Shown here: piece by piece, positions 1-47,441 of the stretch
Position numbering within the stretch: the stretch's first letter is position 1
Layout of the letters: each line of letters opens with the position of its first letter
From: Candidatus Peregrinibacteria bacterium
GTDB lineage: Bacteria; Patescibacteriota; Gracilibacteria; UBA1369; UM-FILTER-53-11
Length of the DNA stretch: 47,441 bases
Assembly (NCBI GenBank): GCA_016220145.1
Contig: JACRID010000050.1
Span: 1 to 47,441, forward strand
Direction: 5' to 3'
Notes under the pieces: model-generated
Told to the model about the DNA's origin: nothing
Databases searched by the model: none
The model's input: only the letters and a program-made list of their open reading frames with translations
Made by a program: the position numbers and the translations under genes

Positions 1-142
1 TACTGAAAACTTTCCTCCGGTATTTCGCAGGACATACTAAATGATACAGCAACAAGTTCTTGTTATGGCTCTTGACTATATGCTCGCTCACGCGAGCATT
101 CTACCCGCGCAGCAAGCTGCGGGGAATTTTTTCGATTAAAAA

Positions 143-170
143 GATATTCTGCTTCGAAAAGCAGAATATC
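143..170. repeat. Perfect 12-bp inverted repeat (hairpin)
   Basis: GATATTCTGCTT-CGAA-AAGCAGAATATC. Confidence 0.7.
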
Positions 171-341
171 CCATCATCATCACACGTCAATTTTTTTGGC
201 ACTACATTTTTTACGCAATCCCCATTTTCTCCATTCAAAAAGCCAATCCAATCCCGGCTTCAGGGGCTAAGTGGTGAAGATGAGTTAAACCTGAGTTGTT
301 CCAGCTCTTCCGGAAAAGTCATATTTCAACGATTTTTTTGT

Positions 342-476
342 GGCTGGTTGCAGGATGTTTTCTGAGAACAGTTTTTTAGGAAGCAGAGCGAGCATCATGA
401 CGCGAGCGTCCCCCTCACCTCATGAGGTGAGGGGGGCTGCGTTCCACTGTTCGAAGGAAATAGCTTGCAACCAGCC
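342..476. other. Nested multi-stem palindromic element directly downstream of the secDF stop codon
   Basis: Stem GGCTGGTTGCA (342-352)/TGCAACCAGCC (466-476); GAACAGT (366-372)/ACTGTTC (446-452); GGAAGCAG (379-386)/CTGCGTTCC (437-445); hairpin GACGC-GA-GCGTC (399-410); perfect palindrome CCCCCTCACCTCATGAGGTGAGGGGG (410-435). Confidence 0.7.
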
Positions 477-482
477 TTTATC

Positions 483-3400
483 CTAAACATGGCCACTCTT
501 CTTCTGCCACAGCACAAGCAGCGGGCTTGCGATAAAGATTGAAGAATAAGTCCCGACCGTAATACCTATCACAAGCACAAGTATGAAGTTGAATATCGAA
601 GCGCTTCCGAAGATGAGCAGCGCGATCAAAGTGATCAAAGTCGTAACGGAAGTGTTTATCGAACGCCTCATGGTTTGAGTCATACTCTTGTTTGCTGTGT
701 GTGCGAAAGTTTCATCGCGTTCCTGGAAACGCAGATTTTCCCTGATACGATCGAAGACGACGATGGTGTCGTGAACGGAGAAACCAAGCACAGTGAGCAA
801 AGCCGTTATAAAGAGAGCGTCTACTTCAAGTCCAAATACTGCGAATACTCCAATCGGAATAATAATATCGTGAACAAGCGCGACAATTGCGCAAACGCCG
901 AATTTCCACGGGCTGACGTGTTTTGGAACCTTTCGGAAGGCAAATGCCAAGTAGAGAATTATTGCTGCCATTGCGAGCAAGACGGCCATAACGGCCTTTT
1001 GCTTTAGTGTGTCGCCAACCACCGGTCCAATTGTGGTGAAGCGATTTTCCGTCAATGCGCCAAACTTGGCCGTAAGTCCTGCAATAATTTTGTCATGAGT
1101 ATCATTATCAATATGTTCAAGGTGAAGCATGTATTGATTTGTGCCGGGAGAAGTGACGATGCGTGAATTATCAAATGAAATCGCCTGTCTGCCGCTCTCC
1201 AAAGTTGTGCCGGAAGCAGCCGTCGTCTTTGAAGTCGAAGCGCCGACATTAATAATTTTTTCCAGATTTTTCAATTCGGCCTTCAATTCCTCGACCGTGA
1301 CTTTATTGTCGAAAGTGAAATCGAGCAGAGTACCGCCGGTGAAATCCAAGCCAAGCTTTAAGCCGAACATAATCACGGCAACCAAAGAAATTACCAAAAC
1401 GGTTCCGGAGAAGCCGAACCACATTTTTGTTTTTTCAATAATGTGGTACATCTTGCTTGGGGCTTCATGGATTTCTTGGCTTACAGATGCCGGATTCTGT
1501 TGTTCGACCGCCTTGTTTTTCAAGCCCCAAAGCCACATGTTATGGCCCCAGTTTGCTTTCATCACCGCGTTAAGCAATGTCTTTGTGATTGTGATGGCCG
1601 TGAACATGGAGACCAAAATGCCTGCGGCGAGGTTGAATGCGAAACCCTGAATTATGGAAGTGCCGAAATAGAAAAGAATCGCGCATGTGATTAGAGAAGA
1701 GAAGTTTGAGTCGCGGATTGAGCTCCATGCTCTGTCAAAACCGACGTCTACCGCGGAAGTGATCGGCCGGCCGGCTCTTAATTCTTCTTTGGTTCTTTCA
1801 AATATCAAAACGTTAGCATCCACAGCCATACCTATGGAAAGTATTACGCCGGCGATACCTGCAAGCGTTAACACAACCGCGTTGCTAAGCAGGAACGTGA
1901 CGAAGAACAGTATGAAACAACCTAAAACAAAACTGATGAGCTTTTCCCAGCCGCCGTCGCGAGACTTGAGAATTTTGTTAATTATGACGATGAAGATTAG
2001 AACGCCGATGGAAATCGCGAAAGGAAGCGGCAATTCGGACTTAATCAAAAAGAACAAAATTGCGGTGTAAAGAGTTAGTGCCAGTATTGCCACAAGGCCG
2101 GGCAGTCTGTAATTCAGCAACATGAAAATTGCCAAAAGAATAAAGCCGACGATACCGGCTTTTATGCTTTTTTGAAGAGCTTCTTCGCCGAGCGTGGCGC
2201 CGATGGTTGATTGGCCGTTTAAGACAACGGGGGCGGGGATTGCACCGGTATTGAGGTCGCGGGCAAGAGCCTGCGCTTCGTCCACCGTGAATTTTCCGGA
2301 AATCACAGCGTTTCCACCGGAAATTTTTTCATTAACGTTCGGGCTGGAAATCAAATTGCCGCCTACGAAAATTGCGACAGGCTTATCTACGTTTCTTGCG
2401 GTGATGTCTTCGAAAAGTTTTGCGCCCGCAGCATTAAACTTAATGGACACGGTAGGCCTCAAAAATTTGTCGAAAGTAACGTCTGCGCGGTCAAACTGTT
2501 CGCCCGTAAGTCCCGTATCTTGCCAAGGATCCGGTGCGGTGGAAACGAAGATTTGGCTGTATTTAACCTGCGTAAAGTTATCCGCGCGGATAATATGAAA
2601 GCCAAATGGAGTTTCCGTAACTTCCGAAAATTCACCCGGCTTTGTCAGTGTCAATGCGGCGTTTGTGAAAGGCTCGACATATTGGCCATCGGCTTTTACG
2701 GAAACAGGCAATTTTCCGGCTGAGTCTTTTGCCCCCGGTTCATCGGAATTTTCTTTTGCGAGTTTTTTAAAATCTTCGCCCGCCTTCAATTTGCCCAGCA
2801 ATTCGCCGGCCAATTGTTTGGCTTCTTCCTTGTTACGGGTCACGGTTTCCGGAGACTTATCCGCGCCTCTGTAAGAGACCAGAATATGGCTTACTTCCAC
2901 TGATTTTTCATCCTTCGGCAGTAAGCTCGTGTCGCGCCTGCCAAGCAATTTAACGATAAAATATCCCTCCATGGGAGTTATTTGATTATTCTCGCCAACC
3001 GTGTAGCCGTCATTTCCTTCCAGCATTTCGGGCACGACCGTCAGCGTTTCTTTATTTTCAAGCTTGTCGGCAATGCTCTTGTTTGTGATTTCACTTGCGA
3101 ATTTCCAATCATTCTCAAAAAATTTCACTTTGCCCGGCGAGGCGAAAGATTCTTCCTGTCCAACGGCCTCAAAATTCTTCTTTGTGTTCGAAACGTTCTT
3201 AAAAATGCTCTGTGCGATTTTCTTCATCGTCTCCTTATACTCCGGATCTTCCTTTTCACGTTTTTCTTTAAATTCCAGCTGAATTGTTTTGCCTACAATT
3301 CTTTTGGCCTCATTCAAATCTTTTACTCCGGCTAATTCCACCACTATGTGCTGTTCCGTGCCCATTACGGATGTATATATGTTCGGTTCAGACACACCCA

Positions 3401-3659
3401 AACCGTTCACTCGGCGGTTAATGACGTTTTTTACGCCTTCAACTACCGTTTTCTGGTCCTTTTGAGGAACTTTTCGGAGATCGACTTTGTAATCAAGTTG
3501 AGAACCTCCTTGCAAATCAAGTCCAAGGTGCACTTTTGCGTCCTTTATTGAAGTCGGCGTACCCGGAATTATCTTGTACTTTGATGGTAAATCAAAGTAT
3601 CCCAGTGCGAGGGCGAAAAGTACGATTATTGCGATTTTGGATGCGGTTGAACGGAACAT
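483..3659 (-). CDS. secDF: SecD-SecF fusion protein translocase subunit with inserted parvulin-type PPIase domain
   Basis: SecD motifs (HLGLDLQGGSQLDY; AGAKLFEDITARNVDKPVAIFVGG; ISGKFTVDEAQALARDLNTGAIPAPV), SecF motifs (LGLDFTGGTLLDF; FSVHDTIVVFDRIREN), and VSHILVSY...FGFHIIRAD parvulin signature in the SecD half. Confidence 0.95.
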   Translation of the reverse strand: MFRSTASKIAIIVLFALALGYFDLPSKYKIIPGTPTSIKDAKVHLGLDLQGGSQLDYKVDLRKVPQKDQKTVVEGVKNVINRRVNGLGVSEPNIYTSVMGTEQHIVVELAGVKDLNEAKRIVGKTIQLEFKEKREKEDPEYKETMKKIAQSIFKNVSNTKKNFEAVGQEESFASPGKVKFFENDWKFASEITNKSIADKLENKETLTVVPEMLEGNDGYTVGENNQITPMEGYFIVKLLGRRDTSLLPKDEKSVEVSHILVSYRGADKSPETVTRNKEEAKQLAGELLGKLKAGEDFKKLAKENSDEPGAKDSAGKLPVSVKADGQYVEPFTNAALTLTKPGEFSEVTETPFGFHIIRADNFTQVKYSQIFVSTAPDPWQDTGLTGEQFDRADVTFDKFLRPTVSIKFNAAGAKLFEDITARNVDKPVAIFVGGNLISSPNVNEKISGGNAVISGKFTVDEAQALARDLNTGAIPAPVVLNGQSTIGATLGEEALQKSIKAGIVGFILLAIFMLLNYRLPGLVAILALTLYTAILFFLIKSELPLPFAISIGVLIFIVIINKILKSRDGGWEKLISFVLGCFILFFVTFLLSNAVVLTLAGIAGVILSIGMAVDANVLIFERTKEELRAGRPITSAVDVGFDRAWSSIRDSNFSSLITCAILFYFGTSIIQGFAFNLAAGILVSMFTAITITKTLLNAVMKANWGHNMWLWGLKNKAVEQQNPASVSQEIHEAPSKMYHIIEKTKMWFGFSGTVLVISLVAVIMFGLKLGLDFTGGTLLDFTFDNKVTVEELKAELKNLEKIINVGASTSKTTAASGTTLESGRQAISFDNSRIVTSPGTNQYMLHLEHIDNDTHDKIIAGLTAKFGALTENRFTTIGPVVGDTLKQKAVMAVLLAMAAIILYLAFAFRKVPKHVSPWKFGVCAIVALVHDIIIPIGVFAVFGLEVDALFITALLTVLGFSVHDTIVVFDRIRENLRFQERDETFAHTANKSMTQTMRRSINTSVTTLITLIALLIFGSASIFNFILVLVIGITVGTYSSIFIASPLLVLWQKKSGHV

Positions 3660-3696
3660 AGTGTTTTAGGGTAAATATTAAATAATATAGTAAAAG

Positions 3697-4119
3697 TTAT
3701 TTGGATTTTATTTTCTTTGAGAGCTTCGCGTCAAGTTTGTCATCGTTTCCTTGGCCCGTACGTCCATAGTCATCGTCCAGCTTTATTACATCATCAAGTT
3801 CAGGTGTGGAGACTTCAAAGATAAGAGAATCCTCCAGCGCTTCGAGCCGGTGAATCGTTCCCTGAAAAATGTCCACCTTATCGCCGGCTTCCATAATAAT
3901 AGTTTTTAGCTTTTTGGGACTGTTGCCGATCATCAATTTGGCCTTACCCTGCATCAAAAACTGCGTTTCCGTTTTTTGCGCATGCAATTGAAGAGAAAAT
4001 CGGTGCCCCTTCTTTATCTCAAGTATTTTACCGGCATATTTGTCAGTCCAAGCGAACCAAATTTCACGACCCCACGGTTTCGGTTTTTCGATCAGCTCAC
4101 GCAGAAATTTTCCTCGCAT
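3697..4119 (-). CDS. Cupin-type mannose-6-phosphate isomerase (type II PMI C-terminal-like)
   Basis: EKPWG-like start (EKPKPWGREIWFA) and cupin pattern KKGHRFSLQLHAQKTETQFLMQGKAKL...GDKVDIFQGTIHRLEA; next to the ManC homolog. Confidence 0.85.
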   Translation of the reverse strand: MRGKFLRELIEKPKPWGREIWFAWTDKYAGKILEIKKGHRFSLQLHAQKTETQFLMQGKAKLMIGNSPKKLKTIIMEAGDKVDIFQGTIHRLEALEDSLIFEVSTPELDDVIKLDDDYGRTGQGNDDKLDAKLSKKIKSK

Positions 4120-4143
4120 AACGGAGGGTATTCTAGCATAGTA

Positions 4144-4168
4144 GGGAAGTAGGGAGTAGGGTGTAGGG
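4144..4168 (+). other. Canonical G-quadruplex-forming motif
   Basis: GGGAAGTAGGGAGTAGGGTGTAGGG: four G3 tracts with loops of 4-5 nt. Confidence 0.55.
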
Positions 4169-4265
4169 ACTCCGCAGGGATGAGTTTTTTGAAAATACGC
4201 CCGCCCCCCGTAAAGCGCCTTTCAATAGGGCCCTATATCTCCACTACCTACGTGTCCCTACAATC

Positions 4266-5306
4266 CTACAGAAACCTTTCCTTCTTCTTTTTCTTTATTT
4301 CCTCGATCAATTTCTTGGCTTCGCCGGCTTTGCTCTTTGGCATAACCAAAAGAGCCTCAGGAGTATCCACAATAACCATATCTTTTATGCCATATGTAAC
4401 GATCAATTTACCGCTTTCTCCAAGGATAACCGATCCTGCGGTGTCTATTCCAACATGGTCGCCGATACTGACGTTTTCGCTTTCCTGAAACGCTAATTCC
4501 TCATGCAATGCGGCCCAATTCCCGATATCGTTCCAACCAAGTTCAGCCGGAATCACATTTACCGTGTTTGACGCGATTTTTTCCATTATCGCGTAGTCGA
4601 TTGAGATTTTTTGCGCCTTCTCATATGTAGAACTGTTTTCTGTATTTTTGTAAATATCCGGCGCAAATTGTTTGAATTTATTTAAGATTGTACCAACTTT
4701 CCACATATACAGTCCGGTATTCCAAAGATATTTGTAGGAATTTAGGAATTTTTTGGCAGTTTCAATGTTTGGTTTCTCCACGAATTTCTCAAGTTCATAA
4801 ATTTCCAGACCTTCTCTAGATTCAGAAATCGTTTGCCCAATACGTATATATCCAAGATTAGGATTCGGATATTTTGCGCGCACCGCAACAACCCCAAGAC
4901 GATTTGTTTTTTTGATGTGTTTTTCGGTAAAAAGCAAAGCGCGTTTAAATTCCTCCGGCTTCTGAATAAGATGATCCGCGTAAATAATCGCCATTACCTC
5001 ATTTTTAAAGCCCTTTTGGGCCAGATAATGGGCGGCGTAACAAATGCCGGGCGCCGTGTCGCGCATTGCCGGCTCGATTATCAGATTTTCTTTTGGCAAA
5101 TTTTTTAATTGCTGGCGCACCAGTTTTTCGTACTGAACGTTGGTGGCAACAAAAATATCCGCCGGTTTAAGGAAAGAAAGCCTCTCAAAAGTCTGTTGCA
5201 ACATCGTTTTATTGCCGACAAACGTGTGAAACTGCTTGGGTTTGATGTCGCGGCTCATCGGCCACAACCTTGTGCCTGTTCCTCCGGCTAAAATTACTGC
5301 TTTCAT
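4266..5306 (-). CDS. manC: Mannose-1-phosphate guanylyltransferase
   Basis: MKAVILAGGTGTRLWPMSRDIKPKQF nucleotidyltransferase signature; FVEKPN; AELGWNDIGNW. Confidence 0.93.
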   Translation of the reverse strand: MKAVILAGGTGTRLWPMSRDIKPKQFHTFVGNKTMLQQTFERLSFLKPADIFVATNVQYEKLVRQQLKNLPKENLIIEPAMRDTAPGICYAAHYLAQKGFKNEVMAIIYADHLIQKPEEFKRALLFTEKHIKKTNRLGVVAVRAKYPNPNLGYIRIGQTISESREGLEIYELEKFVEKPNIETAKKFLNSYKYLWNTGLYMWKVGTILNKFKQFAPDIYKNTENSSTYEKAQKISIDYAIMEKIASNTVNVIPAELGWNDIGNWAALHEELAFQESENVSIGDHVGIDTAGSVILGESGKLIVTYGIKDMVIVDTPEALLVMPKSKAGEAKKLIEEIKKKKKERFL

Positions 5307-5356
5307 ATTCGGGAGGCTACTGTACTATAAAAATAAGGAATTGTACAGGCTTGGGT

Positions 5357-6904
5357 TTATATAAGGCTTACACCCGTCATCTCCTCCGGTTTTTTGATGC
5401 CCATCAGGTGCAAAAGCGTCGGACTGACGTTTTGAAGACCGCCTTCAGGAGCAAGCTTAGTGTTTTCCTTGGTAATGTCTTTGCCAATCACTATAAAAGG
5501 CACCGGATTGGTAGTGTGGCTTGGGCACTGTTCGCCATTTTCTTCATAAATCTTATATTCGGCGTTGCCGTGGTCACCAACTATCAAAATCTTGTAATCA
5601 TTCTTAAGTGCCTCAGGGACAACCTTTCCCAAACATTCGTCCACCGTTTCCACCGCCTTTATGGTAGCCTTCAAATCCCCGGAATGGCCTACCAGGTCGC
5701 AATTCGCAAAATTTAAAACAATAAGCGCGTACTCCTTTGAATCGAGTTTTGGAAGCAGCGCCTGCGTTATTTCTCTCGCGCTCATCTCGGGTTTTTCTGC
5801 ATAAGAAGGGCATTTTGGCGAGTGAATCATGAGTCTGTCCTCGCCTCGCAGCGGTTCCTCAACCTGGCTATTGAAAAAGAAAGTCACGTGCGCATATTTC
5901 TCCGTTTCCGCAATTCTAAATTGCTTAAGATTAAGGTTAGAAATGACCTCGCCAAGATTATTTTTGATTACAGGAGTGTGAAAAAGCACTGGCGCCTTCT
6001 CTGAAAACGGCCCCATGCAAACAAAATACGGACGCACTATTTTCTTCTCTTTAAATTTTATGCCGTGGCCGGTTTTCGGGTCAGTTTCACCTGTAAAAGC
6101 CCAGGTTAGTTGGCGGCTTCGGTCGCTTCTGTAATTCCAAAAAATCACTGAATCTTTGTCTTTTATAACCCCGTGTTCGTCCAAAATTATCGGATCGATG
6201 TAATAATCCGTTTCAATGCCGCGCTTATATGCATTTTCAATTGCCTTTAGAGGATCGGTTTCGTGAACGCCTTCGCCAAGCGCATAAAGATTATATGCCT
6301 TTTCCACGCGGTCCCAGTTCGTGTCGCGGTCCATCGCAAAAAAGCGGCCTATAATGCTCGCAATTTTTACATTTTTCTCCATTCCAAGTTCCTTAATCTT
6401 CGCCCGAATTTGCTTTATAAATACATCAGCGGAGCGTTCCGGCACGTCGCGTCCATCCGTAATCGCGTGAATGTACACCTTATAAACCTTCTCGCGTTTC
6501 GCCAGTTCCAAAAGTGCAAAAAGATGATCGATGTGGGAATGAACACCCTGGTCCGAAATCATGCCTATTAAATGCAGTGCGGCCTTTTCGATTTTATTTA
6601 CGCGTTTGCAGGCCTCACGTAACGGCGCTTTCTTGAAAAAACTTCCATCTTGAATTGCGCGATTAATTTCTTCCAGCGGCTGAAAAACAATGCGCCCGGC
6701 GCCGATTGTATAATGCCCGACCTCGGATCCGCCCTGCATCCCGGCCGGAATACCGACGGCTTCGCCGGAAGCCTTTAAAGTCGTCCAGGGATACTTTTTC
6801 TTAAGTTCGGTGATTACAGGCGTTTTAGCCGAAGTTATGGCATTGCCTTTATAGACTTTCCCTTCGCCGAATCCGTCCAAAATTACAAGTAGAGCTTTAT
6901 TCAT
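5357..6904 (-). CDS. gpmI: 2,3-bisphosphoglycerate-independent phosphoglycerate mutase
   Basis: LLVILDGFGEG; GGSEVGHYTIGAGR; HAITDGRDVPERSA; FNSQVEEPLRGEDR; VGDHGNAE. Confidence 0.95.
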   Translation of the reverse strand: MNKALLVILDGFGEGKVYKGNAITSAKTPVITELKKKYPWTTLKASGEAVGIPAGMQGGSEVGHYTIGAGRIVFQPLEEINRAIQDGSFFKKAPLREACKRVNKIEKAALHLIGMISDQGVHSHIDHLFALLELAKREKVYKVYIHAITDGRDVPERSADVFIKQIRAKIKELGMEKNVKIASIIGRFFAMDRDTNWDRVEKAYNLYALGEGVHETDPLKAIENAYKRGIETDYYIDPIILDEHGVIKDKDSVIFWNYRSDRSRQLTWAFTGETDPKTGHGIKFKEKKIVRPYFVCMGPFSEKAPVLFHTPVIKNNLGEVISNLNLKQFRIAETEKYAHVTFFFNSQVEEPLRGEDRLMIHSPKCPSYAEKPEMSAREITQALLPKLDSKEYALIVLNFANCDLVGHSGDLKATIKAVETVDECLGKVVPEALKNDYKILIVGDHGNAEYKIYEENGEQCPSHTTNPVPFIVIGKDITKENTKLAPEGGLQNVSPTLLHLMGIKKPEEMTGVSLI

Positions 6905-6905
6905 A

Positions 6906-7712
6906 TTAAAATCCTAAACTGCCCAAATACCATTGCATTAAGTTTTGTCCGAAAAATATTGTAATTAAGGTTCCTGTGACCAAAAACGGTGCAAATGGAA
7001 TTTTTAAACCGAAGAATTTTCCGGCGCGTATCGCAACAATCAAAGAAACCACGCTACCTATCAAATAAGACAAAAAGAGCGCGACGATAACCAATTTCCA
7101 TCCCAATATAACTCCCATGAATGCGCCGATTCGTAAGTCTCCAAGCCCGATCCAAGCACCTTTTGAAATCAATGCCTGAAGTCCGAAGAATAAAGCGGCG
7201 CCGGAGCCTCCGATTAGAGCATCAACAAGTGAAGGGGTGGCCGGAGCGCCGAGCGTCGCTATCAAACCAATCAAAATCGCCGGCAGCAAAAGCTCGTCCG
7301 CAACCTTCATGTAATGCAAATCGAAGAAGAAAGTCGCTATTAAAATAAATGAATAAAAAGCATACAAAAGATAAACTCCCAAAATCGTCAGAGAAAAATT
7401 AAGTTGAACGTCTACGAAAGTGAATTTGAAAAACAGAGCGGCGAAAACCATTCCCATCAACACTTCAATCAGCGGATACATATAAGAGATTTCTTTGCTG
7501 CAATAGCGGCACTTTCCGCGAAGCGTCATATAGCTCAAAATCGGCACCAAATCCAGCGGCGCGAGCTTTGTGTCGCACTCCGTGCAGGCTGACCTTCCGG
7601 TTACAATGCTGCGTTTTTTCGAATGAAGTCTGTAAATTACAACGCCGGCGAAACTCCCGAATGCCGCGCCGATGATAAATAGCGAGATGACGGCGACTGG
7701 AATGATATACAT
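6906..7712 (-). CDS. Prepilin peptidase (A24 family)
   Basis: GAAFGSFAGVVIYRL, C-x2-C pairs (CTECDTKLAPLDLVPILSYMTLRGKCRYCSKEIS), polytopic, IGLGDLRIGAFMG. Start moved to MYIIPVAV (7712) from the ORF-track start. Confidence 0.92.
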   Translation of the reverse strand: MYIIPVAVISLFIIGAAFGSFAGVVIYRLHSKKRSIVTGRSACTECDTKLAPLDLVPILSYMTLRGKCRYCSKEISYMYPLIEVLMGMVFAALFFKFTFVDVQLNFSLTILGVYLLYAFYSFILIATFFFDLHYMKVADELLLPAILIGLIATLGAPATPSLVDALIGGSGAALFFGLQALISKGAWIGLGDLRIGAFMGVILGWKLVIVALFLSYLIGSVVSLIVAIRAGKFFGLKIPFAPFLVTGTLITIFFGQNLMQWYLGSLGF

Positions 7713-7734
7713 AAATTTGCTTTGGTTAAATTGG

Positions 7735-9282
7735 TTAAAGAAGTGAAAGCGATGGTATTGAATCCAATTGGGCGTCGTCCAGCAGCGTTTCAAGCGCCGG
7801 AGCATTTGGACTTAAATTGATTGGAGTTGGCAGGGGAGTGGATTTTAAGTGATCATATTTGAGTCCCGCCGTCGCGCCAACCGAATCGTTCCCCGATTTT
7901 TGAGAAATACTGATTGCCGTTTCATAATAACTCAGCGCTTGTTTATAGTTTTTTTGATTTTCTTCCAATTGCCCAAGATTTAAATAAGCTTCGCTTAATT
8001 CGGGATCGATTGTGAGCGCTTTTTTAAGATGAGTTCGCGCGTTTGTAAAATCATCGTTTGAAAATTCCGCCCATCCGAGCAGATTGAAGCTCATGGCGCT
8101 ACCGGGATGAGTTTCAATCGCCTTAAGGCCGAGTATCAAAGCCTCTTTTGGCTGTTTTAAGTGATTTATAGCCAGTGCCAGGGGTCTTATAAATCTTCGA
8201 ATGTCCGAAGTATCGGTCAAAACGGCTTCTTTATATAATGGGAACGCTTTTTCAAAATCGCCGAGGTCAAAATAAGTGTCTGCAATGTACTGTTTCGCCA
8301 AAATTCGCGGCTGCCAGCCAAGTTTTAGGGCTTGTTCAAAGTCCGCAATGGCCGCCGTATATTTTTTCTGGTTTCGTAAAGCAATTCCGCGGTAAAAATA
8401 ACCGGCAGGATGGTTTGAATCCAAATCAATGGCCTTTTTTAGGGCATCTTCGGCGTCCGACCATTTTTGTTCGTTCAAAAATGCATGGCCGAGCACAATC
8501 CAAACGTCGCGGTAGTCGTGCTGCGTTTTTAGCGCATTAAAGGCCAATTCTATCGAAAGTCCGTATTCTCCGACTTGGTCAAAAGCCTGTGCAAGCATCG
8601 CCTGTAAAAATTCGATTTTCCCGTCGCGCGCAAGTTCAAAATCTCTGTAAACAGTAAGAATTCTTTGTGCGTTGGTTTTAATGGCTTCGTCGTTTCCAAG
8701 AGTCAGACTTTTTATTAGAAAGTTTTTTGCATTGTCCTGCTCGTTCAAAAAAGCGGCGATTAGTCCTTGATAATAAGCTGACGTTTGCGTTTCGGGTGTC
8801 ATTTGAGCAAGCCGTGTTTTTGCATCCAGCACTTTTCTTAGTCCAAGCAAACTTTTTACGGCTTTTATTTTTAGTGCCGCATTTTGAGGGCTTAAATTAA
8901 CCGCAAAATCAAAATTCTGCAAAGCGTATTGATATGCCTTTTGCGACATAAAAACGTTGCCGATTTTTTCATATGGTACAACTTCTTTCGGTACGATTTC
9001 AGAGGCTTTTTGGTAAGAAGCAAGCGCTTTGTCAAATTCACCCTTATATGTGTAATTATCACCACTGTCGAGAAGTTCCTTGTAAGTCAGGTTTTTGGGA
9101 GCTTGAGTGCGCTTAACTTTAGTCTGAATTATAGGTGGCAGTGGTTGTTCTGCGGATCCTTTTAAGTTCAAGCTCGGGATTTGTATTACATTGAAAAATA
9201 TAAGGCCGAAAACAACCGCGGAAACCACCAGAATTGAGACTATTACCTTAAGTGCCGTCATCAAATGTGTGTTTTGTGTCAT
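7735..9282 (-). CDS. N-terminally anchored TPR-repeat protein
   Basis: Repeated TPR motifs (AYLNLGQLEENQKNYKQALSYYETAI; PAGYFYRGIALRNQKKYTAAIADFEQALKLG) after one TM segment. Start at MTQNTHLM gives an ATGA overlap with ruvC. Confidence 0.88.
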   Translation of the reverse strand: MTQNTHLMTALKVIVSILVVSAVVFGLIFFNVIQIPSLNLKGSAEQPLPPIIQTKVKRTQAPKNLTYKELLDSGDNYTYKGEFDKALASYQKASEIVPKEVVPYEKIGNVFMSQKAYQYALQNFDFAVNLSPQNAALKIKAVKSLLGLRKVLDAKTRLAQMTPETQTSAYYQGLIAAFLNEQDNAKNFLIKSLTLGNDEAIKTNAQRILTVYRDFELARDGKIEFLQAMLAQAFDQVGEYGLSIELAFNALKTQHDYRDVWIVLGHAFLNEQKWSDAEDALKKAIDLDSNHPAGYFYRGIALRNQKKYTAAIADFEQALKLGWQPRILAKQYIADTYFDLGDFEKAFPLYKEAVLTDTSDIRRFIRPLALAINHLKQPKEALILGLKAIETHPGSAMSFNLLGWAEFSNDDFTNARTHLKKALTIDPELSEAYLNLGQLEENQKNYKQALSYYETAISISQKSGNDSVGATAGLKYDHLKSTPLPTPINLSPNAPALETLLDDAQLDSIPSLSLL

Positions 9283-9743
9283 GTTCTTGTGGTGAGGAGG
9301 CAAATTGCGCAGGCTATTGCGTCCGCAGTGTCGTCTTGATTTATATCGATTCCCAGAGTGCATTGTAACATTTTTCTGATTTGAAGTTTGTCGGCTTTTG
9401 AATCGCCGGCGACGGCTGATTTTATGTGGGCGGGATTGAATTCCGTTATATGGATTCCGTATTCTTCCAAAACCTCGGCGATGACGCCGCGCGCGTGCGA
9501 AACCTTCATTGCGGTTTTAACGTTTTTCGAGAAATAAATGTGTTCCAAACCTGCGGCGGCCGGCTTCCACTGTTTAAGCACGCTTTTTAAGTCGTTTGCC
9601 AATATATTTAAACGAGTGGGGAAGGGAAGTTTGCCGGACGTTTTTATGCAGCCGCAATCAAGCAAAAGCATTTTTCTGCCGGACATCTCCAAGACGGCAA
9701 AACCGGTTCGTTCAATGCCGGGATCGATGCCGATGACTTTCAT
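9279..9743 (-). CDS. ruvC: Holliday junction resolvase RuvC
   Basis: MKVIGIDPGIERTGFAV; GLEHIYFSKNVKTAMKVSHARGV; DDTADAIACAICL. Confidence 0.94.
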   Translation of the reverse strand: MKVIGIDPGIERTGFAVLEMSGRKMLLLDCGCIKTSGKLPFPTRLNILANDLKSVLKQWKPAAAGLEHIYFSKNVKTAMKVSHARGVIAEVLEEYGIHITEFNPAHIKSAVAGDSKADKLQIRKMLQCTLGIDINQDDTADAIACAICLLTTRT

Positions 9744-9782
9744 GGTGTAATTCTAACACTATAGGTTGTATATGAAAGTTAA

Positions 9783-9951
9783 AAGGCAAGTGGGGTCATG
9801 TATTTTTTAAGACCATGTTTGGACTGCTGGGCCGCAGGATCATGTTTTGCGAAGCAAAATGCCGAGACTGCCGTCGAGGCAATCCTGCGGCCGTTGCGCG
9901 AGCGCAACAAGCAGGCCTATGGTATTAAAAATACATGACCTCACTTGCCTT
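9783..9951 (+). repeat. Multi-branched palindromic element, copy 1 (candidate structured RNA or mobile element)
   Basis: Outer stem 9783-9807/9927-9951 (24/25 paired, one G-T); core GACCATGTTTGGACTGCTGGGCCGCAGGATCATG...ATCCTGCGGCCGT shared with copy 2 at 28277-28461; three internal hairpins. Confidence 0.85.
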
Positions 9952-11351
9952 CACACCATCGTAGTCGTAATCAATTTCTCCTTTTTTCCAAACCCGGCAT
10001 TGCAAATAACAATTTCGTCGCCGTGTTTCAGAAGTTTTTGCTGAATTAACGTGTTTTTTATCTGCGGCAGGGAATTTTTTAGATTTATGAACTGTACAAA
10101 GGAGTGAGTTACGCCCCAAACAAGAGCCATTTGCCTCGCGACGTGCGCGTCCGGCGTAAAAACTATGATCGGGATGAAAGGACGATATTTTGCAATTTCT
10201 TGCGCCGTATAACCGCTGCGGGTTACCGCGACTATGAATTTTGCACCTATGTCATGAGCCAATTTTGAGGCATTTAAACATGTTGCGTTAACTATTTTCA
10301 TATCCTCCGGTTTGCGCAAATTAAGCAAATGTTGATGTTTTTTCAGGTCATTTTCCACGGCTATAGCAACTTTTTCCAAAGTGCGGGTCGCTTCAACCGG
10401 ATATTTGCCCACAGCCGTTTCATTAGAAAGCATAAAAGCGTCGGCGTGATCGAAAATCGCCGTAGCCGCATCGGAAATCTCGGCGCGCGTCGCGCGCGGA
10501 TTCTCCACCATCGAATCCAGCATTTGAGTCGCGACAATCACCGGTTTGCCATATGTATTGCACAAATGAATTATTTTTTTCTGAAGCAGGGGAACCTGTT
10601 CCGCCGGCATCTCCACGCCCAAATCGCCGCGCGCGACCATCACTGCATCCGCCGCCATAATTATTTCTTCCATATTGTTTACGGCCTCATGGCGTTCAAT
10701 TTTCGCAATTATTTTTGCGCGGGAATGGTGCTGGTTAATGATCCGGCGCAAATCTTGTATGTTTTTCGCATCTTTCACAAAAGAAAGCGCCACATAATCG
10801 ACATGATGTTTTATCCCGAAAAGAAGGTCTTTTCTGTCTTTGAGATCGAGCGGATCAGCCGATATTGAAGCCGTCGGCGCATTAATGCCTTTGTGGCTTT
10901 TTATAATTCCTCCGACCGTCACCGTGCAATGAATTTTTGTTTTATCCGCGCTTATGTTTTTAACTTTCAGCTCAATCAAGCCGTCGTCTATCAAAAGCAC
11001 ATCTCCGTTTTTTACATCGTGCGGCAATTCTTTGTATTGCACGGGAATTGTGCCCTTTTCATCATGAATTGAAAGAACTATTTCTTGCCCGTGTTTTGCC
11101 TCAATACCGGCTTCCGGCAGCTCGCCAACGCGGATTTTCGGTCCCTGTAAATCCTGAATAATGGCTATCTCGCGGCCCGTTTCTTTTCCAACTTCACGCG
11201 CTGCGCGAATTATTTTTTCAAATTGAGCATACGTTCCATGTGAAAAATTCAACCGTATGCAATCCATCCCTGCGCGAACCATCTTAACAAGCACCGATTT
11301 AGATTCGGATGCCGGCCCAATGGTGCAAATAATTTTTGTTCTGTTTTCCAT
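9951..11351 (-). CDS. pyk: Pyruvate kinase
   Basis: TKIICTIGPAS; GMDCIRLNFSHG; IIAKIERHEAVNNMEEI; MVARGDLGVEMP; PVIVATQMLDSM. Confidence 0.96.
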   Translation of the reverse strand: MENRTKIICTIGPASESKSVLVKMVRAGMDCIRLNFSHGTYAQFEKIIRAAREVGKETGREIAIIQDLQGPKIRVGELPEAGIEAKHGQEIVLSIHDEKGTIPVQYKELPHDVKNGDVLLIDDGLIELKVKNISADKTKIHCTVTVGGIIKSHKGINAPTASISADPLDLKDRKDLLFGIKHHVDYVALSFVKDAKNIQDLRRIINQHHSRAKIIAKIERHEAVNNMEEIIMAADAVMVARGDLGVEMPAEQVPLLQKKIIHLCNTYGKPVIVATQMLDSMVENPRATRAEISDAATAIFDHADAFMLSNETAVGKYPVEATRTLEKVAIAVENDLKKHQHLLNLRKPEDMKIVNATCLNASKLAHDIGAKFIVAVTRSGYTAQEIAKYRPFIPIIVFTPDAHVARQMALVWGVTHSFVQFINLKNSLPQIKNTLIQQKLLKHGDEIVICNAGFGKKEKLITTTMV

Positions 11352-11368
11352 ATTTCAGGCCGAACCAA

Positions 11369-11689
11369 TTACAAAGATGCCATTTGTTTTTCCAAATCCG
11401 CCAAAATCGCCTTTTCTTTTTCCGTCATAATTATTTCCAGTTTTTTCATTGTTTCTCTCGTGGAAGTATCCACTGCGATTTTCAAATCACGCAATGCCGC
11501 TTCAAGAATATCTTTTTGCTCTTTTAAAACAGCTTCGCGTCCTTCTTTATCTTCCTGTGGAACGGTTTTTAACTTTTCCTCCGCCTGCGCTTTTGCGTTA
11601 TCGCAGACTTTGTTGAAAGCCGCCTGCAGAATCATTAAATTCGTTCTCTGGTCGTCTATTGTTTTTTGGTATTGTTCGTCTAAAGTCAT
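11369..11689 (-). CDS. Small helical/coiled-coil hypothetical protein
   Basis: 106-aa Lys/Glu-rich ORF, minus strand between pyk and glmS; promoter-like TGGTATAAT upstream (about 11714-11722). Confidence 0.7.
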   Translation of the reverse strand: MTLDEQYQKTIDDQRTNLMILQAAFNKVCDNAKAQAEEKLKTVPQEDKEGREAVLKEQKDILEAALRDLKIAVDTSTRETMKKLEIIMTEKEKAILADLEKQMASL

Positions 11690-11726
11690 ATGTATCTTTA
11701 TTTTGCGTGTTTATTATACCATATTT

Positions 11727-13520
11727 TTACTTCACCGTCACGCTTTTTGCCAAATTTCTCGGCATATCGGGGTTATTCTTGCGCAGAACCGCTAATTGAT
11801 AAGCCAGAATCTGCACAGGGATGATATTTACGATAGGGGAGGCATCGCCCGCGTCCGGCACCCTTATCCAATAATCAAAAACCTCCTCGCGCCTGGGGGA
11901 AACGCCTATTATAAAACCTCCGCGGGCCTTAATTTCAATTGCATTTGAAATAACGTCACTGCGCGTTTCATCGTTTGCCACCAGCGCAATGCACGGCGTT
12001 CCTTTGCTGATTAGCGCAATCGGGCCGTGCTTTAATTCTCCGCCGGCAAAACCTTCCGCATGTATATAAGAAACTTCTTGCAGTTTTATCGCCGATTCAA
12101 GAGCCATCGGATAATTCATCCCGCGCCCGATCACATACATGCTCTCGACATTTTTGATTTTCTCGGCCAATTCCAAAATATGTTTTTCATAGCGCGGATT
12201 TAACATGTCATTGATTTGAGAAGCCGCTTCAATCAAAAGTTTTTTTCCTTCATTCAGCCGTCCGGCGCATGCATAAGCCAATAAAGTCACAATCGCCAAT
12301 TGCGCTGTTGTCGCCTTTGTTGAAGCGACAGCTTTTTCCGGACCTGCCTTTATGTGTATCGAAAGGTCCGCCATCCGATCCATGCTTGAACCCTCGACAT
12401 TAACAATAGTGAGCAGCTTTGCTCCTTTTTTCTTGGCAACTTCCATTGCTTCCAAAGTGTCGGCCGTTTCTCCACTCTGTGAAACTGCAACCAGCAGACT
12501 GTTCTTTTTTATAAAATGCTGAAAATTCGGGAATTCGGACCCGAATTGCACATTCACGTGTTTCTTGCAGATTTTTGAGAAGAGATAACTGGCCGCAATG
12601 CAAACTTTTCCGGCCGTGCCGCATCCTATGAAATACGTTCCAAATGCTTTGTTAATGGCATCGGCAATTTTCTTCATCAATTTTTCATTCTGATTTATTG
12701 CGCGATGAATGGTTTCTTTTTGTTCCATGATTTCTTTAATCATGAAATGCAAAAAAGAACCTTTTTCGGCTTCCTGCGCCTTCCATTCTATTTTCACAAT
12801 ACGTTTTTTAATCTCTTTGCCGGTCTTCAAATCAATAAAATCATGACCGCCGTCAATCACCACCATTTCATCGTCATCCAAATACATGACTTCGTTCGTG
12901 TAATCCAAAAATGCAGGGATATCGGACGCAATAAAATAATCGCCATCGTGACCTTTTCCTATAATAAGCGGAGACCCGCGGCGCGCCGCCACAATCGAGT
13001 CGCAGTCTTCGCTCATCACCAAAAATGCGTAGCGGCCTTTAAACTGTTCAAGCGATCTCTGAACCTCATGTCTAAATATGGCTTTGTCTATTTTTCCCGG
13101 ATATTTTTTTAGATTCTCTTCAATCAAATGCGCTGCAACTTCAGTATCCGTTTCGGAAACAAATTTGTGTCCTTTTTTAATCAGCGCTTTTTTAAGCTGA
13201 AGGTAATTCTCAATTATTCCGTTGTGAATCACTACAACGCGATTACCGCAGCTGGCATGAGGATGCGCATTCTTATCCGTGACTCCGCCGTGCGTCGCCC
13301 ACCTTGAATGAGCCATAGCCAGGTGGGAGGTCGGCAATTTCAATTTGCCTATGTTCAATTCGCCGATCTTCCCGATTTTTTTATGGATCACTATGTTTAA
13401 GTCGGTCTTTACCGCAACGCCCCAAGAGTCATAACCGCGATATTCCAGTTTTTTCAAACCCTTAAGAACAAGAGATGCGGCGTCCGGCCGTTTGCCCTTA
13501 TATGCAATAATTCCACACAT
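11727..13520 (-). CDS. glmS: Glutamine-fructose-6-phosphate aminotransferase (isomerizing)
   Basis: MCGIIAYKG; LEYRGYDSWG; HSRWATHGGVTDKNAHPH; two SIS domains; C-terminal PRNLAKSVTV. Confidence 0.97.
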   Translation of the reverse strand: MCGIIAYKGKRPDAASLVLKGLKKLEYRGYDSWGVAVKTDLNIVIHKKIGKIGELNIGKLKLPTSHLAMAHSRWATHGGVTDKNAHPHASCGNRVVVIHNGIIENYLQLKKALIKKGHKFVSETDTEVAAHLIEENLKKYPGKIDKAIFRHEVQRSLEQFKGRYAFLVMSEDCDSIVAARRGSPLIIGKGHDGDYFIASDIPAFLDYTNEVMYLDDDEMVVIDGGHDFIDLKTGKEIKKRIVKIEWKAQEAEKGSFLHFMIKEIMEQKETIHRAINQNEKLMKKIADAINKAFGTYFIGCGTAGKVCIAASYLFSKICKKHVNVQFGSEFPNFQHFIKKNSLLVAVSQSGETADTLEAMEVAKKKGAKLLTIVNVEGSSMDRMADLSIHIKAGPEKAVASTKATTAQLAIVTLLAYACAGRLNEGKKLLIEAASQINDMLNPRYEKHILELAEKIKNVESMYVIGRGMNYPMALESAIKLQEVSYIHAEGFAGGELKHGPIALISKGTPCIALVANDETRSDVISNAIEIKARGGFIIGVSPRREEVFDYWIRVPDAGDASPIVNIIPVQILAYQLAVLRKNNPDMPRNLAKSVTVK

Positions 13521-13532
13521 GTAGCGGGTGGA

Positions 13533-14585
13533 TTATATCTTAATTATGGCGGATTTCAATTCCTTGGGCGTTTTTGTCAGGTTAGTTACTCCGTTGTTTT
13601 CCACAATCACCATATCTTCCAACCTGACTCCGAATTCGCCCGGCAGATAAATTCCAGGTTCTATTGTAACAACCGATTTCGCCGGGATTTTGCCCGAATA
13701 TTTTTGAGATAAATTCGGTAATTCATGAATATCCATGCCGACGCCGTGGCCTAAAGAATGGCTGAAATAAGCCCCGAATCCTGTCTTTGCAATTACGTCG
13801 CGTGCCACCGCATCAATATTTTTACCTGTAACTCCGGATTTCAATTTGGCAATAGCCGTCTCATGGGCTTTTTTCACCAGTTCATAAATTTTTTCTTGTT
13901 TGCCCGTTGGACTTTTTGTAAAAAGTACGCGCGTCATATCCGAGCAATAACCCTTATGGGTAGCACCCATATCAATCAAAATCATGTCGCCGCGTTTTAA
14001 TTTTTTATTTGTGTTGTGATGATGCGGGGCGGCGCTGTTTTCGTTAATCCCGACAATTGAAGGAAAAGACAAACAATCAGCGCCAAAATCATGGGCAAGT
14101 GTTTCTATTTTCCATGCAATATCATTTTCGGTTTGGCCTGGCTTAAGCCATTTTTTAATAGCAGCAAAAACCTTGTCAATTATATTTTGAGCGCGTTTTA
14201 TTATATCAATTTCCACCGATTTTTTTGAAATGCGCTTCTTATCCAGTTCATCGCCGATATCGTCAATCTTTATATTTCGGGAGATTTTTTTAAAAGACTT
14301 AAATCGCCGCACGCTCATATAATTTCCCTCAATTCCTAAATTCTTAACCTTATATTTCTTAATAAAATCTTTCCATGCGTCTTCAAAGGACGCTGTGACG
14401 TCAATTATTTTAAAACCCGGTTTTAATGAGACATTTGCAACCAGGTGATAACGCCCATCCGTAAACAAAAAACCGCTGCCAAAATTATTCTTGCGAAACA
14501 AAATCAACTGTCCGCTCGATCCGTCAAATCCGCTAAAATACCTTATGTTTGTTCCGTTGGTGACAAGAATGATGTCGGGCAACAT
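13533..14585 (-). CDS. M24-family Xaa-Pro aminopeptidase
   Basis: NIRYFSGF; DMGATHKGYCSDMTRV; HSLGHGVGMDIHE; VVTIEPGIYLPGEFGVRLEDMV. Confidence 0.94.
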   Translation of the reverse strand: MLPDIILVTNGTNIRYFSGFDGSSGQLILFRKNNFGSGFLFTDGRYHLVANVSLKPGFKIIDVTASFEDAWKDFIKKYKVKNLGIEGNYMSVRRFKSFKKISRNIKIDDIGDELDKKRISKKSVEIDIIKRAQNIIDKVFAAIKKWLKPGQTENDIAWKIETLAHDFGADCLSFPSIVGINENSAAPHHHNTNKKLKRGDMILIDMGATHKGYCSDMTRVLFTKSPTGKQEKIYELVKKAHETAIAKLKSGVTGKNIDAVARDVIAKTGFGAYFSHSLGHGVGMDIHELPNLSQKYSGKIPAKSVVTIEPGIYLPGEFGVRLEDMVIVENNGVTNLTKTPKELKSAIIKI

Positions 14586-14608
14586 AAAGCCATTCTATAC
14601 CTTTGTGT

Positions 14609-14878
14609 TTACAACTCATAAACGTCTTTACGATGTTTTATTCTCAAAATTATCAATATCTGAATTCTGTTGTTTTTATCCATATCGAAAATTGCCCGAT
14701 AGTCACCGATTCTAAATCTATATTGGCCGATAGCATGGTTTTTAAGTTTTCTTGCAAATACCAGCGGATCTTTTTGGGTGCTGAAGAAAACAATCTTTTT
14801 CAAAATGCGCTTGATTGCGTCTACATTCAGTTTTTTTAAATCACTACGCGCGCTTTGTGTATATAAGATCTGATACAT
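14609..14878 (-). CDS. RelE/ParE-superfamily toxin
   Basis: YQILYTQSARSDLKKL...QYRFRIGDYRAIFDMDKNNRIQILIILRIKHRKDVYEL. Confidence 0.9.
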   Translation of the reverse strand: MYQILYTQSARSDLKKLNVDAIKRILKKIVFFSTQKDPLVFARKLKNHAIGQYRFRIGDYRAIFDMDKNNRIQILIILRIKHRKDVYEL

Positions 14879-14881
14879 AAT

Positions 14882-15133
14882 TCATGACAGTCCAAATTCC
14901 GCCAAAATTTCTTTTTGCGTATAAACTTTCCCTTCCATGGCTTGTTCTCTGGCTTTTGCTACATCTTTTTTAAGTTTCTCTAAAACAAATTCCTTTTCAT
15001 CTATGGGATACACTTCCAGAACCGGAACATTCTTCTTAATGATTACGAATCGCACATTAAGTTCTTTTGCTCTCTTCGTATATGTTGCGATATTAGCCCT
15101 GAACTCCTTCATGCCTATAAATTTGGTTGTCAT
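14882..15133 (-). CDS. Phd/YefM-like antitoxin
   Basis: MKEFRANIATYTKRAKELNVRFVIIKKNVPVLEVYPID; 3 nt upstream of the RelE-like ORF. Confidence 0.85.
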   Translation of the reverse strand: MTTKFIGMKEFRANIATYTKRAKELNVRFVIIKKNVPVLEVYPIDEKEFVLEKLKKDVAKAREQAMEGKVYTQKEILAEFGLS

Positions 15134-15146
15134 ATGTATGTATTGT

Positions 15147-15188
15147 TAGTGTACCTCTAAGTGTACACTACAAAACCATAAATATCAA
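15147..15188 (-). promoter_or_regulatory. Toxin-antitoxin promoter with overlapping operator palindrome
   Basis: On minus strand: TTGATA (15183-15188), 17-bp spacer, TACACT (15160-15165); inverted repeat TAGTGTAC (15147-15154)/GTACACTA (15163-15170). Confidence 0.6.
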
Positions 15189-15195
15189 TCTGAAC

Positions 15196-15876
15196 TTACG
15201 GCTTCTTCTTATCAAACATATATCCGATGCAATGTATTGTATGTATAAGTTTGCCGTTTGAGGGAGTCTCCAGTTTTCTGCGCAGCCGATTTATATGTAC
15301 GTCTACCGTATTGCTGGCAATATTTGCGTTTCTGTCCCACACATTTTCAAAAATCGAATTGCGCGTCAAAACGCGTCCTTTGTTGTTTATGAGAAAATCC
15401 AACAGCGCGAATTCCTTGTTTCTAAGCGCGACGGTGTGATTCGCCCTTTTTGCAAGACGGCGCTCCATGTCCAACCAAACGTCAAAAGCTCGGGACCATT
15501 TATTGCCTTTATCGTTATTTTTTCTATATGCCAGATTTTTAAGATCTTTGGCCAATTCATGGTACATAATCGGCTTTGCATAATATCGGTTAACCCCAAA
15601 ATCCAAAGCTTTTGTACGGGTACGTTCATCGTTGTTATCATCGATGACGACGATTGGAGTCGAGGTTTTATTTTTACGCAATTCGGCCGCCACATTTAAT
15701 ATTTCACATCGCGGAGATCGGCAATAAATAAGTATTACATTGGCGTTTGCTATTTCTTGTGACAGTTCGGATTTCGGATTCCAGACTCTTTTTTCAAACT
15801 CTACATTTTCATATCGCAACCCGCGCTGAACGCAGTCCGCTTTTTCTCCGAGTTGGTGTAGAAGGATGGCTAGCAT
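15196..15876 (-). CDS. OmpR-family winged-helix regulator with degenerate receiver domain
   Basis: C-terminal winged helix (LRNKEFALLDFLINNKGRVLTRNSIFENVWDRNANIASNTVDVHINRLRRKLE); receiver-like N-terminus ending in VNRYYAKPIMYHEL. Confidence 0.85.
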   Translation of the reverse strand: MLAILLHQLGEKADCVQRGLRYENVEFEKRVWNPKSELSQEIANANVILIYCRSPRCEILNVAAELRKNKTSTPIVVIDDNNDERTRTKALDFGVNRYYAKPIMYHELAKDLKNLAYRKNNDKGNKWSRAFDVWLDMERRLAKRANHTVALRNKEFALLDFLINNKGRVLTRNSIFENVWDRNANIASNTVDVHINRLRRKLETPSNGKLIHTIHCIGYMFDKKKP

Positions 15877-16051
15877 ACAAAAGGCTTGTTATAATCAAAA
15901 CGGTTATGAAGATGTCAATTTTAGACAAATCGGCACTGTTGTCAAAGAAAAATTACACAAAGACATTGAAGCGCAGGGCTTTAATCTTATTGATCAGCGC
16001 AACTTAGTGTTGTTGATTGCTGACAAAACATAGATTTTGCCACTATTTGTC

Positions 16052-17077
16052 ATGATAAGCAAACATACGTTGGAACAGTTATTTAAGGAAAAAGGAATAC
16101 CTAAGTTTAGGGTGGCCCAGGCATTGCATGCCATTTATAAGGAGGGAAAAATGAGTTTTGATGAGATTACCGTATTGCCGAAAACGTTGAAACAACAGAT
16201 GGGTGAGTTGATTAAGGTTTATTCATTTGAAGTGGATAAAGAAGTTCATTCAAAAAACGGAAATACCACAAAAGCCCTTTTTAGAATGCAGGACGGCTCC
16301 CTTATAGAAGGGGTTTTGATGCATTTTAAAGACGGCAGAAATTCGGTTTGCGTTTCCAGCCAGGTGGGTTGCGGGCTCAAATGCGCATTTTGTTCCACCG
16401 GCCAGATGGGTTTTAAAAGAAATTTAAGTGCGGAAGAAATCGCCGATCAGGCGCTTTATTTTGATCAGCTGTTGAAAAAGAAAAATAAACGCGTGGATCA
16501 TGTGATTTTTATGGGAATGGGTGAGCCGTTTCTGAATTATGAGAACGTGATGAATGCGATTCGCACTTTAAATGATGCGGATTGTTTGGGTATCGCCGCG
16601 CGACATATAACGGTTTCAACGTCTGGCATTATTCCTGGCATAGAGCGTTTTATGGAAGAGCCGCTGCAGATAAACCTTGCCGTGAGTATGCATGCGCCAA
16701 CGCAAGAAATAAGAGAAAAAATTATGCCGATTGCAAAATCATACAAGTTGCCTGATTTAATGGACGCTCTTAAAAAATATATGGAAAAAACTCACCGTCG
16801 CGTTTCATATGAATATGTGATGCTGAACGGAATAAATGATTCCGAGAAATGTGCAGGAAAACTTGGAAATCTGCTCCGCGGACAGCTTTGCCATGTGAAT
16901 TTGATCCCATACAACGAAACGAATCTCGGGTTTAAGAATTCCGATAAGAATGAAACCCGGCAATTTCAAAAAATAGTTGAATCATTCGGGATTCCAATTA
17001 CGGTGAGAGTGTCTTTAGGGCAGGATATAAGCGCCGCGTGCGGTCAACTGGCCATAACAAAAAACAACGACAAATAA
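16052..17077 (+). CDS. rlmN: 23S rRNA (adenine-C2)-methyltransferase RlmN
   Basis: CVSSQVGCGLKCAFCSTGQMGFKRNL; FMGMGEPFLNY; VSTSGIIPGI; SYEYVMLNGIND. Confidence 0.95.
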   Translation: MISKHTLEQLFKEKGIPKFRVAQALHAIYKEGKMSFDEITVLPKTLKQQMGELIKVYSFEVDKEVHSKNGNTTKALFRMQDGSLIEGVLMHFKDGRNSVCVSSQVGCGLKCAFCSTGQMGFKRNLSAEEIADQALYFDQLLKKKNKRVDHVIFMGMGEPFLNYENVMNAIRTLNDADCLGIAARHITVSTSGIIPGIERFMEEPLQINLAVSMHAPTQEIREKIMPIAKSYKLPDLMDALKKYMEKTHRRVSYEYVMLNGINDSEKCAGKLGNLLRGQLCHVNLIPYNETNLGFKNSDKNETRQFQKIVESFGIPITVRVSLGQDISAACGQLAITKNNDK

Positions 17078-17100
17078 TCCTAATTCAAGGCCAATTGTTC

Positions 17101-17316
17101 TTATTTGTTGCAATCTTTGCAGCCAACACTGAAGAGAACTATCAGGCCCCAAACAATGACCAATACCGGCCAAGTCCATCCCCATGGACTTTTGGCAAAA
17201 ACGCCAAGCTGCTGAAGCAGGCCTATGATGCCAACCGCCAGCATGGTTAAACCAAGAAGCCAGTGGCATAAAGCGCTGCATGCGCCACACGTACCTTTTT
17301 GACTGTTGAAAAACAT
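17101..17316 (-). CDS. Small two-TM protein with Cys pairs
   Basis: MFFNSQKGTCGACSALCHWLLGLTMLAVGIIGLLQQLG...WPVLVIVWGLIVLFSVGCKDCNK; convergent with rlmN. Confidence 0.75.
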   Translation of the reverse strand: MFFNSQKGTCGACSALCHWLLGLTMLAVGIIGLLQQLGVFAKSPWGWTWPVLVIVWGLIVLFSVGCKDCNK

Positions 17317-17426
17317 GATTTTATTATACTCTAATTAGTCAAGACGGAAGTTTTACCGCGCAGAATTTATTGCTAAATCTTCAAAAAGTTTTTTTATTCA
17401 AGTAAAGCCATGTAATAATGAAAAAT

Positions 17427-17876
17427 ATGAAAGCTGTAATTCAACGTGTGAATAATTCGAAAGTTGATGTTTCAGGCAAAACGGTAGGGCAAATAGGAAA
17501 AGGATTGCTGGTATTGATTGGAATTGCTGCAACCGATACCGAAGCCATGATAGATACTTTTGTGGATAAAATTTCCAAATTAAGAATTTTTCCGGATGCG
17601 CAGGATAAAATGAATTTGTCTTTGATTGATGTTAAGGGTGAAGTTTTGGTTGTTGCTCAGTTTACTTTATATGCCGATTGCAAAGGCGGACGTCGTCCGA
17701 GCTTTACTGGTGCCGCCGGGTCGGAATTCGCAAAAGACATGTATAAAAAATTTGTTCAGAAATTTAAGGAAGTGACCGGTTTAAAGGTTGAGGAAGGGGA
17801 GTTTGGTGCTATGATGGACGTGTTTTTATTAAATTCAGGACCTGTAACAATAATTCTTGATTCAGACACATTATGA
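17427..17876 (+). CDS. dtd: D-aminoacyl-tRNA deacylase
   Basis: MKAVIQRVNNSKVDVSGK; LVVAQFTLYADCKGGRRPSFTGAA; LNSGPVTIILDS. Confidence 0.95.
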   Translation: MKAVIQRVNNSKVDVSGKTVGQIGKGLLVLIGIAATDTEAMIDTFVDKISKLRIFPDAQDKMNLSLIDVKGEVLVVAQFTLYADCKGGRRPSFTGAAGSEFAKDMYKKFVQKFKEVTGLKVEEGEFGAMMDVFLLNSGPVTIILDSDTL

Positions 17877-19276
17877 AAACTCCAGTAACAATGGAAAAAA
17901 TAGTTTCCCTCTGCAAACGTCGCGGATTTGTTTTTCCGGGATCGGAAATATATGGGGGATTGGCCAATACTTGGGATTACGGCCCATATGGAGTTGAACT
18001 TAAGAACAATGTGAAAAAACTATGGTGGAAGAATTTCGTGCAGGACCGCGAAGACATGGTCGGCATTGATGCGTCTATTCTTATGAATCCGCGTGTTTGG
18101 GAAGCTTCGGGTCATGTAACTTCTTTTTCCGATCCGTTGATGGATTGCAAAAAGTGCCATGAAAGGGTGCGCGGCGACAAATTGTTGGAGGCAAAACTGG
18201 GTATAGAAGGTGCGGTGGGCAAATCCCTTAAACAGATCAGCGATTTAATTAAAACTCATAAAATGCCATGTCCGAAATGCGGCGCGTGTAATTTTACCGG
18301 GGCGCGTTCGTTCAATCTGATGTTTAAGACTTATCAGGGAGTTATTGAGGAAGATGCCGCGATGGTTTATATGAGGCCGGAAACGGCGCAGGGAATTTTC
18401 GTCAATTTTAAAAATGTGCAACAGACGACGCGAAAACGCCTGCCTTTTGGAATAGGGCAGATAGGTAAGGCTTTTAGAAATGAAATCACACCTGGTAACT
18501 TTACTTTCCGCACACGCGAATTCGAACAAATGGAGATTGAATATTTTGTGAAAGAGAAAGAGTGGAAGCCGCTTTATGACGGTTGGAGAGATTTTATGTA
18601 TAAATTTTTTGTACAAGAACTGGGCTTCAAAAAAGATAACATGAGATGGAGGCAGCATGACAAAGACGAACTTTCTCATTATTCAAAAGAAACGTGGGAC
18701 GTGGAGTATAAATTCCCGTTTGGCTGGGGGGAACTTTGGGGAATTGCCTATAGAACGAATTTCGACCTGACTCAACATCAGAAATTTTCAGGTGAAAGAC
18801 TTGAATACATGGATCCTGAAACAAATGAGAAATTCATTCCTCACTGCATAGAACCGACTTTTGGAGTTGAGCGCACCGTGTTGGTTGCTTTGCTGGAGGC
18901 TTATGATGAGGATGAGGCTCCTACTCAAAAACCGGATCAGGAAATGGAAAAACGCGTGGTAATGAGGTTTCCCCCAAAGCTTGCGCCGGTTAAAGCTGCA
19001 ATTTTGCCGTTAATGAAAAAAGATCCGCTTGGTCCAAAAGCCAGAGAGATGTTTGAAATGCTCAAAAAGAACTTTGTGGTTGAATATGATGACAGTGGAG
19101 CAATCGGTAAACGCTATCGCAGGCACGATGAACTTGGGACTCCGTTCTGTTTCACTATTGATTTTCAGACGATTGAAGATGACACGGTCACTGTGCGCGA
19201 TCGCGATTCCATGAAGCAGGATAGGATAAAGATTTCCGAGACCACATCTTATCTAAAAGATAAATTGGGGATTTAG
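17873..19276 (+). CDS. glyS: Glycyl-tRNA synthetase (single-chain, dimeric type)
   Basis: CKRRGFVFPGSEIYGGLANTWDYGPYGVELKNN; MYMRPETAQGIFVNFKNV; FRNEITPGNFTFRTREFEQMEIEYF; ATG overlaps dtd stop. Confidence 0.96.
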   Translation: MKTPVTMEKIVSLCKRRGFVFPGSEIYGGLANTWDYGPYGVELKNNVKKLWWKNFVQDREDMVGIDASILMNPRVWEASGHVTSFSDPLMDCKKCHERVRGDKLLEAKLGIEGAVGKSLKQISDLIKTHKMPCPKCGACNFTGARSFNLMFKTYQGVIEEDAAMVYMRPETAQGIFVNFKNVQQTTRKRLPFGIGQIGKAFRNEITPGNFTFRTREFEQMEIEYFVKEKEWKPLYDGWRDFMYKFFVQELGFKKDNMRWRQHDKDELSHYSKETWDVEYKFPFGWGELWGIAYRTNFDLTQHQKFSGERLEYMDPETNEKFIPHCIEPTFGVERTVLVALLEAYDEDEAPTQKPDQEMEKRVVMRFPPKLAPVKAAILPLMKKDPLGPKAREMFEMLKKNFVVEYDDSGAIGKRYRRHDELGTPFCFTIDFQTIEDDTVTVRDRDSMKQDRIKISETTSYLKDKLGI

Positions 19277-19348
19277 CAAGGTATGAGTGGGGATGATCTA
19301 GTCTAACAGGTTGAGTAAACCTGTAATTTCTGGTAAAATTAAAAGAAA

Positions 19349-19464
19349 TGTCATCCTGAACTGGCGCGAAAGCGTCATCCTGAACTTGTTTCAGGATTTG
19401 GAAAAAGAAAATCGTAAGTAGATGCTGAAATAAATTCAGCATGACGAACCAAGTTCAGAATGAC
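19349..19464. repeat. Dispersed palindromic repeat cluster (TGTCATCCTGAA... type)
   Basis: GTCATCCTGAACT occurs twice; hairpins TCCTGAACTTGTTTCAGGA and TGCTGAAATAAATTCAGCA; related to 30783-30808. Confidence 0.75.
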
Positions 19465-19482
19465 AAAAATATAAACAAAAAA

Positions 19483-22044
19483 ATGAATTCAATCTTGGAA
19501 TATTTCAAACAAATAGATTTGCAGGCAATTCTTGAGTTTATAAAAACTCACCCTTGGCAGATTGCCGCCGGTGTCGTTGCCGTAATTATAGGTTTGCCGA
19601 TACTTATAGATTTTTTGAGATATGTACGTCACAGGTTGGTCGAAAAAGATTTGATTTTCATGCAGATAACACTGCCGCGCGAAGATTCTCAAAAAGATAA
19701 GGAGAAAGAGGTGGAAAAGGACTTTCGCGAGCGCATTGCAATCATGGAGCAGCTTTACCGCAGTTTATACGAGATGAGAGAGCTTTCCATACACAACATC
19801 ATCAGAAGGTTTTTGTATAACCATAACTTCGTGTCGTTTGAAATAGTTGCCGGTGAAAAGAGTGTTAGCTTTTATGTCGTTGTTTTTAAAGAATATCAAA
19901 GTCTTGTTGAAAAGCAGATTACGTCTTATTACCACGATGCGGATATACAAATTGTCAAACCTTATGAAATAAACAGACCTGGAACGAAAGTAGTCTCGTA
20001 TTATGCATATGAGTCCAGACCTTTTTGGTTCCCTATAAAAACATTCAAAACGATTGAGAATGATCCTTTGAACAGCATGACCAACGTGCTTTCCAAGCTT
20101 GCTGAAGATGAAACGGCGATAGTGCAGATTGTAATAAGGCCGCGCAGCGGCAAATGGAGAAAGAAAGCCGAAGAATTCGGCACCGCCATGATGAAGGGCA
20201 AGGAGAATAAAAGTTTTTTGTCTAAAATTCCAATTGTTGGCTACTTGAACACGCTGATTACGATGATCTTTTTTGGATATGAAAGGGCAAAAGAAGGCAG
20301 TAATGCTCCTGGTGCCGATCGCGGAGATGCCTATGTGCGTATGTTGCAAACAAAAGAGGAAACGGCAAAAATGATAGGTCAAAAAGCGCAACAGGACGGC
20401 TTTGATACGGTTGTCAGGCTTGTGTCTTCGGCAAAGAATCGTTCCAGGGCGGTTGAAATCATGAACGACTGCATAGTTTCGCTTAATTTGTTCAAAGATC
20501 CGTCCAGTAATTATTTTCAGACGAGGAGAATTGTCCCGATACATGCGATCAATAGCCCTTGGATGATGCACAATTTTCGTCATCGTATTTTTAGATTCGG
20601 CGAAAAACAGTCCGTTCTGGTGCCGGAAGAATTGGCATCATTCTTTCATTTTCCAACCAGCCGTTACAACTACACTCCAATCATCAAATGGCTTCAGTAT
20701 AAGGTTCTACCGGCGCCCACCGATTTGCCGGCGGAAGGAATGCTGCTTGGCTACAATGCCTATCGCGGAGTAAAAAGAGAAGTTCGCATAATGAGAAAAG
20801 ACAGAATGAGGCATCATTATGTGATTGGGCAGACCGGTACGGGTAAATCGGTTTTTTTGGGGTGGATGGCTCGGCAGGACATTAAGAATGGAGAGGGTTT
20901 GTGCGTTATCGATCCTCACGGCGATTTGATAGAAGACATATTGCAATATGTGCCGAAAGAACGCGCCAAGGATGTGGTGATTTTTGATCCTTCCGATCAG
21001 GAGCGCCCGATGGGTTTGAATATTCTGGAAGCGAAAACTCCTCAGCAAAGGGATATGGCGTCCAGCCAAGCCACGGAAATTTTCTTGAAACTTTTCGGTG
21101 ATGAGGTGTTTGGTCCGCGCATTCAGCACTATTTTAGAAATGCGTGTTTGACTCTAATGGAGGACGAAGACGAAGGCGCTACTTTGATAGATGTGCCGCG
21201 CATTTTCGTGGACGACGCTTTTATGAAATACAAGGTGACGAAGGTGAAAAATCCGGTGGTTAAATCCTTCTGGGAGCATGAATATGCCAGCACCGGCGAG
21301 CGTGAAAGGCAGGAAATGATCCCGTACTTTTCCGCGAAATTCGGTCCGTTTATTACAAATACAATAATGCGCAATACGATCGGCCAAACTCGCAGCGCTT
21401 TCGATTTTAGGGAAGTGATGGATAATGGAAAAATTCTTTTGATTAAGCTTTCCAAGGGTGCCATCGGTGATTTGAATACGCAGTTGCTGGGCCTTGTCAT
21501 GGTCGCGCGTTTGCAAATGGCCGCAATGAGCCGCGTGGATTTGCCGGAAGAAAAACGCAAAGACTTTTACCTCTACGTTGATGAGTTTCAGAACTTTGCA
21601 ACCGACAGTTTTTGCTCAATTCTTTCGGAGGCCAGAAAATATCATCTCGGTCTTGTAATGGCTCACCAATATATAAATCAGCTTGTTGTAACCAAATTCG
21701 GGAATACGAGTTCGCAGATACGCGATGCGGTATTCGGTAACGTTGGAACCATGATGTCGTTTAAGATTGGCGCCGAAGATGCCGAGTATATGGCAAAAGA
21801 ATATGCGCCACTGTTAAGCGAGCAGGACGTGATCGGAATCGCAAATTACAAGGCATATATGAAATTAAACATAAGAAATTCGACTACGCGTCCGTTTTCC
21901 TTGGAAACCATTTGGGATGAAGCCGGAAAGAGCGCAAAGATAGCCGAAATTTTAAAGCAGTATTCCCGCATGAAATACGGCAGAAAGCGCGAATTCGTCG
22001 ATCAGGAAATAGAAGCCAGAATCGGCATTAGCGATGGAGGATAA
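19483..22044 (+). CDS. TraD/VirB4-like P-loop ATPase, membrane anchored (copy 1)
   Basis: N-terminal TM; Walker A GQTGTGKS; Walker B FYLYVDEFQNFATDSF; LSEARKYHLGLVMAHQY. Start at MNSILEYF. Confidence 0.88.
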   Translation: MNSILEYFKQIDLQAILEFIKTHPWQIAAGVVAVIIGLPILIDFLRYVRHRLVEKDLIFMQITLPREDSQKDKEKEVEKDFRERIAIMEQLYRSLYEMRELSIHNIIRRFLYNHNFVSFEIVAGEKSVSFYVVVFKEYQSLVEKQITSYYHDADIQIVKPYEINRPGTKVVSYYAYESRPFWFPIKTFKTIENDPLNSMTNVLSKLAEDETAIVQIVIRPRSGKWRKKAEEFGTAMMKGKENKSFLSKIPIVGYLNTLITMIFFGYERAKEGSNAPGADRGDAYVRMLQTKEETAKMIGQKAQQDGFDTVVRLVSSAKNRSRAVEIMNDCIVSLNLFKDPSSNYFQTRRIVPIHAINSPWMMHNFRHRIFRFGEKQSVLVPEELASFFHFPTSRYNYTPIIKWLQYKVLPAPTDLPAEGMLLGYNAYRGVKREVRIMRKDRMRHHYVIGQTGTGKSVFLGWMARQDIKNGEGLCVIDPHGDLIEDILQYVPKERAKDVVIFDPSDQERPMGLNILEAKTPQQRDMASSQATEIFLKLFGDEVFGPRIQHYFRNACLTLMEDEDEGATLIDVPRIFVDDAFMKYKVTKVKNPVVKSFWEHEYASTGERERQEMIPYFSAKFGPFITNTIMRNTIGQTRSAFDFREVMDNGKILLIKLSKGAIGDLNTQLLGLVMVARLQMAAMSRVDLPEEKRKDFYLYVDEFQNFATDSFCSILSEARKYHLGLVMAHQYINQLVVTKFGNTSSQIRDAVFGNVGTMMSFKIGAEDAEYMAKEYAPLLSEQDVIGIANYKAYMKLNIRNSTTRPFSLETIWDEAGKSAKIAEILKQYSRMKYGRKREFVDQEIEARIGISDGG

Positions 22045-22072
22045 GAGTGGAGGGTGATGGGAGTTGCTATCG

Positions 22073-22231
22073 TTATTTTCTCCCCTTCTTGCGTTTGGAT
22101 GTTTTTCCCAATCCTTTGCGCCATTCAATCCAGTTCTTTGAGATTTTTTCGCGCATTGCTATGGAAAAATGCACTTTGCGAGAGTGTTCGGTTTTTCTTG
22201 GCGTTCCCGATAATTTGCTCTTTTTCTTCAT
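22073..22231 (-). CDS. Putative 52-aa basic protein
   Basis: MKKKSKLSGTPRKTEHSRKVHFSIAMREKISKNWIEWRKGLGKTSKRKKGRK, antisense between the two ATPase genes. Confidence 0.4.
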   Translation of the reverse strand: MKKKSKLSGTPRKTEHSRKVHFSIAMREKISKNWIEWRKGLGKTSKRKKGRK

Positions 22232-22286
22232 GATACTTGTAATATAGGGGAAAAATCCGTCCAATGCTATAATTGCCGGCGATTTT

Positions 22287-24743
22287 ATGAGTAAGCGTAA
22301 ACGAAAGTATACTGTTTTGGCCATTAAGGTACCGAAGACGAGTGAGGTCGGACCCATTGTTGCAGAGCAGATTTTTGCAACTTTACATGGTTTTTATCAC
22401 AAATTTTCTTTATGGGATCGGCTGTGCGGCAAGCATCAAGATCAAGTAAGCTTTGAGATAGCCAACACCGGCAGGCAAATAAAATTTTATATTTGGTTTC
22501 CGTCAAAGTTGAGAAATTTGGTGGAGGGACAGATTTATGCTCAATATCCCGGTGCTGAAATAGAGGAAATTAAGGATTATGCCGCAATACCCGATAATGC
22601 GGAAAATGTGGTTGGTGCAGAGTTACATCTCGAAGAGCCTGTAATATATCCAATAAAAAGATACGTTCAGTTTGAAGACAAACTTTCGCGCACGCCGGTT
22701 GATCCGATTGCCGGAATAACGGCGACTTTGGCCAAATTGCAAAGCAGCAACGATCAGGCATGGATACAAATAATAGTGCGCCCGATGGACATGAAATGGC
22801 GCACCATTTATTTAAAGTGCCTTAGAATAGCCAGTAAAGGCATTTTCGGGAATATAGGAAGTCTGAAAAAGGCTTACATAAGGCTGTTTATAACGCGCAA
22901 TTGGAAATTAAAACTAATTTTATTCCCGTTATATATTTTCTTCTGGTTCAGGGGTTTGACTTCGGGAATGAAGAAGGGGATTGATTTGGCGACCGGTGAA
23001 CCGGAAAGTGATGGCGGAGATACTCTTAAGGAGGAAACTTCCAGCAGGCACGAGAGGGAAAGCGACATAGATGCGGCAATGGACAAGATTTCAAAGTTGC
23101 TTTTTGAAATTACGATACGCATTGTTTGCGTGTCCGAAAAAGAAGATCGCGAGACGGCGGTTGTTAAAGTTCGCGAAATAGCGGGTTCGTTCAAGCAGTT
23201 TAATATCCCGCATTTAAATGGATTTCACATTAAGAAGATTGAACATGGAGAACATGCAGCGCGAAAATATATGAACAGGTTCATAGGCGGCGAAATGGTC
23301 TTCAATAACGAGGAATTGGCCACGCTTTATCATTTGCCGCATATGTCGGTTGCGACTCCGAATATTGCTTGGGTGCGTTCTAAAAAAATGGAGCCGCCTT
23401 CGGATTTGCCGGGTGCGGCAACCGTTGGCGATGGTGGTGGATTTACTCTTCTTGGTAAAACGAATTTTCGTGGCGGCAGCCAAGAATTTGGAATAAAAAC
23501 AGGTGATAGGCGCCGTCACATATACATCATAGGTAAGACCGGCATGGGGAAATCGACTCTTTTGGAAAACATGATTTTGTCGGATATAAAAAGCGGCAGA
23601 GGAGTTGCGGTTGTTGATCCTCATGGAGATTTGGCCGATCACGTTATGGATTTTGTGCCTTCGCATCGCACCAATGATGTAATTTTATTTGATCCGGCAG
23701 ATCGCGATTTCCCAGTTGCATTCAATATGCTTGAAAATGTTGATCCTGCTTACAATACGATTGTTGCTTCCGGCCTTGTCGGAATTTTTAAGAAAATTTA
23801 TGCGGAAAGCTGGGGGCCGCGTCTTGAGCATATTCTGCGAAATACGATTTTGGCGCTTTTGGAATACCCAAATACCACGATGCTTGGCATAACAAGGATT
23901 CTTCAAGATGCGCAATTCAGACGACGCGTCGTTAAGAAAATACAAGATCCGATTGTTAAGAGTTTCTGGGTTAATGAATTTGAGAAAATGGAACCGCGCA
24001 TGCGCAGCGAGGCGATTTCTCCGATTTTGAACAAAGTGGGTCAGTTCTTGGCCAGCCCTATAATTCGCAACATAGTCGGGCAGCCAAAGAGCTCGATAAA
24101 CCTGCGTTTTGCGATGGATAACAAGAAAATCGTCATTGTAAATCTTTCCAAGGGAAAAATCGGCGAAGATAATTCATCTTTGCTTGGCGCCATGATAATC
24201 ACTAAATTCCAGCTGGATGCCATGAGCCGCGCAACGCAGCAAGAAAAAGACCGCACGGATTTTTATCTTTATGTGGATGAATTCCAGAATTTTGCGACGG
24301 AGTCATTTGCAACAATCTTGTCCGAAGCTCGCAAGTATAGGCTTGATCTTACAATGGCCAATCAATACGTATCTCAAATGCCTGAAGAAGTAAGGGATGC
24401 GGTTTTTGGCAACGTCGGTACTCTTGTGTCATTCCAAGTCGGATTCGATGACTCGGAAGTGATTACGGGGCAGTTTGGCGGCGACGAAACCATGGTGACG
24501 GATTTGGTTGCACTTCCGGTTGGCAACACTTACATGCGCCTTCTAATAGACGGCATGCCTACGCCGGTTTTCTCCATGACGACATTCAACTCTCCCAAAC
24601 TGGAACCGGAACCTGGTCGTCGCGAAAAAATAATGAAATTTTGCAGGGAAAGATACAGTGCGAAGAGGGAAGTTGTGGAAGACAAGATCAAAAGATGGAG
24701 CGAGGGCCAATCTTCCGGAGAAAGCGGGACCGATAATGATTAA
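22287..24743 (+). CDS. TraD/VirB4-like P-loop ATPase (copy 2, paralog)
   Basis: Walker A GKTGMGKS; DPHGDLADHVMDFVPSHRTNDVILFDPADRDFPVAFN; FYLYVDEFQNFATESF; alignable with the preceding ORF. Confidence 0.88.
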   Translation: MSKRKRKYTVLAIKVPKTSEVGPIVAEQIFATLHGFYHKFSLWDRLCGKHQDQVSFEIANTGRQIKFYIWFPSKLRNLVEGQIYAQYPGAEIEEIKDYAAIPDNAENVVGAELHLEEPVIYPIKRYVQFEDKLSRTPVDPIAGITATLAKLQSSNDQAWIQIIVRPMDMKWRTIYLKCLRIASKGIFGNIGSLKKAYIRLFITRNWKLKLILFPLYIFFWFRGLTSGMKKGIDLATGEPESDGGDTLKEETSSRHERESDIDAAMDKISKLLFEITIRIVCVSEKEDRETAVVKVREIAGSFKQFNIPHLNGFHIKKIEHGEHAARKYMNRFIGGEMVFNNEELATLYHLPHMSVATPNIAWVRSKKMEPPSDLPGAATVGDGGGFTLLGKTNFRGGSQEFGIKTGDRRRHIYIIGKTGMGKSTLLENMILSDIKSGRGVAVVDPHGDLADHVMDFVPSHRTNDVILFDPADRDFPVAFNMLENVDPAYNTIVASGLVGIFKKIYAESWGPRLEHILRNTILALLEYPNTTMLGITRILQDAQFRRRVVKKIQDPIVKSFWVNEFEKMEPRMRSEAISPILNKVGQFLASPIIRNIVGQPKSSINLRFAMDNKKIVIVNLSKGKIGEDNSSLLGAMIITKFQLDAMSRATQQEKDRTDFYLYVDEFQNFATESFATILSEARKYRLDLTMANQYVSQMPEEVRDAVFGNVGTLVSFQVGFDDSEVITGQFGGDETMVTDLVALPVGNTYMRLLIDGMPTPVFSMTTFNSPKLEPEPGRREKIMKFCRERYSAKREVVEDKIKRWSEGQSSGESGTDND

Positions 24744-24755
24744 CAAAAATGATAT

Positions 24756-25463
24756 ATGAAAATCTTTATAAAAACATGGATTCATCAATGGAAAGAACTT
24801 TTAAATGAGAGAAATTTTAGAATCTCGCTGTACGTTGGAATCGGCCTTCTTTTGTTGGCCATGGTTATCAATTATCAGGCGGTTTTGTACACATCAAATG
24901 TGCCCGTATTGTCCGTTGGCGACTTGATTTTGGACAATATCCCAACCAAAGATCTGTTGTTTATGTACACTTACGGCATATTCATAGTGGTGGGAATAAC
25001 TGCTTTATACCCGTTTATTTTTAGGCCGAATTTGGTTCCGTTCACCATGAAAACCATTGCCGCTTTTATTATGATAAGAGCATTTTTCATTAGTCTTACC
25101 CACATAGGTGCTCCGGAGAATTTTTTTCGTCTTCCGCAAATGGACGATCAGCCCGGGCTTTTTAAACTGTTTTATCTGAATGACCTGTTTTTCTCCGGAC
25201 ACACTGGTTTTCCCTTTTTATCCGCTCTCCTTTTTTGGGAAAATAAAATTTTGCGTTATTTTTTAATAGCGATGTCGGTTGCGCAGGCCAATACGGTTTT
25301 ATTCATGCATGTTCACTATTCCATTGACGTATTCTCCGCTTATTTCATTACCTATACCATCTATACTGTCAGCGACAAGATCTTCAACAAGCTTAATTTT
25401 TCATTCAGAGAAATAGCGCATCGGGTTAAGGATAGAATTTGGTTCTCGGCTAACTCACATTAA
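24756..25463 (+). CDS. PAP2/sphingomyelin-synthase-like membrane phosphatase
   Basis: Polytopic; LFFSGHTGFPFLSALLF and FMHVHYSIDVFSAYFITY motifs. Confidence 0.8.
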   Translation: MKIFIKTWIHQWKELLNERNFRISLYVGIGLLLLAMVINYQAVLYTSNVPVLSVGDLILDNIPTKDLLFMYTYGIFIVVGITALYPFIFRPNLVPFTMKTIAAFIMIRAFFISLTHIGAPENFFRLPQMDDQPGLFKLFYLNDLFFSGHTGFPFLSALLFWENKILRYFLIAMSVAQANTVLFMHVHYSIDVFSAYFITYTIYTVSDKIFNKLNFSFREIAHRVKDRIWFSANSH

Positions 25464-26639
25464 AACCGCAATACCTGGCAATTTTCTGCCTTCCAGAAAT
25501 TCAAGCATTGCTCCTCCTCCGGTGGAAACGAATGTAAATTTTTTCGCAGATATTTTGCAGCGCTTTAACGCGTCTATGGTATCGCCACCGCCTATGTATG
25601 TTCCCGCTTTCTTATGCATTTTTGCCAGTGCGGCCGCTATTGCCTTTGTGCCGGAGCAGAATGGCGTGAATTCATAAAGTCCCATCGGTCCGTTCCAGAT
25701 GACGGACTTGGATTGTGCAATAATTTCCGCAAATAATTTTCTGGTTTCGCTGCCGATGTCGAGTATCTTCATTTTGCCCTCAACGTCTTCAAGTGGAAGG
25801 TCCAGGGTTTTTGCGTATTCGGTAGCCATATCCGCCACAATCACATCCTTTGGCAGCACAATCTTTTGGCCGCGCTTTTCCGCCAATAATAAAAGATTGC
25901 GTGCGACTTCAATTTTATCTTTCTCATATAATGAAGCACCGACGTCATAACCTTCGGCGGCAAGAAACGTATTTGCAAGAGCGCCGCCGATCAGAATATA
26001 TTCCGCTTTACCGAAAAAGCTTTTAAGCAAGCCGATTTTTGTATCTACCTTGGCGCCTCCGACAATGAGTGTCAGCGGTTTTTTGGGATTTTTAAGCAGA
26101 GGAGTGAGATTTTTAATTTCCTTTTCCACTAAAAATCCGGCGTAAGCCGGCAAGTACTTGGCAATTCCCGCTGTCGAAGAGTGCTTTCTATGGCACGCCG
26201 CAAAAGCATCGTTCACAAAAATGTCCCCGAGTTCGGCCAATTCTTTTGTGAATTTCGGTTCGCACTTTTCTTCTTCAGGATGAAATCTGATGTTTTCCAA
26301 CAGGATTATTTCACCGTTCTTCATTTTTTTAATTTCTGCAGCAACCGGTTTCCCAACACAATTGTGAAGTTTGTGAACCCTGTGTTCTACGAGTTTTTCA
26401 AGGCATTTAGCCACGGCATCAAGCTTTAATCCGTCAACTATGCGGCCTTCCGGCCTGCCAAGATGAGTCATTACTATAACCTTGGCTCTTTTTCTCAATA
26501 AATATTTTATCGTCGGTAAGGTTTCTTTTATACGCGTGTTATCCGTTACACCATGTTTGTCGATTGGCACGTTGAAATCCACACGAAGCATTACGTGGCG
26601 CCCCTTAATGTTCTTGAGCTGTTTTAATGTGTGTAACAT
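25455..26639 (-). CDS. pgk: Phosphoglycerate kinase
   Basis: RHVMLRVDFNVPID; VIVMTHLGRPEG; VNDAFAACHRKHSST; LIVGGAKVDTKIGLL; VSTGGGAMLEFLEGRKLPGI. Start at MLHTLKQL. Confidence 0.96.
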   Translation of the reverse strand: MLHTLKQLKNIKGRHVMLRVDFNVPIDKHGVTDNTRIKETLPTIKYLLRKRAKVIVMTHLGRPEGRIVDGLKLDAVAKCLEKLVEHRVHKLHNCVGKPVAAEIKKMKNGEIILLENIRFHPEEEKCEPKFTKELAELGDIFVNDAFAACHRKHSSTAGIAKYLPAYAGFLVEKEIKNLTPLLKNPKKPLTLIVGGAKVDTKIGLLKSFFGKAEYILIGGALANTFLAAEGYDVGASLYEKDKIEVARNLLLLAEKRGQKIVLPKDVIVADMATEYAKTLDLPLEDVEGKMKILDIGSETRKLFAEIIAQSKSVIWNGPMGLYEFTPFCSGTKAIAAALAKMHKKAGTYIGGGDTIDALKRCKISAKKFTFVSTGGGAMLEFLEGRKLPGIAVLM

Positions 26640-26655
26640 AGTTACCCTCACTATA

Positions 26656-27075
26656 TCATTTTTGTGGGCTCCTTTGCAGTATTTCGATAAGTCCATTTGC
26701 ACATTCGTATCCTTTGTTGTGTTTTGAATTTTCTGCAGACCGTTCAAACGCATTACTAATATCATGGCACATCAAAACGCCGAACATAATTGGTATGCGA
26801 TTTTCTATCGAAACTTTTTGAATGCCATAAGTTACGCCTTCACAAACGGCTTTATAATGGTCTGTTTCTCCTTTGATTACACAGCCGAGTGCAATAATGC
26901 CCGCAAATTTCTTGGAATCGATCAATTTCTGCGCCATAAATGGAATCTCAAAAGCACCCGGAACTGCAAAAATCTCATATTTTAGGCCGGCTTTATCCAA
27001 GGCTTTTTTTGAACCCGTAATAAGGCGGTCGCAAATCTTTTTATTGAATTGTGAGGCGATAATTGCTATCTGCAT
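26656..27075 (-). CDS. ribH: 6,7-dimethyl-8-ribityllumazine synthase
   Basis: VPGAFEIPFMAQKL; GIIALGCVIKGETDHYKAVCEGVTYGI; PIMFGVLMCHD. Confidence 0.94.
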   Translation of the reverse strand: MQIAIIASQFNKKICDRLITGSKKALDKAGLKYEIFAVPGAFEIPFMAQKLIDSKKFAGIIALGCVIKGETDHYKAVCEGVTYGIQKVSIENRIPIMFGVLMCHDISNAFERSAENSKHNKGYECANGLIEILQRSPQK

Positions 27076-27112
27076 TTTTCTTCTGTTAATAAAGATGCGC
27101 CTTACGGGCGCA

Positions 27113-27715
27113 TTAATGGCTTAGCCTCGCTGCGGCTTCGGCCTGGTTGTAAAGATATCGTGCCATCACATCCACTTCAATATTAATTGGGTCTCCTTTT
27201 TTGCAAAAACGCAGGTTAGTGTTTTTTAAAGTGTAAGGAATGGTTGCGACGGTGAAACTATTATTGGATACCGACGCTATTGTTAAACTTATGCCATTTA
27301 ACGCGACAGAACCTTTTTCCGCAATAAATCGTTTAATGGAATTGGGCAGTTCTACGGTTAGATAAGCGCCTTTTTTGCCTCTTTCAAATTTTATGACTTT
27401 GGAGGTGGAATCAACGTGGCCTGTGACGAAATGACCGTCAAACGCGTCGCCAAGCCGAAGACTTGATTCCAAGTTCAGATGTGCGCCGATTTTTAAATAA
27501 GAAAGATTTGTTCTGTTCGAGGTTTCTTTTATAACACATGCCCTAAATCCTGTTTTTGTTATGGCTGTTACGGTTAAGCATGCGCCGTTTACTGCAATGC
27601 TGTCGCCCGATTGCGGTTTTATTTTTTTGGAGGCGATTTCTATAACAACGGATCCGTTTGTAGCGGGCATTTTTGCCTTCAGGGAGCCAACTTCTCTGAT
27701 AATTCCGGTGAACAT
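27113..27715 (-). CDS. ribE: Riboflavin synthase alpha chain
   Basis: MFTGIIREVGSL; GDSIAVNGACLTVT; GHFVTGHVDSTSKV; GSVALNGISLTI; NIEVDVMARYL. Confidence 0.95.
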   Translation of the reverse strand: MFTGIIREVGSLKAKMPATNGSVVIEIASKKIKPQSGDSIAVNGACLTVTAITKTGFRACVIKETSNRTNLSYLKIGAHLNLESSLRLGDAFDGHFVTGHVDSTSKVIKFERGKKGAYLTVELPNSIKRFIAEKGSVALNGISLTIASVSNNSFTVATIPYTLKNTNLRFCKKGDPINIEVDVMARYLYNQAEAAARLSH

Positions 27716-27888
27716 ACATTATTGTGATACCCGGATTGTTTAGGATTGTCAATTCGCGGGCGAGTATGTTTTGTTCTCTCATCCACGCAGGGCAGGTTTA
27801 TGAGTTAATATTTTTTTCATAAAAATTTAACGGAAATTTCATCTTGTTTTGCTATGGTGCAGACACTTTATTTTTTAACTTTGCACTT

Positions 27889-28275
27889 ATGCGAGGTTTC
27901 AACAAGGTTATGCTCTACGGCAACCTGACTTCGGATCCGGAGGTCATACCAACAAAGACCGGTAAAACGTTTACCACGTTTTCACTCGCCACAAACCGCG
28001 ATTGGAAAAACAAAGACGGAGAAGTGGTTTCCGCAACGGATTTTCACAAGGTTGTATCATTCGGGAAATTGGGGGAAATAGTCGGGAAATATCTAAAAAA
28101 GGGAAGACCTGTTTTGGTTTGCGGGCGCTTAAACAACAGATCTTATGTAAATAAAGAAGGACAAAAGCGCTATGTGACGGAAGTTGTAATGGATGATTTT
28201 AATTTCTTATCTCGCGGCAAAAAGCTGAAAAAACAGGTGCCGACGGAAGAATCTGCGGAAGTGGCGGTTGCCTAA
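27889..28275 (+). CDS. ssb: Single-stranded DNA-binding protein
   Basis: FNKVMLYGNLTSDPEVIPTKTGKTFTTFSLATNRDWKNKDG...KGRPVLVCGRLNNRSYVNKEGQKRYVTEVV. Start at MRGFNKV. Confidence 0.93.
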   Translation: MRGFNKVMLYGNLTSDPEVIPTKTGKTFTTFSLATNRDWKNKDGEVVSATDFHKVVSFGKLGEIVGKYLKKGRPVLVCGRLNNRSYVNKEGQKRYVTEVVMDDFNFLSRGKKLKKQVPTEESAEVAVA

Positions 28276-28276
28276 A

Positions 28277-28461
28277 GCAAGGACGGAGGATGTATTTTTG
28301 AGACCATTTTAGACTGCTGGGCCGCTGGATCATGCTGACCCCGCATCGCGGGGGAGGTGGCGCAGATACTTCTGCGCCAATCCAGCGGCCGTCGCGAGGG
28401 CGTACATGTTAGACCGAGTGACATGCAGGCCATGGTCGAAAAAATACGCAGACGTCCTTGC
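28277..28461 (+). repeat. Multi-branched palindromic element, copy 2
   Basis: Outer stem GCAAGGACG...GTATTTTT/AAAAATAC...CGTCCTTGC; shared core GACCAT..GACTGCTGGGCCGCTGGATCATG...ATCCAGCGGCCGT...GCAGGCC-ATGGTC; three internal hairpins differing in sequence from copy 1. Confidence 0.85.
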
Positions 28462-28487
28462 CGCAATGCAGTATACTTTCCTCGAGT

Positions 28488-29408
28488 ATGAGGTTCTCAA
28501 TCGTAATTCCAACGCACAATCGCAGCGAAACTTTAAAAGATTGTTTAAAAGCGCTGTTTGAGCAGAATTATCCAAAATCGGAGTACGAAATAATAGTTGT
28601 GGACGATGGAAGCCAGGATGATACTCAAGTTGTCCTTAATAAAATAAAGAGGAGATCACCGGTTGATTTTTCCTTTTATTATCAGCCAAACCAGGGGCAG
28701 GGAGTTGCGCGCAACAAAGGCATGGGGAATGCAAAGGGAGAAATAATACTTTTGCTCGGCGATGACATAATTGCAACACCGGAACTCTTAAGCGAACACG
28801 ATCGCATTCACAAATTGCATCCGGAGGAGCGCGCGGCCGTTTTGGGCTTTGTGACTTGGCATCCGAAGCTTTGTGTAACCCCGTTGATGAGTTTTATGGA
28901 ACGCGGAGGCGCAATTTTGGGTAAATTTGGAGGGAATCAATTCGCCTTCGACTTATTGGAAGGCACAGAACGTGCGGATTATCGCTTATTTTACACATCC
29001 AACATATCTTTAAAGTCGGCTGTTCTTAAAGAAAATAAATTTGATCCGTGGTTTTCCGGTTACGGCTGGGAAGATATAGAGCTTGGTTACAGGCTTACTC
29101 AAAAAGTTGGATTGGAACTTTATTACAATTCACAGGCAATTGCATATCACGATCACATGATTGGCGAGGAACAATGGGCATCCCGCATGGTGGATATTGG
29201 TTTTTCAAGTCATTTGATTAATAAAAAATATCCGGAATTAAAACGCGTGCCGTCGCGCAGAAAGCAGGCGATTTTTTGTATAATAAGCCATCCATTAGCG
29301 CTGTCCGCCTTCAAAATCCTAAACAAAAATTTGTATTTCTACGCCCTCTCGAAAAAATATTTTCTAGAAGGCCTGTTTAGAGGGTATAATGAAAAAAGAT
29401 ATGTATAA
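28488..29408 (+). CDS. Family 2 glycosyltransferase
   Basis: FSIVIPTHNRSETLKDCLKALFEQNYP...IIVVDDGSQDDT; GDDIIATPELLSEHD; GWEDIELGYRL. Confidence 0.93.
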   Translation: MRFSIVIPTHNRSETLKDCLKALFEQNYPKSEYEIIVVDDGSQDDTQVVLNKIKRRSPVDFSFYYQPNQGQGVARNKGMGNAKGEIILLLGDDIIATPELLSEHDRIHKLHPEERAAVLGFVTWHPKLCVTPLMSFMERGGAILGKFGGNQFAFDLLEGTERADYRLFYTSNISLKSAVLKENKFDPWFSGYGWEDIELGYRLTQKVGLELYYNSQAIAYHDHMIGEEQWASRMVDIGFSSHLINKKYPELKRVPSRRKQAIFCIISHPLALSAFKILNKNLYFYALSKKYFLEGLFRGYNEKRYV

Positions 29409-30774
29409 AAAGATACTTTTAGGAGTGGCAATCGTTGTTGTTGTTTCATTTATTGCAATCAGATGTGCGCGAACTCGCACTCCATCAAGCGGTCCGGCAG
29501 CGCTCACTTTTTACGGACTTGCCGATAGCGATGTTTTCGACCCGATTATCACGCGTTACAAGTCTAACCATCCGGGCGTCACCATCAAATATAAGAAATT
29601 TAATGATCCGGTTGAGTTTGAAAATCTGCTTGTGAATGAGGTGGCCGAAGGTCAGGGGCCGGATATTTTCTATCTTCACAATACTTGGCTTCCAAGGCAT
29701 ATAAAAAAGCTTGTTCCGTTAAAATCAGATACATTTACACAGCAAAAATTCTCCGAAACTTATGTGAATGTAACTGCGGATGATTTTATTCAGCCCGATC
29801 CGGCCGATGGTAATCGTAAAATTTACGCGCTGCCATTATATGTAGACACACTGGCTCTTTATTACAACAAGTCAATTTACGAGAAGAAATTGCCGGAAAA
29901 AGGCAAACCGGCCAATAATTGGGATGCTTTAAAAGAAGATGCGTCCAAATTGAGAAAACAGACTCAAGATGGCGTTTTGGAAGAAGGTGAAATAGCGCTT
30001 GGCCGTGCCGACAACATTCGTTTAGCTGCGGATATTATTTATAACTTCTTTTTGCAAAGCGGCGTTGATTTTTACAACAAAGACTTTAAAAATGCGCAGT
30101 TCGCCGGTCCAGGACAAGAATCATTTGATTATTTCTTGAGCTTCTCCGATAAAAAGAACAAAAATTACAGTTGGAGTGCGGATATCGTGCCGTCCTCATC
30201 GCCATTAAAGGAAGTCGAAGCATTCTTGGCCGGAAAAGTTTCCGCGATTTTGGCTTATTCCGATCTTTATCCTGCGCTGGAGACTCATCTTAAGAATGTA
30301 AAAAGCCGAAACCCGTCGGTTATAAGTTTGAGTGACATTGCAGTTATGCCCGTACCCCAAATTGCGACTAACGAGGCTGATTACAAAGTGTTGGCTGATT
30401 ATTATGGTTTGGCTGTTTCAAGAAATTCCAAAAATGCGCAAGCAGCGTGGGATTTTGTGCAGTTTGCAACCTCACAAGCTGAATCAAAAGCTTTCCATCA
30501 GAAGACCAAGCTGCCGGCCGCCCGCAGAGATTTGATAGAGGAACAGAAAAAAGAACCGATTACGGACGTTTTTGTGTCGCAAGTCGGTTATGCCGGGAGC
30601 TATCGGCTGTTTTCCGATGTTAAGTTCAGGAAGTTTATGAATGAGGCTGTGCAAAATGCTTTGAGTGGACAAACTTCAAGTCAAGCACTCGGTGCCGCTC
30701 AAGTAAAAATCAGTGATTTGCTGAAACTCGAAGCGCCAGCGGGGTTGTACCCGATGCCACCAATTAAGAAGTGA
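29389..30774 (+). CDS. Extracellular solute-binding protein, family 1 (ABC-type)
   Basis: N-terminal TM; LTFYGLADSDVFDPIITRYKSNHPGVTIKYKKF; GPDIFYLHNTWLP; YALPLYVDTLALYYNKSIYEK. Confidence 0.88.
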   Translation: MKKDMYKKILLGVAIVVVVSFIAIRCARTRTPSSGPAALTFYGLADSDVFDPIITRYKSNHPGVTIKYKKFNDPVEFENLLVNEVAEGQGPDIFYLHNTWLPRHIKKLVPLKSDTFTQQKFSETYVNVTADDFIQPDPADGNRKIYALPLYVDTLALYYNKSIYEKKLPEKGKPANNWDALKEDASKLRKQTQDGVLEEGEIALGRADNIRLAADIIYNFFLQSGVDFYNKDFKNAQFAGPGQESFDYFLSFSDKKNKNYSWSADIVPSSSPLKEVEAFLAGKVSAILAYSDLYPALETHLKNVKSRNPSVISLSDIAVMPVPQIATNEADYKVLADYYGLAVSRNSKNAQAAWDFVQFATSQAESKAFHQKTKLPAARRDLIEEQKKEPITDVFVSQVGYAGSYRLFSDVKFRKFMNEAVQNALSGQTSSQALGAAQVKISDLLKLEAPAGLYPMPPIKK

Positions 30775-30782
30775 CAAGTGAG

Positions 30783-30808
30783 TAGATCCTGAAACAAGTT
30801 CAGGATGA
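30783..30808. repeat. Dispersed palindromic repeat (CCTGAAACAAGTTCAGG)
   Basis: TAGATCCTGAAACAAGTTCAGGATGA, related to 19349-19464; between convergent genes. Confidence 0.7.
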
Positions 30809-31735
30809 AATTTTCTGCGGTATGTTTTTTTGTCCTCGCAAGAATTCTTCGATGCTCATTTCGCGTTTGGATTCCGGCTGTACCTTGGTTGGCATTACCG
30901 CTCCTTTTTGAGTTCCTATAGCCAAAATCTTGTTTTCAAATACGGCAACTTCCCCCGAGCTATTTTTTTGTTCACCTACGGTGGCGGAAGTGATGATAAT
31001 ACGCTTGTTGTTCCATAAAATAGAACACTTTGGCCAAGTGCTGTAAGCCTTAATTTTTCTGATCATTTGCTCGGCAGTTTCATTGTAAGGATCCAGCATG
31101 CCATCTGTTTTTTCTATTCTTCTGCAATAAGTAGCTTCCTTTGGATTTTGCTCAATACTCTTACCGGTCTTAACGAAAGTTTCAATCACATTCCCCGTAT
31201 GGAGGGCCGCCAGTTTAGACAATTTATGGGACAAACTATCGTAATTATCACCGTTATCTATATCTAATTCTTTTTTATCAATAATTGGGCCGGCATCCAT
31301 TTTTCCGGTCATTTTAATCCAGGTTACGCCGGTTACTTTGTCGCCGTTCAAAAGACCGGCCTGAATGGGGGATGCCCCGCGATATTTTGGGAGCAAAGAA
31401 CCGTGTATATTTATTGATCCGCGAGTTGGTATTTCAAGTAAATCTTTTGGAATGATTTCCCCATATGAAACGACCAATAATATATCCGGCTTTATTTGTG
31501 CAATTTTTTGCTTCAAGCCACTGATTGAATGAGGCTGTTGAATAAATAATTTGTTCATTAGTGCCGTCTGTTTTATTGGTGATGGCATCAGGTTAAGATT
31601 GCGCTTCGCCGGCTTATCTTCGCTTGTAACTACAAACTGTATTTCTATCTTATTATTTGCGGAAAGCGCCTCCAGAATAGGGGAGCCAAATTCACCGGTT
31701 CCGATAAAAATCACCTTTATTTTTTGCATATACAT
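30800..31735 (-). CDS. fmt: Methionyl-tRNA formyltransferase
   Basis: KVIFIGTGEFGSPILEAL; SYGEIIPKDLLEIPTRGSINIHGSLLPKYRGASPIQAGLLNGDKVTGVTWIKM. Start at MYMQKIKV. Confidence 0.94.
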   Translation of the reverse strand: MYMQKIKVIFIGTGEFGSPILEALSANNKIEIQFVVTSEDKPAKRNLNLMPSPIKQTALMNKLFIQQPHSISGLKQKIAQIKPDILLVVSYGEIIPKDLLEIPTRGSINIHGSLLPKYRGASPIQAGLLNGDKVTGVTWIKMTGKMDAGPIIDKKELDIDNGDNYDSLSHKLSKLAALHTGNVIETFVKTGKSIEQNPKEATYCRRIEKTDGMLDPYNETAEQMIRKIKAYSTWPKCSILWNNKRIIITSATVGEQKNSSGEVAVFENKILAIGTQKGAVMPTKVQPESKREMSIEEFLRGQKNIPQKISS

Positions 31736-31817
31736 GTTAATCCTACTCGGTTTTAAGGGTAAATCTCCAAGGTATTTTATTGACAAACCTGTGGATTCTG
31801 CTACAATACTGGACTTT

Positions 31818-32774
31818 ATGGAAATGAAAGACTTCCAACCGGCAATCTCCCTGATACAGAACGCCAAAAATGTGCTTATAGTTTCGCATAAGAGACCGGA
31901 TGGGGACACATTGGGAGCATCTGTCGCGGTTCAATTGGCTTTGGCACAATTGGGCAAGAAATCCGTGCTCGCTTGTGTTGATGAAATTCCATCACGGCTT
32001 AGCTTCATTCCAAAGACGGAAAGTTTTGTTAAAGAGTTCAATTTAGAGGCTTTTGATTTGATAATAATAAATGATGCAGGCGCTCACCACATGACCGGTT
32101 TTCACGAAAAATACCCGGACTTTTTGTCCAAAAGAATTCCAATTATAAATATAGATCACCATCTTAGTAATGACGGATTTGGCACAATCAACCTGATAGA
32201 TACGAATGCTTCCTGTGCCAGCATGATTGTGTGGAAGCTCATAAAGATGCTGCCTGTTCAGATTACAAAAGAAATGGCATTGGCGCTGCTTGCCGGCATT
32301 TATAACGATACGGGTGGGTTTATGCATGCCAACACAACGCAGGAATCTTTCGAGATTTCGGCCGAACTTTGTAAAACAGGTGTTAAGGTTACAGATGTTG
32401 TGCGTCCGCTTTTTAAACGGTCAACTTTACCTCAGCTTCGTTTGTGGGGCTTTGTTCTGGAAAATATGCACATAAACGATAACAAGGTGCTTTCTTCCGT
32501 GGTTTCAAAAGCCGATTTATATGAAATGGGGGCTCACAGCAGCGATACCGGAGGAATAATTGACTTAATGAATAATGTTGCCGGAGTTAAGTTCTCAATG
32601 CTTTTGGCCGAAGACGATGGCTTGGTTAAAGGTTCGATGAGGACGCAGCGCGATGACATCAATTTGGATGAAATAGCCGGTCAATTTGGCGGCGGAGGTC
32701 ACAGAAAGGCCGCCGGATTCAGAATAAACGGCAGGTTGGAAAAGCAGGTCGTTTGGAAGGTTGTACAGGAATAA
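31818..32774 (+). CDS. DHH/DHHA1 phosphoesterase, NrnA-like
   Basis: VLIVSHKRPDGDTLGASVAV; IIINDAGAHH; IINIDHHLSN; IYNDTGGFMH; FGGGGHRKAAGFRI. Start at MEMKDFQ. Confidence 0.93.
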   Translation: MEMKDFQPAISLIQNAKNVLIVSHKRPDGDTLGASVAVQLALAQLGKKSVLACVDEIPSRLSFIPKTESFVKEFNLEAFDLIIINDAGAHHMTGFHEKYPDFLSKRIPIINIDHHLSNDGFGTINLIDTNASCASMIVWKLIKMLPVQITKEMALALLAGIYNDTGGFMHANTTQESFEISAELCKTGVKVTDVVRPLFKRSTLPQLRLWGFVLENMHINDNKVLSSVVSKADLYEMGAHSSDTGGIIDLMNNVAGVKFSMLLAEDDGLVKGSMRTQRDDINLDEIAGQFGGGGHRKAAGFRINGRLEKQVVWKVVQE

Positions 32775-32813
32775 CCTTTGGCAACCAAAATGGTTTAGGG
32801 ATAAAATGTCCGC

Positions 32814-33212
32814 GTGAGTTACAAAAAATACATTTTTATTTTGCTTGCCATCACCATGGTCGGTTGGGCCTCTTTTATTTTGGTGATTTTTAAACTTGAT
32901 CCGTGTACGGCGCCCGGGGAAATCACAATTTGCTATTCTGTTTCGACCCTTTCTTTAACGCTTTTCTTTTTAAGTGCCTTTTTTGCCTTGGTATCAACAT
33001 TGACTTTGTTCGGATTCGGCATGCGTTTGTGGTTTAACAGCTATGAAATTTATATGGATCACCTGAGTGTTTCCATCCGCCAGGCGATTTTGTTGTCGTT
33101 GTGTATTTTGGGCTCCTTGGCACTGCTTTTATTGCACGCACTAACATGGTGGAGCGGATTGCTCCTGATTTTTATAGTTATTTTACTGGAATTGTATTTT
33201 ACCCGTTACTGA
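32814..33212 (+). CDS. Four-TM hypothetical membrane protein
   Basis: GTG-start ORF, hydrophobic throughout; no family recognised. Confidence 0.75.
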   Translation: MSYKKYIFILLAITMVGWASFILVIFKLDPCTAPGEITICYSVSTLSLTLFFLSAFFALVSTLTLFGFGMRLWFNSYEIYMDHLSVSIRQAILLSLCILGSLALLLLHALTWWSGLLLIFIVILLELYFTRY

Positions 33213-33901
33213 TTTGCCTGATAGGCCGGGTTTTGAAGCAAACGCAGTTTGTTGAACGGCCACAGCACAACCCACGCTTTGCCCTCTATTAAATTGATGG
33301 GAAGGAAGTGATTGTTTTTGTCGTCGCAATCGCGCAAACTCAAACCTTTAAAGCACGTACGCGAATCGCTGCTTTTTTTGCGATTATCTCCCAAAACGAA
33401 ATATGTATCCTTTGGTACGTCATAGGTTGTTGCTCCCTGTGTGGGCATGGGAAAAGTTTGACCCCTGTTTGTATCGTTCAAATAATCTTCAGGCAGTTCC
33501 CAGCCGTTTTCATGTTCTTTATTGAAAACATAGACCTTACCATCCTGAATTTTTACGGTTTCACCCGGTAATCCAATGATGCGCTTGATATAAAAATCTT
33601 TTTCATTATGCGGAGGCCTGAAAACGATAATATCGCCTCTTTGGGGCGCGCCAAAGCGGTGTCCAAAAAACGGGTAATACATTGCCTTATTTACTATAAG
33701 ATATTCTCCAAAACCATCTTGGCAATTTGTATTAATATTATTTAAGGTGTCGCACATCGAAGGCCCGTAAACTTGAAATGGCGATATCAAATAAGTGCGC
33801 ACCGTATAAACAAGAAGTACAACAATAAATATATTAAGCAGCAGATCCGCCAGGAAATATATTGTGGGGTGTTTTGCCCGTAGTTTATCAATGGAATTCA
33901 T
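33206..33901 (-). CDS. lepB: Signal peptidase I
   Basis: SPFQVYGPSMCDTL (catalytic Ser); GDIIVFRPPHNEKDFYIKRIIGLPGETV (catalytic Lys); YFVLGDNRKKSSDSR. Confidence 0.95.
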   Translation of the reverse strand: MNSIDKLRAKHPTIYFLADLLLNIFIVVLLVYTVRTYLISPFQVYGPSMCDTLNNINTNCQDGFGEYLIVNKAMYYPFFGHRFGAPQRGDIIVFRPPHNEKDFYIKRIIGLPGETVKIQDGKVYVFNKEHENGWELPEDYLNDTNRGQTFPMPTQGATTYDVPKDTYFVLGDNRKKSSDSRTCFKGLSLRDCDDKNNHFLPINLIEGKAWVVLWPFNKLRLLQNPAYQANQ

Positions 33902-33950
33902 TTTTTAACTTTTTCAGAATCTAATATGCGTGTTACACTTTACGGTAAGA

Positions 33951-34559
33951 ATGATTCGCGATTTTTTTTTCCAGAGTTACCTTGGTGAAGGCGAGAAGAT
34001 CCAGTTTGTGATCCACCGTCACATTTTTGTTGAGTTTAAGAGCTTTTTGAGAGTGTTCTTCTTCGGTATATTTTTGCCGCTTTTTGCGTGGTGGCTTTTT
34101 CCCGCAATCACCATCTTCGCAGTGGCATGGTTGGCAATAGGGGTCACTCGTTTTATCTATGAATACTTCGATTGGTACTATGACGTGTGGATAGTGACCG
34201 ATGTAAGCATTATAGAGATAATGTGGGAAGGATTTCTTGAAAAAAGTTCCGCGAGGATAGAATATCACACTATTCAGGGTATTGGCTACGAAGTGAAAGG
34301 GGTGGCGGAGACAATGTTTAATTATGGCACAATTGTGTTGGAAAAATTTGCAGGGGGAGGTTCAACCTTCAGTGGAGCAGTAAATCCGAAGAAAAAGGCT
34401 GAAATGTTAACAAAGGCGCAAGAAAAATTTGTAACCAATAAGAGTTTTAGGGATCACAAAGCCCTTCAGGGCATTTTAACCGATCTTTTGCAGGCGCATG
34501 TTGTTAAGCATGGAGTGCCGGATATGGAGGAAGAAGAGGTTTCCGAAATTGAACAATAA
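33951..34559 (+). CDS. Membrane protein with PH-like (YdbS/YdbT-type) domain
   Basis: Two TMs then YDVWIVTDVSIIEIMWEGFLEKSSARIEYHTIQGIGYEVKGVAETMFNYGTIVLEKFAGG. Confidence 0.75.
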   Translation: MIRDFFFQSYLGEGEKIQFVIHRHIFVEFKSFLRVFFFGIFLPLFAWWLFPAITIFAVAWLAIGVTRFIYEYFDWYYDVWIVTDVSIIEIMWEGFLEKSSARIEYHTIQGIGYEVKGVAETMFNYGTIVLEKFAGGGSTFSGAVNPKKKAEMLTKAQEKFVTNKSFRDHKALQGILTDLLQAHVVKHGVPDMEEEEVSEIEQ

Positions 34560-34564
34560 AAATT

Positions 34565-34966
34565 ATGGAATTAGGTATTTTTTTAGTTGCGGTTATTCTT
34601 TTGGGGGTTTTGGAAATTTTTTTGATATTAAAACGCCGCAAGAAGCTTTCTAAAAGCGATTATTCTTTGGTATGTAAAGAATGGGAATCTGTGAGCAAGA
34701 GAGTTGAATATGATGCCAGGCACTCTGTGCTTGAAGCGGATAAATTGGTGGATTTTGTATTAAAAAGGAAGGGATACGAAGGGCAAATGAGTGACAAATT
34801 AAGAAAAGCGGAAGGAATATTCTCTAATTCAAACGCTCTTTGGTCGGCACACAAGCTCAGAAATAAAATAGCCCATGAGGTTGGATTTGAAGTTTCCAAA
34901 GAAGATGCAAAGAGCGCCTTGTCTGCATTTAAGCAAGCACTATGGGATCTGGGCATAAGACTGTAA
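34565..34966 (+). CDS. Membrane-anchored protein with HEPN-like R-x4-H motif
   Basis: One N-terminal TM; helical C-terminus with LWSAHKLRNKIAHEVGFEVS. Confidence 0.75.
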   Translation: MELGIFLVAVILLGVLEIFLILKRRKKLSKSDYSLVCKEWESVSKRVEYDARHSVLEADKLVDFVLKRKGYEGQMSDKLRKAEGIFSNSNALWSAHKLRNKIAHEVGFEVSKEDAKSALSAFKQALWDLGIRL

Positions 34967-35562
34967 AACCATTGGTTTTAGGAGTGACAGGAGTTGTTGC
35001 GAGCGGCAAAAGTGTTTTTTGCGAATTTCTGGAAGAGCAACTTGGGTTTAATTGGATTAATGCGGATAAATTGGTGCATGAACTTTATCTGGCCGGCAAT
35101 GAAGGATACAAAAAGATAAAGGAATATTTTGGAGGGAAGTTCGTTGGTGAAAAAGAGGTTAATCGCACCTTACTTAGGGAATTTGTGCTAAAAAATCCGG
35201 AAAAGTTAAGAACACTAAATGAGATCGTACATCCACTGGTCGAGGGGATGCTGAATAAAAAAGTTGTTCAATTAAGTGGCGTTAATAGAGGTAAAAGTAA
35301 GGTTTTGATTGTTGTAGAGGCTTTTTATCTTGAGCCAAATATGTTGGGGAAATTTATTGATCGCAAAGTTTTAATTGATGCGTCGGATGATGTGATTTTA
35401 AAAAGACTGAAGGCGCGCAATCTCCCTGAAGAACAGGGGCGTAGGCTCTTAAGTTTTCAAAGGAACATCTTGCCGAATAACGATGAGAGAATTGAGAATA
35501 ACGGGACCTTGGAGGAATTCTTTGAGAAAACGGGAAAATGGGCTGGGAGTTTGCTACAATGA
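34942..35562 (+). CDS. coaE: Dephospho-CoA kinase
   Basis: LGVTGVVASGKSVFCEFLEEQLGFNWINADKLVHELY; LNEIVHPLVEG. Confidence 0.92.
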   Translation: MGSGHKTVKPLVLGVTGVVASGKSVFCEFLEEQLGFNWINADKLVHELYLAGNEGYKKIKEYFGGKFVGEKEVNRTLLREFVLKNPEKLRTLNEIVHPLVEGMLNKKVVQLSGVNRGKSKVLIVVEAFYLEPNMLGKFIDRKVLIDASDDVILKRLKARNLPEEQGRRLLSFQRNILPNNDERIENNGTLEEFFEKTGKWAGSLLQ

Positions 35563-35568
35563 ATCCGT

Positions 35569-37056
35569 ATGGCATTTACGTTTGAATCGGTTATAGGGCT
35601 CGAAATTCACGCGCAGGTGAACACTAATACAAAGATGTTTTGTTCCTGCAGCAATGATTCTTTTGGGTTACAGCCAAATAAAAATGTTTGTCCGATATGC
35701 ATGGGTTTTCCGGGCATGCTGCCGGTAATAAATAAGGAAGTTGTTAAAAAAGGTTTGGCCGCCGCACTCGCGCTTCATTGCGAAATCCCGGCATTTTCAA
35801 AATTCGATAGGAAAAATTATTTTTATCCGGATTTGCCGAAAGGTTTTCAGATTTCGCAGTACGACAAACCCGTTTCGCAAAACGGGCATGTGGATATTCT
35901 GATTAATGGTGAGAAGAGAAAGATTAGGGTTAATCGCCTGCATCTTGAAGATGATGCCGGCAAGTTGGTGCATGTAACTCGGAATCAGGCGAAGCTTGAT
36001 GAAAGAAGTAATATAAAGGGGTGGACAACAGGTGATTACACTCTTTGTGACTACAATCGCAGCGGAAGCCCGCTTATGGAAATAGTTTCGGAACCTGACA
36101 TGAGGTCCGTTGAGGAGGCGTCGGCTTATGCACAAGAAGTTCGTCGTATTTTGAAATACGTCGGTTCTTCAAAGTGCGATATGGAGAAGGGGATGATGAG
36201 GTTCGATATTAATGTTTCACTTAAAAAAAAGGGCCAAGAAGAGTTTGGAGTTAAAGCCGAAGTGAAAAATTTAAATTCTTTCCGCGCGCTGGAATTGGCT
36301 TTGGCATACGAAATTAAGAGACAGGAAGAGGTTTTGAATGAAGGAGGGAAGATTGCGCAAGAAACCCGCGGTTGGGATGATGAAAAAGGCGAAACCGTCT
36401 CTCAACGCAGCAAGGAAGAGGCCCATGATTACCGTTATTTCCCGGAGCCGGATTTGCCGCCGCTGACTTTTGAAAAAGCTGCAATTGAGAAGCTAAAATT
36501 ACAGGTTAAGGAATTGCCTTTGGATAGAAAATTGCGATTTATGAAGAAACTTGGCCTTTCGGATGAAGATGCCGGCATTTTAATTGAAGAAAAAGATATG
36601 GCTGATTATTTTGAGATTGTTGTTGAAACTTCAAAAGACTCAAAGAAGGCCGTGTCTTTTATGAATACTATTTTGTTGAAGCACCTAAATAATGATGGAA
36701 CTCCGCTTGCGGAGTGCAAAATCAAGCCTGAACAGCTTGGTAAACTTATAAAATTGGTGAATGACGGGGTGGTTTCCAATAACATGGCTAAAACGGATAT
36801 ATTTGAAGGAATGTATGCCAGTGGAAAGGATCCGGAGAAGGTGGTTGAGGAGAAAGGTCTAAAATTAGTGAGCGATACCGGCGCAATTGAAGGAATTTGT
36901 AAAAAAGTGCTTGAAGAAAACCCGGGACCTGTTGCTGATTTTAAGGGCGGCAAGCAGCAAGCGTTCGGTTTTCTTGTTGGACAAGCCATGAAAGCTTCCA
37001 AGGGGCAGGGGAATCCCAAAATCGTCAACGAAATTTTGAGAAAGTTGCTTTCGTGA
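35569..37056 (+). CDS. gatB: Asp/Glu-tRNA(Asn/Gln) amidotransferase subunit B
   Basis: SVIGLEIHAQVNTNTKMFCSC; CPICMGFPGMLPVIN; RKNYFYPDLPKGFQISQYDKP; SGSPLMEIVSEPDM; YRYFPEPDLPPL. Confidence 0.97.
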   Translation: MAFTFESVIGLEIHAQVNTNTKMFCSCSNDSFGLQPNKNVCPICMGFPGMLPVINKEVVKKGLAAALALHCEIPAFSKFDRKNYFYPDLPKGFQISQYDKPVSQNGHVDILINGEKRKIRVNRLHLEDDAGKLVHVTRNQAKLDERSNIKGWTTGDYTLCDYNRSGSPLMEIVSEPDMRSVEEASAYAQEVRRILKYVGSSKCDMEKGMMRFDINVSLKKKGQEEFGVKAEVKNLNSFRALELALAYEIKRQEEVLNEGGKIAQETRGWDDEKGETVSQRSKEEAHDYRYFPEPDLPPLTFEKAAIEKLKLQVKELPLDRKLRFMKKLGLSDEDAGILIEEKDMADYFEIVVETSKDSKKAVSFMNTILLKHLNNDGTPLAECKIKPEQLGKLIKLVNDGVVSNNMAKTDIFEGMYASGKDPEKVVEEKGLKLVSDTGAIEGICKKVLEENPGPVADFKGGKQQAFGFLVGQAMKASKGQGNPKIVNEILRKLLS

Positions 37057-37346
37057 TGTATTATGATGGTATGTTATTAAACACAAACACCACTTTTTAC
37101 ATCGTTTTGACCGTTGCGATAGCCCTTCTCACGGTTTTCCTATCGGTGACTCTCATTTATGTAATTTTGATACTGCGCGACATTAACAAGGTAGTTGAAA
37201 AAGTGCGCGACACGGTGGATAGGATTAATACGTTTATTTTGAAGCCGGTAAGCCTGGCATCTTCCATTGTGGATCACATTCGCCCGCTTATTGAAACCGC
37301 CCTTGAGAGAAGGGAAGAGGCTCACCAAAAGAAGAAGCACTATTAG
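37053..37346 (+). CDS. Small single-TM hypothetical (DUF948-like layout)
   Basis: N-terminal TM plus amphipathic helix RDINKVVEKVRDTVDRINTFILKPVSLASSIVDHIRPL; overlaps gatB stop. Start may be 37071. Confidence 0.7.
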   Translation: MMYYDGMLLNTNTTFYIVLTVAIALLTVFLSVTLIYVILILRDINKVVEKVRDTVDRINTFILKPVSLASSIVDHIRPLIETALERREEAHQKKKHY

Positions 37347-37356
37347 GCACTACCGC

Positions 37357-38175
37357 TTATGATCTGAGGACGTGCAGCGGAAATCTGATAACTGCGTTCC
37401 AGATTCTTTTTATGCGGGATGGCTCTTGAATCAGGCGATAAAGCCATTCCAGCCCGATTTTGTGCATCCAATTTGGAGCGCGTTTTTTGTGGCCGGATAG
37501 GAAATCAAAAGCTCCGCCAACTCCCATCGCGATTTTTACTGATTTTAATTCCGGAAGGTGTTTTGAAATCCAAAGTTCTTGAGCAGGGGAGCCGTACGCG
37601 ACAAATAAAATTTCCGGCTGCGTTTCGGCTATTATGGCTTGAATTGCAGGGAAATCGTCGTCTGAGGCGGAACCTGAAAAAGTACCTACAACATTTACGC
37701 CTGCATATTTTGTCTCAAGGAATTTTTGAGCTTCCACCGCAACTCCATCCTTTGCACCAAGAAGGAAGATTGGAGTTTTGCTTTTTCTGCTGACGGCGCA
37801 AATTGATTCCATCAGATCCACGCCGGTTATGCGTTCAGGAAAGACTTTTTTGCATAATTTGGGATAAAACAACAAGCTAAGAAAACATAATTTTGCCTTT
37901 ATCAGCTTGGATAAGCCAGAATTGTGTCTTGAGATTTTCTTGAAGGCAGAAGCCCACAAAATACCGATTCCATCAGGAATACTTAGCCATGCGCGATTTA
38001 AAATGGTATGAAATTGTTTGTTTTTAGAGGACTCCAAGAGCATTTCCGGATTTGGTGTAACGATTTGTTTGCCGCTTTCACCTTTTCTGAATTCCAAAAA
38101 ATCCAAAATGCGGCGAAGCGCTTCGTCCTTTGTGCAAACGTCGAATTGTACGTCGAGGATTTTAACTTTTTTCAT
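37357..38175 (-). CDS. WecG/TagA/CpsF-family glycosyltransferase
   Basis: TPNPEMLLES; LSIPDGIGILWAS; RITGVDLMESIC; FLLGAKDGVAVEA; GSPAQELWISKHLPELKSVKIAMGVGGAFDFLSG. Confidence 0.93.
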   Translation of the reverse strand: MKKVKILDVQFDVCTKDEALRRILDFLEFRKGESGKQIVTPNPEMLLESSKNKQFHTILNRAWLSIPDGIGILWASAFKKISRHNSGLSKLIKAKLCFLSLLFYPKLCKKVFPERITGVDLMESICAVSRKSKTPIFLLGAKDGVAVEAQKFLETKYAGVNVVGTFSGSASDDDFPAIQAIIAETQPEILFVAYGSPAQELWISKHLPELKSVKIAMGVGGAFDFLSGHKKRAPNWMHKIGLEWLYRLIQEPSRIKRIWNAVIRFPLHVLRS

Positions 38176-38818
38176 GGCAGGTGAATACGAGATTATATGG
38201 AGTGGAGTTTAGGGAAGACGAAGTTAAACCGGCTTTGCTGATAAGTTTTTTGAGTTCAGCTTTTGTGAAAGCATAATAAAAACGCTTTATTTCTTTTTCC
38301 GGACCCCAAGGAATAAATGAATGATGAGTTTTTTTATCAATATATTTCTTATACTTTTTTTGCCACAAATCCCAAACCGTCAGCATAAGCATTCCATTTT
38401 TTTTGAGGACGCGCTTCATTTCTTTTAAAGCTTTTAATTGCAGCGATTTTGTTGGCAGGTGATGCAAAACCGCGATGCACCAGACGGAATCAAAAGAAGC
38501 TTTTGGGAAGGGAAGTTTAAGAATATCGCCGTGGCAAAAAGTTAACTTTGGATGCTTTTTTTTAGCGATTTTTAAAAGTTCCTTATTGTTGTCGAGACCA
38601 ACATATTTTATTGGCTCTTCCTTGAGAAAATCGGCCAATCTTCCATTCCCGCAGCCGGCATCCAATAATTTGTGGTTTTTTAGGAATTTACTGTTGGATT
38701 TTAAATCGGTCAAAAGTGCATCAAATTCCGGCCATTTCTTATTGCGAGTAGCATCAAATTCGGTGGCTATTTTGGAATATGAATCTTTGACGTTTTTAAG
38801 AAGGCGAGATGATTGCAC
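38162..38818 (-). CDS. SAM-dependent methyltransferase (Trm9/ABH8-like)
   Basis: LLDAGCGNGRLADFL; YVGLDNNKELL; FDSVWCIAVLHHLPT; RVLKKNGMLMLTVWD. Confidence 0.88.
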   Translation of the reverse strand: MQSSRLLKNVKDSYSKIATEFDATRNKKWPEFDALLTDLKSNSKFLKNHKLLDAGCGNGRLADFLKEEPIKYVGLDNNKELLKIAKKKHPKLTFCHGDILKLPFPKASFDSVWCIAVLHHLPTKSLQLKALKEMKRVLKKNGMLMLTVWDLWQKKYKKYIDKKTHHSFIPWGPEKEIKRFYYAFTKAELKKLISKAGLTSSSLNSTPYNLVFTCHEKS

Positions 38819-38876
38819 GGATATATTGTATAGGGCTCTGAGTGGTAAAAACAGGCGAAACTATGTAACCTGTCCC

Positions 38877-40460
38877 ATGCATTATATGTCCAATATCGGC
38901 GATTTAGTTCTTGGTGTTCTCAAAACTGGAGTCAAAACTCCCGGCCAGCTTCATAATGCCAAGATACAGTATGCTGAAAAGTTTAAGGTTTCGCCGCCGC
39001 CAAATTCGGAGATGGTGATTGCGTACCGCGAACTGGTGAAATCCGGCAAGATAAAGGCAAATAGTGACCTTGAGAGGTTGATTCGTAAGCGCTCGGTTCG
39101 CACGCTTTCGGGTGTTTCTCCGGTGGCGGTTTTGACAAAATCTTTTGGATGTCCGGGACAGTGTGTTTACTGTCCGACTGAGAAAAATGTGCCCAAAAGT
39201 TATTTGAGCAATGAGCCGGCGGTGATGCGTGCGATAAACAACAATTATGACCCTTATTTGCAGGTTAAACACCGTATTGAAACGCTGCACGATAATGGCC
39301 ACCCGACCGATAAGGTTGAGCTGATCATAATGGGTGGAACTTGGTCGGCGCTGCCGAAAACTTATCAAAATTCTTTTGTGCGCGGGTGTTTGAATGCGAT
39401 GAATGAAAAAAAATCGCGAAGTTTGGCGCAGGCGCAGAAAATAAACGAAACTGTGCAGCATCGGTGCGTTGCGATTACGCTCGAAACGCGTCCGGATTGG
39501 CTTAATGAAAAGGAAATTGTGAGGATGAGGAATCTTGGAGCGACGCGCATAGAAATCGGTGCTCAGAGCCTTTATGACGACGTTTTGGATTTGGTTAAGA
39601 GGGGGCACAAAACGGATGCGATAGTTCACGCGACGCAGTTGACGAAGGATGCCGGTTTTAAGCTTTCTTATCACATGATGCCGAATTTGCCGGGTTCAAC
39701 CGTCGAGCGCGACATTGCAATGTTTAAGGAACTTTTTGAAAATCCGGTTTACCGTCCGGATATGTTAAAGGTTTATCCGTGCGTGGTGGTGCCTAATTCC
39801 GAGCTTTATAAGTGGTACAAAGATGGCAGGTATAAGCCATATACCGAAGATGAACTTTTGAGAATTATTTTGAAAATTAAACAGATGTTCCCGCGATATT
39901 TACGCGTTAGTCGTTTGATTCGCGATATTCCGGCAAACAGCATTGCGGCCGGAAGTAAGGTTTCAAACTTGCGCCAGGTTGCGCATGCGGAAATGTTGAA
40001 GCAGGGGATTGTGTGTCAGTGTATCAGGTGTCGCGAGATTCGCGGAGGCGTTATTAATCCCAAAAACATTGAGCTTAGTGTGATGGAATATGAAGCGTCG
40101 CAAGGGCAAGAAATCTTTTTGAGTTTTGATGATACGCACAGCGATAAGCTGTGCGCGTTACTTCGTCTTCGTTTTTCTTCCTACTCTTTGCAAGGCAAGC
40201 GTCATTTTATAAAAGAGCTTGAAGGCGCGGCGTTGCTGCGCGAACTTCACACTTATGGCGCGCAGGTTCCAATCTCGGAGCACGACGAATTAGTCAGCCA
40301 GCACATGGGATTTGGCAAAAAACTTGTGGCAAAGGCGGAAGAAATCGCCCGCCATCGCGGATACAAAAAAATGGCGGTAATCTCCGGCGTCGGCATTCGC
40401 GAATATTACCGAAAACTCGGCTACGAACTGGTCGGCACGTATATGGTTAAGGCAATTTAG
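38877..40460 (+). CDS. elp3: Elp3-family radical SAM / GNAT protein (tRNA uridine modification)
   Basis: KSFGCPGQCVYCPTEKNVPKSYLSNEPAVMRA; GGTWSALP; TLETRPDW; GATRIEIGAQSLYDDVL; HMMPNLPGS; C-terminal GNAT motif. Start moved from the track start to MHYMSNIG. Confidence 0.93.
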   Translation: MHYMSNIGDLVLGVLKTGVKTPGQLHNAKIQYAEKFKVSPPPNSEMVIAYRELVKSGKIKANSDLERLIRKRSVRTLSGVSPVAVLTKSFGCPGQCVYCPTEKNVPKSYLSNEPAVMRAINNNYDPYLQVKHRIETLHDNGHPTDKVELIIMGGTWSALPKTYQNSFVRGCLNAMNEKKSRSLAQAQKINETVQHRCVAITLETRPDWLNEKEIVRMRNLGATRIEIGAQSLYDDVLDLVKRGHKTDAIVHATQLTKDAGFKLSYHMMPNLPGSTVERDIAMFKELFENPVYRPDMLKVYPCVVVPNSELYKWYKDGRYKPYTEDELLRIILKIKQMFPRYLRVSRLIRDIPANSIAAGSKVSNLRQVAHAEMLKQGIVCQCIRCREIRGGVINPKNIELSVMEYEASQGQEIFLSFDDTHSDKLCALLRLRFSSYSLQGKRHFIKELEGAALLRELHTYGAQVPISEHDELVSQHMGFGKKLVAKAEEIARHRGYKKMAVISGVGIREYYRKLGYELVGTYMVKAI

Positions 40461-43400
40461 GCGGCCTTTGCCGATGCCTCTTCCGGAGCCGTTTCAATTG
40501 AATCTCCAACAACTTCATTCCTAAAATCTTCAGATGTATCGACGGTTTGATCTTCGGTGAACGCCATATATGCCGGGACTCCGAGAGCGGTTCCAAGGCT
40601 TACTCTAAACGCCCATTTCCCGGCAACCTCAAGCGCGCGATAACCTTTGTAAGCTTTTGCGGCCGAAACAGCATCTTTTGCAGACTCTGTGGCCTTTGCT
40701 ATTTTGGAAGCAGCTTTAACACCGCGTGCGGCTTTCAACCCTGTAAGTATTCCCTTACCGGCGAATCCTATACCAAAAACACACAATGCGTCCGTTGCCA
40801 AGCCGGCCACTCCAAACATGCTTGATATAGCCCTGTCTGTTACATCCAATTTCCGTCCGGTCAGTTGTTCTTTTCCTGCTATCGCCGAATAAAAATCAAG
40901 ATATGTGCCTGCGAGTGGAACCATGCTTAAACCTGCTTGAGCATAAGCTTTATCTCTGCCGGTTTTTTCGTCGGTCAACATTTCTCCTCCAATTACCAAT
41001 CCTGCGGCCATAACCACCAATTTCCCTTTTCTCAATAAAATCTTGGAAATTCCTCCTTCCGGTTTGCGATTTTCTTTAAATATTCTTCGGAAAAATCCTC
41101 TGAATGCTGCAACACCCTTATCTTTCACCTCCGGTTTTCCACCAACTCCCTTGAGAATGAGTTTGAATCTGTCGAACATTGAACCAAGTTTGCCTATCGC
41201 TCCGGCTTCCAAACGTGATCTTTCGGCTCCTATTTCCTGAATTTCTTTCAATAGGCGACCTTGTTCGGTTGTGTTTGCGCTTGCAATAGCGGCCTTTAAC
41301 TCAACTTGTTTCTGATGCCATAATCTTTCCAGGTTTCTTTGCTGTTGGCGTATTGTAACTTCGAGTGCATCGAGTTGTTCAAAATGTTCTTGAGTGAGTC
41401 CTTCGGCGGCTATACCTTGAGAGCCGGCGTGTACATCATCTATGAGCTTCTGCATGCCTGTAAATAAACCGTCGGTTTCTTTTTTTAATTCGTCGATACC
41501 CGGGATAGACAGATTTGGCTTTCTTAACGCTGCAAGCCGTTCTTTTATCTTTTCCGGACGCAAAGTATCAACAGCTTTCCCGAATAAATAATTTGCATGT
41601 TCGTTTGTCATTTCGCTTGTTTTCAAAAACTTTCGATACGTAAACAACGCAAGTTTTAATCCGTGAGTCGCAGTAAGCGCCAGTAATTCCGTCCACCCCT
41701 CTCTCTCAAATATCTCATCATAATGAGCTTCGAGCACTTCTTTTGTTTGAATTAGATCCGCAAATCTCTTTTTCATATCCCCTTCATCGGTATTTTTTTG
41801 TAAACCTTCGATGTAGTATTTGTATGCTTTTGCATGTTCCGTTAAAAGCCTATCAAGATGTTTGCGCTGTTCTTCCATGGTTTTTATCTTTGCTTGTACC
41901 TTTTTACGTTCGGCCGGCTTTAAGTTCTTTGCCAAAAGATTGCGCAAAGCCTCGTCGCGGGATTCAACTTCTTCATTAAATTGTCTTATATCTGAAAATT
42001 TTATTTTTCTTACCAAGACTTTTTCGCGTTCAACAGCCATGCGTTTTGGACCTTCCGGCAAGCGATTTGCCAACGCGTCTCTTTCTTCATAAAAAGGTTT
42101 TTCAGTTCTAGCGTCCGGTTTTGCAAGGGCCGCCACGGTGGCGGCGGAAGCTAATCCTGCTGCTGCCGGTGCAGCTCCAGTAGCTGTTCTGCCTGCTGCA
42201 TCGGTTGCTGATGCAGGTTTCTCTCCGGATAATGCCTTTAATACGTCATCGACAGTTGTTTCATCTCTAACTGCCATTACGGCGCGTACCTTGCTTTCAT
42301 GATTTTTTAAGAAGCCGCGAACTGCAATTTGCTCCTTATTTTTCTGTTCGGAATCCAAAAAAAGTCCCGCAACCGGCTTTGCAATACCGGCCCATTCACC
42401 GATTGTTGAGCTAAATTCGTCTTTAATTTGTGCGGTCTTACCTATAAAATCCTCAAATTTTTCGTTTCTCATTTCAAATAGTGTTTTTGAGCTGACTTCT
42501 TTGCCCATTTCTTTACTTATTATCCCCGCCATTTTTGTGTGAAATTCCGCATTCTCATCAACTCCTTGCCACAAAACTTCCGCAGCCTCGCCGGGTTTGC
42601 CGTTTGCCAAAAGCATTAATGCCTTTGCGGCCCTGTTTTTATCCAAATCCACGCCGAATTTTGCTTTTACGAATTTTTGAAAACCGTCCGTTCCCAAAAG
42701 TTTCCCGAGTCCGAAAAAAGCCGCGATTGTTGCGCCGATCCCAAGTATCCATTTTAAAATCCCGCCTTTTTGTTCGGCCGGTTTTGCGGTTTCTCCGGCC
42801 GCGGCCGATGGGGTGGGGGAAACCTTTTCCTTAATCCATGAAAATAGCTTGTATAAGCCAAAAGCTCCCGCTGCGACTATAGCTGTTGCCGCTATCGGAT
42901 GGTTTTTGCCAAATTCAACCGCCGTGCCTATAAAACCGTTTTTTGAAGATTCAGGCTTTTTATTTGGGGCTTGCAGTGGCCCGATTACAGGAGCTGAAGT
43001 CGGTAAGAAACTCTGTGCCGCCAGCGCCGTTACAACTTTGCTTCTTTCTCGCGCCGTCGCCACCAATTCTCCCCAATTATCCTTGAAGTATTCGGTTACC
43101 GGAGCATTCAGATGCCAAACCATTTGTTTTAGCTTTGAATAAGCCGCTGCATCCGCTCCGGAAAGTCCCTCCGGATGCGATTTATTTATGAATTTAGGCA
43201 AAATCGAAGCCGCATCTTTTGGATTTCCCAAACTTGCATTTGAAGCCAACTCCGGATATCTGGCAAATAAATCGGCCAGCATGAAAAAAACGACCGTTTC
43301 AAGGGCGTCAATGTTCTCTTTTTGTTTTTCAACCGAATCGGAGAAATTTACAGATGTTATTTTCCTCGAAGTTTCTGGATCCATGGGGCGTTCACTTGTT

Positions 43401-43591
43401 CTTTCGGCCAATCTGTTTAGTAAAACATCGGCTTCCCCCCTCATAGTTTTCCCTTTTACTTCCATTTCGCCGGCTTTCTTGCGTTCAGCAAGTGTTTCCG
43501 GGCTAATTTCCAGTGGCTTTTGCGTCCTGCCTTCAGGCATTACTTCAGGTGAAGATGTTTTATCGTCAGCCGGTGTTAATTTGTCTCCCAT
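40457..43591 (-). CDS. Large (1044 aa) multi-domain membrane protein with pre-toxin-TG-like motif
   Basis: Long charged/helical regions, hydrophobic Gly/Ala-rich segments, C-terminal MVPLAGTYLDFYSAIAGKEQLTGRKLDVTDRAISSMFGVAG. Confidence 0.88.
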   Translation of the reverse strand: MGDKLTPADDKTSSPEVMPEGRTQKPLEISPETLAERKKAGEMEVKGKTMRGEADVLLNRLAERTSERPMDPETSRKITSVNFSDSVEKQKENIDALETVVFFMLADLFARYPELASNASLGNPKDAASILPKFINKSHPEGLSGADAAAYSKLKQMVWHLNAPVTEYFKDNWGELVATARERSKVVTALAAQSFLPTSAPVIGPLQAPNKKPESSKNGFIGTAVEFGKNHPIAATAIVAAGAFGLYKLFSWIKEKVSPTPSAAAGETAKPAEQKGGILKWILGIGATIAAFFGLGKLLGTDGFQKFVKAKFGVDLDKNRAAKALMLLANGKPGEAAEVLWQGVDENAEFHTKMAGIISKEMGKEVSSKTLFEMRNEKFEDFIGKTAQIKDEFSSTIGEWAGIAKPVAGLFLDSEQKNKEQIAVRGFLKNHESKVRAVMAVRDETTVDDVLKALSGEKPASATDAAGRTATGAAPAAAGLASAATVAALAKPDARTEKPFYEERDALANRLPEGPKRMAVEREKVLVRKIKFSDIRQFNEEVESRDEALRNLLAKNLKPAERKKVQAKIKTMEEQRKHLDRLLTEHAKAYKYYIEGLQKNTDEGDMKKRFADLIQTKEVLEAHYDEIFEREGWTELLALTATHGLKLALFTYRKFLKTSEMTNEHANYLFGKAVDTLRPEKIKERLAALRKPNLSIPGIDELKKETDGLFTGMQKLIDDVHAGSQGIAAEGLTQEHFEQLDALEVTIRQQQRNLERLWHQKQVELKAAIASANTTEQGRLLKEIQEIGAERSRLEAGAIGKLGSMFDRFKLILKGVGGKPEVKDKGVAAFRGFFRRIFKENRKPEGGISKILLRKGKLVVMAAGLVIGGEMLTDEKTGRDKAYAQAGLSMVPLAGTYLDFYSAIAGKEQLTGRKLDVTDRAISSMFGVAGLATDALCVFGIGFAGKGILTGLKAARGVKAASKIAKATESAKDAVSAAKAYKGYRALEVAGKWAFRVSLGTALGVPAYMAFTEDQTVDTSEDFRNEVVGDSIETAPEEASAKAA

Positions 43592-43615
43592 AGTTAACCT
43601 TAATTAAATCTGTAA

Positions 43616-43644
43616 ATTATACCATATTATGATAGGGGAGGCAA
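43616..43644 (-). promoter_or_regulatory. Sigma-70-type promoter upstream of the 1044-aa ORF
   Basis: Minus strand: TTGCCT (43639-43644), 17-bp spacer, TATAAT (43616-43621), about 25 nt from the start codon. Confidence 0.65.
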
Positions 43645-43650
43645 CTGGTA

Positions 43651-43704
43651 TGTCATTCCCGACTTGATCGGGAATCTAGATCCCGCATCAAGTGCGGGAT
43701 GACA
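43651..43704. repeat. 54-bp dispersed palindromic repeat (TGTCATTCCCG...CGGGATGACA)
   Basis: TGTCATTCCCGACTTGATCGGGAATCTAGATCCCGCATCAAGTGCGGGATGACA; two hairpins inside an overall palindrome. Confidence 0.8.
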
Positions 43705-43968
43705 ATAGTAAGGTAGCATGCAATTTTAGATGAAAAATGTGGCGGGGGATAAATAGTCCGAAGATGTTCCGTACTTTGCACAATATATCTTGTGCAAAGC
43801 TAGGTAGAGGGTAAAAAGGGTGGCCACTGGCTAAGCAGGAGGTATTTTGGGCTTCTGTAAGCCATCCTATCCAAAACTCGCGTTTATACACGTTTTAATT
43901 CACAAGCCGACATTTGTATCGTCTTAATCGCCTATTTAACCCGTTTTTTGAACAAATTATTTATTCTA

Positions 43969-46047
43969 CTAGTAGTCGATTGCTACATTTTGTTGTTCAA
44001 GGGTTTTCTCCTTCAATTTAGGATATTTCACCAATTCCGGGTCTTGCTCAATTATGTTCACCGCCGCTGCACGAGTTTCTTTAATTAATTCCGAGTTTCC
44101 CAGACTTGCCATTTTTAAATCAGGAATTCCGCTTTGAGCGGTTCCATAAACCTCGCCGGGTCCGCGCAACTGCAAATCAACGTCGGCCAATTTGAACCCG
44201 GAATTGTATTTTACCAGCGCATTTAATCTTTGTAATACTTGTGGAATTTGTAAAGTAGGGAAGAGGAAACAGTAAGATTGCTTTTGTCCCCTGCCCACGC
44301 GGCCTCTGAATTGATGCAGTTGAGCCAGCCCAAACCTTTCCGCGCCTTCAATCATCATAATCGTTGCGTTTGGCACGTCCACGCCGACTTCCACCACCGC
44401 CGTAGAGACCAGAATCTGGATTTTGCCCTTATTAAAGGCCTGCATGGCGGCATCTTTATCTTCCGGTTTCATGCGGCCGTGCAGAAGGCCTATTCTCAAT
44501 TCAGGAAAAACCTCATTTTTGAGCCTTTCAAACTCGCTCACAGCCGCTTTTACCTGCAGTTCCTCAGATTCTTCTATCAGCGGAAAAATTATAAAAGCTT
44601 GACTCCCCTTTTCAATCTCATTTCTTATCCATTTGTAGGCCTCTGGTCGTTTATTTTCAGGCACAACGCGCGTAAGAATTTTTTGTCGGCCCGGCGGCAT
44701 TTCATCAAGAATCGAAAGATCGTGGTCGCCATATAAAACCAGTGCCAAAGTTCGCGGAATCGGCGTTGCGGTAAGGTTTAAAACATGTGGACTTGCATGA
44801 GTTTTTAGTAATTCACGCTGGCGAACGCCAAACCTGTGCTGCTCGTCGATTATGGCTAGTCCAAGCCGTTTAAAGCTTATGCCTTCTTGTAAAAGCGCAT
44901 GAGTTCCTATTACTAAACTGCATGCGCCATTCGCGAGGCCTTCAATAATAGATTTCTTCTCTTTTATTGATGTTGAACCGGTCATCAAAACTGGTTCAAT
45001 TTTAAATTTGGCCAAAACTTTGGTTATTGTTTTCAAGTGCTGGCGAGCCAGAATCTCGGTTGGCGCAAGAAGGCAAACCTGCCAACCGGCCTTTATTGCG
45101 TGCAAAATTGCAGCCGCGGCAACCACGGTTTTTCCCGATCCGGTATCCCCTTCCAGCAGCCGCGACATCGGATAAGGCTCACCCAAATCTTTAATGATCT
45201 CATAAATTGCCTTCTTTTGCGCATTTGTGAGCGGCCATGGAAGCGATTGTGTAAAGGTTTTCATCAATTCCCAATCTGCCGGCATTTGTTTGTGTTCTTT
45301 TTTAGAAATTTTTCTCCACATGTACCGGCGGTGCAGAGCCGCCAGTTGAATCAAAAACAGTTCGTCGAACCCCAATCTGCGTTTCGCGTCATCCAAAGTT
45401 TTTTCGGTTTCAGGGAAGTGGACGTTGCGAATAGCTTTATTTAAAGGCATTAATAAGTGTTCCTTAATAATCTCAGCCGGCAGAAAATCCTCAAATTCAT
45501 CCGCAAAATCCATCAATGGAAAAAGTTTCTCGCGTATCCATTTCGAGGAAATTTTGCCGAATACGCGCCCGTCAACGCCAATCTCAGTTTCATGGTAAAT
45601 CGGCACAATTCTGGCGGTGTGTATTTGCTGATCTTTTATAAGTTCCACATTTGGGCTTTGCAAAAACAATCGTCCGCGCTTTTTATTATATTTTGCCTTT
45701 CCGGAGACAATAATTTCTTTACCTTGCACCAGCATTTTTGCAAGATACGGCTGATTAAACCAAACCGCCTCGATTGTACCACTTTCATCGCTTATCAAAG
45801 CCGTTGTTATTTCCATCCTGCGGCGCCACAAATTTCCACTTTTTATCGTAAGCAAACGTCCGCGAATTACATTTATTTCATCCAATTTTATGTCGATTAT
45901 GCGGGTTACCTCGCGCTGGTCGGTATACCGCCACGGAAAATACGTCAAAATATCCGCCACGGTTTCTATCTTCATTTCTTTTAATCGTCGCAAATGCAAA
46001 GGCGTTGTCCGTATTACCTTAGATAAAGGTATATTCAATTGTGTCAC
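43969..46047 (-). CDS. recG: ATP-dependent DNA helicase RecG
   Basis: LLEGDTGSGKTVVAAAAI; IIDEQHRFGVRQR; MTATPIPRTLAL-like LNLTATPIPRTLALVLYGD; LLHGRMKPEDKDAAM; RFGLAQLHQFRGRVGRG. Confidence 0.96.
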   Translation of the reverse strand: MTQLNIPLSKVIRTTPLHLRRLKEMKIETVADILTYFPWRYTDQREVTRIIDIKLDEINVIRGRLLTIKSGNLWRRRMEITTALISDESGTIEAVWFNQPYLAKMLVQGKEIIVSGKAKYNKKRGRLFLQSPNVELIKDQQIHTARIVPIYHETEIGVDGRVFGKISSKWIREKLFPLMDFADEFEDFLPAEIIKEHLLMPLNKAIRNVHFPETEKTLDDAKRRLGFDELFLIQLAALHRRYMWRKISKKEHKQMPADWELMKTFTQSLPWPLTNAQKKAIYEIIKDLGEPYPMSRLLEGDTGSGKTVVAAAAILHAIKAGWQVCLLAPTEILARQHLKTITKVLAKFKIEPVLMTGSTSIKEKKSIIEGLANGACSLVIGTHALLQEGISFKRLGLAIIDEQHRFGVRQRELLKTHASPHVLNLTATPIPRTLALVLYGDHDLSILDEMPPGRQKILTRVVPENKRPEAYKWIRNEIEKGSQAFIIFPLIEESEELQVKAAVSEFERLKNEVFPELRIGLLHGRMKPEDKDAAMQAFNKGKIQILVSTAVVEVGVDVPNATIMMIEGAERFGLAQLHQFRGRVGRGQKQSYCFLFPTLQIPQVLQRLNALVKYNSGFKLADVDLQLRGPGEVYGTAQSGIPDLKMASLGNSELIKETRAAAVNIIEQDPELVKYPKLKEKTLEQQNVAIDY

Positions 46048-46063
46048 AATTTTAGAGGTTCAA

Positions 46064-47257
46064 TTACTTCGTGTGCAGATTCAGAAATTGACGCTTTCCC
46101 ACCTTAATAAGACTGGATTTTGCCTTTAACGCAATTTTTACAAACGGATCTGTGATTTTTTTGCCGTCCATGCTGACTCCCCCGCCCTCAATCAATCTTT
46201 TGGCATCGCCCTTCGATTTTGCCATTCCCGAATCAAACAAAAGCTCGCAAATGCCATATTCCTTCTTTGGCATAACTTTTTCTTCAATCTCGGTCGGCTT
46301 ATCGTGTTTCTGAAAAATCTTAATAAATTCCTTTTCGGCTCCCTTCGCAGCTTCCTTATCGTGGTACAAAGTGATAATTTCACGCGCAAGCCGCCTTTTC
46401 ATGTCGCGCGGATTCTCGCCGGAAGCCATTGCCGCCTTTAGTTCAGCAACCTCTTTCATGGAAACATCCGTGCAAAGCTCAAAATACTGCAAAATCAATT
46501 CATCTTTTATGGACATCAACTTCCCGTATTGTTCATCAGGTGTGTCGGTGATATTAACCACATTATTATAGGTTTTTGCCATCTTGCGGCCATCGGTGCC
46601 CTCCAGCAATTTCACCGTCAACACGTGTTTTTCACGGTTATTCATCAATTTTTGAAGAGTTCTGCCGGCCAGCATGTTAAAAAGTTGGTCGCGTCCGCCA
46701 ATTTCCAAATCCACATTCATGGCGACACTGTCATAGCCTTGCATCAGCGGGTATAAAAATTCATGCAGTCCAATAGGCTTGGATTGCGCAATCCTCTTTT
46801 GATACATGTCGCGCTCAATCATTTGCTGCACGGTGAATTTGTTTGCAAGCTCAATAATTTCCTTAAAAGTGAGCTTTGAAAGCCAATCTCCGTTGTACTT
46901 AAGCTCAATTTTTGAAAAATCCAAAATCTTGCTTGCCTGCTGTTTATAAGTCTTAAAGTTTTCTTCAATTTGTGCGGACGTCATCGGAGGACGAGGCGAA
47001 TCTTTATCGGAAGTGTCGCCAATCAGCGCCGTAAAGCTTCCAATCAAAAAAATCACTTTATGTCCGAGTCTTTGAAAATCACGCAATTTGCGCAGAGCAA
47101 TAGCGTGTCCAATGTGCAAACGCGCGCCAGTCGGATCGATTCCAAGATAAAGCGTGATCTTATCGCCGCAGCGCAATTTTGCCTCAAGTTCCTTGCGAAC
47201 AATGACTTCTTCGGTTGCGCGGTCCAAAAGTTCTGAAACTGGGTCAAATGTCTTCAT
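46064..47257 (-). CDS. tyrS: Tyrosyl-tRNA synthetase
   Basis: LYLGIDPTGARLHIGHAIALRKLRDFQRLGHKVIFLIGSFTALIGDTSDKD; LLEGTDGRKMAKTYNN; C-terminal S4-like region. Confidence 0.93.
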   Translation of the reverse strand: MKTFDPVSELLDRATEEVIVRKELEAKLRCGDKITLYLGIDPTGARLHIGHAIALRKLRDFQRLGHKVIFLIGSFTALIGDTSDKDSPRPPMTSAQIEENFKTYKQQASKILDFSKIELKYNGDWLSKLTFKEIIELANKFTVQQMIERDMYQKRIAQSKPIGLHEFLYPLMQGYDSVAMNVDLEIGGRDQLFNMLAGRTLQKLMNNREKHVLTVKLLEGTDGRKMAKTYNNVVNITDTPDEQYGKLMSIKDELILQYFELCTDVSMKEVAELKAAMASGENPRDMKRRLAREIITLYHDKEAAKGAEKEFIKIFQKHDKPTEIEEKVMPKKEYGICELLFDSGMAKSKGDAKRLIEGGGVSMDGKKITDPFVKIALKAKSSLIKVGKRQFLNLHTK

Positions 47258-47441
47258 AAACCGACAATATCATATCTTAACAGGTTAAAGAACCCATATA
47301 TTTTTGGAGCTTCACCATAATCCGTGAAGTAGAGGGTGTTTTTTTGGCATAACAAAAGGGGAAACTGGCAACCTGGAAGTTCAGAAAGGCATTGACAATA
47401 AAAACGGGGGTCAAAAAATTTTTTAGGAGAAAACCTATTAA

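Follow-up and report, generated by a model that had tools for sequence, protein, structure and literature searches.

The window, the whole 47,441-nt stretch of a Candidatus Peregrinibacteria contig, carries a palindromic element directly behind the ssb gene (copy 2) and a related copy between pyk and ruvC (copy 1). The ssb stop codon TAA occupies positions 28273-28275, and a single base (28276) separates it from the left arm of copy 2. All pairings named in a sequence-only reading of this DNA were recovered: the outer stem of GCAAGGACG and CGTCCTTGC, a second pairing of GTATTTTT (28292-28299) with AAAAATAC (ending at 28447), and the hairpins GACCCCGC-ATC-GCGGGG and TGGCGCAGA-TACT-TCTGCGCCA (Table 1). 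Folded as RNA, the + strand of copy 2 reached -103.1 kcal/mol, against -68.2 +/- 4.4 for dinucleotide shuffles (z -7.9, 0/200). The outer stem is real in copy 2 but is not a feature of the family, since every copy has an outer arm of its own; judged by analogy with other copies, the left arm GCAAGGACG is probably flank sequence or an inverted copy of it.

Table 1. Window coordinates of the two element copies, the parts of copy 2 and the adjacent ssb gene
Feature	Position	Strand	Remarks
Copy 1	9783..9951	+	Between pyk (-) and ruvC (-); hpB tip deleted
ssb	27889..28275	+	Neighbour outside the element; stop abuts copy 2
Copy 2, whole palindromic element	28277..28461	+	Includes copy-specific outer arms
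Left outer arm	28277..28285	+	GCAAGGACG; copy-specific
Basal stem P1, 5' side	28292..28307	+	GTATTTTTGAGACCAT; tandem G.A; family-conserved element starts here
P2, 5' side	28312..28317	+	GACTGC
hpA, 5' side	28320..28334	+	GGCCGCTGGATCATG; conserved CATG
hp1	28337..28353	+	Inserted hairpin, long form only
hp2	28358..28379	+	Inserted hairpin, long form only
hpA, 3' side	28380..28390	+	ATCCAGCGGCC
hpB	28391..28422	+	Tandem G.A; invariant loop GTACATGTTA at 28402-28411
P2, 3' side	28425..28430	+	GCAGGC
Basal stem P1, 3' side	28432..28447	+	ATGGTCGAAAAAATAC; family-conserved element ends here
Right outer arm	28453..28461	+	CGTCCTTGC; copy-specific

Copy 1 has 25-bp arms (AAGGCAAGTGGGGTCATGTATTTTT / AAAAATACATGACCTCACTTGCCTT), the right one extending to the pyk stop codon, and its fold gave a z of -11.0 against dinucleotide shuffles. 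The two copies align with a mean column identity of 77%, and their core lies on the + strand in both, with ssb on + and pyk on -, as first read. The conserved core attributed to both copies is indeed shared, except that the third hairpin of copy 1 has no tip and the otherwise invariant loop GTACATGTTA is missing with it. This tip was apparently lost by deletion between direct repeats GCGAGCG; the identical deletion occurs in copy L018, and two copies of the host genome are without the hpB loop.

Conserved fold and distribution of the family

The conserved family unit measures about 75-160 nt, and its core-sense strand adopts a branched hairpin fold made up, in all forms, of the basal stem P1, a further stem, P2, and the neighbouring hairpins hpA and hpB. 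Beyond P1 the outer stem differs from copy to copy, with a median matched arm length of 29 bp including P1. The tip of hpA is CATG or CACG in most forms. In hpB, the closing C-G pair and the loop GTACAYGYTA were invariant in 63 distinct copies, gathered with a loop pattern permitting limited variation only, except for a small group with GAACATGTTC; L075 shows CAAG in this loop. At the other pairs of the hpB stem every Watson-Crick form occurs (540 Watson-Crick pairs vs 7 G.U), and covariation was higher than in nearly all or all of 500 shuffles. Thirteen full copies from the host genome (G000) could be aligned over a core of 132-162 nt, and their consensus fold contains 46 pairs, 23 of them with compensatory double changes, values reached by none of 500 column-shuffled controls; slid controls were paired at 35-48%, compared with 95.6% observed.

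Tandem G.A mismatches were found in P1, hpA, and hpB of many copies. The mismatches in P1 are strand-specific (G.T 34 vs A.C 6; A.G 51 vs C.T 1, as descriptive counts over related copies), and the core-sense strand thus seems to be the one that folds, either as RNA or as single-stranded DNA. Kissing of the two CATG loops was suggested by L080, in which both loops are changed to ACGT, and was dropped because L129, L087, and L093, inspected by eye, show CACG in hpA and retain CATG in hpB.

The host genome has 1.28 Mb in 102 contigs, and a BLAST search with copy 2 returned 29 places in it, about 20 of which are clear copies or fragments. Several of these copies are interrupted by contig ends, as expected of near-identical repeats. 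When the 89 genomes of the same order (Ca. Peregrinibacteria) were searched with a covariance model built from the host copies (R1), 15 proved to carry relatives, among them a shorter form of 103-122 nt lacking both inserted hairpins. With a second model (R2), based on the short forms, matches were obtained in 26 of 356 genomes of the class; these all belong to the same order (26/89), and none of the 267 genomes of the other orders matched. A phylum-wide draw of 381 genomes likewise gave matches in same-order genomes alone. Across 85,462 species genomes, the exact hpB hairpin pattern matched seven stretches, each carrying the label Ca. Peregrinibacteria or Gracilibacteria; a search of viral contigs with two patterns gave none. 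The genomes compared were drafts, and copy number, which spans 0 to at least 13 between related genomes, is given as a lower bound, since no more than 12-13 candidates were scored in each genome. No Rfam family fell on the window copies or on eleven related loci at gathering or permissive thresholds, and no such element was described for Peregrinibacteria or CPR in the literature searched. Copy 2 belongs to a dispersed, non-coding, lineage-specific family of mobile palindromic elements; if this is right, the family had not been described before and is restricted to a single order of Patescibacteria.

Empty sites and genomic placement

Both window sites have empty counterparts in genomes of the same family. 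The site between ssb and a glycosyltransferase gene is empty in G001, G003, and G005, and that between pyk and ruvC in G001, G004, and G005, where the two genes are joined by about 20 nt; gene order is kept at both. Among four genomes of genus g33 (G037, G065, G066, and G067), the flanks of eight copies were searched first and further copies were then compared with 998 kb of G066; about 10 sites were found to carry the element in one species but not in another, with intact flanks. The two orientations in the window had suggested that the element is not locked to its neighbour, and this was borne out at a single site that holds copies in opposite orientations in the sister species G065 and G066 (L087 vs L137). 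The presence/absence comparison at the ssb and pyk sites and in g33 likewise favours the mobility supposed from the sequence. Mobility of the element is well supported by the empty orthologous sites with clean presence or absence, the placement at gene 3' ends in either orientation and the rarity of U-tracts.

In G067, copy L277 is an element nested within an older copy and has arms of its own. The ssb site of G002 holds a different palindromic insert, with arms GCTTTTGGCTGCCG/CGGCAGCCAAAAGC, and a second repeat, GAAGCCGAGCCGGTTCGACGAAGGCAATC, lies inside this insert (L040) and beside two element copies (L069 and L089).

The copies show a marked association with gene ends. A gene 3' end was scored where a reading frame of 80 codons or more runs toward the palindrome and stops between -60 and +45 nt from it. 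Such an end was present beside 42 of 48 copies, compared with 25% of random windows, and gene 3' ends on both sides accompanied 27 of 48, compared with 2%; the random windows include coding sequence and thus overstate the intergenic preference, although the closeness to stop codons is independent of this. Copies occur in either orientation relative to the neighbouring gene. A TTTT run within 8 nt after the palindrome was found in 5 of 48 copies, which makes a canonical intrinsic terminator unlikely, and a terminator scan returned none at either window copy. These results agree with the early view that the element is not a simple terminator.

A conserved structured RNA kept by the host, either a small RNA or an element of mRNA 3' ends, is an alternative reading, with differences between sites reflecting loss and covariation reflecting RNA function. 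Strong covariation, strand specificity in the core sense, G.U wobbles and tandem G.A all speak for such an RNA, as does the copy between sufB and sufD (L071 in G084 and L072 in G006), whose core is identical in 109 of 109 positions between two species with about 91% identity in the neighbouring coding sequences. It accounts poorly, however, for related genomes that carry anything between no copy and at least 13, for non-orthologous insertions with clean empty sites, for the lack of a fixed orientation to the neighbour, which can differ even within a single site, and for hpB stems almost devoid of G.U, and it is considered unlikely. The unchanged sufB-sufD core nevertheless hints, from sequence comparison, that the repeat may serve the host and not be purely selfish, and some copies may have been adapted in this way.

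Inverted flank copies and the proposed insertion process

Several empty sites hold a single arm, the other arm of the occupied site being an inverted copy of the native flank. The best case is L269 (G065 vs G066), in which the copied stretch is 17 nt of the gene 3' end, stop codon included. In the empty site the gene end ...AAGAGGAGAAGAAGTAA (codons and stop) is followed by TTACACC; the occupied site reads ...AAGAGGAGAAGAAGTAA-unit-TTACTTCTTCTCCTCTT|ACACTCC, where TTACTTCTTCTCCTCTT repeats 17 nt of the gene end as their reverse complement. Every position of the left arm agrees with the empty site (17/17), the right arm is absent from it, and the junction lies in a shared TT; the insertion thus carries an inverted copy and no direct target duplication. 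The sites L234/L271, L230, and L240 also have a single native arm, in agreement with L269. At L093, for which three empty orthologues were compared, the native arm is on the opposite side. In the G006/G084 copy, the 3' end of sufB forms the arm, and the inverted copy extends to the start of sufD. L236, L274, and L229 showed no clear native arm. The arms of the orthologous copies L234 and L271 have diverged between species and are still matched within each, which requires selection or hairpin-templated correction.

These arms bear on the idea that the unit inserts in the loop of pre-existing terminator hairpins, whose stems would survive as its outer arms. Some mobile elements are known to target terminators; the copies lie at the 3' ends of genes, in most cases between stop codons that converge, and in G002 pyk is followed by a short GC hairpin. 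The empty sites at L269, L093, L240, L230, and L234 have one arm only and no palindrome, however, the arms extend into coding sequence, stop codons included, and U-tracts are rare, which leaves this explanation very unlikely.

A mechanism in which the unit itself generates the palindrome appears to be the best account of the family as a whole, in both its observed and its conjectured parts, and is considered moderately probable. The element would be non-autonomous and moved in trans by an inferred enzyme that recognises the single strand in its folded state; the invariant hpB loop GTACAYGYTA is the likeliest recognition feature. The unit would settle directly 3' of stop codons. On insertion, the folded single-stranded unit would join the 3' end of one host strand and fold back, and its own 3' end would be extended by copying about 15-60 nt of the host strand. 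The extended strand would then rejoin the other side at a microhomology, leaving the unit between host sequence and an inverted copy of that sequence instead of a target-site duplication. Today's long stems would be such fold-back arms, kept matched later by selection or hairpin-templated correction. The junction structure was observed directly; fold-back copying is suggested by it and finds direct support in the sequences of several sites. That this represents a new kind of insertion, in which a folded single strand, DNA or RNA, primes synthesis on a host strand from its own folded-back 3' end and builds a long host-derived palindrome at each event, is a more tentative proposal, which may well prove wrong. 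If the fold-back account is right, its insertion signature is an inverted copy of the target flank, unlike the direct duplications of usual transposons, and it would account for the long perfect hairpins found where gene ends converge in these genomes. It also advises caution, as very perfect and seemingly covarying hairpins may come from copying and not from selection on RNA.

Arm composition was examined in 48 copies. Read toward the centre, the arms contain 30% G, compared with 17% at G066 gene ends, and G exceeds C in 43 of 43, where about 69% would be expected. Purine-rich arms were considered as a target signal and rejected, as G066 gene 3' ends are already 83% purine-rich, with G>C in 69%; gene-end composition thus explains part of the bias, and some of the remaining G excess may reflect the base composition of other genomes.

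The mobilising gene was not found. Dependence on a Y1 transposase or a reverse transcriptase was rejected, since neither tracks the presence of the element in the 89 same-order genomes: Y1 (RAYT) transposases (PF01797) occur in 7 of 26 element-bearing and 19 of 63 other genomes of the order, and reverse transcriptases (PF00078) in 7 of 26 and 22 of 63. The 26 carriers and 63 apparent non-carriers would make the hunt for the enzyme tractable.

Relation to known repeats and systems

The family resembles REP/REPIN sequences and MITEs in kind, yet several of their defining features are absent or equivocal in it. REP/REPIN sequences, associated with RAYT (Y1) transposases, are also short palindromic, extragenic, dispersed, non-autonomous and hairpin-forming, and are amplified within genomes (PMC3116915, PMC2817692, PMC3733652). 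REPs, however, are 20-40 bp long and have a GTAG or CGTC tag (PMC3733652), whereas the Peregrinibacteria element is branched, has 75-160 nt and another loop, occurs in a few to about 20 copies, and has no Y1 transposase association. Rfam structured RNAs share the covarying branched fold, but no family matches the window copies or the eleven related loci. In yeast, DNA breaks give rise to inverted duplications of about 5-34 bp by fold-back synthesis using microhomology (PMC11724301). These templated inverted insertions resemble the arms of the element but have no central mobile unit and involve other organisms and enzymes; they make the fold-back step plausible and show nothing for these bacteria.

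Prokaryotic MITEs, including ERIC, RUP, and RPE, are likewise small, non-coding, mobile and intergenic, with inverted repeats (PMC10969869, PMC2229807), and the element is a short, non-coding, dispersed mobile repeat as well. It differs in that its outer inverted repeats change with each copy, one arm being copied from the host flank, and in that the clean site L269 shows no direct duplication of its target; L008 has a possible 7-bp direct repeat. The ends of the family are formed by P1, shared within subfamilies, and longer terminal inverted repeats (TIRs) occur only in some copies of G000 and G062.

An ordinary MITE, in which an IS transposase mobilises a TIR transposon, the element forming its interior and the palindromes nearest the core being by-products, would fit these longer forms. 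In G000, copies lie in a 283-bp unit with 22-nt TIRs GGCTCATGCGATTTTTGGTTTG (L003; in the others the ends fall at contig breaks), G062 units have 24-nt TIRs, and the possible direct repeat at L008 reads GTCGGCA. Most copies, including both in the window, show no such TIR, and L269 lacks the direct duplication; GGCTCATGCGATTTTTGGTTTG was seen only with element copies, and no autonomous IS carrying it was found in the G000 assembly, a 93% complete draft. This reading is therefore regarded as improbable for the family, even more so than a host RNA, although ordinary TIR transposition may move the part of it that forms the larger units with 22-24-nt terminal inverted repeats in G000 and G062. The G000 units bounded by GGCTCATGCGATTTTTGGTTTG are the recently active form and one cause of assembly breaks; the near-identical copies L003, L005, L007, L009, L010, and L014-L016 are of this type, nearly all at contig ends. 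In the closed 1.0-Mb genome G062, seven copies (L189-L195), all on the + strand, lie in longer units, most of which have TIR-like ends GGTGCAATCTTATTCTGTTTGGG.

The window also holds a separate dispersed palindrome, ATCCTGAACTTGTTTCAGGAT, at positions 19368-19397 and 30786-30815, in inverted orientation and after gene ends. It was found at 20 places in the host genome with at most two mismatches.
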